Shown here: one piece after another, positions 1 through 64,000 of the stretch
Position numbering within the stretch: position 1 is the first letter of the stretch
Layout: each line of letters begins with the position of its first letter
NCBI RefSeq assembly: GCF_031501865.1
Contig: NZ_JARRCW010000001.1
Location: 567,001 to 631,000 of the forward strand
Source of the DNA: Pseudovibrio sp. M1P-2-3
Lineage (GTDB): Bacteria > Pseudomonadota > Alphaproteobacteria > Rhizobiales > Stappiaceae
DNA: 64,000 nucleotides
Reading direction: 5' to 3'
The notes under the pieces: model-generated
Database searches by the model: none
Told to the model about the DNA's origin: nothing
Seen by the model: the letters and a program-made list of their open reading frames with translations, nothing else
Made by a program: the position numbers and the translations under genes

Positions 1-308
1 AAACTATCTTTTCCACTGAGCGCTTTAGACTGAATTGGCACTCCGAAAACTGGAAGGGGGGTCATAGCCGCTGTCATACCTGGAAGGTGGGCAGCTCCTC
101 CTGCCCCAGCAATAATGACCTGATAGCCATTTTCACGGGCATTTTTGGCAAAGTTATAAAGACGATCTACTGTTCGATGAGCTGAAATAATCTTTGCTTC
201 ATACTTAATGCCAAGTGCATCCAGTGTATCGGCAGTATTTTTCATGGTTGGCCAATCGGACTGGCTCCCCATTATGATGGCAACTTTTGCAGTGCTCGGT
301 TCACTCAC
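1..308 (-). CDS. purE: N5-carboxyaminoimidazole ribonucleotide mutase PurE, 3' part cut by window edge
   Basis: PurE converts N5-CAIR to CAIR in de novo purine synthesis in the cytoplasm. The reverse strand reads [20 protein letters not shown] and later [13 protein letters not shown] and [20 protein letters not shown], which hold the family's GSxSDWP, SAHRTP-like and AGGAAHLPG motifs; the second motif has V in place of P. I chose GTG at 308 because AGGAC lies about 9 bases upstream and no better start is visible. The C-terminal end runs off the left edge, so about 100 residues are seen. In relatives purK usually follows, which would be outside the window. Confidence 0.93.
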
Positions 309-416
309 GCTTATAGTCCTCGACCGTTTGCGTTGCAACGAAGGCCGGAATTATATGCGTTAACGTGTTGGTTGCAAGGGGAATTTATTGGCATATTGGA
401 GAGTGTTTTGTTGGGG

Positions 417-629
417 TTAAGCTATGATATCAGGAACAAGTTTACCTTCAAGAACTGTTATTTTATCTCGAAGCAATAACTTCTTTTTTTTCAACCTTTG
501 CAGCTGAAGCATATCGCTTATGCCAGTTTGGAGCAGAGCACTGATCGCGGCGTCAAGGTCTCGGTGCTCAAGGCGCAGTTGTGTTAAAGTTTGCTTGAGT
601 TCTTCTTGGTTTTTTTCGGTGGGTGTCAT
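417..629 (-). CDS. YdcH-family (DUF465) small protein
   Basis: A 70-residue protein rich in charged and leucine residues that looks like one helical hairpin. The C-terminal part carries LQRLKKKKLLLRDKI, the pattern L-K-K-K-K-L-x-L-K-D-x-I typical of the YdcH/DUF465 family of SlyX-like coiled-coil proteins, whose function is unknown. A longer frame reaches upstream to 791, but that part is hydrophobic and unlike the family, so I start at ATG 629. It is divergent from a second member of the same family at 946-1122. Confidence 0.75.
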   Translation of the reverse strand: MTPTEKNQEELKQTLTQLRLEHRDLDAAISALLQTGISDMLQLQRLKKKKLLLRDKITVLEGKLVPDIIA

Positions 630-945
630 CAAAATTTTACTCGTTTTAACAGTGAGCCGGTGTTGGGTTCCGGCGAAAAACCAATAGGAGAATACAAAAT
701 TTAGCCCAAGAAATGTTAGGGAGTCATTTTGTAGCTGTGAAACTAGAAAAACTAAGCCACCCCACTCTGCACTGAAGCCAAATACCAACATAGCCCAACC
801 CTGAGAGAAAAGGGAACATCATTCATTTAAAACAATCTAGCATTGTTATTATAGAGTCAAATGCACTTTTTTGTCGTTCGACAGATGATAATTTTAATGC
901 CACTATGCAAAACATTAACAGCAATAGACAGGAGGATCTTCATCT

Positions 946-1122
946 ATGTCCATCCAGGCTCGTTTGTCCGAACTTGAGCGTCGTCATGCATCTCTTGAAA
1001 AGGAAATTGAAGGAACCGCGCTGCATCCTTCTGTGGATTCTCTCGAGATTGCAGAGTTAAAGCGACGAAAGCTGCTGTTAAAGGAACAGATATCACAAAT
1101 TAAAATCCAGCAACCACATTAG
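946..1122 (+). CDS. YdcH-family (DUF465) small protein, 58 residues
   Basis: A short gene starting MSIQARLSELERRHASLEKE and ending with ELKRRKLLLKEQISQIK, the YdcH/DUF465 C-terminal signature. A strong ribosome binding site (AGGAGG, about 930-935) precedes ATG 946 at 10 bases. The protein should be a soluble helical hairpin of unknown function. It is transcribed away from the related gene at 417-629, so the two are divergent paralogues sharing a promoter region of about 315 bases. Confidence 0.85.
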   Translation: MSIQARLSELERRHASLEKEIEGTALHPSVDSLEIAELKRRKLLLKEQISQIKIQQPH

Positions 1123-1402
1123 CTCATTCATAAAAGCAATGCGCCATGCAGGTGTATGACGCTTTAAATTCCGCGGACTGATTGTATTTAGAGTACTTTC
1201 AGTCCGTTTTTGGCAGAATTAACTGAATTTCATTGATCAGAGTTATATCGTTTCATGAAAAGACTACAGCGACAATGTGCGCAAGTGTAGTGAAGCCACC
1301 GATATTCTAGAGTAGGCGAGTGTCCCGGATCACTTGATGGATCATAGGGTTGTCAGAGACTACGTTTCAGTTCATTGAAACATGTAATCGCTAGGTTTTG
1401 CT

Positions 1403-1786
1403 ATGCCTCGGCTCCGGTTTGATCTTGATCGTGTGATTTATATAGTCCTCAGTGTAGTTTCTGTTGCAGTAGCAGTTTTTGTTGGGATGGAGGCTATAGG
1501 GGTGAGTGGAGGAGCTCAACGCTATGGGGTTTGGCTCGTCATTCCGATTCTTTTGGCTGGGCTTGTTGAGTTTTATCTTTCGCGCCATGAAGCTCTGAAA
1601 AGTTTACGTAGCTTTGGTGGGTTGCTTTTTTTGATTACTACATTTTTCGTCGCGTTCTGCCTCATTCTAACTGTACTGCATTTCAAGCTTGAGCTGTCAT
1701 CTATGATTGACCTCAAGGGATTTGCTACAACATTCTCGTCAAACACTATCGGAAACAGTGGCTTGAGAATGCCATTCTTTTTCTAA
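1403..1786 (+). CDS. Small inner-membrane protein, unknown function
   Basis: A 127-residue frame with three hydrophobic segments (about residues 11-33, 43-58 and 70-95), so probably a three-span inner membrane protein. I recognise no family. There is no clear Shine-Dalgarno before ATG 1403, only TAGGT. The tail, NTIGNSGLRMPFFF, is unusual and could reflect truncation. The size recalls TctB-like subunits of tripartite tricarboxylate transporters, but no partner genes are near and I do not make that call. Confidence 0.5.
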   Translation: MPRLRFDLDRVIYIVLSVVSVAVAVFVGMEAIGVSGGAQRYGVWLVIPILLAGLVEFYLSRHEALKSLRSFGGLLFLITTFFVAFCLILTVLHFKLELSSMIDLKGFATTFSSNTIGNSGLRMPFFF

Positions 1787-1878
1787 ATTCTTCTCTTCAC
1801 TGCTGTATTTGGTCGACTATTTCATTAGATTCATTCTGTTGCCTTCAGGCAAGATTCACTTCACCTTGGATAACAAGA

Positions 1879-1897
1879 CGTAACTCATAAAGTTACG
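1879..1897 (+). promoter_or_regulatory. Perfect 7-bp hairpin in the prpE leader
   Basis: CGTAACT (1879-1885) and AGTTACG (1891-1897) form a perfect inverted repeat with a five-base spacer, ending 10 bases before the GGGAGGAG ribosome binding site of prpE. It could be an operator or a leader hairpin; the sequence does not tell which. No T tract follows, so it is not a terminator. Confidence 0.4.
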
Positions 1898-1920
1898 AGT
1901 GGTCTTTGGGAGGAGCTACA

Positions 1921-3840
1921 ATGAAAAGTCGTTATTTCGATACCTATGAAGCATGGAAGAAGGACCCTGAGCAGTTTTGGGCCAATGCTGCTAATAGTAT
2001 TGATTGGATCAAGGCATGGGACAAGGTGTTCGATCCTGAAAGTGGTCCTTACGGACGCTGGTTCACGGAAGGTCAGACGAATACTTGCTATAACTGTTTG
2101 GATCGTCACGTGGAACGTGGCAGGGCTGAGCAAATTGCTTTGATTTACGATAGTCCGTTGGCTGGTAAAAAACAGAAATTCACCTACGCAGAGCTTCTAG
2201 AAAAGGTTGCTGCTATGGCCGCTCTGATGGCACGTCAAGGGATAGGTAAAGGTGATCGGGTGCTCATATACATGCCAATGATCCCTGAAGTGGTTGTAGC
2301 AATGCTCGCATGTGCAAGGGTGGGTGCGATTCATTCCGTGGTCTTTGGCGGCTTTGCTGCGCGGGAGCTGGCCGCTCGTATTGAGGATGCACAACCTAAA
2401 CTAGTTGTTGCAGCTTCCTGTGGTCTGGAGCCTCAAAAGATCATATCCTATAAGCCATTGTTGGATGAGGCTATCGAACTCTCGAAGCATAAACCTGATA
2501 CTTGCTTCATTTTGCAAAGGGAAGAATGCCCGGCAGTGCTTAAAGAAGGCCAAGATCTGGACTTGGGTCAGCTTATGGCTGATGCTTTGTCGCATGACCT
2601 TTCTCACGAATGTGTGCCGGTGTTGGCGACTGATCCACTATATATTCTCTATACATCTGGGACGACGGGGCAGCCCAAAGGAGTATTGCGGGACAATGGT
2701 GGCCATATGGTCGCACTGACTTGGTCCATGAAAAATCTTTACGATGTTGGCGTTGGAGACGTCTTCTGGGCAGCTTCAGATGTGGGTTGGGTTGTTGGAC
2801 ATTCATATATTGTGTACGCGCCGTTACTGGCAGGAGCTACAACCGTTCTTTATGAAGGTAAACCAGTAGGCACTCCAGATGCAGGTGCTTTTTGGCGCAT
2901 TATTAGCGAATATTCTGTAAAATCACTCTTTACCGCGCCCACTGCAATTCGCGTTATAAAGAGGGATGACCCTAAGGCTAAGCTGCTCGAAAACTACAAA
3001 ATGGATAGTTTTAAATCTCTTTTTTTGGCGGGAGAGCACGCTGATCCGGATACAGTAGAGTGGGCCTCTCAGCTGTTGAATGTACCGGTTATTGATCATT
3101 GGTGGCAAACGGAAACAGGGTGGTGCATCTCCGGTAATCCCTTGGGGTTGGGAATGCTACCAGCGAAAGCTGGGGCTTCCACCCTACCGCTGCCTGGTTA
3201 CGATGTTCGTATTCTGGATGACCATGGAAAGGAAGTACCTGCTGGCGTATTGGGGAATATACTCATAAAACTGCCCCTTCCTCCTGGTTGCCTCCCAACG
3301 CTATGGCAAGCGGAACAACGGTTTGAAGAAAGTTATCTCTCAGAATTTCCAGGGTATTACAAAACAGCAGATGCCGGGAGGAAAGATGAAGATGGGTATC
3401 TCTACATAATGTCTCGTACAGATGACATAATTAATGTTGCTGGACATAGGCTCTCTACAGGGGGAATGGAGGAGGTTCTCGCAGGACATAAGGATGTTGC
3501 TGAGTGCGCAGTAATTGGGGTTTCTGATACGATTAAGGGGAAAATTCCGTGCGGTCTTGTGGTTCTTAAGTCTGGGGTCGAACGGGATCCTTCAGAAATT
3601 GAGAAAGAACTGGTGAGTTCTGTGAGGCAAAAAATTGGTGCGGTTGCTGCATTCAAAATTGCTGTAACTGTTGAGCGCTTACCAAAAACAAGAAGTGGAA
3701 AAATACTACGCGGGACCATGCGCAGTATTGCAGAGGGAGCAGAGTATAAGGTTCCCGCAACTATAGATGATCCTATCATATTAAGCGAAATAGAAGCGCA
3801 ATTGAAAAAGCGAGGACTGGTAGGCCTCAACAAGGAATAA
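1921..3840 (+). CDS. prpE: Propionyl-CoA synthetase PrpE
   Basis: A 639-residue AMP-forming acyl-CoA synthetase that activates propionate (and probably acetate) to the CoA ester through an acyl-adenylate. The adenylation loop YILYTSGTTGQPKG spans residues 241-254, the WWQTETGW motif follows, and the C-terminal domain carries PKTRSGKILRG with the catalytic lysine near residue 594, a known site of reversible acetylation in the family. ATG 1921 is preceded by GGGAGGAG (1908-1914); five upstream in-frame residues are excluded for that reason. Length and N-terminus (YEAWKKDPEQFW) fit PrpE better than AcsA. A short-chain dehydrogenase gene follows after 62 bases. Confidence 0.9.
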   Translation: MKSRYFDTYEAWKKDPEQFWANAANSIDWIKAWDKVFDPESGPYGRWFTEGQTNTCYNCLDRHVERGRAEQIALIYDSPLAGKKQKFTYAELLEKVAAMAALMARQGIGKGDRVLIYMPMIPEVVVAMLACARVGAIHSVVFGGFAARELAARIEDAQPKLVVAASCGLEPQKIISYKPLLDEAIELSKHKPDTCFILQREECPAVLKEGQDLDLGQLMADALSHDLSHECVPVLATDPLYILYTSGTTGQPKGVLRDNGGHMVALTWSMKNLYDVGVGDVFWAASDVGWVVGHSYIVYAPLLAGATTVLYEGKPVGTPDAGAFWRIISEYSVKSLFTAPTAIRVIKRDDPKAKLLENYKMDSFKSLFLAGEHADPDTVEWASQLLNVPVIDHWWQTETGWCISGNPLGLGMLPAKAGASTLPLPGYDVRILDDHGKEVPAGVLGNILIKLPLPPGCLPTLWQAEQRFEESYLSEFPGYYKTADAGRKDEDGYLYIMSRTDDIINVAGHRLSTGGMEEVLAGHKDVAECAVIGVSDTIKGKIPCGLVVLKSGVERDPSEIEKELVSSVRQKIGAVAAFKIAVTVERLPKTRSGKILRGTMRSIAEGAEYKVPATIDDPIILSEIEAQLKKRGLVGLNKE

Positions 3841-3902
3841 GTAGATGTTACTGTTCTTTGGGTGGCCGAACTTGATCCTTCGCTAAGTGGAGTGGTTTTA
3901 TC

Positions 3903-4700
3903 ATGACGCTTGAGAATAAAGTTGCCGTTATCACTGGGGCCGCCCATGGCATAGGTTATGCCATTGCTAAGCGTTTCGTCGACGTTGGATGCAATGTCAT
4001 GCTTGCAGACATTGATGAGAAAGCTGGTGAGGAAGCTGCTGAAAGCTTGAAGCAAAAAGGAAATGTCGAGTTTATTCACTGCAACGTTGGTGAACGCTTG
4101 GGTGTCCGAAATATGGTATCTGCGACAATCGATACTTTTGGGCATATAGATATTTTGGTAAATAATGCTGGCATAGCTTCAGCATCAGACTTTCTCGATG
4201 TTAAACTTGATGACTTTGACCGGATAATAAAAGTGAACTTGCGTGGCCCGTTTTTGTGCTCGCAAGCAGTCGCGCGCCATATGGTAGAAAGACTGTCTGA
4301 AGGGACGCAAATCAATGGTGCATGCATCATCAATATATCTTCCATAAATTCCATTCTGGCTGTCGCTGATCAAGCTCCATATTCAGTCTCTAAAGGGGGG
4401 CTAAACCAGCTTACACGGGTCTGTGCAGTGGCTTTAGCTCCTTATGGTATCCGGGTTAATGCGATCGGGCCTGGTGCTGTGGATACAAAACTGCTTACAG
4501 ATATTATACAAGATCAACAAACTCTAGAAAAAGTTATGTTGAGAACACCTTTAGGGCGGCTGGGGAAAGCCTCAGAAATTGCAAGCGTTGCTGCTTTTTT
4601 AGCATCAGAGGATGCCGGATATATTACCGGGCAGGTAATCTTCGCTGATGGTGGCCGATTGCCTTTGAATTTTACAAACTACCAACATCAGGGAGAATAG
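3903..4700 (+). CDS. SDR-family oxidoreductase
   Basis: A classical short-chain dehydrogenase of 265 residues. The NAD(P)-binding motif TGAAHGIG is at residues 11-18, NNAG at 87-90, the catalytic serine near 147 and the Y160-x3-K164 pair in YSVSK. The IGPGAVDT and GQVIFADGG stretches are typical of the glucose/ribitol dehydrogenase-like group. An acidic residue at the end of strand 2 (LADID, 34-38) suggests NAD rather than NADP. It lies 62 bases after prpE on the same strand and may be co-transcribed. The substrate cannot be read from the sequence. Confidence 0.85.
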   Translation: MTLENKVAVITGAAHGIGYAIAKRFVDVGCNVMLADIDEKAGEEAAESLKQKGNVEFIHCNVGERLGVRNMVSATIDTFGHIDILVNNAGIASASDFLDVKLDDFDRIIKVNLRGPFLCSQAVARHMVERLSEGTQINGACIINISSINSILAVADQAPYSVSKGGLNQLTRVCAVALAPYGIRVNAIGPGAVDTKLLTDIIQDQQTLEKVMLRTPLGRLGKASEIASVAAFLASEDAGYITGQVIFADGGRLPLNFTNYQHQGE

Positions 4701-4741
4701 CTGCCCTATATAGGTAAAGTTGCATACAAATATATTTACAA

Positions 4742-6508
4742 CTAATTCAACGTAAATTGGAGCTTTGCCAGCTTTGAATACAAACCATTTTTGGCAATTA
4801 ACTCTTGGTGTTTTCCGGTTTCGATAATCCTACCGTTTTCCAACACAATAATCCTGTCTGCATTAAGAACAGTTGCTAGGCGGTGGGCAATCACAAGCGT
4901 TGTCCTACCCTGCATGAGCTGGTCTAAGGCTTGTTGAACTGTTTTCTCACTCTCTGCATCAAGGGCACTTGTCGCTTCATCTAGTAACAAAATAGGAGCA
5001 TCCTTTAGGATTGCTCGAGCAATTGCAATCCGTTGCCTCTGACCTCCAGATAATGTAACACCTCTTTCTCCAATTATGGTGTCATAGCCATGATCCATCT
5101 TTAAAATAAACTCTTCTGCTAAAGCCTGTTTGGAAGCACTCATAATTGCATTTAGGGAAGCGTTGGGGCTGCCATATGAAATGTTGTCGGCAACACTCAT
5201 ATGAAATATGGCCGTATCTTGGGGAACAAGTGCCATGTGTCGACGTAGTTCTCTGGTCGGGAGATTTTGCAAATCTATATCGTCGAGTAAGATTTTGCCC
5301 TTTGTTGGGTCGTAAAATCTCATAAGTAATTGAAATATAGTTGACTTTCCTGATCCGCTTGGCCCAACAATGGCAACTGTCTCTCCCTTTTTAATATTGA
5401 CTGAGAGATCATCAATGACCCCTTTGGGGGTTGTTGGATATGAGAACTTGATTCTATCAAAAGTGATTGAGCCCTTTGGAGGGTACAGGAGCTTTTGAGG
5501 CTCAATTGGCTCTGAAACTTCTGTTGAGGTTGCCAAAAGTTCCGCGAGCCGCTCGGCAGCCCCAGCTGCCTGTGAAAGTTCCCCCCAAACTTGTGCGAGC
5601 TGGCTTAATGCTCCGGCAGCAAGAATTGAATAGACAATAAACTGAGCCAATTCTCCGGCAGTGATTGTTCCTTCAATCACGGAAAGTGCTCCAACCCAAA
5701 TAACGGAGGTAATGCTTCCTAGTGTCACAGACATAATAGTGAATACTAATAGGGAGCGTGTCTTAACCGCATGAACTGAATCTGTAAAAGCTACTTCCGT
5801 ATCCTGTGAAAACCTCTGTGAGACGTGCGTTTCAGCTAGAAAGGACTGAAGCGTTCTAATTGATCCGAGTGCTTCTGTTGCATAAGCAATTGTCTCAGCC
5901 AAAGAGTCTTGTGCAGTACGGCTTCGCTTTTTTACGGACCGGCCAAAAGCAATTAATGGCAGGACGATAAGGGGAATAGCGACCAGAACAAATATCGAAA
6001 GTGTAGGACTGGTAACTGCCATCATTAAAGCGCCACCTCCAAGTAGGAGGATTTGGCGAAGTGCAATCGAGGCGCTGGCCCCAAACGCGGCCTTTATGAG
6101 CGTTGTGTCTGCAGCTAGCCGTGAAATGATTTCACCAGATTTGGCACGATCGAAGAATGCGGGACTTAAGCTCGTTAGATGCGCAAACACATCAGAGCGG
6201 ATGTCAGCGACGACACGTTCTCCGATCCACATGACATAATAGTACCGCAGAGCACTCGCTATGGCCAAGGCAAGGCCTAGTAGAAATAAACCGAGGAAAG
6301 CGTTGTCAACGATAGATATGCTGCTATTCGAAAAGCCATCATCTATCAATTGGCGCAGGGCTAACGGCAACAAAAGTGTGAGTACGGCTGCTGCAATTAG
6401 AGCCGCTATAGCGCAATATACTTTGCGTTGGTGGCGTTTCAGGTATGGAAAAAGCGCTATGAGGGGGTGCAATGAATCTTTGATTTTCGGCGTAGCAAGT
6501 ATGGACAT
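4742..6508 (-). CDS. ABC exporter, fused permease and ATPase (MsbA-like)
   Basis: A 588-residue half-transporter: six membrane segments in the first 320 residues, then an ATPase domain with Walker A (VGPSGSGKST), the signature LSGGQRQRIAIARAI and Walker B (ILLLDEATSALD) followed by the H-loop IAHRLATV. It should work as a homodimer in the inner membrane. I start at ATG 6508; a frame open to 6628 would add 40 residues that do not look like this family. The gene is divergent from rpmE, as often seen in Rhizobiales. Lipid or drug export is plausible, but the substrate is not known. Confidence 0.85.
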   Translation of the reverse strand: MSILATPKIKDSLHPLIALFPYLKRHQRKVYCAIAALIAAAVLTLLLPLALRQLIDDGFSNSSISIVDNAFLGLFLLGLALAIASALRYYYVMWIGERVVADIRSDVFAHLTSLSPAFFDRAKSGEIISRLAADTTLIKAAFGASASIALRQILLLGGGALMMAVTSPTLSIFVLVAIPLIVLPLIAFGRSVKKRSRTAQDSLAETIAYATEALGSIRTLQSFLAETHVSQRFSQDTEVAFTDSVHAVKTRSLLVFTIMSVTLGSITSVIWVGALSVIEGTITAGELAQFIVYSILAAGALSQLAQVWGELSQAAGAAERLAELLATSTEVSEPIEPQKLLYPPKGSITFDRIKFSYPTTPKGVIDDLSVNIKKGETVAIVGPSGSGKSTIFQLLMRFYDPTKGKILLDDIDLQNLPTRELRRHMALVPQDTAIFHMSVADNISYGSPNASLNAIMSASKQALAEEFILKMDHGYDTIIGERGVTLSGGQRQRIAIARAILKDAPILLLDEATSALDAESEKTVQQALDQLMQGRTTLVIAHRLATVLNADRIIVLENGRIIETGKHQELIAKNGLYSKLAKLQFTLN

Positions 6509-6698
6509 GGGTATCCCAATTAATTTCAAAATTCTATAATTATGATATAGGAATGGAAGTAGAAGCGTATCGATTAAAAATTCAAGCAGATTCTCTTGGG
6601 TCAGGGGGGACTTGCCCTCTTGTAACACGCGGTTTGATGAGTTATAGACGCGATCACGATTTTAAGCTGCCTGTGAATCTGGCAGTTTCAGAGGATAA

Positions 6699-6727
6699 TT
6701 GCGGATTGAGCCAGCCCAACCTATATA
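6699..6727 (+). promoter_or_regulatory. Sigma-70-type promoter of rpmE
   Basis: TTGCGG (6699-6704), 17 bases, then TATATA (6722-6727) lie 33 bases before the rpmE start codon. Spacing and the -10 box fit a housekeeping promoter. This is a reading by eye. Confidence 0.55.
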
Positions 6728-6760
6728 GAGGTGGCGAGGCCGACGCTGAAAGGACTGGCT

Positions 6761-6985
6761 ATGAAACAGGATATTCATCCAGACTACCACACCATCACAG
6801 TTGTGATGACAGATGGTTCTGAATACAAAACACGCTCTACATACGGCGCTGAAGGTGCAACTTTGCAGCTGGACATTGATCCAAGCTCTCACCCAGCATG
6901 GACTGGTGGTGATCGTCAGCTTATGGACCGTGATGGCCGCGTATCTAAGTTCAAAAACAAATTTGCAGGCTTTTTGGGCGGTTAA
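6761..6985 (+). CDS. rpmE: 50S ribosomal protein L31
   Basis: A 74-residue protein beginning [20 protein letters not shown] and containing SSHPAWTG, the conserved L31 pattern; it sits at the inter-subunit bridge of the ribosome. There is no cysteine in the protein, so this is the zinc-free form of L31. AAAGGA precedes ATG 6761 by about 8 bases. The gene is monocistronic, with its own promoter and a terminator at 7009-7040. Confidence 0.93.
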
Positions 6986-7008
6986 TTCAGCTCAAAACTA
7001 TTGCGAAC

Positions 7009-7040
7009 AAAAAGCCTCGGTTTATCTGGGGCTTTTTTTA
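7009..7040 (+). terminator. Intrinsic terminator after rpmE
   Basis: AAAAAGCC (7009-7016) pairs with GGCTTTTT (7030-7037), the stem being extended by T-G and C-G pairs, and a T run follows. The stop codon of the convergent gene at 7038-8297 lies at the right end of the hairpin, and the A run on the left gives a T run for the opposite strand, so it may serve both genes. Confidence 0.8.
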
Positions 7041-8297
7041 TTGTCTCTTGTTATCAACTAATGAGTTGACCATATCTGAAATTTCATCGTAATCGGCTCC
7101 ATCATATAATTCGCCCAGGGGTTCACGTTCACCCAATGCGCCTTCAAGGTGTGGAAATGAGAGCGTATAGCGCTCTATCCCTCTAAGTGCCCATTTGTGA
7201 TAGGCTGGCTGATGCGCAGTCAGTCCAATTCTTGTCCGCTTGGGGGAAATACCCAATCTTTCCAACTCTGTCCGGATTCTGTGAATGGCTTTAGCTGAAA
7301 TCACAAACTTCTTCATGAACTGGTTAAAACGAGATGCCTGCATTTGATTGTTGAGTTGGTGTAGGTCAGTAGGTGAATTAATAAAAGTCCACCCCCCTGA
7401 CGTTCTGGTGTCTTTAGAGCGTGTAAAGTTCTTGTTTAGTAATTCGGGATTCCTGGAAATATCATAGTATTTAACCTTTCCCCCGTGCAGAGTATACAAA
7501 GAGCCGTTTTTCGAGCGTACGGCAATGGGGGAGGAGAGGCTTCTAATAAAATCTGCTGCTGCAGCTTTATCTTCACCCTCTAATATATCAATAACTTGCA
7601 GACACTTTTGGTCCAAGCAAATAGTATGGGAGCGTAAAGCACTTGCCAGTACATCTTCTATGTAAAGGTTGGAAGCCTGAAAACATCTAAGGACAACTTC
7701 CAATTCATCTTCAGAGAAAAGTTCAGGGTGACTCAGTGTTGAGCAGGCTTGTTGGTTAAGTCGGTATGCGTTTAAAATGTAAAAAACGGGGTTCGCCTCC
7801 AGCAACTCTCCAGTGTTTAGTGACAGGCCATTATCGTCTAATTTTTGAATAAGTTGATTGGCCTCGATAGCATTGGAAACTGCTTCTAGAATACTGCTGC
7901 TCCACCTCAAAAGTCTGGTTGGTAGTCCCGCTGTTGCCATTTCCTCAAGAAGGTCCAGTGACAATTGGTGGGCTTTTAGTTTTCCCGTGAAGTTATTTAC
8001 CAGATTACTTTCATTTACATAATCTAGCCCCCCTTCGTTTCTACTTTCGAATACAGGAGGGCAAGCGATTGAATTTTGGTCAGCCCGGCCCAGGAACCAA
8101 AGACCTGAAGAAATAGGGCGAGGGAAGCGGTCATCAGTATACCCGAGAGGGGCGATTGGGTCAGGGCTGATAACTTCCGAAAGATATTCATAGGGACGTT
8201 GTATAATATCAAGAACATCTGAGATGGATTCAATAAGTATGGGAGAACCATCTCTTTGAAACGTGCAGGAGTTTTCTGGGGTCTCTCGCGAGTTCAT
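7038..8297 (-). CDS. FRG-domain-like protein, divergent
   Basis: A 419-residue soluble protein. Residues 65-73 (GLWFLGRAD) and 121-138 (ATAGLPTRLLRWSSSILE) match the two halves of the FRG domain, usually WFRGQ and QHxGLPTRLLDW, with an intervening acidic residue (E96) where the domain has one. Three usually conserved residues are changed: the R of FRG, the QH pair and the D before the W. The C-terminal 250 residues match nothing I recognise. ATG 8297 is preceded by AGGACA at about 9 bases. FRG proteins have no settled function. The gene lies between rpmE and the rcdA-like gene, which usually sit close together in this order, so it looks like an insertion. The domain call rests on these motifs alone. 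Confidence 0.6.
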   Translation of the reverse strand: MNSRETPENSCTFQRDGSPILIESISDVLDIIQRPYEYLSEVISPDPIAPLGYTDDRFPRPISSGLWFLGRADQNSIACPPVFESRNEGGLDYVNESNLVNNFTGKLKAHQLSLDLLEEMATAGLPTRLLRWSSSILEAVSNAIEANQLIQKLDDNGLSLNTGELLEANPVFYILNAYRLNQQACSTLSHPELFSEDELEVVLRCFQASNLYIEDVLASALRSHTICLDQKCLQVIDILEGEDKAAAADFIRSLSSPIAVRSKNGSLYTLHGGKVKYYDISRNPELLNKNFTRSKDTRTSGGWTFINSPTDLHQLNNQMQASRFNQFMKKFVISAKAIHRIRTELERLGISPKRTRIGLTAHQPAYHKWALRGIERYTLSFPHLEGALGEREPLGELYDGADYDEISDMVNSLVDNKRQ

Positions 8298-8412
8298 TTG
8301 TGATTGTCCTGAAAACGAACCTAGTCCTTGTTTGCTTCAGGATTCTATAGGAATCTCTTTAAGAGAGCCTCTATCAAATTAAAGGGGATCTAGGAGCGGT
8401 ACATAATAGCCT

Positions 8413-8937
8413 CTACCCATGAAAAGCTTCTCGAATTTTTGATATCTGATCAGCAATAGGGTTTTGTGCAGTACTCACTCGGTCGCTTTGAAGCTCTAAA
8501 GCTATCATTTTATCCATATGCTGAATGCGTTCTTGTAATCGTATGGAGCGTTGAATTAAATCCAGCATTGGATCGGGAAGCTTCCCATTTAGATTATTTG
8601 GATCGAAAGAAAAGAAACGGTCAATTTTTATGCCCTTGCATTCCTTGGTTGCTTGTTCAGGTGTAATCTCTCCTTCCTTTGCGGCTCTTTGCAGAAGGAG
8701 CCAAGATGCAAGTTGCATCAAACGGGTAGTTAAACGCATGGATTCCGATGCATAAACGAGGGAGTTCGCTGGCTGTAGCTTTCGTGCAGCTTCTCGCCCT
8801 TCACCATCCAGATAGGAAGCTGTCTCTTCTATGAGGTTCATGCCTTCTTTATAGAGGCCGGTAAAGCTTGGAGATTTAAACAATCTACTCGTAAATGGGA
8901 TGGGCAAGGCACTTTGTTTATTCTTGCTATCATTCAT
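8413..8937 (-). CDS. RcdA-like protein (DUF1465), cell-cycle proteolysis adaptor family
   Basis: A 174-residue helical protein with YLDGEGR at 42-48, ESMRLTTRLMQ at 65-75 and SWLLLQRA just after, the hallmark of DUF1465, the family of Caulobacter RcdA. RcdA links the CpdR-primed ClpXP protease to CtrA and other substrates. The middle section (residues 90-130) differs from Caulobacter RcdA, so the regulatory role is inferred from family membership. Start ATG 8937. The gap to the FRG-like gene downstream is 115 bases, and the two could be co-transcribed. Confidence 0.8.
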   Translation of the reverse strand: MNDSKNKQSALPIPFTSRLFKSPSFTGLYKEGMNLIEETASYLDGEGREAARKLQPANSLVYASESMRLTTRLMQLASWLLLQRAAKEGEITPEQATKECKGIKIDRFFSFDPNNLNGKLPDPMLDLIQRSIRLQERIQHMDKMIALELQSDRVSTAQNPIADQISKIREAFHG

Positions 8938-9153
8938 GACGGGCTGACCTTCTCAATACTATCAGTGAGTTTCAAAAAAGGCATCAGTTAAATTAAGACG
9001 CTGATTAAAATTCTAGAAAAAATTGAGAATAAATCCGAGCAATTTCATCTGTTATACTTAACGTTCATCGATCTACTATAGCCACTCTAAAAAAACACTC
9101 CTGAAAAGTAGGAGGCAATAGTCTTGAGTAAGAGGGTCTAATCTGGAAGAAAA

Positions 9154-9178
9154 AGGAGGATCCTTATAAGATCCTCCT
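9154..9178 (-). terminator. Terminator-like hairpin, minus strand, no known gene upstream
   Basis: AGGAGGATC (9154-9162) and GATCCTCCT (9170-9178) form a perfect 9-bp stem with a 7-base loop. Read on the minus strand it is followed by TTTTTCTTCC, a good T tract; on the plus strand no T tract follows. No gene reads into it from the right on the minus strand, so it may end an unannotated small RNA. Confidence 0.5.
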
Positions 9179-9202
9179 GAGTTAAACAGGGAGGCTTAAA
9201 TG

Positions 9203-9254
9203 GAAGTATTTATAATACTTCGATCCAGATGACTGGATATTAAATATTTAATAT
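9203..9254. repeat. Three successive perfect inverted repeats
   Basis: GAAGTATT-TAT-AATACTTC (9203-9221), ATCCAG-ATGA-CTGGAT (9223-9238) and the 18-bp palindrome centred at 9245/9246 (9237-9254) follow one another almost without spacers. They could be stacked hairpins in an RNA, protein-binding dyads or AT-rich cruciforms. Confidence 0.6.
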
Positions 9255-9483
9255 ACAATGGTGAAGTAATGGTAAATATATAACAAATTTATGCTAATTT
9301 TATGACCTGATATGTAAGCATTTTACTGATAATATATTATGCAATTTGTACTTAAGTAAGTATTGATATGGCATATTCCAACTTTTTGATGAGATAGCCA
9401 TATTTGATTGGGCTTTGCTTATAGTTTAGTAATTCTGATTTATGCGCCTCAGGTTGTGGGCGATGTGTTCAGATGGAGGCCTC

Positions 9484-10485
9484 ATGACAAAATTACCTCA
9501 AACAATGAAAGCGATTATTGCAGCTGAAGCCGGCCCGCCGAATGTACTTAAGCTTGCCGAGCGCCCGACACCTAAAGCTGGTTTTGGAGAAATCCTTATC
9601 GCAGTAAAAGTGGCAGGTGTGAACCGGCCAGATATTATGCAGCGCAAGGGTTTATACCCCGCTCCGAAGGGGGCTTCGGAGCTGTTGGGATTAGAAGTCA
9701 GTGGGCACATTGCTGCAATTGGAGAGGGAGTCGAAGGGCATAGGATTGGAGATGCCGTCACAGCTCTTGCTCCAGGTGGTGGATATGCGGAGTATTGCAG
9801 TGTTCCCGCTTCAAGTGCGCTTCCCCTTCCAAAAGGTCTATCCATGGAAGAAGCCGCTGGTATTCCGGAAACCTTTTTTACAGTTTGGACGAATGTTTTT
9901 GATCGGGCTGGCCTTCAACAGGGAGAAACTTTCCTTGTTCATGGGGGAACTTCTGGAATAGGGTCAACAGCTATTCAGTTGGCAAAAGCTTTCGGAGCGA
10001 CAGTTTTTACAACTGCTGGATCGGAACTGAAAGTGGAAGCAGCCAGAAAATTTGGTGCTCACCATTCAATAAACTACAAAGAAAAAGACTTTGTTTCGGA
10101 AATTTTGAATATCACTGATAAACAGGGGATTGATGTAATTCTGGATATGGTTGGTGGAGATTATGTAGAGCGCAACTGGAAAGTTGCTGCGATGGATGGT
10201 CGCATTTGCCAGCTCGCAACGTTGAATGGAATCAGTAAGGATGTGAATTTTGCACGTTTAATGATGAAAAGGCTAGTGCACACAGGTTCGACGTTACGGC
10301 CACGTTCTACTGAATTCAAAGGAAAGATAGCACAGGAGCTCTATCAAAAGGTATGGCCCCTTTTAGAGAATAAGCAAATTGAGATTGTTGTAGATCGAAT
10401 CTTCCCACTGGAAGAAGCAGACAAAGCCCATGAATTGATGGAGAGCTCAAGCCATATTGGTAAAATTTTGCTCAATGTGGCCTAG
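9484..10485 (+). CDS. NAD(P)H quinone oxidoreductase (PIG3-like, zinc-free MDR family)
   Basis: A 333-residue medium-chain reductase. It has NRPDIMQRKG near the N-terminus, GLEVSGHIAAIGEGV and the nucleotide-binding stretch VHGGTSGIGSTAIQLAK; the catalytic zinc cysteines of alcohol dehydrogenases are missing. This fits the PIG3/quinone reductase branch, which reduces quinones with NADPH in the cytoplasm. ATG 9484 is chosen because GGAGG (9475-9479) precedes it; the open frame extends 14 codons further. The trcR gene follows after 176 bases. Confidence 0.87.
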   Translation: MTKLPQTMKAIIAAEAGPPNVLKLAERPTPKAGFGEILIAVKVAGVNRPDIMQRKGLYPAPKGASELLGLEVSGHIAAIGEGVEGHRIGDAVTALAPGGGYAEYCSVPASSALPLPKGLSMEEAAGIPETFFTVWTNVFDRAGLQQGETFLVHGGTSGIGSTAIQLAKAFGATVFTTAGSELKVEAARKFGAHHSINYKEKDFVSEILNITDKQGIDVILDMVGGDYVERNWKVAAMDGRICQLATLNGISKDVNFARLMMKRLVHTGSTLRPRSTEFKGKIAQELYQKVWPLLENKQIEIVVDRIFPLEEADKAHELMESSSHIGKILLNVA

Positions 10486-10661
10486 CCAATCACTAAAGTC
10501 ATAGGGATGATGAGCTGTGCCTCTTCGTAACTTCTCATCATCGACAATTGCTTTCCGGTTCAGGTAAGCGTATATTGCGGGCCAAGTTTCCCGAAAACAC
10601 ACAATACTTTTAGCTTTTGCCTGTTAAATCGTCGCGAAAGCTTACAGGAGGGTTATACGCT

Positions 10662-11369
10662 ATGGCCAACGCGCCACTCATGCCAAAAGCAACCGCCGTT
10701 TGGTTGGTAGATAATACAGCGCTAAGCTTTGATCAGATTGCTGCATTTTGTAAGCTTCATCCCCTTGAAGTGAAGGCTATCGCTGATGGGGAAGCCGCTC
10801 AGGGGATTAAAGGATTGGATCCAGTCCTGACAGGTCAGCTCACCCGGGATGAAATTGAGAAAGCTCAGAATAATCCGCGCTACCAAATGCATGTTCATGA
10901 ATCAAAAGTGCGTGTTCCAGAGGCAAAAAGAAAAGGGCCGCGGTATACACCTGTTTCTCGTAGGCAGGATCGCCCCAATGCAATTTTATGGTTAGTTCGT
11001 CATCATCCAGAGTTGGCGGACGCACAAATTATGCGATTGGTTGGAACGACCAAGCCAACAATTGAAGCTATTCGCGACCGGACGCATTGGAATTCTGCGA
11101 ACCTGACCCCTGCAGATCCTGTAACGTTGGGACTGTGTTCGCAGACTGAGCTGGATATCGAAGTGGAAAAAGGTGCGAAGAATGCACCTCAGAAGGTTCT
11201 GAAAGAGCAGCCTGAAACTCTGCTACCAGTTGATGAGACAACCAGTGAAGATGCTCTTGCTGCCGCCTTTGCGAAACCGGCTCAGAAGAAGCCTCAGGAA
11301 GAAGAGATTGATGCTGACGCCGTCTTTGCAAATTTCTCTTCATCCAGCTCCGACGAAGACGAGAGTTAA
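10662..11369 (+). CDS. trcR: Cell-cycle transcriptional regulator TrcR (DUF1013)
   Basis: A 235-residue protein of the alphaproteobacterial DUF1013 family. It opens MANAPLMPKATAVWLVDNTA and has two helix-turn-helix-like segments, LSFDQIAAFCKLHPLEVKAI and DAQIMRLVGTTKPTIEAI. The C-terminus is acidic and low in complexity (SSSSSDEDES). AGGAGGG precedes ATG 10662 by 9 bases. TrcR proteins are reported as essential or cell-cycle-linked regulators; this role is taken from the family. A strong terminator follows at 11450. Confidence 0.88.
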   Translation: MANAPLMPKATAVWLVDNTALSFDQIAAFCKLHPLEVKAIADGEAAQGIKGLDPVLTGQLTRDEIEKAQNNPRYQMHVHESKVRVPEAKRKGPRYTPVSRRQDRPNAILWLVRHHPELADAQIMRLVGTTKPTIEAIRDRTHWNSANLTPADPVTLGLCSQTELDIEVEKGAKNAPQKVLKEQPETLLPVDETTSEDALAAAFAKPAQKKPQEEEIDADAVFANFSSSSSDEDES

Positions 11370-11449
11370 GCTGAAGCATACCTTTGAGACATTGATAAAG
11401 GTTTTCGGGTAAAGGTGCTCGAAGACAACATTTCAAGGTATAAAACTCT

Positions 11450-11480
11450 GAAACTCAGCACTAGTGCTGGGTTTCTTTTT
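11450..11480 (+). terminator. Intrinsic terminator after trcR
   Basis: GAAACTCAGCA (11450-11460), loop CTAG, TGCTGGGTTTC (11465-11475): an 11-bp stem with one G-T pair, followed by a T run and then A. It separates trcR from the convergent gene at 11504. Confidence 0.88.
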
Positions 11481-11503
11481 ATCCATACAGTCACAGGGGA
11501 TGA

Positions 11504-12538
11504 TTATCGTTGCGTGAGCTTTAGTTCAATGCGCCGGTTCTTGGCATAAACCGATTCACTATCACCATTTTCAAGAGGTTGATATTCTCCAAATCCAGCT
11601 GCAACAAGGTGCTCAGGTGAAACGCCTTGTGCGATAAGATACCTCACAACTGAGATTGCGCGCGCAGCTGAAAGCTCCCAGTTATTCCGAAGTCGGCCCG
11701 AGCCTGAAAGCGGGCGTGCATCGGTATGCCCATCTACCCGTAGGACCCATTCAATTTCATAGGGAATCTGATTTTCCAACTCCTTAATTGCGCTTGCTAG
11801 AATATCAAGCTGCTGGCGCCCTTGAGGATTGATGTCCTCGGATCCGGAAGGAAACAGAACTTCTGATTGGAAAACGAAACGGTCGCCAACGACTTGTATG
11901 TCTGAGCGTTGTGCAAGTATTGTTCTAAGGCGGCCAAAGAAGTCCGATCGATAGCGGGAGAGCTCCTGCACACGCTGTGCTAACGCCACATTGAGCCGTT
12001 TACCCAGATCGGCAATCTTTGTCTGACTTTCCTGATCCCGGTGCTCTGAGGCGTCCAGAGCGTCTTCTAGAGCGGCAATTTGACGTCGTAATGCGGAAAG
12101 TTGCTGATTCAGGAGTTCAACTTGGGCAAGCGCTTTAGAGCTGAGTTGCTTTTCACCTTCTAGTTGGCTTTGCAGGGTCGCAAGCCTGCCGTCCGCATCA
12201 TCAATTTCTCCCGAACTTGCTTGAAGTCTGGTTTGCAGCTCATTCCGTTGACTCGTCATTGTTTCCAAGCTGAACTGCAAGGAGGAGACAGTAGTTTCCA
12301 AATCACCCACATTGGCTTTTTCCAAAGCCAATAACTCGGTTAGTTCAGCGATTTGCTGGTTCAGGCGATTCAAGACAGAGTCTCGACCTGAAAGCTGCTG
12401 ACTGAGGAAGAATTGTGCGATCATGAAGATCGAGAGTAAGAAAATGAATACTAAAAGCAAAGCGGACATGGCATCCACAAAGCCCGGCCAGTAGTCTTCT
12501 GCACCACGTTCCCCACGCCTGCTACGAGCAACCGCCAT
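11504..12538 (-). CDS. MotB/OmpA-family peptidoglycan-binding membrane protein
   Basis: A 344-residue protein. The N-terminus EDYWPGFVDAMSALLLVF carries a MotB-like membrane segment with an aspartate at residue 22, the position of the proton-conducting Asp in MotB, TolR and ExbD relatives. Residues about 45-190 form a long coiled coil. The last 120 residues are an OmpA domain with DGHTDARPLSGSGRLRNNWE. It would be an inner membrane stator-type protein reaching to peptidoglycan. The partner with a MotA/ExbB fold lies 3 bases upstream, so the two are co-translated. The pair is common in Rhizobiales genomes; its function is not established. Confidence 0.82.
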   Translation of the reverse strand: MAVARSRRGERGAEDYWPGFVDAMSALLLVFIFLLSIFMIAQFFLSQQLSGRDSVLNRLNQQIAELTELLALEKANVGDLETTVSSLQFSLETMTSQRNELQTRLQASSGEIDDADGRLATLQSQLEGEKQLSSKALAQVELLNQQLSALRRQIAALEDALDASEHRDQESQTKIADLGKRLNVALAQRVQELSRYRSDFFGRLRTILAQRSDIQVVGDRFVFQSEVLFPSGSEDINPQGRQQLDILASAIKELENQIPYEIEWVLRVDGHTDARPLSGSGRLRNNWELSAARAISVVRYLIAQGVSPEHLVAAGFGEYQPLENGDSESVYAKNRRIELKLTQR

Positions 12539-12541
12539 TTC

Positions 12542-13540
12542 CTAGTCCTTTTCCGTTTCTCGCTCAAGGCCTTCTGTAAGTGTTTTGAGAAGCCTTTCTA
12601 TTCTACGCTGTTGTATATTTTGACCTTCTGCCCACTCGCGCATCATCTTTTGTTCAGATCGAACATGTTGAACAAGACCTTGAATACCTTCAGCAAGACG
12701 AGTGAGAGCTACGTTGGCGTTTTCATTGCTGCCGCTGGCTTCAATGGTTTGGCGCAGTTGTTCGATCGAAAAATGTAGGCTTTCCTGATTTGAAGCGCTA
12801 TTGCTGTCCTCACCATTTAATGGCTCGATATCAGTAACGGTTGAAAGCCAGTCCTCGAGTTCCAAGTAGAATCGGTTTTGGGCTTGTCCGGCCTGTAGAT
12901 CAAGAAAGCCAAGGATCAGTGAACCTGTCAGTCCAAGGAGGGAAGATGAAAAAGCTATTCCCAAGCCGGTCATCTGCGCGGTAATCCCGCTGATCAAATC
13001 CTCGAAGAGAACAGCTGCATCACTACCGTTAACATTCAAAGTGGATACCGTCTGGGCAACCGCACCGACTGTCTGCATCAGGCCCCAAAATGTTCCAACC
13101 AAGCCAAGGAAGACGAGGAGCCGCGTGAGATAGCGTGAAATCTCTCGGGATTCATCTAGTCTGGTGCCTATTGAATCGAGGAGGGAGCGCATTGTCACAG
13201 GAGAAATGGCCATATCTCCGGCTTTGTTCCCTAGAAGGGTAGCCATTGGGGCCAATAATACAGGTGGGCGCTTAACTTCAAGGCGAGGGTCGCCAATGCG
13301 AAAACCGTTGACCCATGAGACTTCTGGCATAATGCGCAGAACCTGACGGAAGCTCAGAATAATGCCGAGAATAGCAACACCGAAGATCAATCCGTTAAGT
13401 GCAGGGTTGGCCATGAAGGCAAGAGAGATCTGGCGAAGAAGGACAAAAGCGATAAAGCTAGCCAATACCAGAAAAATGATCATCCGCCACAAGTAAACTT
13501 GAGGACTGGATAGACTATAAGGATCGAAATCGCGTGTCAT
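12542..13540 (-). CDS. MotA/TolQ/ExbB-family membrane protein
   Basis: A 332-residue protein with two membrane segments near residues 18-36 and 48-66, then LLVFLGLVGTFWGLMQTVGA (about 141-160) and a fourth near 193-215. The GLVGTFWGLMQT stretch is the MotA/TolQ/ExbB channel signature. The C-terminal 120 residues are charged and helical. With the OmpA/MotB-like protein encoded directly downstream it should form a proton-driven inner-membrane complex. No flagellar genes are near, so I do not call it MotA. Confidence 0.82.
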   Translation of the reverse strand: MTRDFDPYSLSSPQVYLWRMIIFLVLASFIAFVLLRQISLAFMANPALNGLIFGVAILGIILSFRQVLRIMPEVSWVNGFRIGDPRLEVKRPPVLLAPMATLLGNKAGDMAISPVTMRSLLDSIGTRLDESREISRYLTRLLVFLGLVGTFWGLMQTVGAVAQTVSTLNVNGSDAAVLFEDLISGITAQMTGLGIAFSSSLLGLTGSLILGFLDLQAGQAQNRFYLELEDWLSTVTDIEPLNGEDSNSASNQESLHFSIEQLRQTIEASGSNENANVALTRLAEGIQGLVQHVRSEQKMMREWAEGQNIQQRRIERLLKTLTEGLERETEKD

Positions 13541-13681
13541 GAACCCGAATGCAGTATTCCGTTAAAGATCCCTTTTGATAACGCGATTTCCGGCTTTTGG
13601 GAAACCGGAAATCGCAGATCTTGTGCGATGAGTGGATATGCAGTGGCTTACTACATGATTTACCACATGAATTACTGGCTA

Positions 13682-14473
13682 TTATCGCGCTTTAGCGAGT
13701 AGTTCCCGCAGTTGTATATGTGTAAATTCGTTACCTGTGATGACTGAACCGGTCTTCAGCATGTTATCTTTGCCTTCTGCATCGGAGACAAAACCACCAG
13801 CTTCGCGAATCATTAGGATGCCTGCGGCAATATCCCATGCATTGAGGCCATTCTCCCAAAATGCATCGAGGCGCCCGTTTGCAACCCATGCCATATCAAT
13901 GGCAGCGGCTCCGCACCGGCGAATTCCGGCCACTTCGCCCATCACATAGCGAATTTCTTTCAAAGAGCGGGCATGGTCTCCCACACCAATGAACGGAATA
14001 CCAGTGCCAATGAGACAATCAGCCATATCTTTACGTGCAGCCACGCGCAGTCTGCGATCATTACAGAAAGCACCGTTTCCACGTTCTGCTGTATAAAGCT
14101 CGTCCATAACTGGATTATAAATGACTGCAGCTATAATTTGTCCTGCCCGTTCAAGAGCGATGGATACGGCAAAAATCGGAATACCATGGAGAAAGTTTGT
14201 TGTGCCATCAAGTGGATCAACAATCCAGCGGTGTTGGCCATCTTTACTTTCAATTTCGCCGGACTCTTCCATTAGGAGACCATAGGATGGTCGAGCTTTC
14301 TGGAGTTCTTCGCGAATAATTTTTTCTGCTCTGTGATCTGCCTGAGAAACAAAGTCACCTGGTCCCTTACGGGAAACCTGTAGATTTTCTATTTCACCAA
14401 AATCACGAGCGAGGGAGCGGCCTGCTTTGGTGGCTGCCTGAACCATGACGTTGAGGAGGGCCGAACGTGCCAT
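13682..14473 (-). CDS. suhB: Inositol monophosphatase family protein SuhB
   Basis: A 263-residue Mg-dependent phosphatase. The metal sites E69-E70 (MEES), D86-x2-D89 in WIVDPLDGTTNF, and the C-terminal WDIAAGILMIREAGG with the third aspartate are all present. It hydrolyses inositol-1-phosphate and related phosphates; in enterobacteria SuhB also joins the rRNA antitermination complex. The gene lies 70 bases after efp on the same strand. Confidence 0.92.
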   Translation of the reverse strand: MARSALLNVMVQAATKAGRSLARDFGEIENLQVSRKGPGDFVSQADHRAEKIIREELQKARPSYGLLMEESGEIESKDGQHRWIVDPLDGTTNFLHGIPIFAVSIALERAGQIIAAVIYNPVMDELYTAERGNGAFCNDRRLRVAARKDMADCLIGTGIPFIGVGDHARSLKEIRYVMGEVAGIRRCGAAAIDMAWVANGRLDAFWENGLNAWDIAAGILMIREAGGFVSDAEGKDNMLKTGSVITGNEFTHIQLRELLAKAR

Positions 14474-14542
14474 ATTTTTTTTCCGGTGGTTGATTGCGTG
14501 AAGCGATTAAAAAGCCAGCTTCACGCAAAAGAGTTACGTTTA

Positions 14543-15106
14543 TTAGTCGGCGCGGCGCACGTACTCAACTGAGCTTGTGTCTACTACGATTTTTTCGCCT
14601 GAGGAAATGAAAGGAGGTACCATACAGCGAACGCCGTTTTCCAGCATCGCAGGCTTGTATGAAGAAGACTGAGTTTGCCCTTTGACGACTGCGTCTGCCT
14701 CTGTAATTTCCAGTGTTACAAATTGAGGGAGCGTGATGCCGATTGGCTTTTCTTCATGCAGCTCAACTGTCACCATCATTCCATCTTGAAGGAAGGCAGT
14801 TCTGTCTCCGACAAAGTCCTTTTGCAGTTCAAGCTGCTCATATGTTTCTGTGTCCATAAAAACAAGCATGTCGCCTTCTTCGTAAAGGAACTGATAGTCC
14901 TTCTGTTCGAGGCGAACGCGTTCTACGGATTCTGTTGCACGGAAACGCTCATTCAACTTACGACCGTCAAGCAGGTTTTTCATTTCAACCTGTGCAAAGG
15001 CTCCGCCCTTGCCAGGCTTTACATGCTGGACTTTTACCACTGCCCAAAGAGTGTCCTGATGCTGCAGAACGTTGCCGGGCTTAATCTCGTTGCCGTTGAG
15101 TTTCAT
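14543..15106 (-). CDS. efp: Translation elongation factor P
   Basis: A 187-residue three-domain factor that relieves ribosome stalling at polyproline. VKPGKGGAF places the modified lysine at residue 33, the residue that is beta-lysylated by EpmA in proteobacteria with this form; no epm gene is in the window. C-terminal [18 protein letters not shown] is the EF-P signature. Start ATG 15106. suhB lies downstream after 70 bases. Confidence 0.95.
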
Positions 15107-15302
15107 AAAAGATACCGATCTGTCTGATTAAATAAAAAAGTGTGCAGGTCGCGCTTGAATACAAGAGTATCAGCAGCAACGCCAGCCTGCGGTCTGTGCA
15201 CCATAATTTCACTCAGGTTTCAAGAGAAAATATTATTGTCTGGTGGGGTAGTGCTTAATCCCACCAATTCTTTTGAATAGGAACTCAATGGGAACCTTGA
15301 AA

Positions 15303-16388
15303 TTAGTGTGAGCGTAAAAGCGGTTCCAGCTCCTGTACACGCATACTAACTTTCTCTTGCTCATTGAGTGATATTCTTTTTGTGAGCTCATCAAGTTCAC
15401 TATCAAAGATACCCATTCGGCTTGCAAGGCTTTGCCATGCTGAGGCTTCTATAATATTTTTGGGACGCCCTGCGCCAAATGCGTACATGCGTGCAAGCCG
15501 GTTCATTGCAATCGGATTGCCAGCGTTTGCCGCACGTTCGAACCAGTCAGCCGCTTCATTCTGATTTGGCACCACGCCTTTGCCATGGAATAACAAAACA
15601 GCATATTGAACCTGAGCTTCAATATTTCCCCGCCGGGCCGCTCTGCCAAGCCAGTAGGCACCACGCATTTCGTCATATTGGCCTTGCTCGGAATCCAGAA
15701 GAAGAAGACCTAGTGCATACATAGCGTCTACATCATCTGAAAGGCTCGCCTGCTCATACAGCTCTTTAGCTTTAGCCGTACTTTGCGGGAAAACTTCACC
15801 CTCTTGGTAGAGTAGGGCCAAGTTGAATAGGGCTTCATTGAGTTGAGCCTTTGCAGCAACACCTAGATAATCGGCAGCCTTTTTCTTATCCTGAGCGACG
15901 CCACTTCCGCTCAGATATAGCAAACCTAGCCGCAAGGCTGCTTGTGGGTCGTCGTTTTTTGTGGCCAGTTCATACCAGTGGGCTGCTGTTTTTAGATCCT
16001 GAGGAACTCCCCGACCTGTCTCATAGAGGACTCCTATCAATGTAGCCGATTTGGTTTGTCCAGCTTCAACGGCTTTGGTTGCCCTGTCCAAGGCTGTTAA
16101 ATACCAGCCTCGTTGGAAGGCGCCATAAGCCAAATCTCCCTGCGTAGGGCTGCTGTCTTGAGTTGTCATCTTGCCTTGCGGCTCAGTGGGGCGCGTAATT
16201 ATGGCGGGAGCCAGGAGACCTTTCTGGTCTTCTGGCAGCAGCTGGTCTATTCCACGCATGGAAGCGAGCAACTCACTCGTATTTAACTTTTGGAGGCTCT
16301 CGGCATGAGACGGGAGCGCCAAGAGAATAGATGCAAAAGTCCCGTATACAATGCTACGACGTCCAAGAGTTAAAGATCGAGTGAGCAT
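15303..16388 (-). CDS. Sel1-repeat (SLR) periplasmic protein
   Basis: A 361-residue protein with a signal peptide (MLTRSLTLGRRSIVYGTF then a hydrophobic core ending in PSHA before ES). From residue 85 onward there are about six Sel1-like repeats of the form A-x2-L-G-x2-Y-x2-G-x-G-V-x-Q-D-x3-A-A-x-W-Y, for example LIGVLYETGRGVPQDLKTAA. Such solenoids mediate protein contacts. The ATG at 16388 is 6 bases downstream of the thiE-like stop at 16395, so the two are co-transcribed. Confidence 0.85.
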   Translation of the reverse strand: MLTRSLTLGRRSIVYGTFASILLALPSHAESLQKLNTSELLASMRGIDQLLPEDQKGLLAPAIITRPTEPQGKMTTQDSSPTQGDLAYGAFQRGWYLTALDRATKAVEAGQTKSATLIGVLYETGRGVPQDLKTAAHWYELATKNDDPQAALRLGLLYLSGSGVAQDKKKAADYLGVAAKAQLNEALFNLALLYQEGEVFPQSTAKAKELYEQASLSDDVDAMYALGLLLLDSEQGQYDEMRGAYWLGRAARRGNIEAQVQYAVLLFHGKGVVPNQNEAADWFERAANAGNPIAMNRLARMYAFGAGRPKNIIEASAWQSLASRMGIFDSELDELTKRISLNEQEKVSMRVQELEPLLRSH

Positions 16389-16394
16389 GGAATG

Positions 16395-17036
16395 TTACTC
16401 CTCTGCTTCCGCAAGTTCATATTGGGACAAGACTGCGTTAGCTGCTGTAATTGCAGCTTTTGGGCCTGTTTGGTAAGACCAAATAGCTTCTCGGACAGCT
16501 ACGAATTCTGCTCCAGTTGCTGCGGCAGCTTCTACTGATTCCAGTGTGGTTCCAGACAATACGACGCATGGCGTTTCAAACACTTCAGCCCACCAGCGAC
16601 CGTATTCCAGAGATTTTCTATTTGCTTGTTCTTTTTGTTCTAATTCAAGCAGACCAAAGAAAATATAGTCAATTCCCATAGAGGCAACCGTCATGGCTTC
16701 ATGCTTGGTCTTAATACCCGCATGGCCGATGATCTTGCTCTCCTGGAATGAACGGACAACTTCTTCCAGTTCTTTGTCCGAACCGGTAATGTGAACACCA
16801 TCAGCGCCAGAGCGGCCAGCGATCTGGGTGTTGTTTTCTATAAGGACCGCGATACCGGCAGCCTGAGCAATAGGGACAAGGCGCTTTGCAATGGTTTGCA
16901 GTTCTGGTTCGTTGACCTTTGGGGCCGAGATAAGCAGGCATGCAATGTCGCCGCCTTCAATGGCTTCTTTCAGTTGACCTTCAAATACGTCAAGGTCAAA
17001 GTGTGGTGGTGTTACCAAATAAAGGCGCGGATGCAC
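16395..17036 (-). CDS. Thiamine phosphate synthase-like protein (ThiE/TenI fold)
   Basis: A 213-residue TIM-barrel protein. MHPRLYLVTPP, ADGVHITGSDKEL and GIDYIFFGLLELE follow the ThiE/TenI layout, but the usual pyrophosphate-binding motifs (GxSxH and the T-x-T-K loop) are altered (GHAGIKTKHEA and no TxTK), so enzyme activity is uncertain. The start codon is GTG 17036 with GGAGAA upstream. It is followed within 7 bases by the Sel1 protein gene. Rhizobiales carry this divergent ThiE-like gene next to efp-type clusters. Confidence 0.75.
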   Translation of the reverse strand: MHPRLYLVTPPHFDLDVFEGQLKEAIEGGDIACLLISAPKVNEPELQTIAKRLVPIAQAAGIAVLIENNTQIAGRSGADGVHITGSDKELEEVVRSFQESKIIGHAGIKTKHEAMTVASMGIDYIFFGLLELEQKEQANRKSLEYGRWWAEVFETPCVVLSGTTLESVEAAAATGAEFVAVREAIWSYQTGPKAAITAANAVLSQYELAEAEE

Positions 17037-17106
17037 GAATTCTTCTCCAGTCGATTGAGTTTGAGTGAGGCCCGCAATACTTCGCGATTAATTCACGGTA
17101 ATAAAG

Positions 17107-17133
17107 GCAAAAAGAGGGACCAGTGGCCCCTCT
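17107..17133 (-). terminator. Intrinsic terminator after pgk (minus strand)
   Basis: AGAGGG (17113-17118) and CCCTCT (17128-17133) with an inner CC/GG pair form the stem. On the minus strand TTTTTGCC follows, so it ends transcription from pgk. Confidence 0.7.
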
Positions 17134-17163
17134 CTTACGAATAATCAAAGAAAAATGCTAGTG

Positions 17164-18354
17164 TTATGCTTCCAGAGCAACAACGCCGGGCAATTCTTTC
17201 CCTTCCAGCCATTCAAGGAATGCACCACCTGCAGTGGAAATATAAGTGAAATCCTCACTTGCTTTGGCGTGGTTGAGTGCTGCAACGGTATCGCCGCCGC
17301 CTGCAACGGTTTTCAGTTTGCCTTGCTTGGTGCGTGCGGCTGCGTGCTGTGCTGCCGCGACTGTTGCCTTATCGAAGGGCTCGATTTCAAAGGCACCAAG
17401 TGGACCGTTCCAAACGAGTGTCTTCGCTGTATCGATTTTTGCTTTGACGACGTCAATGGAAGCTGCTCCAACGTCGAGCATCATTGCATCACTCGGAATA
17501 GCGTCTAGGCCAACGGTCTCATTTTTCGCACCTGCTGCAAATTCCCAAGCTACGACGGCATCAGTCGGCAAAACGATTTCACATTTTGCTTTTTCAGCAG
17601 CAACCATGATGCGCTTTGCTGTGTCAGCAAGATCATGCTCGCACAAGGACTTACCAACATTTACGCCTTTTGCGGCGAGGAAGGTGTTTGCCATGCCGCC
17701 GCCGATAACCAAGATATCCACTTTAGAGACAAGATTCTCCAGCAAGTCGATTTTGGAGGAAACCTTCGCGCCCCCAACAACTGCCAGAACTGGACGTTCT
17801 GGTGTGGAAAGGGCGGATCCAAGCGCTTCCAACTCGGCTTGCATGGTGCGACCTGCAAAGGCAGGCAGAAGCTTTGCAATACCCTCTGTGGAGCCGTGGG
17901 CGCGGTGCGCAGCAGAAAACGCATCGTTTACATAAATGTCGCCGTTTGCTGCCAGCGCTTTTGCAAACTCTGGATCGTTCTTTTCTTCACCAGCATAGTA
18001 GCGTGTGTTTTCAAGAAGCAGAACATCACCGGCTGTCATTGCGTCGATAGCGGTTTTCGCTGGTTCGTTGATGCAGTCAGCAGCGAAGGTAACTGGCTTA
18101 CCCAAAAGCTTTTCAACAGCCGGTGCAACTGGGGCAAGGCTCATTTCAGGAACCTTCTGCCCCTTTGGACGGCCAAAATGCGCAAGCAAGATAACTTTGC
18201 CACCTGCCTCGGAAATTTCGCGGATGGTTGGCAGAACGCGTTCGATGCGGGTGGTGTCAGTTACATTGCCATCCTTCATTGGAACGTTGAGATCAACGCG
18301 AACGAGGACACGTTTGCCAGATAATTCGGCGTCACTGAGAGTTTTAAAAGACAT
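17164..18354 (-). CDS. pgk: Phosphoglycerate kinase
   Basis: A 396-residue two-domain kinase that makes ATP from 1,3-bisphosphoglycerate. [15 protein letters not shown] and the substrate-binding [10 protein letters not shown] are in the N-domain; the nucleotide-binding GGGDTVAAL is near the C-terminus. I start at ATG 18354, preceded by AGGGAC; 17 upstream codons are open but not family-like. It lies 19 bases after the LysE-type exporter gene and is likely co-transcribed with it. Confidence 0.95.
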
Positions 18355-18373
18355 TGTAAGTCCCTTTGGTAAT

Positions 18374-18997
18374 TCAAGGGCGGGATGAGTTGGTGGTGAC
18401 GGCAACTGCTATCCCAAAGAGAGTGAGGAGTACGCCAAAAGAGCGTTCGAGCCAAAGTTTGATGCGTAAAAATCCTTGGCGCACAGATGGAAGCGTGAAG
18501 AAGCAAGTTACTATGACAAACCATGCAAAAACACCGCTTGCCATGATTACACCATAACCGACCTTGGTCAAAAGCGTAGTTTCTGGGGAAGTCACTTGCA
18601 GGAAGACACTCAATGCAAACATTGTGGCCTTGGGGTTTGTGACGTTGGTTAGGAATCCCCAGCGTAGTGCTTTATAAGGCGAGATGACGGTCTCTTCAGA
18701 GCTTTCAGGCCCTGAGTTTGACGCTCCGCGGAACATGGTTACGCCGAGAAATACAAGATATGCGGCTCCAACAAGCTTCAGGATATTAAATAGAAAAATA
18801 GATTGCGATACAAGCAACCCAATACCCGCCAAAGCATATGTGACATGGACAGCCAGAGCCAAGCCAATTCCTAGGGCAGTCATGATTCCCGCAAGTCTTC
18901 CACCGATCAAGGCATTGCGGATGACGACAGCAAAGTCAGGTCCAGGTACTATTGCAACAACAATTGTCAAAGAAATTACGGTTAATAGTTCTGTCAT
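18374..18997 (-). CDS. LysE/RhtB-family amino acid exporter
   Basis: A 207-residue inner membrane protein with six hydrophobic segments. [23 protein letters not shown] near the N-terminus is the LysE/RhtB signature, and [19 protein letters not shown] is the second conserved block. It should export an amino acid or amino acid analogue. It sits between gap and pgk, 19 bases upstream of pgk; a terminator at 19055-19095 separates it from gap. Confidence 0.9.
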
Positions 18998-19054
18998 GAA
19001 TTTGAACCCTTACAGGCCTAAAACGCAAATCATTTTCGCTTGAATGCTAGAGAG

Positions 19055-19095
19055 GCGAAAAAGAAAGGCTGGCTTATTTAAGGAGCCAGCCTTTC
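19055..19095 (-). terminator. Intrinsic terminator after gap (minus strand)
   Basis: GAAAGGCTGGC (19063-19073) and GCCAGCCTTTC (19085-19095) form an 11-bp stem, and on the minus strand CTTTTTCGCC follows. It lies between gap and the lysE-like gene. Confidence 0.85.
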
Positions 19096-19123
19096 TATCA
19101 AATTTTCGGACTTAACCGACTGA

Positions 19124-20131
19124 TCAGATTAGCTTTGCCATTGCAACGGCGGTGTCTGCCATGCGGTTGGAAAAGCCCCATTCGTTGTCGTACCATGTGA
19201 GGATACGAACCATTTTGCCTTCCATGACCTTGGTCTGGTCCATGTGGAAGATGGAGGAATGCGGATCATGGTTGAAATCGCAGGAAACGTTTGGCAGCTC
19301 TGTGTAGCCTAGAACGCCCTTGAGTTCGCCCTCAGCAGCTTCCTTGATAGCAGCGTTGATTTGTTCAACTGTGGTGTCTTTTTTGGCTTCGAATACCAAG
19401 TCCACAACAGAAACGTTTGGAGTTGGTACGCGGATAGCAACACCGTCCAGCTTGCCAGCCAGTTCAGGAAGAACAAGACCAACAGCCTTAGCTGCACCTG
19501 TGGATGTTGGGATCATGGACATAGCTGCCGCGCGGGCGCGGTACAGGTCTTTGTGCATGGTGTCGAGAGTTGGCTGATCACCTGTGTAGGAATGAATGGT
19601 GGTCATGAAGCCTTTTTCGATGCCAACAGCCTTGTCAAGAACAGCTGCAACAGGGGATAGGCAGTTGGTTGTGCAAGAAGCGTTGGAAACAACCAGATCG
19701 TCTTTTGTCAAAGTGTCGTGGTTGACACCGTAAACGATTGTCTTGTCAGCACCAGCAGCTGGAGCAGAAACCAGAACGCGCTTTGCGCCTGCTTCAAGGT
19801 GCAGGGAGGCTTTTTCTTTTGCGGTGAAAATGCCAGTACATTCCAGTGCAACGTCAATGCCCAACTCACCCCAAGGAAGATCTTTCGGGTCACGGATTGC
19901 GGTTACTTTAATAGGGCCGCGGCCAACGTCAATGGAATCGCCGTCTACTTTAACCTCTGCTGGGAATTTGCCATGAACAGAGTCGAAGCGCAGCAGGTGA
20001 GCATTTGTTTCAACAGGACCTAAATCGTTGATTGCTACAACTTCAATATCGGTACGGCCCGATTCAATAATTGCACGAAGAACGTTACGTCCAATACGAC
20101 CGAAGCCGTTGATGGCTACCTTTACTGCCAT
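19124..20131 (-). CDS. gap: Glyceraldehyde-3-phosphate dehydrogenase, type I
   Basis: A 335-residue phosphorylating [14 protein letters not shown] (8-16) binds the cofactor, ASCTTNC holds the catalytic cysteine at 153, and the later TIHSYTGDQ carries the active-site histidine. AINDLG at the end of strand 2 fits NAD use. Start ATG 20131 with AAAGAGG upstream. It lies 122 bases after tkt on the same strand. The tkt-gap-pgk order is widespread in alphaproteobacteria; here a LysE exporter gene is interposed before pgk. Confidence 0.96.
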
Positions 20132-20253
20132 TTGAAAACCTCTTTCTTTCAGCGCCTTGTAATGTGGCGCGCTGTAGGCCTTGCCGGCTCTTCGCCAGCC
20201 GTTTAGCGAGGGAGGGTGCGCGCTTAAAAGAGGCGTGCACCCCAGTATTTACC

Positions 20254-22248
20254 TTAGGCGTCGGTGCCTAGGCGAGTTTGAGCTTCCTGAACGACAGCTG
20301 CTGCTGTAATACCGAAATGCTCATAGAGTTCTTTGTAGGGGCCAGAGGCTCCGAAACCGCTCATGCCAACAAAGGCTCCGTCGTTGCCAATGAAACGGTC
20401 CCAACCCTGACGGATACCTGCTTCAATAGCAATTTTGACAGGGCTATTGCCGAGAATGGACTGCTTGTAAGCGTCTGATTGCTCTTCAAACAGTTCAAAG
20501 CAAGGAACGGAAACAACCCGAGCCTCAATGCCATTTTCTTTCAGCTGCTTTTGCGCGTCTACTGCAATTTCAACTTCAGAACCGGTTGCAAAGATCGTGA
20601 CCTGTGCATCGCCGTCACACTCGGAAATCACATAGGCCCCCTTTGCACAGCGGTTTTCTGCTTCATAAGCAGGGCGCTGAGAAGGAAGGTTCTGACGTGT
20701 GAGCGCCAAAACGCTTGGAGTTTCCTTGGTTTCAAGAGAAAGCTGCCAACATTCCAGTGTCTCGGTGATGTCAGCAGGACGGAAGAAATGCAGGTTCGGA
20801 ATTGCGCGCAGAGCAGCAAAATGCTCAACTGGCTGATGGGTCGGACCATCTTCACCAAGACCGATTGAATCGTGGGTCATGACGTGGATAACGCGCTGTT
20901 TCATGAGCGCGGCCAGACGAAGGGACGGGCGGCAATAGTCGGAGAAGATCAAAAATCCGCCGGAATAAGGCACAAGACCGCCATGCAACGCCATGCCGTT
21001 CATAGCCGCTGCCATGCCATGCTCGCGAATACCCCAGTGCATATACCGACCGGAGAAGTCGTCGGGTGTGATGGATGCGGTTTGAGCGGTTTTGGTGTTG
21101 TTGGATCCGGTTAAGTCGGCAGAGCCGCCAATAGTCTCTGGTAGAACCTGATTGATGACGCCCAGAACAGCCTCGGAAGCCTTACGGGTAGCCATGGTTG
21201 GCTGAGTTTTGGCCAGCTCTTTCTTATAGGTGTCGATTGCCTTGGTAAAATCGGCAGGCAGATCGCCACGCTCACGGCGGTCAAACTCTGCGCGCAAGTC
21301 AGCTTCAGAGTTTGTAAAGCGCTCTTCCCACTCACGGCGCGCTTGCCCGGAACGTAGGCCTGCAATGCGCCATGCGTCGATCACATCACTTGGCACGTCG
21401 AAGGGCTCACTTGCCCAGTTAAGTGCTTCGCGAGTGGCCTTGACTTCATCAGCGCCCAAAGGTGAGCCATGTACTTTATTGGTTCCAGCTTTTGTTGGCG
21501 AGCCGAAGCCAATCTGTGTTTTTGCAGCAATTAATGTCGGGCGGTCACTTTTCTGAGCGGTTTCCAAAGCTGCTGTGATCGCTTCTGGATCATGACCGTC
21601 AATAGAAATGGTGTTCCAGCCTGATGCCTGAAAGCGCATGACCTGATTTGTACTATCGGCCATAGAGACACTGCCATCGATGGTGATGTCATTGTCATCC
21701 CAGATAACGATGAGCTTGTTCAGCTTCAGGTGTCCTGCCAGAGAAAGGGCTTCTTGTGAAATCCCTTCCATAAGGCAGCCATCGCCAGCTAGAACATAGG
21801 TGTGGTGATCAACTAGGTCAGCACCAAAGCGGTTTTGCTGGATTTTTTCAGCAATCGCCATGCCTACTGCGTTGGCCAATCCTTGTCCAAGAGGGCCTGT
21901 CGTTGTTTCAATACCAGCGCCGTGGCCAAATTCGGGGTGACCACAAGTGCGATATCCCAGCTGACGGAAATTCTTAAGTTGCTCGATTGGAAAATCTTCG
22001 TAGCCAAGAAGATGTAGAAGAGAATAGAGTAGCATGGAGCCGTGCCCTGCCGACAGAACGAATCGGTCCCGGTCCGGCCAGTTTGGCGCCTTAGGGTCAA
22101 ACTTCAGAAACTTAGAGAAAAGAACTGTGGCAACATCCGCTGTTCCCATCGGAAGACCGGGATGTCCAGACTTCGCTTTTTCAATAGCGTCGATTGAGAG
22201 AAAGCGGATCGCGTTTGCCATCCGGTTGTGTTTTTCGAGATCGGTCAT
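20254..22248 (-). CDS. tkt: Transketolase
   Basis: A 664-residue thiamine-diphosphate enzyme of the pentose phosphate pathway. [20 protein letters not shown] is the N-terminal signature, [13 protein letters not shown] the diphosphate-binding motif, and [20 protein letters not shown] the central transketolase motif. I start at ATG 22248 ([18 protein letters not shown]); the frame is open for 40 more codons upstream, but those residues are not family-like. The ribosome binding site is weak (GGGACGAAG). Confidence 0.95.
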
Positions 22249-22763
22249 CTTCGTCCCGTTGCTCGTTCGGCCGGGCAGCCGACATACTATTTTTCTACCG
22301 TAGAGCAGCTGTATTCCTGTCGCCTTTGCCCCAGGCGGAGAATGCAGGTTTTGGCTGCTGAAAGTCATACGAAAGGAGACATAACAGGTAGTGATATTAA
22401 GTCAATCAAACTGATCCGTTTGGTCTCACAAACTGATAATATGATAGTTTTAACGGTGAAATTTCAGAAATATATAGGTAAAAACTCAAGATAAGTTGTG
22501 AAAGTTTAACAGGCCTTCCTTTGGTAATTGGGTTTGAGGGGGCTGCTTGAGTAGCGCAAATGAACCTGATTGCGAGAATGAATGGTGCTCGCGAAGATGA
22601 TTATGATGTGAATAACAAGGGGTAAGCTGGTTTCTCTCATAGAAACGGTGGCAAAGCATGCCTTAGAGAAGGTACAGTAAAGCTTAGTCAGTTATAGCAA
22701 TATCTTATACGACAGGTTAAATGCTGCTGACATGAATTGGTAGATAACAAGGGCAAGGCAAGT
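22249..22763. other. Divergent promoter region between tkt and the DUF4164 gene
   Basis: 515 bases without a supported gene. Short frames such as one of 21 codons beginning near 22560 have no ribosome binding site. No strong hairpin or repeat was seen. It should hold the promoters of tkt (leftward) and of the DUF4164-zapA unit (rightward). Confidence 0.5.
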
Positions 22764-23045
22764 ATGGAAAACAGCCAAAAACTCAATGATGCACTTGGGC
22801 GTTTGACGGCGGCTGTTGGAAAATTGGAAACCGTTGCCCATCAGCGGCTATCTACTGACAAAATGGTTGATGTTTTGGAGACCGATATCCAGCGCTTGGG
22901 AGAAGACCGTTCGCGTCTGGCAGCAACTTTAGATAGTGCGGAAGCTCGTGCTGATAAGTTGGAAAGCATCAATAAAGAAGTTTCAAGGCGCCTCGTTGCT
23001 GCCATGGAGTCAATTCGAACTGTACTTGATAAGCAGGGACGCTGA
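22764..23045 (+). CDS. DUF4164-family coiled-coil protein
   Basis: A 93-residue helical protein with heptad-like leucines through most of its length (LNDALGRLTAAVGKLE, then DRSRLAATLDSAEARADKLE). It fits the DUF4164 family, which in Rhizobiales precedes zapA. ATG 22764 follows AAGGCAAG. The next gene, zapA, begins 4 bases after the stop, so the two are co-translated and may share a role in division. Confidence 0.8.
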   Translation: MENSQKLNDALGRLTAAVGKLETVAHQRLSTDKMVDVLETDIQRLGEDRSRLAATLDSAEARADKLESINKEVSRRLVAAMESIRTVLDKQGR

Positions 23046-23048
23046 CGT

Positions 23049-23498
23049 ATGGCACAAATATCAGTCACAATTAACGGCCGTAGTTTTCGTATGGCCTGCG
23101 ATGATGGGGAAGAAGAGAGGTTGCTGGGATTAGCCAAGCGCTTTGATGAGAGCATTGACATGCTAAGAGGAAGCTTTGGTGAAATTGGAGACTTGCGCCT
23201 GACAGTTATGGCCGGAATTATGGCTATGGACCAGATGGCGGAAAAAGAGCGGAAATTGAAGGTTCTGGAGGAGGATCTGGCTAAAACTAAGGTGCAGTTC
23301 GAGGAAGACCTCAAGCGCCAAAGTGAGAAGCTGGATGCAGAAATTGCCCAATTGAAGCGGGAAAATAATGCTCACGGTGAAATCTCGGCACGTCGCGAAG
23401 AGTTGATGAGCAGCAAGCTGAACGAAGTTGCAGTGAAAATCGAAGAATTGGCGGAAAGCCTTGCCGGAGTTCCAAAGGAAGAAGTGGAAGTTTCCTGA
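23049..23498 (+). CDS. zapA: Cell division protein ZapA
   Basis: A 149-residue protein starting MAQISVTINGRSFRMACDDG, followed by LAKRFDESIDMLR, the ZapA globular domain, then a long coiled coil (residues 65-145). ZapA binds and bundles FtsZ at midcell. The C-terminal coil is longer than in E. coli ZapA (about 109 residues), as usual in alphaproteobacteria. 6S RNA and folate cyclo-ligase genes follow, the classic zapA-ssrS-ygfA order. Confidence 0.9.
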   Translation: MAQISVTINGRSFRMACDDGEEERLLGLAKRFDESIDMLRGSFGEIGDLRLTVMAGIMAMDQMAEKERKLKVLEEDLAKTKVQFEEDLKRQSEKLDAEIAQLKRENNAHGEISARREELMSSKLNEVAVKIEELAESLAGVPKEEVEVS

Positions 23499-23524
23499 TG
23501 GTCAGGGCTGGCATTCTGGAAAGT

Positions 23525-23665
23525 CTTTATGTATAGGGTGGGAGGCGTCGCTGCGCAGTTCGTCAGGCGAAACATTATCCCCGGGGCCTTACGCATTCCT
23601 TCGGGAGCTGTTCCTGTTTTCGCTCGTGGGCTTAAACACACGGCACCCACCTACATTGTAGGTTC
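23525..23665 (+). ncRNA. ssrS: 6S RNA
   Basis: The region between zapA and the 5-formyl-THF cyclo-ligase gene is where 6S RNA lies in many proteobacteria. A closing stem is visible: 23534-23547 pairs with 23641-23653 with a one-base bulge and two mismatches, leaving a long internal rod with GGGGCCTTACG and CGCTCGTGGGCTTAAACAC arms. 6S RNA binds the sigma-70 RNA polymerase holoenzyme and tunes transcription in stationary phase. The ends are estimated; a covariance search (Rfam 6S) would fix them. Confidence 0.7.
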
Positions 23666-23761
23666 TCCGGGATTGCACAATCGTTAACGGCTGAAGTGGC
23701 ACGCTCCTTACCTGAGTGAAAACTGTTTGTTTTGAGGGGTTGCAGCTTAGGTAGGGTTGAA

Positions 23762-24349
23762 GTGATAGAAACTCCTCCGGTACGTTTTGTACAAAAAGAA
23801 AAACTTCGCAAAACTGTAAAACAGCGCCGTACTCTCTTGCTAAGTGAGCAAAAAGCAACTGCTTCCAGAAAACTCGTGTCACATTTACATGCTCTAGCCT
23901 TAGCAAAGGGGATGAATGTTGCGGGTTATTGGCCGATTAATGGTGAAATTGACCCAAGGCCGTTAATGGAAGCTCTGAAAACTGCGGGTGCAAAGCTGTG
24001 CCTACCGGTTGTTGATGGTGAGAAATTGATCTTTCGTCACTATGATGGAAGTGAGGAGCTTCAACCTGCAGGCTTTGGAAGTTATGGCCCCCCAGAAAAT
24101 GCCCCGGTTACCTTGCCCGACCTACTCTTGCTGCCGCTGTTAGCCTTTGATAAAGGCGGAAACCGCTTGGGTTATGGTGGCGGTTTTTATGATCGTGCTA
24201 TTCAAGCGATAGAAAAAGAAAAAGTCTGCTTGCGAATTGGGCTTGCATTTTCGTGCCAGCAAGTAGAAGAGGTGCCTGTGGAACCCCATGATCAGAAACT
24301 TGATGGTATCTTGACTGAGGACGGGTTCCTTTCGTTTAAAAGGGATTGA
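23762..24349 (+). CDS. ygfA: 5-formyltetrahydrofolate cyclo-ligase
   Basis: A 195-residue enzyme that uses ATP to convert 5-formyl-THF to 5,10-methenyl-THF. The N-terminal KEKLRKTVKQRR binds nucleotide and LGYGGGFYDR near residue 145 is the family signature. I choose GTG 23762, which has AGGTAGGG about 7 bases upstream, over the TTG at 23732. It overlaps no other gene and ends 14 bases before the next start. Confidence 0.9.
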   Translation: MIETPPVRFVQKEKLRKTVKQRRTLLLSEQKATASRKLVSHLHALALAKGMNVAGYWPINGEIDPRPLMEALKTAGAKLCLPVVDGEKLIFRHYDGSEELQPAGFGSYGPPENAPVTLPDLLLLPLLAFDKGGNRLGYGGGFYDRAIQAIEKEKVCLRIGLAFSCQQVEEVPVEPHDQKLDGILTEDGFLSFKRD

Positions 24350-24363
24350 TAAAGGAAACCCGA

Positions 24364-25194
24364 ATGAGGCTGCTTTTTCTTGGCGACTTGGTAGGACGAT
24401 CAGGGCGCACTGCTGTAATTGAACAACTGCCGCAATTGGTTGAGGATAACCAGTTGGATTTTGTTGTTGTGAACGGCGAGAATTCCGCAGCAGGTTTCGG
24501 GATTACCGAGCAAATTCTTCAAGATGTGCTGGATGCTGGTGCGGATGTGGTGACAACTGGAAACCATATCTGGGATCAACGGGATACACTGGTTTATATT
24601 GAGCGGCATCCGGAACTGCTGCGACCTGCAAACTATCCCCCAGGGTCTCCTGGAAAAGGAGCAAACCTTTACAGAGCGCGCAACGGAGCAAATGTTCTAG
24701 TCGCGAACGTAATGGGTCGTGTTTATATGGATGCGCTGGATGATCCTTTTGCAGCGGTGGATAAAATACTCGAGGAGTGCCCTCTTGGGCATGTAGCGGA
24801 CGCAATCATAATTGATATGCATGCAGAGGCTACAAGCGAGAAGCAGGCCATGGGGCATTTTTGCGATGGTAGGGTGTCGCTTGTTGTGGGAACCCATACC
24901 CATGCGCCTACTGCAGACCACCAGATTCTTGTGGGTGGAACAGCCTATATGTCTGATGCGGGCATGTGCGGGGACTATGATTCAGTCTTGGGAATGGAAA
25001 AGGAAGAGCCGGTAAGCCGCTTTCTTCGGAAAATACCTGGGGGGCGTTTTACGCCAGCTTCGGGGGAAGCAACCATCTGTGGTGTCGCTGTAGAGACAGA
25101 TGATAGGACAGGTCTTGCAACCCATGTCTCTCCGGTTCGTATCGGTGGCAGGCTTTCACAGGTTATTCCTCACTTTTGGCCCAAGGGGCAGTAA
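24364..25194 (+). CDS. YmdB-type metallophosphoesterase (TIGR00282)
   Basis: A 276-residue phosphodiesterase. MRLLFLGDLVGRSGR holds the first metal-binding aspartate, VVVNGENSAAG the bridging asparagine/glutamate, TTGNHIWD the Asn-His and VVGTHTHAPTAD the C-terminal histidines. In Bacillus YmdB cleaves cyclic nucleotides and affects biofilm and RNA levels; the role in alphaproteobacteria is unknown. AAGGAAA precedes ATG 24364. It follows the cyclo-ligase gene by 14 bases and is likely co-transcribed with it. Confidence 0.87.
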   Translation: MRLLFLGDLVGRSGRTAVIEQLPQLVEDNQLDFVVVNGENSAAGFGITEQILQDVLDAGADVVTTGNHIWDQRDTLVYIERHPELLRPANYPPGSPGKGANLYRARNGANVLVANVMGRVYMDALDDPFAAVDKILEECPLGHVADAIIIDMHAEATSEKQAMGHFCDGRVSLVVGTHTHAPTADHQILVGGTAYMSDAGMCGDYDSVLGMEKEEPVSRFLRKIPGGRFTPASGEATICGVAVETDDRTGLATHVSPVRIGGRLSQVIPHFWPKGQ

Positions 25195-25198
25195 GCTA

Positions 25199-25325
25199 AG
25201 TGAGTTAGGAGAGTAAGTTGCGCCCCTCTTTATTTTACGCGCAGCACTTACTATAAGCATTACGGATATATATAAAGCTATCCGCTTTGAGGGGCGACCT
25301 GTGGCGAGCTTGTTACTAGCTCACT
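25199..25325 (+). ncRNA. Candidate structured RNA or leader before yebC
   Basis: Three nested stems can be drawn. The outer stem is 25199-25208 with 25316-25325 (10 pairs, one G-T). The middle stem is CGCCCCTC 25221-25228 with GAGGGGCG 25289-25296. The inner stem is CGGATA 25263-25268 with TATCCG 25279-25284. Together they make a rod of about 127 bases between the phosphoesterase stop and yebC. It could be a small RNA or part of the yebC leader. I know no family with this sequence, and its transcription is not shown. Confidence 0.4.
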
Positions 25326-25401
25326 CTATCTGCCGCTATATGCCTCTAATTAAGCCGTCTGCTTTTTAAAAGTTAACGAAGCAATTGATCCGGAAAGACC
25401 T

Positions 25402-26145
25402 ATGGCTGGACATTCAAAATTTAAAAACATCATGCACCGCAAAGGGCGGCAGGACGCTGTGCGGTCAAAGATGTTTTCCAAACTTTCTAAAGAAATTACC
25501 GTAGCAGCCAAGATGGGCGATCCTGATCCGGATAAAAACCCGCGTTTACGCTTGGCTGTACAAAATGCCAAAGGGCAGTCAATGCCCAAGGACAATATTC
25601 AGCGCGCTATTGCGAAATCCCAGCAAAGTGACGGGGCAAACTATAGCGAGATTCGCTATGAAGGTTACGGCCCTGGTGGAACCGCAATTATTGTTGAGGC
25701 GCTCACCGACAACAAGAACCGTTCAGCCGCAGCAGTTCGCTCTTACTTCACGAAGTATGGCGGCTCTCTTGGGGAGACAGGTTCCGTTTCATTTATGTTC
25801 GATCGCCTGGGTGAGATCGTCTATAAGGAGGAAGTTGGTGAAGCTGACGCTGTTCTAGAAGCTGGCATTGAGGCGGGTGCCGAGGACGTAGTCTCCGATG
25901 AAGATGGTCATACTATCTTGTGTGCGTTTGAAGACTTGTCTGAAGTCTCAAAGGCGTTGGAAGGTACACTTGGAGAAGCTGAATCTGTCAAGGTTATCTG
26001 GAAGCCGCAGAACCTTGTTCCCGTCAATGAAGATAAAGCTGGTTCGATCATGAAGTTGATGGATCTCTTCGATGAAGATGATGACGTGCAAAACGTTTTT
26101 TCTAACTTTGATATTGATGAAGAGACTTTGGCAAAGCTGGGCTAA
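25402..26145 (+). CDS. yebC: YebC/PmpR-family translation or transcription regulator
   Basis: A 247-residue protein starting [19 protein letters not shown], with [21 protein letters not shown] in the middle, the strongly conserved YebC/TACO1 pattern. Members were first described as DNA-binding regulators; more recent work links the family to ribosomes stalled on proline-rich sequence. Start ATG 25402. In many alphaproteobacteria it precedes ruvC, as here, but an Lrp-type gene on the opposite strand is inserted between. Confidence 0.94.
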
Positions 26146-26167
26146 CTGTACTGTTAAAGTAGAAATT

Positions 26168-26200
26168 CAAGCGGCGGTTGATCCAATCGCCGCTTTTTTG
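26168..26200 (+). terminator. Intrinsic terminator after yebC
   Basis: AAGCGGCG (26169-26176) pairs with CGCCGCTT (26188-26195), followed by TTTTTTG. It lies between the convergent yebC and Lrp-family genes. Confidence 0.85.
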
Positions 26201-26201
26201 T

Positions 26202-26690
26202 TTAGCGGGACTTTTCGAGGTGTTGCAGGGGGAGGGGGCCATTAGCCTTTAAGGTTCGAATTGCAAAGTTTGAACGCACATCTTCGACGCCCTCAAGTGT
26301 CATCAAGAAATCTTGGAGGAAACTGTCATAGGCCTCCAAAGAAGGAACAACAACTTCCGCCAGAATATCTGACTGGCCAGACACCAAATGGCATGAAACG
26401 ACTTCGCTTTGTTCTACGAGTCTTGTTTGTATGGCGATCACTTTGTCTCTACTTTGTTTTGCTACGCGTAACTCCACAAACACCGTCATTCCCAGCCCAA
26501 CAACTTTTCGATCAAGCGATGCCTGATAGCCGTTGATAACTCCTGTTTCTTCAAGGTTTTTTACTCGTCGTAGGCATGGGGAGGGAGAGAGGGCAACCTT
26601 ATTAGCCAACTCTACATTGGTCAGTCTGCCATCTTCCTGCAGGTTTTTAAGTATCTCCAAATCGATTTTATCGAGGGGCTCTCTTGGCAT
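26202..26690 (-). CDS. Lrp/AsnC-family transcriptional regulator
   Basis: A 162-residue regulator with an N-terminal winged helix-turn-helix (LDKIDLEILKNLQEDGRLTN, then LSPSPCLRRVKNLEETGVI) and a C-terminal RAM domain (CHLVSGQSDILAEVVVPSLE). Lrp-type proteins form octamers that sense amino acids. Start ATG 26690. No amino acid gene lies beside it, so its target cannot be inferred from context. Confidence 0.9.
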   Translation of the reverse strand: MPREPLDKIDLEILKNLQEDGRLTNVELANKVALSPSPCLRRVKNLEETGVINGYQASLDRKVVGLGMTVFVELRVAKQSRDKVIAIQTRLVEQSEVVSCHLVSGQSDILAEVVVPSLEAYDSFLQDFLMTLEGVEDVRSNFAIRTLKANGPLPLQHLEKSR

Positions 26691-26913
26691 ATTCTGTAAA
26701 TGATCCGTTCATATAGGGTAGATTATTGCTCGAATCTACAAGTTGCGAACAGAATTAGCAAATAAATCCGGAAAATAGAACAGGGGTTGGGAAGGCCTTT
26801 CGGAGCTGGGTAAATAAAACGGATATTTATATCGGTCAATAAACGCTGTTTTTAGGTTATTGAGGGGCAGGGCCAGTAGCCTAAAGTGAAAAGTTTTGTT
26901 ACCCCTTTGTTCC

Positions 26914-27435
26914 ATGAGGCATCCAATTAGAATTTTGGGAGTGGACCCCGGTTTACGTTTTACTGGCTGGGGACTTATTGAAGCACAAGGTAATCGACTG
27001 GGCTTTGTGGGCAGCGGTACAATAACATCCAATAGCAACTATGATCTGGCTTCACGCTTGAAGCAGCTCTATGATGGCCTGTATCAGGTAATTGAACGCA
27101 ATGCTCCGCATGAAGCCGCGGTTGAGAACACGTTTGTGAACAAAGACGCGAGCGCTACTTTGAAACTCGGGCAGGCTCGAGGTATTGCTTTGCTTGTTCC
27201 TGCACTTCATAACCTCAAAATTGCAGAGTATGCGCCTAATTTGGTGAAGAAAACTGTTGTGGGTTCTGGGCATGCGGATAAAGAGCAGATTCGTATGATG
27301 GTGAAAGTTCTAATGCCGAAAGCAACCTTCAATAGTGATGATGCCGCGGATGCTCTGGCCATTGCTGTATGTCATGCTCAACACAGAGGAAGTGCGGGCG
27401 ATAGGCTTGCCGTAGCGGAGGCGCGTTCTAAATGA
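26914..27435 (+). CDS. ruvC: Holliday junction endonuclease RuvC
   Basis: A 173-residue resolvase. The catalytic acidic residues D11 (LGVDPG), E71 (AVENTF) and the D142/D143/D146 set in [11 protein letters not shown] are all present. ATG 26914 is chosen over a TTG six codons upstream because [13 protein letters not shown] fits the family. The stop overlaps the ruvA start by four bases (ATGA), so translation is coupled. Confidence 0.95.
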
Positions 27436-28049
27436 TTGGGAAATTAAAAGGCATAGTTGATAGTTTTGGCGATGACTTCGTGCTGCTGGATGTTCAGGGG
27501 GTTTGCTATCAGGTACACTGCCCGTCCCGTACATTGCAGGGCCTGCCAAGGGTAGGAGAGGCTGCTGTACTTTCCATCGATACATTTGTCCGTGAAGATA
27601 TGATCAAACTCTATGGTTTCCATGACGATACAGAGCGGGAATGGTTTCGTCTTTTGATGACTGTTCAAGGTGTTGGAGCCAAGGTTGCGCTGGGCATTCT
27701 CGGAATTATGAAAGCATCAGAGGTTGCCAATGCTATCGCCTTGGGAGATAAAACAGCTGTGACACGTGCTCCCGGTGTGGGTAAGCGTGTGGCTGAACGC
27801 ATTGTGAGCGAGCTGAAGGATAAAGCGCCAAACTTTGCGTCAGTGGATGGGGGTACAATTGCCATTTCATCAAGCCTGCAAGAGAACACAGCCTCTAATT
27901 CAATTTCAGATGCGGTTTCTGCCCTGTCTAATCTGGGCTACCAACAAGCGCAGGCAAGTGCCGCTGTGGCTGCTGCATTAAAAACTGCGGGCGAGGATGC
28001 CTCAGCTGAAACGCTCATTCGCTTGGGGCTTAAGGAACTTGCAGTATGA
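27432..28049 (+). CDS. ruvA: Holliday junction DNA helicase subunit RuvA
   Basis: A 205-residue protein starting [20 protein letters not shown] (OB fold), with helix-hairpin-helix segments [13 protein letters not shown] and [13 protein letters not shown] and a C-terminal domain III that contacts RuvB. RuvA holds the four-way junction. Its start overlaps the ruvC stop and its stop overlaps the ruvB start, both as ATGA. Confidence 0.95.
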
Positions 28050-29089
28050 CAGAGAATGAGCAGCGCTTAGTAACCCCTGAAATTCGTGGTGATGAAATTG
28101 ATAGTGGGATGCGCCCTCAATCACTTGATGAATTTACAGGGCAGAAGCTGGCACGACAGAACCTCAAGGTTTTCATTGAAGCGGCAAAACAGAGAAACGA
28201 AGCTCTGGACCATGTCCTGTTTGTTGGCCCTCCGGGCTTGGGTAAGACAACTCTTGCGCAGATTATGGCTCGGGAGCTGGGCGTTAATTTCCGCGCAACT
28301 TCAGGTCCGGTGATTGCGAAATCTGGTGATTTGGCTGCGCTCCTGACAAATCTCGAGGATCGGGATGTTTTGTTCATTGACGAAATCCACCGGTTAAATC
28401 CAGCAGTTGAAGAAGTCTTGTATCCGGCTATGGAAGATTTTCAGCTGGACTTGATCATAGGGGAGGGGCCAGCGGCCCGCTCCGTTAAGATTGATCTTGC
28501 TAAATTTACGCTTGTAGCCGCGACCACACGCCTCGGTCTGCTAACAACTCCTTTACGGGATCGTTTTGGTATTCCGGTTCGTTTGGAGTTTTATACACCT
28601 GAAGAGCTGGAGTTGATTGTCAAACGTGGAGCACGTTTGCTCGGCATTGGTATGAGTGATGAAGGGGCTCGGGAAGTCGCTAAGCGCTCACGGGGAACAC
28701 CACGAATTGCTGGAAGGCTACTGCGAAGAGTACGGGACTTTGCAATTGTTGCTGGCATGGCAGAGATAGATGCAGCCTTGGCTGATCGTTCACTTGTTCA
28801 GCTGGAGGTGGATTCCGCAGGCTTCGATAGTCTCGATCGGAGATATCTAAATCAGATAGCTTTGAACTTCGGTGGTGGCCCGGTGGGCATTGAAACCATT
28901 GCTGCAGCACTTTCAGAGCCTCGTGACGCCATTGAAGATATTGTTGAACCATACTTGATCCAGAACGGTTATCTTCAGCGTACGCCTCGCGGGCGTATTT
29001 TAACGCCAGTTGCCTTTCAACATCTTGGCTTGGCTGTACCATCATCTTCCATGGCCCCTCAAATGGGCCTGTTCCCCAATGATGATTAA
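28046..29089 (+). CDS. ruvB: Holliday junction DNA helicase motor RuvB
   Basis: A 347-residue AAA+ motor. Walker [10 protein letters not shown] is at 61-69, Walker [10 protein letters not shown] follows, and the C-terminal winged helix contains [17 protein letters not shown]. It drives branch migration with RuvA. Its start overlaps the ruvA stop. ybgC begins 12 bases later, which joins the repair operon to the Tol-Pal genes. Confidence 0.96.
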
Positions 29090-29101
29090 AGAGAAAGCTC
29101 T

Positions 29102-29572
29102 ATGACTAACCAATCAGGACAAGAATCCTGGCCTGATATTTCCGGCCGTCTTATTGAAGGTGGACACAGCTTTCCGGTGCGCGTGTACTATGAAGATACG
29201 GATTTTACCGGTGTTGTGTACCACGCTGCCTATTTGAAGTTTATTGAACGGGCCCGTACAAACTTTTTAAGACTTTGTGGGATTCATCACCGCGAATTGG
29301 GCGAGGGTGTCCATGGCGAACCTCTCGCCTTTGCTGTACGCCATATGGAGATCGACTTTCTAAAACCCGCCAGAATCGATGACCTTTTGGAAGTGATATC
29401 TACTATTGAAACTCAAAAAGGTGCGCGCTTTGTACTTTCACAAAGTGTTACTCTGTTTGGGGATACGTTGTTTCGGGCCCGTGTGACAATAGCAGTTATT
29501 TCTCCAGATGGTCGCCCAAGGCGTTTACCTGAAGGACTGGCAAAACGGCTGCAAGGACAGGTTTTTGCATAA
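29102..29572 (+). CDS. ybgC: Tol-Pal system-associated acyl-CoA thioesterase YbgC
   Basis: A 156-residue hot-dog-fold thioesterase. VYYEDTDFTGVVYHAAYLKF carries the catalytic Asp of the 4HBT/YbgC group, and the conserved ERAR follows. It hydrolyses acyl-CoA or acyl-ACP thioesters and is typically encoded at the head of tol operons. ATG 29102 follows AGAGAAAG. The gap to tolQ is 244 bases and holds no gene. Confidence 0.9.
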   Translation: MTNQSGQESWPDISGRLIEGGHSFPVRVYYEDTDFTGVVYHAAYLKFIERARTNFLRLCGIHHRELGEGVHGEPLAFAVRHMEIDFLKPARIDDLLEVISTIETQKGARFVLSQSVTLFGDTLFRARVTIAVISPDGRPRRLPEGLAKRLQGQVFA

Positions 29573-29816
29573 TTTTCCAAGTCGTAATTCATAGGCATTT
29601 TTCAATAAATTTATCTGGAGTTGGAGCTCTTTTAATTCTTCAGTAACCTTAACACGGTCTTTTCAATAAGTGTGTGTGAAGTGCACACAGTCGAAGTTTT
29701 GACAAATTCGCAGGGCAGGAAGGCTTAAATCGTTTTCCAGTTATGCGCCAAATAGCGGCGGGGCAGTGCCGTTTTGTGTTGTGCGTTGAAGAATCGGGCA
29801 AGAGGTCCAATACCCA

Positions 29817-30530
29817 ATGAACTCTGATAGTGTTTCTCAAGTCGCTCTTGCAGGGCCTGAGGCAAGTCTTTCCTATCTTTCCATGTTTTTCGAAGCTGAT
29901 ATTGTCGTCAAGCTGGTGATGCTTGGCCTCATCTTTGCTTCCGTCTGGAGTTGGGCGATCATATTTGATCGGGCCGTGCTGTTTTCGCGTGCAAAGCGGC
30001 AAATGAACCGTTTTGAAGGCGTGTTCTGGTCCGGCCAGTCTTTGGAAGATCTTTATAATTCGCTTTCAGCACGGGCCAATAATGGCATGGCAGCGTTGTT
30101 TGTGGCTGCAATGAAAGAGTGGAAACGCTCGCATGAGGGAGACCGTCCGGCAATTGCCAGCCTGCAACAGCGGATTGATCGCACGATGGATCTGACGATT
30201 GCCAGAGAAGTGGAGCGTTTTGAGAAGCGGCTGATGTTCCTTGCAACAGTTGGAACAGCAGCCCCGTTTATTGGCTTATTCGGGACAGTTTGGGGAATTA
30301 TGAACTCCTTTGCATCAATTGCCGCTTCTAAAAATACCAGCCTCGCAGTTGTTGCGCCGGGTATTGCAGAAGCTTTGTTTGCAACAGGTTTGGGGCTGGT
30401 GGCAGCTATTCCCGCTGTTATTGCCTACAATAAACTACAGGCAGATGCTGGAAAACTCAGCGCGCGTATGGAAGGGTTTGCCGACGAATTTTCTGCCATT
30501 TTGTCCCGCCGAATTGATGAGCGGGTATAA
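29817..30530 (+). CDS. tolQ: Tol-Pal system proton channel protein TolQ
   Basis: A 237-residue inner membrane protein with three membrane segments (about residues 27-47, 137-160 and 175-195). FLATVGTAAPFIGLFGTVWG and the following GIAEALFATGLGLVAAIPAV are the TolQ/ExbB channel motifs. With TolR it uses the proton gradient to energise TolA during outer membrane constriction. tolR starts 3 bases after its stop. The start used is ATG 29817. Confidence 0.94.
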   Translation: MNSDSVSQVALAGPEASLSYLSMFFEADIVVKLVMLGLIFASVWSWAIIFDRAVLFSRAKRQMNRFEGVFWSGQSLEDLYNSLSARANNGMAALFVAAMKEWKRSHEGDRPAIASLQQRIDRTMDLTIAREVERFEKRLMFLATVGTAAPFIGLFGTVWGIMNSFASIAASKNTSLAVVAPGIAEALFATGLGLVAAIPAVIAYNKLQADAGKLSARMEGFADEFSAILSRRIDERV

Positions 30531-30533
30531 AAC

Positions 30534-30995
30534 ATGGGTATGAATGCAGGAGGCAATCAAACTCAGGGGCGTAGTAGCGGTAGACGCGGGCGTCGTCGCC
30601 GGTCCCACGCGGCTATGAGTGAAATTAATGTGACGCCGATGGTCGATGTGATGTTGGTGCTGCTCATTATCTTTATGGTTTCTGCCCCTTTGCTGACTGT
30701 CGGAGTTCCTATCGATCTGCCTGAAACACGAGCAAAGCCCATGGAAGGGGAGACGGAGCCCATCGCTATATCAATTAAGGCTGATGGGGAAGTTTACATT
30801 CAGGATACGAAAATCGCAGTCGATGAGCTTGTGGCTAAATTAGAGGCTATTGCTCAAAATGGCTATGATGAGCGCATTTACGTTCGGGGAGATCGGGACG
30901 CCGATTACGGGGTTATTATGAATGTTATGGGGCGGATTAATGCTGCAGGTTATAAGCGTTTGGGGCTTGTAACACTGGATGAAAAAGGTAGTTAA
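30534..30995 (+). CDS. tolR: Tol-Pal system protein TolR
   Basis: A 153-residue protein with a basic N-terminus (RRGRRRRSH), one membrane segment and the channel-lining aspartate in INVTPMVDVMLVLLIIFMV. The periplasmic domain resembles ExbD. The start may be ATG 30534 or the second ATG at 30540. It is tightly packed between tolQ and tolA. Confidence 0.93.
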   Translation: MGMNAGGNQTQGRSSGRRGRRRRSHAAMSEINVTPMVDVMLVLLIIFMVSAPLLTVGVPIDLPETRAKPMEGETEPIAISIKADGEVYIQDTKIAVDELVAKLEAIAQNGYDERIYVRGDRDADYGVIMNVMGRINAAGYKRLGLVTLDEKGS

Positions 30996-31001
30996 TCGGG
31001 C

Positions 31002-31934
31002 ATGCGCAGTGCACTTGTTGTTTCAACAGCCCTGCACCTTGGGGTTTTGATTGCGGGGGTTGTAGCCCTGCCTTCTGTGGAGGGCTTGGTGGCCCCGCCT
31101 GTGGATTCTTTACCTGTTGAACTTATCCCTCAATCAGAAATCACGAAACTCCAATTGGGTTCTAAGGCCGCAAAGGAAATTAAAGAGGCCGCAGCCCCAC
31201 CAACTAAAAAGCCTGCTGTGGACGAGCCTGAAGTGGAACAGGCAACAGGTGAGACAAACGTTGAGGCCCCCAAGCCGGTTGAGGGGGAAAAGCCGGCTCA
31301 AACTGCATCTATAACCGAGCAAACACCTCCTCCTGAGCCCGAGCCAGCCTTGGAACCGGAATATACTGCGAGTGTTGAGACGGTACCAACACCTCAAGCA
31401 GAACTTGGGCCGGACGTTGAAAAGGCTGAGGAAATTCAACAAGTGGTGAGCGTGCGCCCCCGTACGAAACCAAAGGTGCGCATCAGGCCCAAGAAGCAAC
31501 AGGAAAAACCGAAGTTCAACCCCAATGATATTGCAGCTTTGCTGAATAAAACGACACCCACGGCTGCTGGTGCCCAAAAATCGCAGAAAGTAGCCTCTCT
31601 TGGTTCTGCTCAAGGTCAGACGAATGTGCACATGTCTCAATCAGAGTTGGATGCTCTGCGTTCTCAGGTAGCTCAATGCTGGAACCCACCTGTAGGTGCG
31701 CCCGGGGCCGAACAACTGGTTGTAAAACTGCAATTCAATATGGGGCGTTCTGGGGAAGTTGAAGGCCTTCCCCGTATTTTGAACTCCAACAGCAATCCGG
31801 CATTTGGAGCTGCAAGTCAAAGCGCAATTCGTGCCGTTTACCGGTGCAGTCCCTATTCATTACCAGCCTCAAAATATGAGGCATGGAAAACTGTCATTCT
31901 AAATTTTGATCCCCGTTTAATGCTTGGGTATTGA
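31002..31934 (+). CDS. tolA: Tol-Pal system linker protein TolA
   Basis: A 310-residue protein. The N-terminal membrane helix carries the S8-x3-H12 motif (VVSTALHLG) that couples TolA and TonB proteins to their motors. Residues 50-200 are proline-, glutamate- and lysine-rich and should span the periplasm. The C-terminal 100 residues ([16 protein letters not shown] onward) form the TonB-like domain that meets Pal and TolB. Confidence 0.9.
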
Positions 31935-31960
31935 TGAGAGTTTCAAAGGAGCAAAGGTCC

Positions 31961-33325
31961 ATGTGTGAGGTATTGACACGCGACCATCTACCATTACATC
32001 GATTTGGCCAATGGGTTCGCTGTTCTTTGGTGTCTTTAGGCTTGGCAATGGGAGCTGTGTTTGCAGCACAGCCTGCCGCTGCTCTTGTGGAAATTGATAT
32101 TACACAGGGACAGGTTGAACCTATGCCCATCGCCCTGCCGGATTTTGGTGGGACGGGTGTGGAAAGCGAGCTTGCAAAGAATATAACTGAAATTATTCAG
32201 GCTGACTTGCGCCGCTCCGGTCTGTTCCAGCCCATTGACCCGGCTGCATTTATCCAACAGAGCATGAATGTGAACACCCAGCCGCGCTTCGGTGATTGGC
32301 GCACAATTGGATCGCAGGCTCTTGTAACGGGGTCCCTCTATCAGGAGCCGGACGGGCGGTTGAAAGCTGAGTTTCGCCTATGGGATGTCTACGCAGGACA
32401 GCAGCTCATTGGGCAGCAGTTTTTCACATCGCCCGATAACTGGCGTCGTCTGGCCCATATAATTTCTGATGCCATTTATGAACGCCTGACGGGTGAAAAG
32501 GGGTATTTTGACACCCGTATTGTTTTCATAGATGAAAGCGGTCCAAAAGATGCGCGGCGCAAGCGGCTTGCAATAATGGATCAGGACGGGGCGAATATTC
32601 GCTACCTGACAAGAGGGAATAACCTTGTTCTAACGCCGAGATTTTCTCCGGTTAATCAAGAAATTACCTATATGTCCTACGTGGGGGGAAGCCCTCAGGT
32701 TTACTTGTTTAACATCGAAACAGGGCAACGTGAGATTTTGGGGGATTACCCCGGTATGACTTTTGCTCCCCGCTTTTCCCCTGATGGTCAGAAGGTGGCC
32801 ATGAGTTTGCAACAGGGCAGCAATGCAAACATTTTTGTGATGGACCTGCTCAGCAGGGAAACAACACGGCTTACAAATATCGCAGCAATTGATACAAGTC
32901 CGTCCTTCTCCCCAGATGGTCGCCAAATTGTCTTTGAAAGTGACCGTGGCGGCTCTCAACAGCTATATGTCATGAATGCAAATGGTACAAATGCGCAGAG
33001 AATCAGCTTTGGGCCAGGCAGCTACTCCACCCCCGTCTGGTCCCCGCGTGGTGACTTGATTGCATTTACAAAAGTGCATCAGGGCCGTTTCATGATTGGC
33101 GTTCTTCGCCCCGATGGAAAAGGTGAGCGTATTTTAACAGAAGGTTACCATAACGAGGGGCCTGCATGGTCTCCGAACGGGCGTGTTCTGACGTTCTTCA
33201 GGGACACTCCGGGTGGACAAGGTGGTCCGCAGGTTTGGACTGTTGATCTGACAGGGTATAATGAGCAGATCGTTAATACACCAAACTTTGCTTCGGATCC
33301 GGCTTGGTCCCCGGTAATGAATTGA
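31961..33325 (+). CDS. tolB: Tol-Pal system beta-propeller protein TolB
   Basis: A 454-residue periplasmic protein. A signal peptide ends at QPAAA before LVEIDITQG, then comes a TolB N-domain and a C-terminal beta-propeller with repeated FSPDGxxxxF blades ([28 protein letters not shown]). I start at ATG 31961 because AAGGAG lies 9 bases before it; an ATG at 31934 overlapping the tolA stop is the alternative. It interacts with Pal. Confidence 0.92.
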
Positions 33326-33339
33326 TAAGCAGCTAGGAA

Positions 33340-33376
33340 AAGCTTCCATTGTAGTGTTTACCAGTTGTGGAAGCTT
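33340..33376 (+). promoter_or_regulatory. Hairpin between tolB and pal
   Basis: AAGCTTCCA (33340-33348) pairs with TGGAAGCTT (33368-33376) around a 19-base loop, followed by a pyrimidine-rich stretch with a short T run. It may attenuate transcription from tolB into pal, or act as a weak terminator. Confidence 0.45.
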
Positions 33377-33464
33377 CAACTTTTCTTTAACCATACTAAA
33401 TAAAGTTTCTACTTTTGATAGTTTGAATGTGGGCCCTTCGGGATTAAGGGATCAGGAGTTTTAA

Positions 33465-33950
33465 ATGAATAGGTCAGTGTTTGCGCGTGCGGCGCGTGTC
33501 ATGGGCGTTATTGCGGTGTGCATGGTCGCTGCGGCGTGTGCACAGAACCGGACGCAGGCTCCTGGGGGCGCAGGGTCTGTAGTAGCAGGAAGCGCGCAGG
33601 ACTTTGTCGTTAACGTGGGGGACAGGGTGTATTTTCTGAATAACCAGTCGACCCTTAGTCCAACAGCTAGAACAACGCTGGATAAGCAGGCGCAGTGGCT
33701 GAAAGCATATTCCAAATACACTGTCACAATCGAAGGGCATGCGGACGAGCGTGGTACACGCCAATATAACATTGCCCTTGGCGCTCGTAGAGCCTCCGCT
33801 GTTCGTGACTATCTGGTGGCCAGAGGAGTTAGTACCTCGCGCATAAAAACACTTTCCTACGGCAAGGAGCGTCCAATTGCGGTGTGTGACAATGATTCTT
33901 GCTGGAGCCAGAATCGCCGCGCCGTTACAGTGGTAAACAACGCGCGCTAG
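33465..33950 (+). CDS. pal: Peptidoglycan-associated lipoprotein Pal
   Basis: A 161-residue lipoprotein with a signal peptide ending in VAAAC, lipidated cysteine at 25. The C-terminal OmpA domain has VTIEGHADERGTRQYNIALG, the peptidoglycan-binding signature. It anchors the outer membrane to peptidoglycan and binds TolB and TolA. A strong terminator follows directly. Confidence 0.94.
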   Translation: MNRSVFARAARVMGVIAVCMVAAACAQNRTQAPGGAGSVVAGSAQDFVVNVGDRVYFLNNQSTLSPTARTTLDKQAQWLKAYSKYTVTIEGHADERGTRQYNIALGARRASAVRDYLVARGVSTSRIKTLSYGKERPIAVCDNDSCWSQNRRAVTVVNNAR

Positions 33951-33966
33951 GGCTTTTTAGTGATTG

Positions 33967-33998
33967 AAAGGCCCCTCATATGTGAGGGGCCTTTTTTA
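33967..33998 (+). terminator. Intrinsic terminator after pal
   Basis: AAAGGCCCCTCA (33967-33978), loop TATG, TGAGGGGCCTTT (33983-33994) and a T run: a perfect 12-bp stem. It separates pal from cpoB. Confidence 0.93.
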
Positions 33999-34120
33999 TT
34001 CGTGGAGCTTGGTTCGTTAAACCTCTGAAGAACTCTATTGAATGTCAAACTTTCGCCAGTATCTGATTAGCATTAAACTAAAACCATATTAGGTTGGCCT
34101 TCCATGTTCAGGAGAAGTTG

Positions 34121-34999
34121 ATGACGCAAAGGGCGATACTGAAAAGGCTAATTGGATTTGTATGTCTAATGGCCCTAATGTCAGGCGCTGCCTCAGCGCA
34201 ATTGTTTGGCAGTGAGAAGCAGACAGCCTCCAATAACGCTGTACGGATCAGTCAGTTAGAGGAGCAAATTCGCATTTTGACAGGTCAGCTGGAAGAGCTC
34301 AGCTTTCAAGTTAGATCCTTGGAAGATACTCTACGCCGGTCTCAAGAAGATACTGAATATCGTTTGCAGCAACTGGAAGGAACTGGAGCTGGGAAAAAAC
34401 AGAGCAGTGCATCCAAGCCGCCGACTTCCAGTCAAAGAACCTCGCGCCAGCAACAAGTGGCGAGTGCCAATCGCTCACAGCAGGCTAGTGGCGCTGGACC
34501 ATTGGATCTTTCTGCTCAGCGCCCTCAAGCAAAGAGCAGCGGAGCCTCATCTACTATCGCTTCAACAGCTCCGGTTGCTCATTTTAACGGTAATATCCAA
34601 AGTTCGTTGGTAGGCGAGCCAGTAGCCGACTATAACATGATCTATGAGGTTCTGGAGAGCGGAAATTATCCGGTTGCGCAGGAGGGTTTTGATACTTTCC
34701 TAGGCATGTATCCAGATCATAAGCTCTCGCAAAATGCACAGTTTTGGTATGGGGAAAGCCTTTATGGTCAGCGTCAATACCGCTCTGCCGCAGATGCATT
34801 CCTGAAAAGTTATACGGACTATCCTCGTGGCGAGTTCGCTGCGGAGAGTTTACTTAAGCTTGGTATCTCATTGAAAGGTCTAGGTGAAAGTGGGGCCGCA
34901 TGTGCCACGTTCTCAGAGCTCCTTACAAAATTCCCGAATGCCCCAAAAGATCTCTTGAAAGATGTGAAAATTGAGCAAGCTAGTGCGCGGTGTAACTAG
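34121..34999 (+). CDS. cpoB: Cell division coordinator CpoB (YbgF)
   Basis: A 292-residue periplasmic protein. A signal peptide ends at GAASA before QLFGS; residues about 40-90 form a coiled coil (LEEQIRILTGQLEELSFQ); a linker rich in S, Q and A follows; residues 165-290 carry TPR repeats (YNMIYEVLESGNYPVAQEGF). CpoB links Tol-Pal with peptidoglycan synthesis during division. ATG 34121 is preceded by AGGAG. It lies after a terminator, so it may be expressed separately from pal. It overlaps the start of tilS. Confidence 0.88.
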   Translation: MTQRAILKRLIGFVCLMALMSGAASAQLFGSEKQTASNNAVRISQLEEQIRILTGQLEELSFQVRSLEDTLRRSQEDTEYRLQQLEGTGAGKKQSSASKPPTSSQRTSRQQQVASANRSQQASGAGPLDLSAQRPQAKSSGASSTIASTAPVAHFNGNIQSSLVGEPVADYNMIYEVLESGNYPVAQEGFDTFLGMYPDHKLSQNAQFWYGESLYGQRQYRSAADAFLKSYTDYPRGEFAAESLLKLGISLKGLGESGAACATFSELLTKFPNAPKDLLKDVKIEQASARCN

Positions 35000-36293
35000 T
35001 TTTGAGCCCCATTGTCCGCTATCAGACATTGAACTGGTAAAGCTCTTTTCCGCCTTTTCTACAATGCGCAGGTTGGCTCTAGGTGTTTCTGGTGGAGGGG
35101 ATTCTTTGTGCCTCATGTGGGCTCTACACCGTTGGACACAACTTGTAGAGAACGCTCCCAAGCTGTTTGTGTTCACTGTTGATCATGGTTTAAGGGCGGA
35201 AGCAGTAAAAGAAGCCGAAGGTGTTGCAGCGCTATGCGCCGATTGGGATCTCTATCACGAGACACTTCATTGGATAGGTAAGAAAAGTCCCTCCAACTTG
35301 CAAGCACAAGCCAGAGCAGCCCGGTTCCAACTCCTCCTTTCCAGAGCGCATGAACTCAATTGTGACGCATTAGCTCTGGCTCATCATCTGGACGATCAGG
35401 CTGAAACCTTTCTCACGCGTCTATCCAGAGGCAGCGGGGTCTATGGCCTTGCTGCCATACGCAGTCGGCGCTTAGATACGATAATTCCCGTTGAAAGGCC
35501 TTTGCTTACCACCCCAAAATCCCGGCTTATTGCCAGCTTGAGAGAACATGGAATCGAGTGGTTTGACGACCCTAGTAATGAAAATGAAGCATTTACACGC
35601 ATTAAGGCTCGCAAGCTTCTGCCTGAGCTCACAAAGGTTGGACTAACTGCGGAACGGATTGCAGAAACGGCCCGTTCGATGGAAAGAGCAGCAAATGCTT
35701 TGGATGAGTGGGTTGAACGGGCATTTAAAAGTCAGGGAAAGGTTCACCCCTTAGGGGTGGTCCGGCTAAATCTATGTGTTTTCGAGGACTTGCCTTGTGA
35801 GGTGGTATTGAGGCTTCTGGCCCGCTCCATCAGGTTTGTAAGTGGGGCAGAATACACGGCGCGTTTAAGTAGCTTGGAAGGCAGTTATCAATCAATTTTA
35901 GAAGGCAGGAAGTCTACAACGGTCTCAGATACTGTCCTTTTTCAGCATGGAAGCTCCCTTTATTTATTTCGAGAATTCGGTCGCAAAGGTATTGCCCCGA
36001 TTGAGTTGAACGGAAGTGAGACTGGCATTTGGGACAATCGTTTCGAATATAAAACTAAGAATGATGCGGAGGGCGCGGTTCTTAGGCCTTTAGGGGAGGG
36101 GGGCTTTAAGCACTTTAGTTTTGAGCCTCCTGAAAATTGGCCAAAAGCAGTTTTTCTTACAGCGCCTCTTATTGTTTTTCCAGATGGGGGGTCCTACATG
36201 CCAACAATGAGAAAAACTGAACCGGCCGACGAGGAGGGAGGCAATCATCATGAAACTGCGGTGCAGCTTCGATTGCTTCGGGATAAACTATAA
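34971..36293 (+). CDS. tilS: tRNA(Ile)-lysidine synthetase TilS
   Basis: A 440-residue PP-loop ATPase. LALGVSGGGDSLCLMW holds the PP-loop SGGGDS, and LALAHHLDDQAETFLTRLSRGSG is the TilS signature. It converts the wobble cytidine of tRNA-Ile(CAU) to lysidine; that tRNA is encoded at 54800. The start is uncertain: TTG 34971 and GTG 34983 overlap cpoB, and none has a clear ribosome binding site. The C-terminal domain continues to 36293. Confidence 0.9.
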   Translation: MSKLVRGVTSFEPHCPLSDIELVKLFSAFSTMRRLALGVSGGGDSLCLMWALHRWTQLVENAPKLFVFTVDHGLRAEAVKEAEGVAALCADWDLYHETLHWIGKKSPSNLQAQARAARFQLLLSRAHELNCDALALAHHLDDQAETFLTRLSRGSGVYGLAAIRSRRLDTIIPVERPLLTTPKSRLIASLREHGIEWFDDPSNENEAFTRIKARKLLPELTKVGLTAERIAETARSMERAANALDEWVERAFKSQGKVHPLGVVRLNLCVFEDLPCEVVLRLLARSIRFVSGAEYTARLSSLEGSYQSILEGRKSTTVSDTVLFQHGSSLYLFREFGRKGIAPIELNGSETGIWDNRFEYKTKNDAEGAVLRPLGEGGFKHFSFEPPENWPKAVFLTAPLIVFPDGGSYMPTMRKTEPADEEGGNHHETAVQLRLLRDKL

Positions 36294-36386
36294 TATTCCT
36301 TCTTCGAATGAACTTGGCTCTTCAGCATGTTAAACAGTTTTGAGTGAGGCGAGCTCGTCTATAATGCGAATAGACCCTGCCAGATA

Positions 36387-36419
36387 TTTAGGAAATGACT
36401 CTTTAGTCATTTCCCTAAA
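36387..36419. repeat. Inverted repeat between tilS and ftsH
   Basis: TTTA-GGAAATGACT (36387-36400) pairs with AGTCATTTCC-C-TAAA (36405-36419) around loop CTTT, 14 pairs with one bulged base. No T run follows on either strand, so it is not an obvious terminator. It lies about 75 bases upstream of the ftsH promoter and could be a binding site or a processed end of the tilS mRNA. Confidence 0.5.
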
Positions 36420-36469
36420 GTATCAGTTTAAGGAAAAATAGAGCGAACTGTGCCAATCTTGACTTGACC

Positions 36470-36498
36470 TTGGCAAAACGGGCAAAAACGCCTATGAT
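36470..36498 (+). promoter_or_regulatory. Promoter of ftsH
   Basis: TTGGCA (36470-36475), 17 bases, TATGAT (36493-36498), 59 bases before the ftsH start. It fits a housekeeping sigma factor; CTTGAC just upstream recalls the heat-shock sigma -35 box, but the spacing to the -10 region does not fit that class. Confidence 0.55.
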
Positions 36499-36557
36499 GT
36501 TTGTTAATAATGGCATAAACGCGAAGATCGCCGCACCGACGCGGTAAAGGGATCGAA

Positions 36558-38474
36558 ATGAACGCAAATTTCCGGAACTTCGCCCTCTGGGTGATCATTG
36601 GCCTATTGCTGATAGCGCTGTTCCAACTCTTCCAGAATCCGACTTCAAGAACGATTAGTAACGAGATTCCGTTTTCTCAGTTTCTGAATCAAGCTGAGCA
36701 GGGTGATGTTAGTCAAGTGACAATTCAGCAGCAGGATATTTCAGGGAAATATTCTAGTGGCGGATCGTTCCAAACCTACGCTCCTGATAATGCTCAATAT
36801 ATTGAGTTGCTACGCTCAAAGGGCGTTCTTATCAATGCAGAGCCTCCCTCTGAGAACTTTTCATTGATTGGTGCTTTGATCTCTTGGTTCCCGATGCTAC
36901 TCATTTTGGGTATCTGGATATTTGTCATGCGACAGATGCAGGGGTCTGGCGGTAAGGCTATGGGCTTTGGTAAGTCCAAAGCAAAGCTTTTGAGCGAGAC
37001 GCAAGGCAAAGTCACATTTGAAGATGTGGCAGGCATTGATGAGGCGAAGGAAGATCTTCAGGAAATCGTGGAGTTTCTGCGAGACCCACAAAAATTCCAG
37101 CGTTTAGGTGGTCGTATTCCACGTGGCGTTCTGTTGGTTGGTCCTCCAGGTACGGGTAAAACCTTGACGGCTCGTGCGGTTGCTGGAGAAGCCAATGTTC
37201 CGTTTTTTACAATTTCAGGCTCTGATTTTGTTGAAATGTTCGTGGGTGTTGGTGCTTCACGTGTCCGTGACATGTTTGAGCAAGCTAAGAAGAACTCACC
37301 TTGTATCATCTTTATCGATGAAATTGATGCCGTCGGACGTCACAGAGGTGCGGGCCTTGGTGGTGGTAATGACGAGCGTGAGCAGACTTTGAACCAGCTG
37401 CTGGTTGAAATGGACGGGTTTGAGGCAAACGAAGGCGTGATTATTATCGCCGCGACCAACCGTCCTGATGTGCTTGATCCTGCACTACTCCGTCCTGGAC
37501 GCTTTGACCGTCAGATTGTTGTTCCAAACCCAGATGTAACTGGCCGCGAGAAGATCTTGAAGGTGCATATGCGTAAAGTGCCTCTTGCCCCGGATGTAGA
37601 CGTTCGCACTCTGGCCCGTGGTACACCCGGATTTTCTGGGGCCGATTTGATGAACCTTGTGAACGAGGCGGCTCTTCTTGCAGCTCGTCGCTCCAAACGC
37701 TTGGTCACAATGGGTGAGTTTGAGGACGCCAAAGACAAGGTGATGATGGGTGCTGAACGGCGTACTCTGGTTATGACTGAAGAGGAAAAGAAGCTGACAG
37801 CCTATCATGAAGCTGGTCATGCTTTAGTCGCTCTTCATATGCCAGCTTCCGACCCTATCCACAAAGCCACGATTATCCCACGCGGCCGTGCGTTGGGTAT
37901 GGTCATGCGGTTGCCGGAGAAAGACCAAGTCTCTTTGACAAGAGCAAAATGTAAGGCAGATCTGGCCGTGGCAATGGGCGGGCGTGTAGCTGAGGAAATG
38001 ATTTTTGGCTACGAGAAGGTGACTTCTGGTGCATCCGGAGATATCCAGATGGCAACTAAGCTCGCTCGTGCAATGGCGACACAATACGGTATGTCCGACG
38101 AGCTGGGCCCACTCCTATATGGTGAAAATCAGGAGGAAGTCTTCCTTGGCCATTCGGTCGCTAAAAACCAGAATGTGTCCGACGAAACCCAACGAACAGT
38201 GGATGCGGAAGTCAAGACTTTCGTCAATCAAGGATATGAGACTGCGGTTTCCGTTCTCAAAGAACACGAAGACCAGCTTCACACCATTGCACAAGGTCTT
38301 CTGGAGTATGAAACCTTGTCGGGTGATGAGATCAGTAAGCTCCTTGAAGGGGAACCACCAGTTCGAGATACCGGTGATGATCTGCCTCCAAGCCGTGGTT
38401 CCGGCATTCCGACCGCCGGGGCCAAACGAGGTGGTGAAACCGATGGCTCAATGACACCGCAACCCCAAGGGTAA
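36558..38474 (+). CDS. ftsH: ATP-dependent zinc metalloprotease FtsH
   Basis: A 638-residue membrane-anchored AAA protease. Membrane segments lie at about 8-25 and 103-123, Walker A GPPGTGKT at 195-202, Walker [12 protein letters not shown], and the zinc motif HEAGH at 417-421. It degrades membrane and regulatory proteins, including LpxC or RpoH in other bacteria. The C-terminal tail is low in complexity ([19 protein letters not shown]). A promoter at 36470 and a terminator at 38501 make it a single-gene unit. Confidence 0.97.
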
Positions 38475-38500
38475 GCTTTAACCTGAAGGGATGGTAATTG

Positions 38501-38536
38501 GAGAACGCCCGAGCATAAGCTTGGGCGTTCTCTTTT
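38501..38536 (+). terminator. Intrinsic terminator after ftsH
   Basis: GAGAACGCCC (38501-38510) pairs with GGGCGTTCTC (38523-38532), with an inner AGC/GCT pair, followed by TTTTC. Confidence 0.87.
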
Positions 38537-38733
38537 CTGGTCTTGGGTTCTCGTTAAATAAAGAAATAATAAGTGAACGTTTTACGCCTTTTTCAATCAC
38601 ATTTCAGGTTTTAAAGAACCTCTCCAGCAATATAGAGATATGATTGTCCATTGAGTTGGTAGGTAAGGATGTGTGCTTCGCTTTGAATCGAAAGTCTGGC
38701 GAAAGGCGCTAAACGAAATAATAAGGAGCATTC

Positions 38734-40083
38734 ATGTCGCGCACTTACTTTGGTACCGATGGAATCCGTGGTACTGCGAACCAGTGGCCAATTACGCCTG
38801 AGATCGCCCTTAAAGTTGGAATGGCTGCAGGGGTGGTTTTTCGGCGCGGCAAGTACCGTCACCGCGTCGTTATAGGTAAAGATACTCGGTTGTCTGGTTA
38901 CATGATCGAGAATGCGCTTGTTGCGGGGTTTACGGCTGTTGGACTTGATGTATTTGTACTCGGTCCTATGCCAACCCCAGCCGTTGCTATGTTGACACGG
39001 TCTCTGCGGGCTGACCTTGGTGTAATGATCTCCGCTTCACATAACCCGTTTGAAGACAACGGGATTAAGTTTTTTGGTCCTGATGGGTTTAAGTTATCCG
39101 ATGAAGTCGAGCTTGAAATTGAACGTCTCGTAGATAGTGACCTTGGTCCTCTTTTGTCTTCAGCCAATGAACTTGGCAGGGCAAAACGGATTGATGGTAT
39201 GCGTGACCGGTATATGGAATTTGCGAAAAGAACGCTGCCGCGCAATATCTCTCTTGAGGGTTTTCGTGTTGCTATCGATTGCGCAAATGGTGCTGCCTAT
39301 AAGGTTGCCCCTGAAGTCCTTTGGGAAATGGGAGCCGAAGTCTTTCCAATTGGTGTAGAGCCTAATGGCTTCAATATTAATAAGGGTGTTGGCTCTACAG
39401 CACCGGACGCGTTGAAACGAAAAGTACACGAAGTCAGAGCAGATATCGGTATCGCTTTGGATGGAGATGCTGACCGGGTCATCATTGTAGATGAAAATGG
39501 TCAGGTTGTTGATGGCGATCAGTTGATGGCTGTTATAGCCCAGTCTTGGCATGAGGATGGCCGTCTATCTGCTCCGGGGATAGTTGCAACGGTAATGTCG
39601 AACCTTGGGCTTGAGCGGCATATGGAGGGCTTGGGCCTCTCCTTAGCACGGACTAAAGTTGGTGACAGATATGTTGTTGAACATATGCGCCAACATGGGA
39701 TCAACTTGGGTGGTGAGCAATCCGGACATATTGTCTTGTCTGATTACGCGACAACAGGAGATGGTCTTGTCGCAGCTCTCCAACTTCTTGCGTGTGTGAA
39801 AAAGCACAATAAGCCGGTTTCTGAAGTCTGCCGGAAATTTGATCCTGTCCCTCAAATCCTTAAGAATATTCGCTTCAATGGAGGAGCTCCTTTAGAGAGC
39901 AATCATGTTAAAGCAGCGATTGAAGCGGGCGAGCAATCATTGCAGGGGTCGGGTCGTTTGGTTATTCGAAAATCTGGTACAGAACCGTTGATTCGCGTAA
40001 TGGGTGAAGCCGATAATGAAGCAAAACTGCATCAGGTGGTGAACGATATCGTTGACGCAATAAATACAGCAGCGCAGTCTTAA
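38734..40083 (+). CDS. glmM: Phosphoglucosamine mutase
   Basis: A 449-residue mutase making glucosamine-1-phosphate for UDP-GlcNAc. SASHNP at 100-105 holds the phosphorylated S102, DGDADR binds the metal, and [14 protein letters not shown] binds phosphate near the C-terminus. ATG 38734 follows AAGGAG. The ftsH-glmM order is common in proteobacteria. Confidence 0.96.
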
Positions 40084-40095
40084 GAGACTTCCCTG

Positions 40096-40151
40096 AAGGG
40101 AAATAGCCTTAGGTATAAGCCTGTTAGGCTTGGTGTATTTCCCTTCTTTCT
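40096..40151 (+). terminator. Branched inverted repeat after glmM
   Basis: An outer stem AAGGGAAATA (40096-40105) with TATTTCCCTT (40136-40145) encloses an inner hairpin AAGCCT-GTT-AGGCTT (40117-40131). A pyrimidine tract (CTTTCTTTCCC) follows. It probably ends glmM transcription, although the tail is not a pure T run. Confidence 0.6.
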
Positions 40152-40257
40152 TTCCCTAGAGATCGATATTAGTAAATATTTATCTATAATTAACATCTAA
40201 GTAACAATTACACTGAAATATCCATAGGTAGTTTAGGTGGTTATTGAGGAAATAACT

Positions 40258-41043
40258 ATGAAATTACTGGTGGGTTTATTTGCATCAATTTCGATAATAG
40301 GGCTCATGCACAATAGTGCTCTTGCTGCGGACCTTCCGGAGACTATGTCTCCACTGCCAACACCGGTTATCGAGCCTGCCAAGGTCTCGGGCTGGTACCT
40401 TAGGGGAGATGTTGGATACAAAATCTATAAAGCTCCAAGGGCCTCTTTTGGTCAACGTGCTTTTTTTAAGGAAGAGCAAGACCCAACAGGTTTCAACGGC
40501 GTTGGTCTCGGATATCGCTTCAATGAGAATTTTCGAACTGATATAACATTGGACTATGAGTGGCCCTCCAGGTTCTCAGGAGAGGCAGAGTGCTTTCTTC
40601 CTTGCGTAGGTGGAAGCTCTGTTGAAACCGCTAAGCTGGATGTATGGACTGTTCTGTGGAATGCTTATGCAGAGCTCGGCAATTTTAACGGTCTCACGCC
40701 TTATGTCGGGGCAGGTGTAGGGGGGTCTTATGTGCGTTCAAGAGGTGTTCGGTATGTGAATGCAGACGGGAACAGAGGGCACTACAAAGGGGCAGGAAAG
40801 TGGAATCTATCTTGGGCTCTGATGGCAGGTGCAGGTTATGAACTTTCGCCTAAATGGACATTAGATGCGGGCTATCGCTACCTAAATATCGGTGATGGGC
40901 GTACCAAAAAGATTACTGCGGGTGAGACCGCTCGGATCGAATACAAGGATTTACAGGCCCATGAGTTTCGGGTTGGCTTACGCTATAGCTTTAATGAGAC
41001 TTCCCAAAACTATGCATCGCAGCCTTTAGTAACGACATACTAG
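40258..41043 (+). CDS. Outer membrane beta-barrel protein
   Basis: A 261-residue protein with a signal peptide ending HNSALA before ADLPE. The mature part has alternating polar and aromatic strands: SGWYLRGDVGYKIYK, GVGLGYRFNENFRTDITLDY, WTLDAGYRYLNIG and the last strand HEFRVGLRYSF, consistent with an eight-stranded barrel of the rhizobial Omp25/31 type. The C-terminal strand is followed by a short tail. GAGGA precedes ATG 40258. No enzymatic motif is visible. Confidence 0.82.
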   Translation: MKLLVGLFASISIIGLMHNSALAADLPETMSPLPTPVIEPAKVSGWYLRGDVGYKIYKAPRASFGQRAFFKEEQDPTGFNGVGLGYRFNENFRTDITLDYEWPSRFSGEAECFLPCVGGSSVETAKLDVWTVLWNAYAELGNFNGLTPYVGAGVGGSYVRSRGVRYVNADGNRGHYKGAGKWNLSWALMAGAGYELSPKWTLDAGYRYLNIGDGRTKKITAGETARIEYKDLQAHEFRVGLRYSFNETSQNYASQPLVTTY

Positions 41044-41104
41044 AACTGTATCTGGTTGAAGTTTGGCCGAAGTCTGGATCCTCAATAATGTGCCCAGATC
41101 ACCT

Positions 41105-41196
41105 CGCGCTCATTAACATTCACACTCCGCGCTCTAACTACTCTATTTAGCGATTGTTTGTCGTTTGATTTGCGCCAATCAGACGACGTGCGCTTT
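41105..41196 (+). repeat. Left copy of an inverted flanking repeat
   Basis: Bases 41105-41148 match the reverse complement of 42398-42441 at 34 of 44 positions without a gap. A hairpin follows (41160-41170 with 41177-41187, one G-T pair) whose core CGTTTGATT-N6-AATCA-x-ACG also occurs in the other copy. The shared GCGCTT end lies at 41190-41195. It looks like one member of a dispersed intergenic element. Confidence 0.75.
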
Positions 41197-41212
41197 AGAG
41201 TATCCGTCTTGG

Positions 41213-42148
41213 TCAAGCCGTTTTTGGTTGCCATTGCCGGTCCGCTTTTATGAGAGCGTTTGCCAGTTCGATTAGCTTACGCATGAGAGCTATTATGGCG
41301 ATTTTGGGAGGCTTACCAGCCGCTCGCATCTGGTTGTATTTGGCTTTCAGGTCTGGATTATAACGGCTGGCAACAACGGCAGGCATGTAGAGTGCATCGC
41401 GTACCGGCTTGCGCCCTGCTTGAATAAAAGCAGCGCCCCGCCAGCGTCCTGACTGGCGGGTCATGGGGGCCAGCCCCGCCAGAGCAGCGGCCTGTTTACG
41501 GGATAATTGTCCAAGCTCTGGCATTTCAATCACCAGCGCCGCGACGGCGACCTGTCCCAGCCCGGGAATAGAGTGTAAAATCTTTGCTGCCCGCGCCCTT
41601 TGAGGGCTCTGCTCAATTTGCTTTTGAGTTTCGGCGTTAAGGGCCTCCAATTGCTTTCGCACGAGTTTCAGGCGTTGCTGTGTCTGTTTGCGAACCAGGT
41701 TCACCCGTTGTGTTTTCAACCGGTTCTCCAGTTGCGTGGCTTCTTTTACAAGAGCTTGACGTGCAACGCGTATCTCTTTGAGATGACATAGGCTTGCATC
41801 GACTGGCTTGTCTGGTTCCAACTGGAAATCCTGCCCCATTTGGGCCAGCAGGCGCGCATCAATCCGGTCCGTCTTCGCCCTCTTGCCTTTGGCCTGTGCA
41901 AACCGGCGTGCTTGCCATGGGTTAACTTTGCTCAGAGGATAGGAACCCGACAATGCCAACTCAAAAGCGCCGTGATAAGAACCTGTGGGTTCAAAAATAA
42001 TTCGAGCGACAGGCAGGCCTTTCAGCCAGCTTTTTAACTGTCTGTACCCTGCAGCTGTATTGGTAAACTGCTTGCTCTGCTCATCCGGCAGGCAGTACAC
42101 ATCAAGATGGTCTTTCGAAATATCGACACCAATGGTAACCTCAGACAT
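41213..42148 (-). CDS. IS110-family transposase (DEDD recombinase)
   Basis: A 311-residue recombinase. The RuvC-like domain has D9 (IGVDIS), E53 (IFEPTG), D94 and D97 (KTDRIDARL). The C-terminal Tnp20 domain has HSIPGLGQVAVAALVIEMPE at 192-211 and a candidate catalytic serine at 233 in TRQSGRWRG. A coiled coil lies between the domains. The length is normal and no frame damage is seen, so the copy could be active. In this family the enzyme is guided by a bridge RNA made from the element's end. Confidence 0.93.
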   Translation of the reverse strand: MSEVTIGVDISKDHLDVYCLPDEQSKQFTNTAAGYRQLKSWLKGLPVARIIFEPTGSYHGAFELALSGSYPLSKVNPWQARRFAQAKGKRAKTDRIDARLLAQMGQDFQLEPDKPVDASLCHLKEIRVARQALVKEATQLENRLKTQRVNLVRKQTQQRLKLVRKQLEALNAETQKQIEQSPQRARAAKILHSIPGLGQVAVAALVIEMPELGQLSRKQAAALAGLAPMTRQSGRWRGAAFIQAGRKPVRDALYMPAVVASRYNPDLKAKYNQMRAAGKPPKIAIIALMRKLIELANALIKADRQWQPKTA

Positions 42149-42353
42149 CTTCGCAAGTATCCTATGCTTGTCGTGCAGAGCTTTGGGCTGCTGCGTATCC
42201 GTTCAGGCCTGTTGCGAAGACGGTGGCCGATCATACTCTAAAACGGTCCCTTGTGACCTAGCGCGTCCCGATCCGACCACCGCCACTGCCCTCCCGACTC
42301 AATACGGTGGCCATTGGCCTATATTCGCAGAAGACACTAAAAAGCATAAGACA
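42149..42353 (-). ncRNA. Candidate bridge-RNA region upstream of the IS110 recombinase
   Basis: IS110-group elements encode a guide (bridge) RNA in the non-coding stretch before the recombinase. This 205-base region lies in that place, has no reading frame, and contains ACGGTGGCC twice (42220-42228 and 42304-42312) plus a complementary CCACCG near 42278-42283, which allows alternative stem-loops. The guide loops cannot be assigned by eye. Confidence 0.35.
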
Positions 42354-42441
42354 AGCGCGTTCCGTTTGATTGGGTTCAATCAAACGGAACGCGCTCAAAA
42401 TAAATAAGTTAGAGTGCACAGCGTGAATGCGAATGAACGCG
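42354..42441 (-). repeat. Right copy of the inverted flanking repeat
   Basis: In opposite orientation to 41105-41196. It contains a perfect 18-bp hairpin (42354-42371 with 42378-42395, loop GGGTTC). Its 42398-42441 part matches the left copy at 77 percent. Sequences of this look (GCGCGTTCC hairpin next to CTCTAAC) are familiar in rhizobial intergenic DNA, but I cannot name the family with certainty. Confidence 0.75.
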
Positions 42442-42533
42442 ATGTACTCTAGAGCTGAGAGTAAAGTCGGCAAAGGAATCGAGTAAAACTCAGTTCTCTT
42501 TGCCGGTTGTCGTTTTAGGCGGGGTAACGAGCC

Positions 42534-44285
42534 TTAATAGACATCGCGCAGATAGCGCTTTTCTTTTTTCAGGCGGGTTACATATGCGTTTGCCGCTTCG
42601 CTGTTCATTCCACCTTCTTGGGCGATCACTTCATGCAGGGCACGATCTACGTCTTTTGCCATGCGGCTTGCATCACCACATACGTAGAAGTGGCCACCTT
42701 CCTCCAGAGCAGCGTAAAGGCCCTTACTCTGCTCCAGCATGCGGGTCTGAACGTAGATCTTCTCTGCCTGATCGCGGGAGAAAGCCAGATCCAGACAGTT
42801 TAGAATACCAGAGGATTGCATGGCTTCAATTTCATCTTTGTAGATGTAATCGCAAGCCGCATGCTGGTCACCAAAGAGAAGCCAGTTCTGACCTTTTGCA
42901 CCAATGGCTTCACGTTCCTGCAGGAAAGCGCGGAATGGTGCGATACCTGTACCCGGGCCAACCATGATCATTGGCACATCATTGTCCGTTGGAACCCGGA
43001 AGGCCTTATTCGGAGAGACGAATACCTTGGATGTACCATCAGCTGCGATACGATCAGCAAGGAAGCTGGAGGCCACACCGCCATGCTTGCGCCCATGGCT
43101 GTCATAGCGCACAGTGGCAATTGTCAGGTGCACGCTGTCTTGATGCATTTTGGAGCTTGACGAGATGGAGTATGCGCGGTGCTGAAGTGGCTTGAACAAC
43201 TTCATCATGTCTTCAAGGCTTGGAGTGATCTGCGGATAAAGATTAAACAGATCAAGCGCATCTTTGGACCACAAAAACGCTTCCATTGCATCTTTGTCGC
43301 CGTGTTCCACAATGTGTGTCAGATGCTCATCATCCGCCCGTGCCGCAACATACTTCACCAAGTCGCTTGAAGGGGTAGAAATTTCCAGCTGCTTCAAAAG
43401 CACATCACCCAATGCAGCATCGTAACCGGGGACTTCGGCTTCCAAGGAAACACCAAGGCGGCCCGCCCATGCTCCAACCAGAGCGGGATCGTTTATAGGA
43501 ATAACACCCAGTGCATCACCGGCTTCGTACTTTGGTCCATCTTTAGATAGATCAAACTCGTAGTGGCGGATTTCCTTCTGGGAACCGTCACCGGAAAGAA
43601 GGCGGTTTACACTTACAGGAGCGTTAAACGGATTCTTCCGGTTCCATTTGGATTTCTCAGCCTTTTTTGTGGGCTTAGCGCCAGAAGCTGCGACGGTAGA
43701 TGTGCTGGAACCTTTCAGCTCTCCTACTTTTTCCAGAACGCCAGAAGTCCATTCTTCGGCAGCGTCCTCATAGTCTACATCACAGTCCTTGCGTGAGTGC
43801 AGGCGTTTTGCTCCTAGCTGCTCAAGACGCAGGTCCAGCTGTTTTCCTGCTTCACAAAAACCATCATAGCCCGTGTCACCCAGCGCCAGAACGGCAAAGC
43901 GCATCTGTTCCATACGCGGTGTGCTGCTAGAGGCCAGTGCCTCCCAGAAGATCTGAGCATTATCAGGCATCTCCCCTTCCCCGTAGGTAGAGATGACAAT
44001 CAAAACCTGCTCCAGCTTGGCAAAATCTTCCAATTCGATGTCATCGAGGGAACCAAGTTGAGGTGAAACGCCAATTTCGCTAAGGCTTGCACATAGGTCT
44101 TCGGCCACGGCTTCGGAGTTACCTGTCTGTGTGCCGTAAAACACGTGCACAGGCATAAGCGCTTCACCCTCAGTGGCATTGGCGCTTTGGGCGATCTGAG
44201 TACGAAGGCCGGCGTAAAACCCACTGAGCCAGTGTTTTTGCTCAGTCGAGAACGGGGCATTTTCAGGCATAAAAGAAATGTTCAT
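42534..44285 (-). CDS. Diflavin NADPH reductase (CysJ-like)
   Basis: A 583-residue flavoprotein. Residues 46-185 are a flavodoxin domain with the FMN loop YGTQTGNSE (50-58); residues 215-430 bind FAD (RAYSISSSS at 370-378); residues 440-583 bind NADPH (GPGTGIAPFRAFLQER 443-458, YVCGDAS 534-540). It ends YLRDVY like the sulfite reductase alpha subunit. No cysI is present; instead it lies 54 bases downstream of a large GltB-like gene on the same strand, so it may pass NADPH electrons to that enzyme. That pairing is an inference. The start is ATG 44285 with a weak ribosome binding site. Confidence 0.85.
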   Translation of the reverse strand: MNISFMPENAPFSTEQKHWLSGFYAGLRTQIAQSANATEGEALMPVHVFYGTQTGNSEAVAEDLCASLSEIGVSPQLGSLDDIELEDFAKLEQVLIVISTYGEGEMPDNAQIFWEALASSSTPRMEQMRFAVLALGDTGYDGFCEAGKQLDLRLEQLGAKRLHSRKDCDVDYEDAAEEWTSGVLEKVGELKGSSTSTVAASGAKPTKKAEKSKWNRKNPFNAPVSVNRLLSGDGSQKEIRHYEFDLSKDGPKYEAGDALGVIPINDPALVGAWAGRLGVSLEAEVPGYDAALGDVLLKQLEISTPSSDLVKYVAARADDEHLTHIVEHGDKDAMEAFLWSKDALDLFNLYPQITPSLEDMMKLFKPLQHRAYSISSSSKMHQDSVHLTIATVRYDSHGRKHGGVASSFLADRIAADGTSKVFVSPNKAFRVPTDNDVPMIMVGPGTGIAPFRAFLQEREAIGAKGQNWLLFGDQHAACDYIYKDEIEAMQSSGILNCLDLAFSRDQAEKIYVQTRMLEQSKGLYAALEEGGHFYVCGDASRMAKDVDRALHEVIAQEGGMNSEAANAYVTRLKKEKRYLRDVY

Positions 44286-44339
44286 AGTGTTGATCCGTTT
44301 GCTGCGTCCATCCAGTTGTTGAGGTGAAAGGTGGCCCCG

Positions 44340-47300
44340 TTACGAGGCCAGTTTCACCATCTCCAGACTGCTGGCGCGTGCGAACAACTCTTCGAAGTCC
44401 GGTATCTCGCCCATAGCCTTGGTATTGAGGCGATCTTGAAGGATGATCCAACCATGCGTGCCGATGTTATCCATCAGGCGAACATTCCGGTTTGCAAGGG
44501 CTGTCTTGTAGTCCTTCATTCGCTTGTCGGAAATCATCACTGCGAGATCGTGGTCAGAGAAGGTTTCCAACGCCTTGCGGGCAACTCCAGAAAGCTTCTG
44601 GTTCAAGGAGAAATCTTCAGTGAGGATAAGCTTGCGCACACCGTCGTTGAGCTTTTCCGCGGAAAGAGTGGGGTCATTCTTGTAGCGTGATCGTACAACC
44701 TGCTCTGCTGTTTGCAAAACCGCGTAGTTGTTGATGAGTGTGTACATCAACCCGCTGTCGGTTTCACCTGCGACAGGCACAGCTCCACCCGCGATTGGCT
44801 TGCCATCACGATAAGCCACCTTGAACTTACGTGTCTGGTGGGCAACCAGTGCACCTGCCAGTTCTTCCAAAAGCTCCTTGCGAGTGGAGCTTTTCAAAAT
44901 TGCCTCGTAGTTCTGGTAGGTTTCCAGAGCCAGAGGTGTGAGGAAGCGGAAGTTCTTGATCTCATCACCCCAGTTATCCAAAATGGCTTGCGCCTTCTTG
45001 GAACCAGTGAACCGCAGGTGACGCTCCAACAGAGCCTTTACTGCAAGACGGTGGATCGCAGCACGCTCCGTATCCGCATCAAGATCATTCAGCTTTACAG
45101 AATCTGCACTGTAGAGGCTCTGCAGTTTACGCTCTGGATCATACTGGTAGGCAACTCCGCCGGACATGCCGTTACCAAAGCCCTTACCGAATACTCCAAG
45201 GTTCAGTACAGCGCCGTTGGTCATATACTCACAGCAGAAGTCACCCACGCCTTCAACAATAGCGCTCGCTCCAGAGTTACGAACCGCGAAACGATCACCC
45301 GCACCGCCTTCAACATAGAGGCTGGAGCCAGTTGCTCCGAATAGGGCAAAGTTGCCGATCAATACGTTTTCCGTCTTACCACCACCTGGAGAATGGATAG
45401 CAATGTTACCACCGGATGCACTCTTACCAACACCGTCATTACAGGTCCCTGTGTGGTGGAATACCATACCGGAGTTGGAGAACGCTGCATAACTCTGGCC
45501 TGCAGAGCCGCTTGTGTTGATAGTAAGGGATTCAGGGCGCATTAAACGGCGACCGCGGTCATCAGTGTAAACCATCGGCAGGCAAGCGACCTGTTTTTCC
45601 GAAAGTTCGTACTGCAGCGTGCGCTCAATATCGATTGCCAGCTGACCACCTACAGTCTTATTGCGGTTGTTCAGCTTAATGTCTTTACACAGAACAGCCT
45701 TTTCTTGCTGGCGCTGCAATACGAGCTGACGGAATTTAGCAAGCAGCCTATCATCATGCTCGAAATTAGCTTCCAGATAGACTGGTTTATCTACTGTCAC
45801 TTCTTCAACATAGGTGAGCATCTGGCGTAGATCCAGCTGACCGATTGTCCGTTCATGGTCAATCAGATGCAGGTAATCAGAACGGCCACGGGCTTCGCGC
45901 AAAGACTTTAAGCCTAGGCGGCCAAGGATCTCTCGGACTTCATGGGCAATGTTGATGAGGTATTGGGCCAATGCACGCGGGTCACCATCAAACACTTCAG
46001 CGTTTGTGGTCAGACCAGCAGGACATTTTACGTTACAGTTTTTCGCCATAACGCACTTCAGCATCATAAGCGCGGTTGTACCAAACTCGAAGCTGTCACC
46101 ACCCAGAAGCGCAGATTTTATAACATCAGTTGCTGTCTGGTGTGCACCGGAACAGCGCAGGATGACTTTGTCACGAAGACCGTTAACGCAAAGTGCTTGG
46201 TGCACTTCTGCAAGGCCGATTTCTGCGGCGCGGCCAGTGTTCTTCAAGCTGGTTACAGCCGCGGCGCCCGTGCCGCCTGTGTTACCGGCAATGTTGATAA
46301 CATCCGCGCCAGCTTTGGCCACACCAACGGCGATAGTGCCAATACCTTCAGAGGACACAAGTTTTACGATAACGCGAACACGAGCAGCTTTTGCATCGTG
46401 GATAAGCTGTGCAAGGTCCTCAATGGAGTATGTGTCGTGGTGCGGCGGAGGGCTAACCAGCTCCACACCCGGTGTACCACCGCGGGCGGCAGCAATTTCC
46501 ACGTTTACCTTTGCAGCTGGCAGCTGGCCACCTTCACCGGGCTTTGCACCCTGTGCGATTTTAATTTCCAGCTCTTCCAGCGTCGGATCGGCAAGGTATC
46601 CAGTCCACACGCCAAAGCGGCCAGAGGCGATCTGCTTGATACGGCTGGAACGAATGGTGCCGTAACGGGTGTAGTGTTCGCCGCCTTCACCTGAGTTGGA
46701 GAAACCACCAACCATATTGGTGCCGTGTGCAACAGCCTCGTGGGCAGGTGATACCAGCGCACCGTGGGACATAGCACCGGAAGCAAGAGTAGATGTAATC
46801 TCGCTTGCAGGCTGAACTTCGTTCAGGTCCACACCGCTGGAAATTGGCTTTAGGTTGTCGAAGTAGTACTTGGCTTGCCCTTGAGCATATACGATTAGTT
46901 CGCCCTGTACGCTCTTATCCAGCTTGATTTCATCGCCAAACTTACCTGCCAATGCTTCTGCCAGAGCATCTGTACGGTCGATCTTGGACTTTTTGCAAAG
47001 GGAGAGCTTAAATCCACCGTCCTCTTTTTTCTCGCAGTTTAGTCCTTGAACGAGGAAGCTGGAGTTCCCTACCAGATCATGAGCGAACAGCTCTTCTTCA
47101 AATTCTTGTGTACTCAAAGTCCAGTTCACATTGGCTGGGAACCCAAGCACATCACGAAGGGCAGCGGGGCGTTTCGCGCGCTCCTGCTCCACATCATGGG
47201 AGAATTTGCGATAGCTTTCTGTAACGCAGGCTTCGTCAATCTGTTCTGGAGTGCGGCGCTCAAAGCTGGTCGTACGGTAAGCTTCTGCACCTGTGCCAAA

Positions 47301-49823
47301 GGCATCATCCAGACGGGAGACTGGGAGAAGACGCAGGTTCTCCTCGTCAATGTCGTCCTCGTGTTTGACCTTTTCTTCAAAATGCAGCTTCTCTTCAGTC
47401 ATTTCCACGAAGCCACGCACAGCTGTTGTGCCGTAGGAGTGTCCTGCACCTTCAGAGCGCTCTTTAAAGAGGCCGAGCAGTGGAATATCCTGATCCTCAG
47501 AGATTTCGCAGGCGCGTTTGTGCCAGTCGGCTGAGCTGCGGGTGATTGCTTTAAAGTCCACACCACCAACAGTAGAGATCATGTTGGGGAAATATTTCTT
47601 CAATACGCTGTCATTGGTATCAAAGAAGTTCGGCTCGAAGAATTCCCCACCAATGTAACTCTCTGCGGTACAAAGGCCAACTTTACCCATGGTTTTCATT
47701 AGGGACTTACTTGCCGCCTTGATGAACTTTGCCATGTTTTCAGCTGTCTTTTCAGCATCACCGCCAGCTAAAACAGCGGAACGATCTTCTGCACACACAG
47801 GCATCACGGCAGAAGCACCAAAACCAAGAGCAGTTGCAATGTGGTGGGCAGACGCAAGCTGACCGCTTTCCAGAATGATGGAAGCGCGGAAGCGCAAGCC
47901 TTTGTCGATCAAGCGTTGGTTGGCAGCGCTCACAATCAGCAGGTGTGGCAGTGGCGCATGAGTTTCGTCCACCTTCACGTCGGACAGGATAATAATCCCG
48001 CCTTTTTCACGTGCAGCTACTTCGATCTGGTCACAGGTGGCTTCAACGGCATCAATGAGGTTCTGTGTAAGCACTTCATCACTGGCGTCGTGATCCAATG
48101 AATAAAGTGAGGAAACTTCACTTACAGCCACTGTATCTTGTGCACGGATAGCGTTCAGTTCACGTACGCAAAGAACAGGTGTAGGAATCACGATCTGACG
48201 TGTTGTTTCCTGATTGAAGTGCGGTTTTGCCCCCAACGCGACACGAAGTGTCATGCCGTCAGCTTCGCGGATACTATCCAGCGGCGGGTTCGTCACCTGC
48301 GCAAAGCGTTGGGAGAAGTACTTCGCCATGCCGCCTTCTTGATCGGTCAGCGCGTTGATGGCAAGGCCATAACCCATAGCGGAGATTTTCTCCGCCCCGT
48401 TCTGGATCATCGGGTCCATCAGGAATTTGTAGCTTTCCTGATTGAGCGAGTAGGCGACAGAACGTTGTGCGTTTGTAAAATTCTCAGAGGTATTCAGCTC
48501 GGCTGAATTGTGGTCCAGATCGGCCAGATTGATGCGGGCTTCTTCCAGAAGGGCTTTATAGTCCCGCTTCTTGGCAAGCATCTCCAGTGCGTCAATGTTG
48601 TTGTAGGAGCGTTTGGTCTCATGATCGAAGTAAAGCATGCCGCCTGCTTCGATACGTCCACGTGCAGTTACTGTCTGCGGGTCAAAGTCGATCTGCCCAG
48701 CTTCTGACATCACACAGAGATAATCTTCTGTTTCAACGGAACGCAGAGGACGCAGGCCCAAACGGTCAAGGCGGGCACCAACGACAGAGCCATCGCCAAA
48801 GATAAGTGCTGCTGGACCATCGTTTTTTTCTTCATACAAGGAGAAGTATTCCAGCATGATACGCACCTCATCAGAGATGCGGCTATCGTTCTCCCACGCT
48901 GGTGGCATCATAGCCACAACTGCGGTAATCAGATCAAGGTCATCATCAAACAGGCGGCGCTCAAGCGTCTGGTCAAGGCGAGCAGAATCCGACTGTCCTT
49001 TCGGTGCGTAAATCTCGTTCTTGTTCATCTGCGCAATAGCTGCTTCAGACAAACGGTTCTTTTTATCTGTGTTCAGTTCACCATTGTGCGCCATCAAGTG
49101 GAACGGCTGCGCCATCATGGAACGCGGCTCGGTATTGGTAGAAAACCGCGTGTGGAAGAACATTGAGTGGACCTTGTGGTCCTCGTCCCACAAGTCTTTG
49201 AAGTACGGAATAACTTCGTCCGAATTCAAACGCCCTTTGTATACCTGTGTGCGAGAAGACATGGAAATCGGGTAAAGCCCTGTCAGCTCGTCACGGTTAT
49301 AGGCCTGTTTTTCAATTGCCAACATGGCGCGGTGGATCGTCTTTTCAAACGCCTTGGCTTCCTGTCCGTGAGGGCGCGTAAACACGAACTGGTGGATCGG
49401 TAACATATATTGGAGCGCGGCAGGGCGGATAACATTGTTATCAACCGGTACCGTGCGATCAACAATCAGGCTAAGATTAAAATCTGCCAGTACACCTTTT
49501 ACCAGTCCGATAGCTTCTTTGGAAAACTCGCCTTTTTCCGGCAAAAAGAAGTTACCCACTCCGAAGTTTCCAGCATCAAGAGTAGTGTTGCCTGTAATCT
49601 TGCGGAAAAAATCAATCGAAATATCTACATTAACACCTGCACCATCACCAACGCCTTCGGCGCTCATGCCGCCACGGTGGGGAACTGTACACAGAGCCTC
49701 GTGGCCAAGAGTGAGAACCTCATGGGTCTGTTCGCCGGTTTTGCGTGTAATAAAACCAACGCCGCAGCTGCTTTTATCCTGATTATGGTCGTACAACCCG
49801 TAGTGCTTATGTAGCTGTTCCAA
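44340..49823 (-). CDS. Large glutamate synthase-like protein (GltB type, 1,827 residues)
   Basis: A glutamine amidotransferase domain starts at C20 (SSCGVGF) after a short propeptide and extends to about 420. A central domain follows. The FMN-binding synthase domain covers about 980-1330 (LASGAMSHGALVSPAHEA, KPGEGGQLPAAKVN), and the GXGXG beta-helix about 1435-1570. The iron-sulfur cysteines are C1257-x5-C1263-x3-C1267, one residue closer than the usual x4 spacing. It is about 300 residues longer than typical GltB, with extra sequence around 775-975 and a C-terminal extension after about 1590. The start is TTG 49823 with GGAG 7 bases before. A CysJ-like diflavin reductase follows in place of gltD. 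Glutamate synthesis is likely, but not proven by the sequence. Confidence 0.85.
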   Translation of the reverse strand: MEQLHKHYGLYDHNQDKSSCGVGFITRKTGEQTHEVLTLGHEALCTVPHRGGMSAEGVGDGAGVNVDISIDFFRKITGNTTLDAGNFGVGNFFLPEKGEFSKEAIGLVKGVLADFNLSLIVDRTVPVDNNVIRPAALQYMLPIHQFVFTRPHGQEAKAFEKTIHRAMLAIEKQAYNRDELTGLYPISMSSRTQVYKGRLNSDEVIPYFKDLWDEDHKVHSMFFHTRFSTNTEPRSMMAQPFHLMAHNGELNTDKKNRLSEAAIAQMNKNEIYAPKGQSDSARLDQTLERRLFDDDLDLITAVVAMMPPAWENDSRISDEVRIMLEYFSLYEEKNDGPAALIFGDGSVVGARLDRLGLRPLRSVETEDYLCVMSEAGQIDFDPQTVTARGRIEAGGMLYFDHETKRSYNNIDALEMLAKKRDYKALLEEARINLADLDHNSAELNTSENFTNAQRSVAYSLNQESYKFLMDPMIQNGAEKISAMGYGLAINALTDQEGGMAKYFSQRFAQVTNPPLDSIREADGMTLRVALGAKPHFNQETTRQIVIPTPVLCVRELNAIRAQDTVAVSEVSSLYSLDHDASDEVLTQNLIDAVEATCDQIEVAAREKGGIIILSDVKVDETHAPLPHLLIVSAANQRLIDKGLRFRASIILESGQLASAHHIATALGFGASAVMPVCAEDRSAVLAGGDAEKTAENMAKFIKAASKSLMKTMGKVGLCTAESYIGGEFFEPNFFDTNDSVLKKYFPNMISTVGGVDFKAITRSSADWHKRACEISEDQDIPLLGLFKERSEGAGHSYGTTAVRGFVEMTEEKLHFEEKVKHEDDIDEENLRLLPVSRLDDAFGTGAEAYRTTSFERRTPEQIDEACVTESYRKFSHDVEQERAKRPAALRDVLGFPANVNWTLSTQEFEEELFAHDLVGNSSFLVQGLNCEKKEDGGFKLSLCKKSKIDRTDALAEALAGKFGDEIKLDKSVQGELIVYAQGQAKYYFDNLKPISSGVDLNEVQPASEITSTLASGAMSHGALVSPAHEAVAHGTNMVGGFSNSGEGGEHYTRYGTIRSSRIKQIASGRFGVWTGYLADPTLEELEIKIAQGAKPGEGGQLPAAKVNVEIAAARGGTPGVELVSPPPHHDTYSIEDLAQLIHDAKAARVRVIVKLVSSEGIGTIAVGVAKAGADVINIAGNTGGTGAAAVTSLKNTGRAAEIGLAEVHQALCVNGLRDKVILRCSGAHQTATDVIKSALLGGDSFEFGTTALMMLKCVMAKNCNVKCPAGLTTNAEVFDGDPRALAQYLINIAHEVREILGRLGLKSLREARGRSDYLHLIDHERTIGQLDLRQMLTYVEEVTVDKPVYLEANFEHDDRLLAKFRQLVLQRQQEKAVLCKDIKLNNRNKTVGGQLAIDIERTLQYELSEKQVACLPMVYTDDRGRRLMRPESLTINTSGSAGQSYAAFSNSGMVFHHTGTCNDGVGKSASGGNIAIHSPGGGKTENVLIGNFALFGATGSSLYVEGGAGDRFAVRNSGASAIVEGVGDFCCEYMTNGAVLNLGVFGKGFGNGMSGGVAYQYDPERKLQSLYSADSVKLNDLDADTERAAIHRLAVKALLERHLRFTGSKKAQAILDNWGDEIKNFRFLTPLALETYQNYEAILKSSTRKELLEELAGALVAHQTRKFKVAYRDGKPIAGGAVPVAGETDSGLMYTLINNYAVLQTAEQVVRSRYKNDPTLSAEKLNDGVRKLILTEDFSLNQKLSGVARKALETFSDHDLAVMISDKRMKDYKTALANRNVRLMDNIGTHGWIILQDRLNTKAMGEIPDFEELFARASSLEMVKLAS

Positions 49824-50570
49824 TCCGCGACTCCATGATCGTTAATAGACTTGTCTTCCACTTTGGTATTTGGAGGAGGGAAAGGGACTTTCCATCGTGC
49901 GGGGTTACCGTCTTAACGAAACAGGAATTCCGTTTTTTTTATTGGCCCCATTTATAACCAAGTAGTATGTAGCTCTGACTAATAAAATTGAACTCTTTAG
50001 TCAAGTATGTGTTAGTTTAACTCTACTATGGGTGTATTGAAAAAACTTCAACATGCTTCATCTGTGTTTTTTTTAACAGGGGGCATGATGCTTATTGATA
50101 ATATATACAGGAAGATAAATAGTTTTACTTCCCTTGCTTCTAAGTAAAAATTTGGTATTAAGTGGCAATATTGTTGGGTAATTTAGAAATTTTGTTTCAT
50201 CTTTGGGATTTTGAAAAGTTCAACGTAAAGCTTACCTAAGATGGATCTTAGGGAAGATACGTAATTCTGTTTTCATTTTTAAGTTGATGTTTTCGAATTG
50301 GCCTTAAGTCGGCTTTTTGTGTCTAAGTGAGTAGATGATGGTATCTTCAAATACTGCCCGACCTTTTTGTTGATTGATTGTTAAGAGATCAAAGGAGAGG
50401 TGCGGGAATATGCCGCAATGCAATCTTCTGTACGGATCCTGCGGTCTTTTGTAGCCGTAGATCTGTCTAGTTATTAGGATAGTGTGAATTAAGACTACTT
50501 TTTAATACCCAGAGGCAATGCAGTTAGATAAAAGTTGGGTATATAAATAAATTTTAATTTAAGGTGTAAT
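49824..50570. other. AT-rich intergenic region without a supported gene
   Basis: 747 bases between the divergent gltB-like and secreted-protein genes. Frames of 14-25 codons occur (for example at 50085 after AGGGGG, and at 50410 after AAAGGAG), but none has family-like content. The left part should hold the gltB promoter; the AT-rich right end the promoter of the gene at 50571. No repeat or terminator was seen. Confidence 0.5.
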
Positions 50571-50975
50571 ATGAACAAATTGTTCGCGAAACTCTTATTC
50601 GCCGCTCTCGTTGTTGCATCCGTGCCCGCAAATGCTGGTACTTATGATGTGGAAACCAAAGCAAACCGGGCTGTCGGACTGGGTAATCATTATGTCTACA
50701 GTCGCACCTGTCGCCCTCAGGTTATCCCAGATATTAAGGTTAAGAAAGAGCCAAAACACGGTAAGGTCATCTTGCGTACAGTGGTTGTGCCAGTAAGTGA
50801 GAAAAAATGGCCAATGTGTAAAGGTAAGAAAACCAAAGCACGTCAGGTAATTTACAAGCCCAATAAAAATTATCGGGGGGATGACAAGTTTACGGTCCAG
50901 TACAGCTTTCCCAAGTTTACTAATGGATCCACGCGTCGTTATGTGACGAACACCTTCAAAGTTAAGGTTAAATAG
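50571..50975 (+). CDS. Small secreted protein with a possible Ig-like fold
   Basis: A 134-residue protein with a signal peptide (MNKLFAKLLFAALVVASVPA, then NAG) and a basic beta-rich mature part. VIYKPNKNYRGDDKFTVQYSF near the end recalls the Y-x-P-x2-x-Y-x-G-x-D-x-F pattern of bacterial Ig-like repeats. Two cysteines (C47 and C83) could form a disulfide. No function can be assigned. AAGGTG precedes ATG 50571, and a strong terminator follows. Confidence 0.7.
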   Translation: MNKLFAKLLFAALVVASVPANAGTYDVETKANRAVGLGNHYVYSRTCRPQVIPDIKVKKEPKHGKVILRTVVVPVSEKKWPMCKGKKTKARQVIYKPNKNYRGDDKFTVQYSFPKFTNGSTRRYVTNTFKVKVK

Positions 50976-50989
50976 CTGTTGCCTCATGT

Positions 50990-51020
50990 ACATAAAAGGC
51001 GCTTTTTGCGCCTTTTATGT
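50990..51020 (+). terminator. Strong bidirectional-type hairpin terminator
   Basis: ACATAAAAGGCGC (50990-51002), loop TTTTT, GCGCCTTTTATGT (51008-51020): a perfect 13-bp stem between the convergent secreted-protein and chemoreceptor genes. A and T tracts inside the stem could serve either strand. Confidence 0.8.
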
Positions 51021-51026
51021 TTCTCT

Positions 51027-52364
51027 TTATATCTTTCTCATTTCATCAAAAAAATGAGAAAGTTCATTGTGCACTTCTTTCACTTGAAAAATAAGCTCGT
51101 TTGCAGTGCCGGTCGATGTTTCAATAGTCTGATCGGCGTCATTAGCATATTGAACAATTTCAGATATGCGCTGCGTTGTTGTTCCAGCATTTTCAGAGGC
51201 GAGTTGAATACTCCTCGATATTTCGTTGGTAGCGGCCTCTTGCTGCTCAATGGCCGCTGCAATTGAGGTTGCTGTTGAGCTGACGTCTTCGATTTTGTCG
51301 GTGATTGAAGAAATTTCTTGAACGCAGTGCTGAGTTTCGTGCTGGATTGCTTCAATTTTGCTGGAAATTTCTCCTGTGGCTTTACCCGTTTGGCTGGCGA
51401 GTTCCTTTACTTCCGTTGCGACCACGGCAAACCCTTTTCCCGCTTCGCCAGCCCGAGCTGCCTCGATCGTTGCATTAAGAGCCAAAAGGTTTGTTTGCTC
51501 TGCAATATCGCGAATAAGAGTGGTGACGGCATTGATTTCTTCTGCCGCACTCTTAAGCCCCAGAACAGTTTTATGGGCCTTTTCCGCATCCTGTGCAACA
51601 TGCTTTGCTGTCAGGGCTGAACGCTGAATTTGGGTCCCGATCTCGGCCACGCTAACAGACATTTGCTCAACAGAGGCTGCTCCGCTTTGAACATTCATTG
51701 CAGCTTCATCGGCTGAGTCACTGGCGATCTTCGCATAACGTAGATTTTCTGTCCCTGTCACCTTTAAGCTATCGGAACTGGTTTCCAACTTATGGCCCAA
51801 CTGCTCAGTCTGGCTTAATAGTTGCGCAATACGGCTCTCAAAAGCCTTGAGGGCAGTTTCTTTCCTTTGCCTTTTTTCAGCTTCATCCATCAAAATGCTC
51901 TGATAAGCCTCAATGGCGAATGCCATGTCGAGCAATATTATTTTTTGGATGACTGATATGGCTCTACTCAGTTTGAGCGATGACCAACGAAATTTGGTTC
52001 TCAAACTGTTTGAAATGCGACTAAGAATAAAGTTGTACCCCCCCATATACCAGTCTGGTGAGAGGCCAATCTTCACATGTGCCTTGCCGATTTTGGCAAT
52101 GCTATACATATATTCCTCACTAAAGGGCTTGGTGAAGAGCATTTTCCAATGAAGTGACTGGACTGATTTGAGGTTCTCTACTTTGCCTTCCACACACTCT
52201 TGTAACTGAGGTGTTCTTGAAAGATGCACATAAAATGCATTGAGAATTTTGGGCAGTGATTGTGAGATGAATGGCCAAAGTGCAGCCGCTTCATGTAGAG
52301 TATTCTGGTCTATCTCGTAGAATTCTAAAAGGCTATTTAGCCTGTCTTCGGTTGCGAAACTCAC
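51027..52364 (-). CDS. Globin-coupled methyl-accepting chemotaxis protein (HemAT type)
   Basis: A 445-residue soluble chemoreceptor. Residues 1-165 form a sensor globin: [22 protein letters not shown] places the heme-ligating histidine at about 96. The rest is a signalling domain with the hairpin tip [20 protein letters not shown]. Globin-coupled receptors sense oxygen and steer aerotaxis. There is no membrane segment. I choose GTG 52364 because AGGGGGG lies 5-6 bases before it; the frame is open to TTG 52526. No che genes are in the window. Confidence 0.87.
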
Positions 52365-52635
52365 GATGTCCCCCCTAAATAACGATTTGAAAAGCTTCTC
52401 AACCTTACAGCTCGCATCGAATCTTTCAGGCGCTTCAACCTGTCCCAATATGATAGAAGTAAGTAGAAAGACGTTAGGGAAATTTACCTCATTGATGTGA
52501 ATCAATTTGTGGCAATTTCTTCTCAAAATTTAATTGTCTATCTGTAGGAGTTTTGAGGAATTGAGTCGACTGCGCGAGGTGAAGTTGTAACGTTTGGGGG
52601 CAGTGGAGCAATTTAAAAGAGTTTTAGCATTCGTC

Positions 52636-52683
52636 AAACTCCTGCAGCACAGGGCTAGAAGTGCCTGTGCTGCAGGAGTTTTT
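52636..52683. terminator. 18-bp perfect hairpin after the SIMPL gene
   Basis: AAACTCCTGCAGCACAGG (52636-52653) and CCTGTGCTGCAGGAGTTT (52664-52681) form a perfect stem with a 10-base loop. It lies just after the stop of the minus-strand SIMPL gene. The better T tract (TTTTTA) is on the plus strand. Confidence 0.75.
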
Positions 52684-52685
52684 AA

Positions 52686-53411
52686 TTACTGTTCTAAAAG
52701 AACCTTGAGGGTGACTGTAGTCGACAAGGTCTCTTCGCCTGCTGCCATTGGCGCGGAGCTAACGGCCTTAGACATTTCATAGGTGCGCGGTCCGGGACGA
52801 TAAGGGTTTCCTTGCTCGTCAATAGACAGGACCGAGCCAAGAGTTCCACCGACAGCCTGTGCATATAGAGTTGCTTTCCGCATAGCGTCGGCGACGGCCT
52901 TTGAGCGGGCTTCATCCAGCTTATTACTTTGATCGGACACGATAAAACGGATATCACTTACGTTATTAGCACCGCTTTTAACCATATTCGGAAGCAGCGA
53001 GCCCAGCTTTTCAACACTATCAATCGTAATTTCCACCCCGTTTGTTACGCGATAAGAAATGATGGAGGGAGCTTGATTGGTATTTTTCTGGTTACGCAAA
53101 TTCTCATAGATAGGGCGTATGCCAAATCCACGTGTCTGGATTTGATTGTCCTTGATACCTGCATCCTTAATATTTTGGATCACTAACTCGAGTTTTCGGG
53201 AATTCTCTTCAAGCGCGGTTTCCGCACTTTTATCCTGCGTAATGACGCGCGAGGTCACAATGAGTTTGTCTGGTACCACAGCAACACTGCCGGAACCTAC
53301 AACTGTAATCGTGGGAGTTTCCTGAGCCAAAGCAGGCGCTGCAACAATTACGAATGTCGACAGACATAGTCCTCGTGCTGTTGACCTCAAACCCTTAACG
53401 ATCTGTCTCAT
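52686..53411 (-). CDS. SIMPL-domain (DUF541) periplasmic protein
   Basis: A 241-residue protein with a signal peptide ending in APALA before QETPT, followed by TITVVGSGSVAVVPDKLIV and later ARSKAVADAMRKATLYAQAVG, the SIMPL/DUF541 pattern. Members of this family (for example E. coli YggE) are linked to oxidative stress. I start at ATG 53411 with GGAG upstream rather than at the ATG at 53435. Confidence 0.87.
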   Translation of the reverse strand: MRQIVKGLRSTARGLCLSTFVIVAAPALAQETPTITVVGSGSVAVVPDKLIVTSRVITQDKSAETALEENSRKLELVIQNIKDAGIKDNQIQTRGFGIRPIYENLRNQKNTNQAPSIISYRVTNGVEITIDSVEKLGSLLPNMVKSGANNVSDIRFIVSDQSNKLDEARSKAVADAMRKATLYAQAVGGTLGSVLSIDEQGNPYRPGPRTYEMSKAVSSAPMAAGEETLSTTVTLKVLLEQ

Positions 53412-53509
53412 GCAATTCTCCGCTTTAATGTTCAACTAGGTATTATCTAGGATTGTATTTGCCGATAAATAAGGCGGATATCTGACCGTATGGGAATATT
53501 TGCCAGAAA

Positions 53510-54580
53510 TCATGTATCGCTTTGCCCTCTTTTCAGGATTGGCTCTCCCACTTCACCATTTCCAGACAGCAGAATCGCAATCCACCGTGATTGAGGGAAC
53601 TGGGCGCAAATAATAATGACCAGCACCATAAGAGGAATACAAAGGACCATGCCGATAACCCCCCATATGGATCCCCAAAAGCTTAAGGAGAGCATGATGA
53701 CGAGAGGAGAAATGTTCAATCTGGTTCCCATAAGGCGGGGGTCGATAATACTCCCAAGTGTAAACTGAATACCGCCCAGTCCCACAGAGACAAGTAGAAA
53801 TTTGGCGAGGTCTTCAAAGAAAACCAGAGCCAGTAAGCTTGGAAATACGACAGCAATGAGCGAGCCAATCGTCGGGATATAGTTTAATAAGAAGGCAAGG
53901 AACCCGAATAAGGCGGCGTATTCCAACCCCACAAATGTCAGCCAGAAATATGTAGCAAAGCCTGTCGTGATACTAATTGCCGTTTTTATCCCGATATAGT
54001 GGCGCATACGGCGGGCGATTTCCGAGCGGATTGCTGTTGCCAATTTGGCATTCTTTGCATCATCAAAAAAAGCCTCAACCTTTTTATCGAAGGTGTTGGC
54101 CTCCAGTATCATGAAGAGAACGTAAATAAACACAAGCGTGCTGGAGCCTGCTAGGCTGGTCAATAGACCTGCTCCTAATGAAAGCGCTCCACTAATAGAA
54201 AAGTTTGGAAGGATATCAGTGAGTGCTAACCTCTGGTTTAGTTTCAGGTGTTCTGAAATTTCCCCAAGTACCTGATCCAGCCGCATTTGGTAGGTCGGAG
54301 CATCTTGAGCCAGCTGCTGCAAATTAGCCGTCACGATACTGAAAACCCATGTCAGTCCATAGAAAATCAAGCAAAGAGCTAGAAAAATCGTAAGGTACTT
54401 GGGAAGGTAACGACCAAGGTATGGGGTACTGCGCAGCGCTTCTGAAAGAGAGTTTATAATATACCAGAGAATGAGGGCGATGATAAACGGAACCAACAGC
54501 GAGCGCCCAATGACGAAAAGCCAGCCGATGATACACAAAAGGGCCAGAGATATTGTGAACTGAAAAAGGGGTGATCGCAT
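53510..54580 (-). CDS. AI-2E family transporter (PerM/TqsA type)
   Basis: A 356-residue inner membrane protein with seven or eight hydrophobic segments. The block LLNYIPTIGSLIAVVFPSLL and the later GSIIDPRLMGTRLNISPLVI are the family signature. Members move autoinducer-2, indole or ions; the substrate here is unknown. Start ATG 54580. Confidence 0.88.
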   Translation of the reverse strand: MRSPLFQFTISLALLCIIGWLFVIGRSLLVPFIIALILWYIINSLSEALRSTPYLGRYLPKYLTIFLALCLIFYGLTWVFSIVTANLQQLAQDAPTYQMRLDQVLGEISEHLKLNQRLALTDILPNFSISGALSLGAGLLTSLAGSSTLVFIYVLFMILEANTFDKKVEAFFDDAKNAKLATAIRSEIARRMRHYIGIKTAISITTGFATYFWLTFVGLEYAALFGFLAFLLNYIPTIGSLIAVVFPSLLALVFFEDLAKFLLVSVGLGGIQFTLGSIIDPRLMGTRLNISPLVIMLSLSFWGSIWGVIGMVLCIPLMVLVIIICAQFPQSRWIAILLSGNGEVGEPILKRGQSDT

Positions 54581-54799
54581 ACGACGGAATCTCTATTCCC
54601 ATGTTAATAATCAAGAGCCGAAATGGCAACTTGAAGGTGCAGGTTGATCATCAAAGAAAACTATCAAATTTCTCCTTAGTATGCGTTTAGAGAGTTTATT
54701 TGAAGCAGTTTGTCCAGTTTCCAGTAAATTGGATGTTTATAGAAGTGATTTCAGTATTTACTCGACACCTAGGGTTGGTATAGGAAATGTCCTTGGTAA

Positions 54800-54876
54800 G
54801 GGCCTGTAGCTCAACTGGTTAGAGCCGTCCGCTCATAACGGACTGGTTGGGGGTTCAAGTCCCTCCGGGCCTACCA
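54800..54876 (+). tRNA. tRNA-Ile, anticodon CAT (lysidine-modified)
   Basis: A complete cloverleaf of 77 bases: acceptor GGGCCTG with CGGGCCT, D-arm, anticodon stem GTCCG/CGGAC with loop CTCATAA, T-loop GTTCAAGTC and an encoded CCA. The anticodon is CAT. The acceptor stem matches tRNA-Ile rather than initiator or elongator Met, so this should be the AUA-decoding tRNA-Ile2 that TilS modifies. Confidence 0.88.
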
Positions 54877-55291
54877 CCTTCCTTCTTTGACATTATATTT
54901 TGTAGTGGTCTCACTTGTAACAAAGTGGGAGATGATACCTTATGGGTTGGCCGTTAGTCCTTAAATTACATATGTGAGCTGAGGTTTTCATTTACTACAA
55001 TTTTCCAAGTTGATGCGCTGGCTTTTTAGATAGCGTTCAATCTCACCGAAATACTTTCAGTTTATTTTTGATAATAGTTCCATTTTATTTCGTTAAAATG
55101 AGAAATGCTCTGTCGTCTTCATTTAAAGCGTGTGTTTGTAGAGATAAGTTCTGCAGATAGGCCTTTAATAGTGTTTCCCAGACTTTGCAGTTTTTGGGGC
55201 TTCTTCCCTAAGTTGGGTGAGCGCTGTAAGACCAGAAAGCCGTTTATTGTGAAGCGGATGCTTCCGCCCGATTTTGAGGATTTTGTCACCT
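54877..55291. other. Intergenic region before the purine catabolism genes
   Basis: About 415 bases with no supported gene. A weak imperfect hairpin lies near 54908-54932. A 94-codon frame overlapping allE out of frame looks like chance. The promoter of allE must lie here. Confidence 0.5.
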
Positions 55292-56140
55292 ATGACGACG
55301 CACAACTTACCGCCATCTACGCTTTTTGCTCCTCAGGGCGGCCTGTCAGGACAGACGCAGATCATGACGGACCGAGCTGTCTTTACTGAAGCCTATGCGG
55401 TTATTCCAAAAGGCGTCATGCAGGATATTGTAACTTCCAACCTGCCATTTTGGGATAAAACCCGGGCATGGGTTATCGCGCGGCCCCTTTCAGGCTTTGC
55501 TGAAACATTTGCGCAGTACATCATGGAACTGCAACCTGAGGGAGGCTCAGCTCAGCCTGAGCCGGATACGGCAGCGCAAGGGGTCTTCTTCGTTGTTCAA
55601 GGTGAAATCACCGTGACCTATAACAATGAAGAGCACGTCTTGCCTGAAGGGGGATATGCCTACCTTCCAGCAGGTGCAAAATATGAAGTTCGCAACAACG
55701 GGAATGAGACTGCCGTCTTCCATTGGGTTCGCAAGCAGTATGATGTGGTTGAGGGAATTGAACAGCCTGAGGCTTTCTTCACGCATGAGAAAAATGCGAC
55801 TGTTGCAGAAATGCCGGATACCAACGGCGCGTGGAAAACTACTCGCTTTGTAGACCCTGCTGACCTGCGCCATGATATGCATGTGAATATCGTGACATTC
55901 GAGCCCGGTGGCTGCATTCCGTTTGCCGAGACCCATGTGATGGAGCACGGCCTTTATGTTTTGGAAGGTAAAGCGGTTTATCGCCTTAATCAGGACTGGG
56001 TGGAAGTGGAAGCCGGTGACTTTATGTGGCTTCGGGCGTTTTGTCCGCAAGCGTGCTACGCGGGCGGGCCGACCCGTTTCCGCTACCTGCTTTATAAAGA
56101 TGTAAACCGCCACGCACCGCTGGGCTCTTTTCAAAGGTAA
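55292..56140 (+). CDS. allE: (S)-ureidoglycine aminohydrolase AllE
   Basis: A 282-residue bicupin. The first cupin is around VFFVVQGEITVTYNNEEHVL; the second carries the metal site in ETHVMEHGLYVLEGKA. The enzyme releases ammonia from (S)-ureidoglycine to give (S)-ureidoglycolate. I start at ATG 55292, with GAGGA about 11 bases upstream. allA follows after 6 bases, so the two are one transcript. Confidence 0.9.
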   Translation: MTTHNLPPSTLFAPQGGLSGQTQIMTDRAVFTEAYAVIPKGVMQDIVTSNLPFWDKTRAWVIARPLSGFAETFAQYIMELQPEGGSAQPEPDTAAQGVFFVVQGEITVTYNNEEHVLPEGGYAYLPAGAKYEVRNNGNETAVFHWVRKQYDVVEGIEQPEAFFTHEKNATVAEMPDTNGAWKTTRFVDPADLRHDMHVNIVTFEPGGCIPFAETHVMEHGLYVLEGKAVYRLNQDWVEVEAGDFMWLRAFCPQACYAGGPTRFRYLLYKDVNRHAPLGSFQR

Positions 56141-56146
56141 TCCCCA

Positions 56147-56653
56147 ATGAGTGATGAAATCTCCGAGGATCGTATTGTCCGGCTGGAAGAGCTGAGCGCG
56201 GAAGCTTTCCAGAAGTTTGGTGACGTTGTTGAGGTGGGAACGGTTGATCCAGTCCTGATTAACGAGAAACGGTGCCTTCGCTATTCCGACCTTGCAGAAA
56301 TGGAATATCTTGGCGAGGGGCGGGCAGGGGTTAGTCTGTTCCACGCTGATATCCGCGAGATTCCCTATAAACTTTCGTTGTTAGAGCGTCACCCGCTCGG
56401 TTCCCAGTGCTTTGTGCCTATGAACGATTCTGAATACATGGTCATCGTTGCGGAAGATGATGGGGGGCGTCCAGCAAAGCCAAGGGCGTTTTTGGTAAGC
56501 AACAGCCAGTCCATCAATTTCAGGCGAAACACATGGCACGGTGTTCTGACACCGCTCAAAGGGACTGGCCTGTTTGCGGTGATCGACAGAATTGGCGTGG
56601 GGAATAACCTCGAAGAGTATCGGCTTGATGAACCGTATTTTATAGTGAAGTGA
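56147..56653 (+). CDS. allA: Ureidoglycolate lyase AllA
   Basis: A 168-residue enzyme that splits ureidoglycolate to glyoxylate and urea. LLERHPLGSQCFVPMND and NFRRNTWHGVLTPL are the AllA signatures. It lies 6 bases after allE and 69 before the aminotransferase gene. Confidence 0.92.
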   Translation: MSDEISEDRIVRLEELSAEAFQKFGDVVEVGTVDPVLINEKRCLRYSDLAEMEYLGEGRAGVSLFHADIREIPYKLSLLERHPLGSQCFVPMNDSEYMVIVAEDDGGRPAKPRAFLVSNSQSINFRRNTWHGVLTPLKGTGLFAVIDRIGVGNNLEEYRLDEPYFIVK

Positions 56654-56722
56654 AATTACAAAACGCGTTAAATCTGCGGGCTGGCTTGGCCTCGCACTAA
56701 GAAAATTTCAAAGGAAGCACCC

Positions 56723-57886
56723 ATGAGCACCCAGAACCCCGTTTTTATTCCTGGACCAACCAACATTCCGGAAGTCCTGCGCAAAGCCTGTGATATGCCA
56801 ACGCTGGATCACCGTTCCTCGGCATTTGCCGAGATTCTGCATCCAGCTTTGAACGGCGTTAAAAAAGTCTTGAAAACGGAAACTGCAGAGGTCTTCGTTT
56901 TCCCGTCCACTGGTACGGGTGGTTGGGAAACTGCCATCACCAACACTCTTTCAGCTGGCGATAAAATTCTGGCAGCACGCAACGGCATGTTCAGCCATCG
57001 CTGGATTGACATGTGCCAGCGTCATGGGCTGGACGTTCAAATTGTTGAAACGCCTTGGGGTGCAGGCATTCCAGCGGATCGTTATGAAGAAATTCTAACA
57101 GCCGACAAAAACCATGAAATTAAAGCGGTTCTAGCCACTCACAACGAGACGGCGACCGGCGTTCGCTCCGATATTGCTGCGGTCCGCAAGGCACTGGATT
57201 CCGCTGGCCATCCGGCGCTGCTTTATGTGGATGGGGTCAGCTCCATCGGTTCCATGGATTTCCGCATGGATGAATGGGGTGTGGACATTGCTGTGGCAGG
57301 GTCTCAAAAAGGCTTCATGCTGACAGCCGGTCTGGCGATTACCGCGTTCTCTCCAAAGGCAATGGCAGCGATTGAAAACGCTACGCTGCCACGCACCTTC
57401 TTCGACGTGCGCGATATGGGCAAAACCAATGCTGCAAACGGTTATCCCTATACACCGGCTGTGGGCCTTCTGAATGGCTTGAAAACAAGCTGCGAAATGC
57501 TGCTTGCCGAAGGGCTGGAAAACGTGTTCGCCCGTCATCACCGTATTGCTGAGGGTGTACGGGCAGCTGTTAAAGCTTGGGGCTTGCCTATGTGTGCCCA
57601 GTCTCCAGACCTTTACTCTGACAGTGTGACCGCTGTGTGCACACCGGAAGGCTTTAACGCCACAGACATTGTGACAGTTGCCGCAGAGAAATACGGCGTT
57701 GCCTTTGGTGTTGGCCTTGGAGATGTTGCCGGAAAAGTCTTCCGCATCGGCCATCTGGGCAGCTTGACCGACGTTATGACCCTGTCCGGTATCGCGACTG
57801 CTGAAATGGCGATGGTGGACCTTGGTCTTAACATCAAACTGGGCTCAGGCGTCGCCGCCGCTCAGGAATACTACCGCACTAAATAA
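56723..57886 (+). CDS. Glyoxylate aminotransferase (PucG/SgaA type)
   Basis: A 387-residue class V PLP enzyme. FIPGPTNIPEVLRKA opens it, FPSTGTGGWE binds PLP phosphate, YVDGVSSIGS carries the PLP aspartate, and VAGSQKGFML holds the PLP-binding K196. After AllA it could aminate glyoxylate to glycine with serine or alanine as donor. Bacillus PucG, of the same family, uses ureidoglycine as donor and makes oxalurate. Sequence alone does not decide. AAGGAAG precedes ATG 56723. Confidence 0.88.
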   Translation: MSTQNPVFIPGPTNIPEVLRKACDMPTLDHRSSAFAEILHPALNGVKKVLKTETAEVFVFPSTGTGGWETAITNTLSAGDKILAARNGMFSHRWIDMCQRHGLDVQIVETPWGAGIPADRYEEILTADKNHEIKAVLATHNETATGVRSDIAAVRKALDSAGHPALLYVDGVSSIGSMDFRMDEWGVDIAVAGSQKGFMLTAGLAITAFSPKAMAAIENATLPRTFFDVRDMGKTNAANGYPYTPAVGLLNGLKTSCEMLLAEGLENVFARHHRIAEGVRAAVKAWGLPMCAQSPDLYSDSVTAVCTPEGFNATDIVTVAAEKYGVAFGVGLGDVAGKVFRIGHLGSLTDVMTLSGIATAEMAMVDLGLNIKLGSGVAAAQEYYRTK

Positions 57887-57898
57887 CGGCTTTCCTTG

Positions 57899-57938
57899 AA
57901 AGTGGTTGGATCAGAAATACTTAAACCAACCACTTTTT
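57899..57938 (+). terminator. Intrinsic terminator after the aminotransferase gene
   Basis: AAAGTGGTTGG (57899-57909) with CCAACCACTTT (57926-57936) and a T run: an 11-bp stem. Confidence 0.85.
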
Positions 57939-57983
57939 CAAAGGCACTGAGCTGCTCGCCAGTTTACTTGGGCTGTCGTTTGG

Positions 57984-58017
57984 CCGGACCAACCATTGAG
58001 GCTGGGCCGGTCTTTTT
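57984..58017 (+). terminator. Possible second terminator, plus strand
   Basis: CCGG-A-CCA-A-CC (57984-57994) with GG-C-TGG-G-CCGG (58000-58010) and TCTTTTTG after it. The stem has two single mismatches. Confidence 0.5.
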
Positions 58018-58029
58018 GTGTTCTAAAAA

Positions 58030-58063
58030 AAGCCTTTGCCACTTTATACGTTGGCAAAGGCTT
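58030..58063 (-). terminator. Intrinsic terminator of the puuE-uraD gene
   Basis: AAGCCTTTGCCA (58030-58041) with TGGCAAAGGCTT (58052-58063), a perfect 12-bp stem; on the minus strand TTTTTTT follows. Confidence 0.88.
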
Positions 58064-58096
58064 CATTGCGAGTTTGTGAATACTAGGTAACAAGCC

Positions 58097-59512
58097 TTAG
58101 GGCAGGATGTCCTTCAGGCGGTAGTGGGCGATGCGTTCCACTTGGCGGCAGGCTTCGGCAAATTCTACCGCGCGTGCATTGTTAATCCGGCGATTGAACG
58201 CTGCCATGATGGAATCTTTGTTGTGGTCGCGTACCGCGATGATGAACGGGAAACCGTGCTTTTCAACGTACTCGATATTGAGGCGGGTGAAAGTATCGCG
58301 CTCTTCATCAGTCAGGTAGTCAAGACCGGCGCTGGCTTGTTCTGAGGTGCTTTCCTGTGTGAGGCGGCCCGCTTGGGCCAGCTTTCCGGCAAGGTCCGGG
58401 TGAGCATTGAGAACACCAAGACGTTCTTCCTCGCTAGCAGAGCGGAACATGCGGCACAGGGCGTTCTGGATACCAGCTGCACAGTCATGGGCAGGTCCAA
58501 GCTCAAGGTCAAACGCACGCTCTGCAATCCAAGGGGAGTGTTCGAAAATGCTGCCATAGAGGTCGACAAATCGCTCTTTGGTCATCTGGCTCGGGCGCTC
58601 AAAGTGTTGCGCTGGGTGGGTGTCAGCCCAGTGCTTGGCAATGTCGATGCGGCGCGGGCACCACACACCTTCAAACCCTTGAATGTATTTGATGAACTTC
58701 TTTAGGGCGGCAACTTTGCCCGGACGTCCAATGAGACGGCAATGGAGGCCGATGGACATCATCTTGGGTGCGCCTTCGCTGCCTTCTTCATAAAGGGCGT
58801 CGAAAGAGTTCTTCAGGTAGTCGTAAAAGTCCTCACCACTGGTCCAGCCCGGCGCAGTGGCAAAACGCATGTCGTTGGCTTCCAGTGTGTAAGGAATAAT
58901 CAGCTGATCGCGTTCGCCAACTTGCAACCAGTAAGGCAAGTCGTCGTCATAGGTGTCGGAGACGTAGTCAAAGCCACCTTCTTCCGCCACAAGACGTACA
59001 GTATTTTCGGAGCAGCGGCCCGTGTACCAACCCCGTGGGCGCTCGCCAACAACTTCGGTGTGCAGGCGAATAGCTTCGGCAATAGCAACACGCTCGTCTT
59101 CCGGCGACATGTCCTTATGCTCAACCCACTTGAGGCCGTGGCTGGCGATTTCCCAATCAGCCGCCTTCATGGCTTCCACTTGCTCAGGATTGCGTGCAAG
59201 TGCAGTTGCTACACCGTAGATGGTGAGCGGAATTTCATGTTGGGTGAACAGGCGGTGAAGGCGCCAGAAACCGGCGCGGGCACCATATTCATAGATGGAT
59301 TCCATGTTCCAGTGGCGTTTTCCTTGCCACTGGGCAGCACCTGGAATGTCAGAAAGGAATGCTTCTGAGGCAGCATCTCCATGAAGGACGCAGTTTTCGC
59401 CGCCTTCTTCATAGTTCAAAACGAACTGGACAGCGACCTTTGCAGAATTGGGCCACTGCGGGTTAGGTGGAAACGGGCCATACCCGCGCATATTACGAGA
59501 ATAACGTGTCAA
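58097..59512 (-). CDS. Fused allantoinase PuuE and OHCU decarboxylase UraD
   Basis: A 471-residue two-domain enzyme. Residues 1-305 are a polysaccharide-deacetylase-type allantoinase (GYGPFPPNPQWP, VQFVLNYEEGGENCVLHGD, GWYTGRCSENTVRLV). After about residue 310 comes the OHCU decarboxylase domain (FVDLYGSIFEHSPWIAERAF, LNAHPDLAGKLAQAG), with the catalytic His in FEHSPW. It would turn OHCU into allantoin and allantoin into allantoate. I choose TTG 59512, with AGGAG 7 bases upstream, which gives TRYSRNMRGYG, the usual N-terminus; the frame is open to 59593. It is divergent from uraH. Confidence 0.92.
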   Translation of the reverse strand: MTRYSRNMRGYGPFPPNPQWPNSAKVAVQFVLNYEEGGENCVLHGDAASEAFLSDIPGAAQWQGKRHWNMESIYEYGARAGFWRLHRLFTQHEIPLTIYGVATALARNPEQVEAMKAADWEIASHGLKWVEHKDMSPEDERVAIAEAIRLHTEVVGERPRGWYTGRCSENTVRLVAEEGGFDYVSDTYDDDLPYWLQVGERDQLIIPYTLEANDMRFATAPGWTSGEDFYDYLKNSFDALYEEGSEGAPKMMSIGLHCRLIGRPGKVAALKKFIKYIQGFEGVWCPRRIDIAKHWADTHPAQHFERPSQMTKERFVDLYGSIFEHSPWIAERAFDLELGPAHDCAAGIQNALCRMFRSASEEERLGVLNAHPDLAGKLAQAGRLTQESTSEQASAGLDYLTDEERDTFTRLNIEYVEKHGFPFIIAVRDHNKDSIMAAFNRRINNARAVEFAEACRQVERIAHYRLKDILP

Positions 59513-59531
59513 ACCGGAACTCCTGTTTTTC

Positions 59532-59548
59532 TTCTTATAAAATAAGAA
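59532..59548. promoter_or_regulatory. Dyad in the puuE-uraD / uraH divergent promoter
   Basis: TTCTTAT-AAA-ATAAGAA, a perfect 7-3-7 dyad about 20 bases upstream of the TTG start of the fused gene. It could be an operator; the AT content makes chance possible. Confidence 0.35.
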
Positions 59549-59663
59549 AATCGAATAGTCTTTCGTGACAAATTTGAAAGTGCTTCCTCTCATGCCCCTC
59601 TGTCATATAGGAAAGGACTGGGACATTATGTGACACAATAAATTTTTCAATAGGGAAGTGATT

Positions 59664-60017
59664 ATGGCGGGATATCTGACCACACACGTTCTTGATACAG
59701 CACGCGGCGTACCCGCGCAGGGCATCAAGATTGAGCTTTATAAACTAGATGGAGATGTGCGCAGCCATATCCGCACTCTTGTCACTAACGACGATGGCCG
59801 CACAGACGAGCAGATTTTGCCTGCAAGCGAATTCGAGACTGGCACGTATGAGCTGGAATTCCACGTGGGCGCTTATCTGGACGCCAACGGCACTCCCGCA
59901 GAAGATCCTCGCTTCCTCAACATCATTCCAATCCGTTTTGGCATGTCCGAAGCTAGTCACTACCATGTGCCGCTGTTGGTTTCCCCATTTGGCTACTCCA
60001 CATACCGCGGTAGCTAA
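59664..60017 (+). CDS. uraH: 5-hydroxyisourate hydrolase (transthyretin-like)
   Basis: A 117-residue protein ending in YRGS, the signature of HIU hydrolase. LTTHVLDTARGVPAQGIKIE holds the catalytic histidine of the N-terminal motif, and HYHVPLLVSPFGYSTYRGS the C-terminal one. It opens 5-hydroxyisourate, the product of PuuD, to OHCU. ATG 59664 is chosen after AGGGAAG. It is divergent from puuE-uraD. Confidence 0.94.
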   Translation: MAGYLTTHVLDTARGVPAQGIKIELYKLDGDVRSHIRTLVTNDDGRTDEQILPASEFETGTYELEFHVGAYLDANGTPAEDPRFLNIIPIRFGMSEASHYHVPLLVSPFGYSTYRGS

Positions 60018-60034
60018 CACATCAGCTGTTAGTC

Positions 60035-60059
60035 CTAGGGCATGTGTTCCATGCCCTAG
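60035..60059. terminator. 10-bp hairpin between uraH and a LysR gene
   Basis: CTAGGGCATG-TGTTC-CATGCCCTAG, a perfect stem between convergent genes. No T tract follows on either strand, so termination would be weak. Confidence 0.45.
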
Positions 60060-60069
60060 AAGCCCGAGC

Positions 60070-60987
60070 CTACAGGTTTGGCAAAAGTGCGAAAGACGCC
60101 TGAATGTGCTTGACGATGAAGTCAATAAACAGTCGGGTTTTTGGGTCTTGTCTGCGCCGGTGGGCATAAAGACAGGCCAGTTGAATGGAAACAGGTGGTT
60201 CCTGCTGTAAAATAGGAATGAGCCTGCCGCTGGCCAGATGAGCAGAAATCTCGAAAACCGGCTTTATGATAATGCCATAGCCATCCAGCGCCCATTGGGT
60301 GAGAACATCGCCGTGGTCCGCCTCAAAAGGGCCAGTAACGGCAAAGCGTTTAACACCAGCCTCCGTCTGTAATGGCCATTGAAACTCCGGCACACCGGGG
60401 TAACGCATGTTCAAACAATCATGCTTCCCTGAAATCAGTTCCTCACTGGTTTGCGGTGCGCCTCTACGTTCGATATAATCAGGAGAGGCACACAGCACAC
60501 GGCGACAATCGGCGATCTTTCTAATTTTCAAGGAGGAGTCCTGTGGAACTCCGAGGAAAAAGGCAGCGTTTAATCCCTCGCTGGTCAGGTCCAATTTGCG
60601 ATCAGAAAGGCGCAGGCGCACATTCACTTGCGGGTGCTGCTCTTTGAATTTGGGGATTGCAGGCGCGATATAGCTTTGTCCTAAACCGATAGGTGCAGCT
60701 ACAAACAGTGTGCCACGCGGGGATTGCGTGACATTGTTAATTTCTGCCTCCGCTTCTTCAACGGCTTCCACAATTTTTGTCGCACTCTCATAGAAGAGAT
60801 TCCCTTGCTCTGTAGGGCTCAAAGCGCGCGTTGTACGTTGAAAAAGACGTACGTTAAGGTACTCTTCCAATTGGGATATTCTGGCAGAGGCAACGGCTGC
60901 AGAGATGCGCAGATCGCGGGCTGCCGCTGACATATTTCCCAATTCATAAACACGAAGAAAAGTGCGAATATTTTCTAGATAGGCCAT
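60070..60987 (-). CDS. LysR-family transcriptional regulator
   Basis: A 305-residue regulator. The N-terminal helix-turn-helix is in MSAAARDLRISAAVASARIS, followed by LNVRLFQRTTRALSPTEQG; the rest is a substrate-binding domain. It is divergent from puuD, with direct repeats and a dyad in the shared promoter, so it likely controls puuD. It is a clear paralogue of the LysR gene at 62460 (shared RRVLCASPDY and LCASPDY-type blocks). Confidence 0.9.
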   Translation of the reverse strand: MAYLENIRTFLRVYELGNMSAAARDLRISAAVASARISQLEEYLNVRLFQRTTRALSPTEQGNLFYESATKIVEAVEEAEAEINNVTQSPRGTLFVAAPIGLGQSYIAPAIPKFKEQHPQVNVRLRLSDRKLDLTSEGLNAAFFLGVPQDSSLKIRKIADCRRVLCASPDYIERRGAPQTSEELISGKHDCLNMRYPGVPEFQWPLQTEAGVKRFAVTGPFEADHGDVLTQWALDGYGIIIKPVFEISAHLASGRLIPILQQEPPVSIQLACLYAHRRRQDPKTRLFIDFIVKHIQASFALLPNL

Positions 60988-60990
60988 GCT

Positions 60991-61046
60991 GGCATTATCC
61001 TGAAATTTTTGAAACAGTTAGGCATTATCGCGATATACCAGATAAT
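60991..61046. promoter_or_regulatory. Candidate LysR sites between a lysR gene and puuD
   Basis: GGCATTATC occurs twice in direct orientation (60991-60999 and 61021-61029), exactly 30 bases apart. The second copy is also half of a dyad, ATTATC-N11-GATAAT (61024-61046), with the N11 spacing expected for LysR regulators. Confidence 0.5.
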
Positions 61047-61093
61047 ACTGGCTTCCTCTAGCTTGGCACCAAAATATCTTGGAGAGAATAATC

Positions 61094-62353
61094 ATGTTAG
61101 ACCTAGCCATAATATGGGACTGGCTTGCCTTCGCCGTCCGATGGTTACACGTCATCACCGCGATTGCCTGGATTGGGTCATCGTTCTATTTCGTTGCCCT
61201 TGATCTGGGTTTGAAAAAGGTGCCGCACTTGCCAGTGGGAGCCCATGGTGAAGAATGGCAGGTCCATGGGGGTGGTTTCTACCACATTCAAAAGTACCTT
61301 GTTGCGCCTGAAAATATGCCTGATCACCTCGTGTGGTTTAAGTGGGAAAGCTATGCAACTTGGCTGTCCGGCGCCAGCTTGCTGATGATTGTTTACTGGG
61401 TGGGTGGAGAGCTTTATCTGGTTGATCCTGCAAAAGCTGATCTGGCTCTGTGGCAGGGTATTGCAATCTCAGCTGCATCCTTGACAGTTGGTTGGTTGGT
61501 CTATGACTTCCTATGTAAGTCTGGCTTGGGTGAAAAGCCAACTCTTCTCATGCTGCTGCTGTTCGTGCTGCTGGTTGCCATGGGCTGGGGCTACAATGAA
61601 GTGTTCACGGGCCGCGCAACAATGCTGCACCTTGGTGCGTTCACTGCAACCATCATGACAGCCAACGTGTTCTTTATCATTATTCCGAACCAGAAGATCG
61701 TTGTTGCCGACTTGAAAGCTGGCCGCACACCGGATGCCAAGTACGGTAAGATCGCCAAGCTGCGTTCAACCCACAACAACTACCTGACACTGCCTGTTGT
61801 TTTCCTGATGCTTAGCAACCACTACCCGCTGGCGTTCGCGAGTGAGTATAACTGGGTCATTGCTGCGCTTGTATTCCTGATGGGCGTAACGATCCGCTTG
61901 TTCTTCAACACAAAACACACAGGCGCTAAGCCTCCTTACTGGACTTGGGCAGTCACTGCAGCTCTGTTCATTGCCATCATCGTGATCAGCATGGCCCCGC
62001 TTTCTCAGGAAACCTATGAGGAATCTGAGGTACGTCCTCTCACGAAAAATGAGCAGGTGTTTGCAAGTGCAGCAGGTTTTGAAGATGTGATGAACATTGT
62101 TCCTGGTCGTTGCTCCATGTGCCACGCCCGTGAGCCCTTTTATGAGGGCATTCACTGGGCCCCAAAGGGCATCTTTCTTGAAACAGAAGCAGATGTGGCG
62201 CGCGCTGCAAACCAGATCTTTCTGCAAGCTGGCGTGACAACGGCAATGCCTCCGGCAAATGTCTCTTACATGGAAGACAGTGAAAGAGCGGCTATTGCAA
62301 AATGGTATCGCAATGCGAAAGAGCAAATGCCATTCTCTCTCGCAGCTAAATAA
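61094..62353 (+). CDS. puuD: Urate hydroxylase PuuD
   Basis: A 419-residue protein with eight or nine membrane segments and a C-terminal cytochrome c domain (GRCSMCHAREPFYEG, then a distal MPP). It starts MLDLAIIWDWLAFAVRWLHV. PuuD oxidises urate to 5-hydroxyisourate and passes the electrons to the respiratory chain instead of oxygen. ATG 61094 is preceded by GGAGAG; the frame is open five codons further. It fills the step between XdhAB and UraH. Confidence 0.94.
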   Translation: MLDLAIIWDWLAFAVRWLHVITAIAWIGSSFYFVALDLGLKKVPHLPVGAHGEEWQVHGGGFYHIQKYLVAPENMPDHLVWFKWESYATWLSGASLLMIVYWVGGELYLVDPAKADLALWQGIAISAASLTVGWLVYDFLCKSGLGEKPTLLMLLLFVLLVAMGWGYNEVFTGRATMLHLGAFTATIMTANVFFIIIPNQKIVVADLKAGRTPDAKYGKIAKLRSTHNNYLTLPVVFLMLSNHYPLAFASEYNWVIAALVFLMGVTIRLFFNTKHTGAKPPYWTWAVTAALFIAIIVISMAPLSQETYEESEVRPLTKNEQVFASAAGFEDVMNIVPGRCSMCHAREPFYEGIHWAPKGIFLETEADVARAANQIFLQAGVTTAMPPANVSYMEDSERAAIAKWYRNAKEQMPFSLAAK

Positions 62354-62459
62354 ATAGCGCACTTTCCAATATGCAGGCCGCACTATTGGGAGGATGCGCT
62401 GTGATCCCTTGCCTGTTATCTCATGATGGGAGGTGAGGGCTCATTAACGTTGGTGGGTT

Positions 62460-63365
62460 TTAGTCGAAGTCGGTCAAATCTGCATTCTCGACGACAAAGT
62501 CCACAAAACGCCGGATTTTAGGGTCCTGAAGCCGCCGGTGCGGGTAGAGGCACCCGAATATGGTCGGCTCAGGACGCGCATTGGGCAGAACTTCCACTAA
62601 TCTTCCATCCCGCAAATACTCCGCCACCTCAAATCTAGGTCGGTTAACAATCCCATGCCCGGCTACAGCCCATTCGGTTAATACGCCGCTGTCATCTGCA
62701 TCGTACTTGCCTGAAACATGTAGCTTTTGTAGTCCCTGAACCGTTTGTAATGCCCAAAAGTACTCTGGAGAGTGAGGAAAGCGAAGCAGAAGACAATTGT
62801 GATTTTCGCCTATAAGGTCATTAGTGTTTTCAGGTACTCCGTATCTGTCAAGATAATCAGGCGAAGCACAAAGTACACGGTCGCAATCGCTTATTTTACG
62901 TAGCTTTAGGTTGGAATCTGAAGGACTACCAATAAAGAAAGAGAGGTCTAGCCCATCAGCCAGAACGTCGATTTTTCTGTCGGTCAAACGCATGCGCACT
63001 TCAATCGCAGGGTTTTCTTCTACAAATAGAGGAATTAGGGGAGAAATGACGCGCCGTCCCACTCCAAGAGGAGCTGCAACGCGCAAGACCCCTCTGGGAG
63101 AGCCTGAGAAAAGAGCGACAGCTGCCTCCGCATCATCAACTGAGGTGATGGTCTTAACGGCGTATTCATAGAATACTTTTCCCACCTCCGTTGGCTGTAA
63201 AGAGCGGGTTGTCCGGTTAAAAAGCCTCACCCCAAGGTGCTTTTCCAGCTCCTTAATGCGCTTGCTGGCCACTGCGGGAGTTAGACGAAGGTCGCGTCCT
63301 CCTGCCGTAATACTTCCCAGTTCTACAATGCGTGCGAATACGCGAAGGCTTTCTAGATAGGACAT
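62460..63365 (-). CDS. LysR-family transcriptional regulator
   Basis: A 301-residue regulator with helix-turn-helix SITAGGRDLRLTPAVASKRI and LGVRLFNRTTRSLQPTEVG, then a ligand-binding domain. It is divergent from xdhA; a perfect 10-3-10 dyad lies in the shared promoter (63458-63480). It resembles the LysR gene at 60070 throughout, so the two probably arose by duplication and may recognise related purine intermediates. Confidence 0.9.
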   Translation of the reverse strand: MSYLESLRVFARIVELGSITAGGRDLRLTPAVASKRIKELEKHLGVRLFNRTTRSLQPTEVGKVFYEYAVKTITSVDDAEAAVALFSGSPRGVLRVAAPLGVGRRVISPLIPLFVEENPAIEVRMRLTDRKIDVLADGLDLSFFIGSPSDSNLKLRKISDCDRVLCASPDYLDRYGVPENTNDLIGENHNCLLLRFPHSPEYFWALQTVQGLQKLHVSGKYDADDSGVLTEWAVAGHGIVNRPRFEVAEYLRDGRLVEVLPNARPEPTIFGCLYPHRRLQDPKIRRFVDFVVENADLTDFD

Positions 63366-63457
63366 TTCATAGCACTTACGGTGTTTCTACGTTGTTTTAT
63401 ATAGTATTTTCATTTCTGAGATATTGAGTATCATAAACCAAAGCAAATCGGCATGCT

Positions 63458-63480
63458 ATTTTCAACGTTTCGTTGAAAAT
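63458..63480. promoter_or_regulatory. Perfect dyad between lysR and xdhA
   Basis: ATTTTCAACG-TTT-CGTTGAAAAT, ten base pairs each side, 84 bases upstream of the xdhA start and 92 from the lysR start. A good operator candidate for the LysR protein. Confidence 0.55.
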
Positions 63481-63564
63481 GTTTCGGATTTTACCGCCTT
63501 TTTCCTGCCTGCGACAAAATGTACCCTACGGAAAATTATTATGAGCGTTTTCTTGAGGGAGAAA

Positions 63565-64000
63565 ATGGGCGAACGTAGCGAAATCCGGTTCGTATTAAAC
63601 GGAACCGATGTAGTAATCCAGGATGTGGCTGCGAGCCAGACATTGCTGGACTATTTGCGATTAGAACGTCGCCTGACCGGTAGTAAAGAAGGGTGCGCCG
63701 AGGGAGATTGCGGCGCATGTACTGTTCTTGTTGGCCGTCTCCATAATGGCTTACTTAAGTACGAATCCGTGAATGCTTGCATCCGCTTTATGGCGTCATT
63801 GGATGCGTGTCATGTGGTTACGATTGAACACCTTCGTGGTCAGGATGGCGGGTTGCACCCTATCCAGCAGGCAATGGTTGACTATCATGGAAGCCAGTGC
63901 GGGTTCTGTACGCCCGGCTTTATCATGTCGCTTTATGGGCTTTGGATGGAAAACTCAGAGCCGAGTGTAAAGCAAGTCGAGACTGCCCTTCAGGGCAATC
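63565..64000 (+). CDS. xdhA: Xanthine dehydrogenase small subunit XdhA, 5' part
   Basis: The first 145 residues are in the window. GCAEGDCGACTV holds C44, C49 and C52 of the plant-type 2Fe-2S cluster, C72 completes it, and CGFCTPGFIMSL (C112, C115) starts the second cluster. The enzyme oxidises hypoxanthine and xanthine to urate. ATG 63565 follows GAGGGAG; an in-frame ATG at 63541 is the alternative. The FAD domain and the xdhB gene would lie beyond the right edge. Confidence 0.93.
   Translation, partial: MGERSEIRFVLNGTDVVIQDVAASQTLLDYLRLERRLTGSKEGCAEGDCGACTVLVGRLHNGLLKYESVNACIRFMASLDACHVVTIEHLRGQDGGLHPIQQAMVDYHGSQCGFCTPGFIMSLYGLWMENSEPSVKQVETALQGN

What the first reader, a model, noticed from the sequence alone, without database searches (positions are those of the whole stretch)
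7038..8297. Degenerate FRG-domain gene inserted in a conserved cell-cycle neighbourhood
The gene carries both halves of the FRG domain (WFLGRAD and GLPTRLLRW), but three usually conserved residues are changed. It sits between rpmE and the rcdA-like gene, which are normally close neighbours in Rhizobiales. FRG proteins have no settled role and often occur in variable regions. It may be an inactive or retargeted member.
Basis: partly seen in the sequence, partly recalled or inferred. Interest (0 to 1): 0.55.

Follow-up and report, generated by a model that had tools for sequence, protein, structure and literature searches.

The report
Long-kept, active-site-less FRG gene
A marine bacterium keeps, between two housekeeping genes, a relative of a bacterial immune-enzyme family that has lost almost all of the residues the family rarely changes, yet four related genomes have kept it in the same place for a long time, so it probably now does a non-enzymatic job.

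Summary
The 419-aa gene at 7038-8297 (-) is a real but very divergent FRG homologue: below Pfam's cut-off alone (14.1 bits), but clear in profile comparison (hhalign 99.5%, E 2.6e-22). It lies between rpmE and rcdA, which elsewhere are mostly convergent neighbours with a short gap. Full-length orthologues occur in 4 of 16 genomes of its genus (Pseudovibrio relatives), always at this site; the other 12 have an 87-204 base gap and no detectable remnant. All four orthologues have lost the QH pair, the D of LLDW and the F of motif II, fixed in 40 of 40 viral-contig FRGs, and most of motif III, yet keep PTRLLxW (T or S), evolve mainly at third codon positions, and share a new, highly conserved DPIAPxGxTDDxFPRP motif. 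A canonical FRG models as an ADP-ribosyltransferase fold. Best reading: a catalytically dead FRG retained for a non-enzymatic role, possibly transcribed with rcdA. A second, separate degenerate FRG pair sits in an lgt-midA-pgeF-like cluster in another family. New variant of a known kind; function unproven.

The parts
7038..8297 (-). Degenerate FRG (ART-fold) gene, 419 aa
   Evidence: ORF; Pfam FRG E 0.096 alone, orthologues to 1.6e-5; PDC-S15 2.5e-7; hhalign to 40 FRGs 99.5%, E 2.6e-22
8115..8162 (-). Codons 46-61, DPIAPLGYTDDRFPRP: motif specific to this subgroup, just before the FRG motif I strand
   Evidence: 12 of 16 residues invariant in 4 orthologues against 87 of 352 overall; region picked after seeing the alignment
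8079..8099 (-). Codons 67-73, WFLGRAD: motif I with the R changed to L
   Evidence: Canonical R and G in 40 of 40 viral-contig FRGs; here L-G, orthologues R-G, R-A, H-V
7902..7937 (-). Codons 121-132, ATAGLPTRLLRW: motif II with QH and D lost, PTRLLxW kept
7494..7514 (-). Codons about 262-268: motif III (canonical RxxxQxxxF), R and Q lost
   Evidence: alignment uncertain here
7009..7037 (.). rpmE terminator hairpin that ends right before the FRG stop codon; with an A-run on one side and a T-run on the other it may serve both strands
   Evidence: Scan hit on the + strand; bidirectional use read from the sequence
8298..8412 (.). 115-base gap between the rcdA stop and the FRG start, no terminator-like site
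   Evidence: none in the corresponding gaps of the three orthologous loci
8413..8937 (-). rcdA (protease adaptor, DUF1465), same strand, upstream
6761..6985 (+). rpmE (ribosomal protein L31), convergent

Best explanation
An FRG-family gene (ART fold; the family is proposed in the literature to act on NAD+ in prokaryotic immunity) settled in the 3'-3' gap between rcdA and rpmE early in, or before, the history of this genus. It lost the family's strictly conserved pocket residues but kept the fold core, gained new conserved segments, and has been kept by selection since. It most likely works now as a non-catalytic binding or regulatory protein, read through from the rcdA transcript and ending at the terminator it shares with rpmE. 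Shown by computation: homology, fixed site, loss of canonical residues in all four, intact frames, third-position-biased change, gained motif. Inferred: loss of catalysis, binding role, co-transcription. Not known: the ligand or partner.
For: FRG homology. Same site in 4 of 16 congeners and nowhere else full-length: 87 family genomes, 397 order genomes, 385 class genomes; these sets overlap. Non-carriers lack it at the site. H of QH and D of LLDW are kept in 46 of 48 non-orthologous FRGs found without motif patterns, and in 0 of 4 orthologues. Eight canonical positions: 0 of 8 invariant among the orthologues, against 87 of 352 overall and 12 of 16 in the gained motif. Codon positions 1/2/3 are 68/83/39% identical between G008 and G011; pN 0.24, pS 0.78. 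Window-protein model: all 20 PDB entries listed at Z 2 or more are, by their titles as I read them, ADP-ribosyltransferase-fold proteins (best Z 4.1). GC3 0.41 is like the neighbours' (0.38-0.43). No terminator-like site between rcdA and the gene in 4 of 4 loci.
Against: No activity or expression data. P. flavus (G012) still has FRG at motif I. Motif III alignment is unsure, so migrated catalytic residues are possible. dS is saturated in most pairs, so dN/dS is not estimable. The full model is poor outside the core (mean pLDDT 66) and its fold matches are weak (Z under 5). The conserved new motif could be a new active site. Absence of a terminator-like hit is weak evidence for read-through.
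Confidence: 0.6

Rival explanations
1. Retargeted enzyme: still an NAD+-using or other transferase, with a new catalytic set built from residues conserved only in this subgroup (TDD/FPRP before motif I, LNAYRLN, TLHGGK).
For: New segments are strongly conserved: 12 of 16 and 8 of 11 residues invariant in four orthologues; D, R, N, H are catalysis-capable; R of PTRLL kept in 4 of 4.
Against: The canonical H and D, and mostly the motif I R and motif III R/Q, are gone; conserved residues may equally be structural or make an interface.
Confidence: 0.2
2. Still a phage-defence factor in which this protein senses or sequesters, e.g. a decoy or regulator of canonical FRG proteins.
For: Relatives fall in PADLOC's candidate defence class PDC-S15; G008 and G011 also encode an intact canonical FRG elsewhere.
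Against: No canonical FRG was found in the window's genome: only the gene itself with profile A1 up to E 10, none with Pfam FRG; no defence gene seen beside it; fixed single-gene site.
Confidence: 0.1
3. Specific partner of RcdA, modulating ClpXP adaptor function.
For: Directly downstream of rcdA on the same strand in 4 of 4 carriers; RcdA is a scaffolding ClpXP adaptor in Caulobacter (PMC8973945 passages).
Against: The rpmE-rcdA gap also takes unrelated cargo elsewhere (hemerythrin in G027, YciI and YnfA-like in G065, an unknown protein with a signal-like N-terminus in G008/G011), so position may only reflect a permissive site.
Confidence: 0.06
4. Decaying remnant of a mobile defence gene.
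For: Lost canonical residues; patchy distribution in the genus (4 of 16).
Against: Intact frames in four genomes that are 34-63% identical in this protein; third-position bias close to that of rcdA; strong conserved motifs.
Confidence: 0.04

Closest known systems
FRG domain family, Pfam PF08867
   Same: Same order of elements: motif I strand, helix and PTRLLxW strand, C-terminal strand and helix with I...L..LG; profile match 99.5% over 128 columns
   Different: Below Pfam's cut-off; lacks the QH pair, the D of LLDW and the motif II F in 4 of 4 orthologues, and most of motif III; has an N-terminal DPIAP..FPRP insert and about 70- and 35-residue inserts
PADLOC candidate defence class PDC-S15
   Same: All four orthologues match model PDLC04938, best E 2.2e-10
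   Different: No defence context seen at the site; canonical residues lost
ART superfamily folds (Rhs ART domains TreX/TreTu, Tpt1/KptA)
   Same: A canonical FRG model matches them at Z 5.8-6.0; the window model lists only ART-fold entries, Z at most 4.1
Second degenerate FRG pair, L101 (G266) and L143 (G166)
   Same: L in place of the motif I R, no QH, E in place of D, set in a housekeeping gene cluster
   Different: Not specifically grouped with the window's clade in the tree; lies between lgt-like and midA-like genes, not beside rcdA; about 260 aa without the extra inserts; L143 keeps the motif III R and Q

Membership tests
FRG (PF08867) | Scores above the curated cut-off | tested here: not met
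   14.1 bits against 25
FRG (PF08867) | Homology over the domain by profile comparison | tested here: met
   hhalign 99.5%, E 2.6e-22, columns 20-189; orthologue at 1.6e-5
FRG (PF08867) | [FY]RG in motif I | tested here: not met
   FLG in the window, FRG in P. flavus, YRA and YHV in the P. exalbescens pair
FRG (PF08867) | QHxGxPTRLLDW in motif II | tested here: not met
   PTRLLxW kept; QH and D lost in 4 of 4
FRG (PF08867) | RxxxQxxxF in motif III | tested here: not met
   alignment there is less sure
ART superfamily | ART fold | tested here: inconclusive
   Core only, Z at most 4.1 for the window; canonical FRG relative Z 6.0
ART superfamily | NAD+-dependent activity | not testable with these tools
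   Needs a biochemical assay
PDC-S15 (candidate defence) | Match to PDC-S15 profile models | tested here: met
   2.5e-7; 4 of 4 orthologues, best 2.2e-10; the library gives no cut-off
PDC-S15 (candidate defence) | Protects against phage | not testable with these tools
   Needs a phage challenge

The most novel reading that the evidence does not exclude
FRG immune effectors have been turned, more than once in Hyphomicrobiales, into housekeeping pseudoenzymes: here an rcdA-linked ART-fold protein with a new DPIAPxGxTDDxFPRP site that senses a nucleotide or partner and tunes ClpXP-adaptor-dependent proteolysis, and independently in another family inside an lgt-midA-pgeF-like cluster.
Probability: 0.12. 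Interest if true: 0.7.

Novelty: new variant of a known kind. Interest (0 to 1): 0.45.

Why it matters
FRG proteins are treated as candidate phage-defence enzymes on profile matches alone. A lineage that has kept an FRG fold for a long time without the family's fixed residues, at one chromosomal site, shows that such a match need not mean an active defence enzyme. It also gives a natural contrast set (46 intact against 6 degenerate sequences) for finding which residues carry activity.

Tried and rejected
Tpt1-like Arg-His-Arg-Arg tetrad: canonical FRG has R33, H86, R92, R179 and matches Tpt1 in fold, so I asked whether the tetrads correspond. In Tpt1 they are Arg18, His19, Arg68, Arg121, with R and H adjacent, so the layouts do not correspond; dropped.

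Phage and plasmid origin: tblastn in 50,697 phage and 72,556 plasmid records gave no match; viral contigs gave no relative of the orthologue alignment. Solved structures: none by sequence for the window protein (best E 0.56) or the FRG profile (best E 0.058). The viral structure library gave nothing usable for the window model (best E 0.17); Foldseek against the PDB for the canonical model had no match below 1e-3, and the ART result rests on the VIA second look. A first genome-contig scan with the single protein found nothing; the alignment did.

ABC transporter 'present only beside carriers': an apparent pattern caused by my out-of-frame query; with the right frame the transporter is found in all 16 genus genomes. 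Its labels are to be ignored.

Conservation counts: the 40 viral-contig FRGs were found partly by the patterns [LMA]PTRL[LI]DW and ..QH[HYF][GR], so 40/40 for Q, H and D is biased; they are 40 of the 78 listed after leaving out weaker or partial ones. The check without motif selection is: 51 unique sequences, of which 3 are the orthologues and 48 are not. In the 48, R33, H86 and D95 are kept in 46, the exceptions being L101 and L143; G34 is kept in 48; Q85 is R in 5 (L123, L124, L132, L240, L241) and H in L101 and L143; R179 is N or Y in 5 others. So Q85 and R179 are less fixed than the viral set suggests.

Gain against loss: the locus tree puts the 12 non-carriers on one side (support 80; 76/80 with the mixture model), but rooting inside the genus is weak (55), so 'gain before the genus plus one loss' and 'gain in a carrier clade' cannot be separated.

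Literature: the searches listed no account of degenerate FRG proteins; PMC9503650, PMC6333775 and PMC8973945 were read as passages only, all others as search listings.

Full report
What is there. The finding's coordinates are exact: an ORF of 419 aa at 7038..8297 (-), ATG to TAA. Its stop codon abuts the rpmE terminator hairpin at 7009-7037. Upstream on the same strand, 115 bases away, is rcdA (8413-8937; RcdA equivalog); rpmE faces it from the other side.

FRG homology. Pfam FRG alone is sub-threshold (14.1 bits, E 0.096; cut-off 25). Three further lines agree: of the four orthologues three hit Pfam FRG, the best at 1.6e-5; all four hit a PADLOC PDC-S15 model, the best at 2.2e-10; and the four-sequence profile aligns to 40 FRG proteins with 99.5% probability, E 2.6e-22. 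A search with the orthologue profile finds FRG proteins in other families over the FRG region (e.g. E 2.7e-9).

Where it occurs. Full-length orthologues are in 4 of 16 genomes of the genus. None of the other 71 of 87 family genomes has one (6 have a domain-only match). In a 397-genome order sample only G000 and G008 had it (13 genomes matched in all), and in a 385-genome class sample only G000 (11 matched in all); the samples overlap and draw on a larger group.

The site. Of 61 genomes searched with RcdA, 59 had a match; apart from the window's own, 58 loci were read. rpmE was found beside rcdA in 46 of 58, always convergent; the gap between matched ends is 81-290 bases in 38, 359-903 in 5, and 1439-2016 in the three other carriers. 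Of the five wider gaps, two hold genes with a Pfam match (hemerythrin in G027; YciI and YnfA-like in G065). In G008 and G011 another ORF of 181-197 aa lies between the FRG gene and rpmE, with no Pfam match for the one tested. The gap is thus a permissive place as well as the fixed home of this gene. In the 12 non-carrier congeners the gap is 87-204 bases, with no tblastn trace of the gene better than E 0.59.

History. In a five-gene locus tree G000+G012 and G008+G011 are each strongly paired (100), and the 12 non-carriers fall on one side (80; 76/80 with the mixture model). One gain and at most one loss suffice. GC3 (0.407) is like the neighbours' (0.377-0.426). Identity between orthologues is 34-63% against 48-74% for RcdA in the five pairs computed: the gene is old, and changes faster than RcdA in the wider pairs and about as fast in G000-G012.

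Constraint. G008 against G011: codon positions 1/2/3 identical in 68/83/39%, pN 0.24, pS 0.78; RcdA gives 82/84/42%, pN 0.18, pS 0.72. Synonymous sites are saturated, so I quote no dN/dS. Frames are intact in 4 of 4. (One search lists one TAA inside the G008 profile match; the ORF is open to its own stop at 358 aa, so I read this as the match running past the end of the gene.)

What is lost and what is new. Among 40 FRGs from viral contigs, motif I R and G, motif II Q, H, P, T, R, L, L, D and F, motif III R and Q and a following F are invariant. In the four orthologues Q, H, D and the motif II F are lost in all; the motif III pair is lost apart from one R and one Q in poorly aligned columns of two orthologues; motif I RG is LG, RG, RA and HV; P, R, L, L, W are kept. 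The viral set was partly chosen by motif, so I repeated the count on 48 non-orthologous FRGs found by profile search: R33, H86 and D95 are kept in 46 of 48 and G34 in 48 of 48. The exceptions, L101 and L143, are a second degenerate pair. Among the orthologues the eight canonical positions are 0 of 8 invariant, against 87 of 352 overall; the subgroup's own DPIAPxGxTDDxFPRP segment is 12 of 16 and its LNAYRLN region 8 of 11. These regions were picked after seeing the alignment. Loss of the old set with strong conservation of a new one is what a change of job leaves, rather than decay.

Structure. A canonical FRG from a viral contig folds well (pLDDT 90, pTM 0.88). The PDB chains listed for it by VIA-align are led by ADP-ribosyltransferases (Rhs ARTs, Tpt1 and others, Z 5.0-6.0), in agreement with the statement that Frg belongs to the ART superfamily and might function as a NADase (PMC9503650, passages). 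These Z values are modest; the consistency of the list is the argument. The window protein's model is good only in the core (mean pLDDT 66); all 20 listed entries are ART-fold by their titles, with Z at most 4.1.

Expression. No terminator-like site was found in the rcdA-FRG gap in any of the four loci. Read-through from rcdA, ending at the hairpin shared with rpmE, is the simplest arrangement but is inferred.

A parallel. L101 (G266) and L143 (G166), two genera of one other family, carry L for the motif I R, no QH, and E in place of D. Each lies between an lgt-like gene and a midA-like methyltransferase gene, with a pgeF-like gene next (these three gene names are recalled from the translations, not from a profile call). 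Full-length members were found in only these 2 of 397 order genomes (19 matched at all). They do not group specifically with the window's clade (a quick tree with long branches), so the losses look independent, but this is not firm.

Verdict. The gene is a homologue of FRG but is not filed as a member of the canonical family, since its defining residues were tested and not met. Most likely it is a retained pseudo-ART with a binding or regulatory role; the partner is unknown. The link to RcdA rests on position and strand alone.

Noticed in passing
L226:4696-5472 (+), L227:6730-7521 (+): A second degenerate FRG pair (L for the motif I R, no QH, E for D) between lgt-like and midA-like genes in two genera of another Hyphomicrobiales family, its ORF overlapping the next one.
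   Followed up: partly
L042:3200-3793 (+), L045:4750-5295 (-): An unknown 181-197 aa protein with a signal-peptide-like N-terminus sits between the FRG gene and rpmE in both P. exalbescens genomes; the one tested has no Pfam match.
   Followed up: partly
L061:3669-4493 (-); L089:4330-4950 (+): The rpmE-rcdA gap carries a hemerythrin gene in G027 and YciI plus YnfA-like genes in G065, so the 3'-3' gap accepts varied cargo.
   Followed up: partly
L097/L228 (G008:C1, about 648.2-648.9 kb) and L096/L229 (G011:C5, about 55.8-56.4 kb): Both P. exalbescens genomes also carry an intact canonical FRG gene (QHYGLKTRLLDW) in what looks like the same second neighbourhood.
   Followed up: partly
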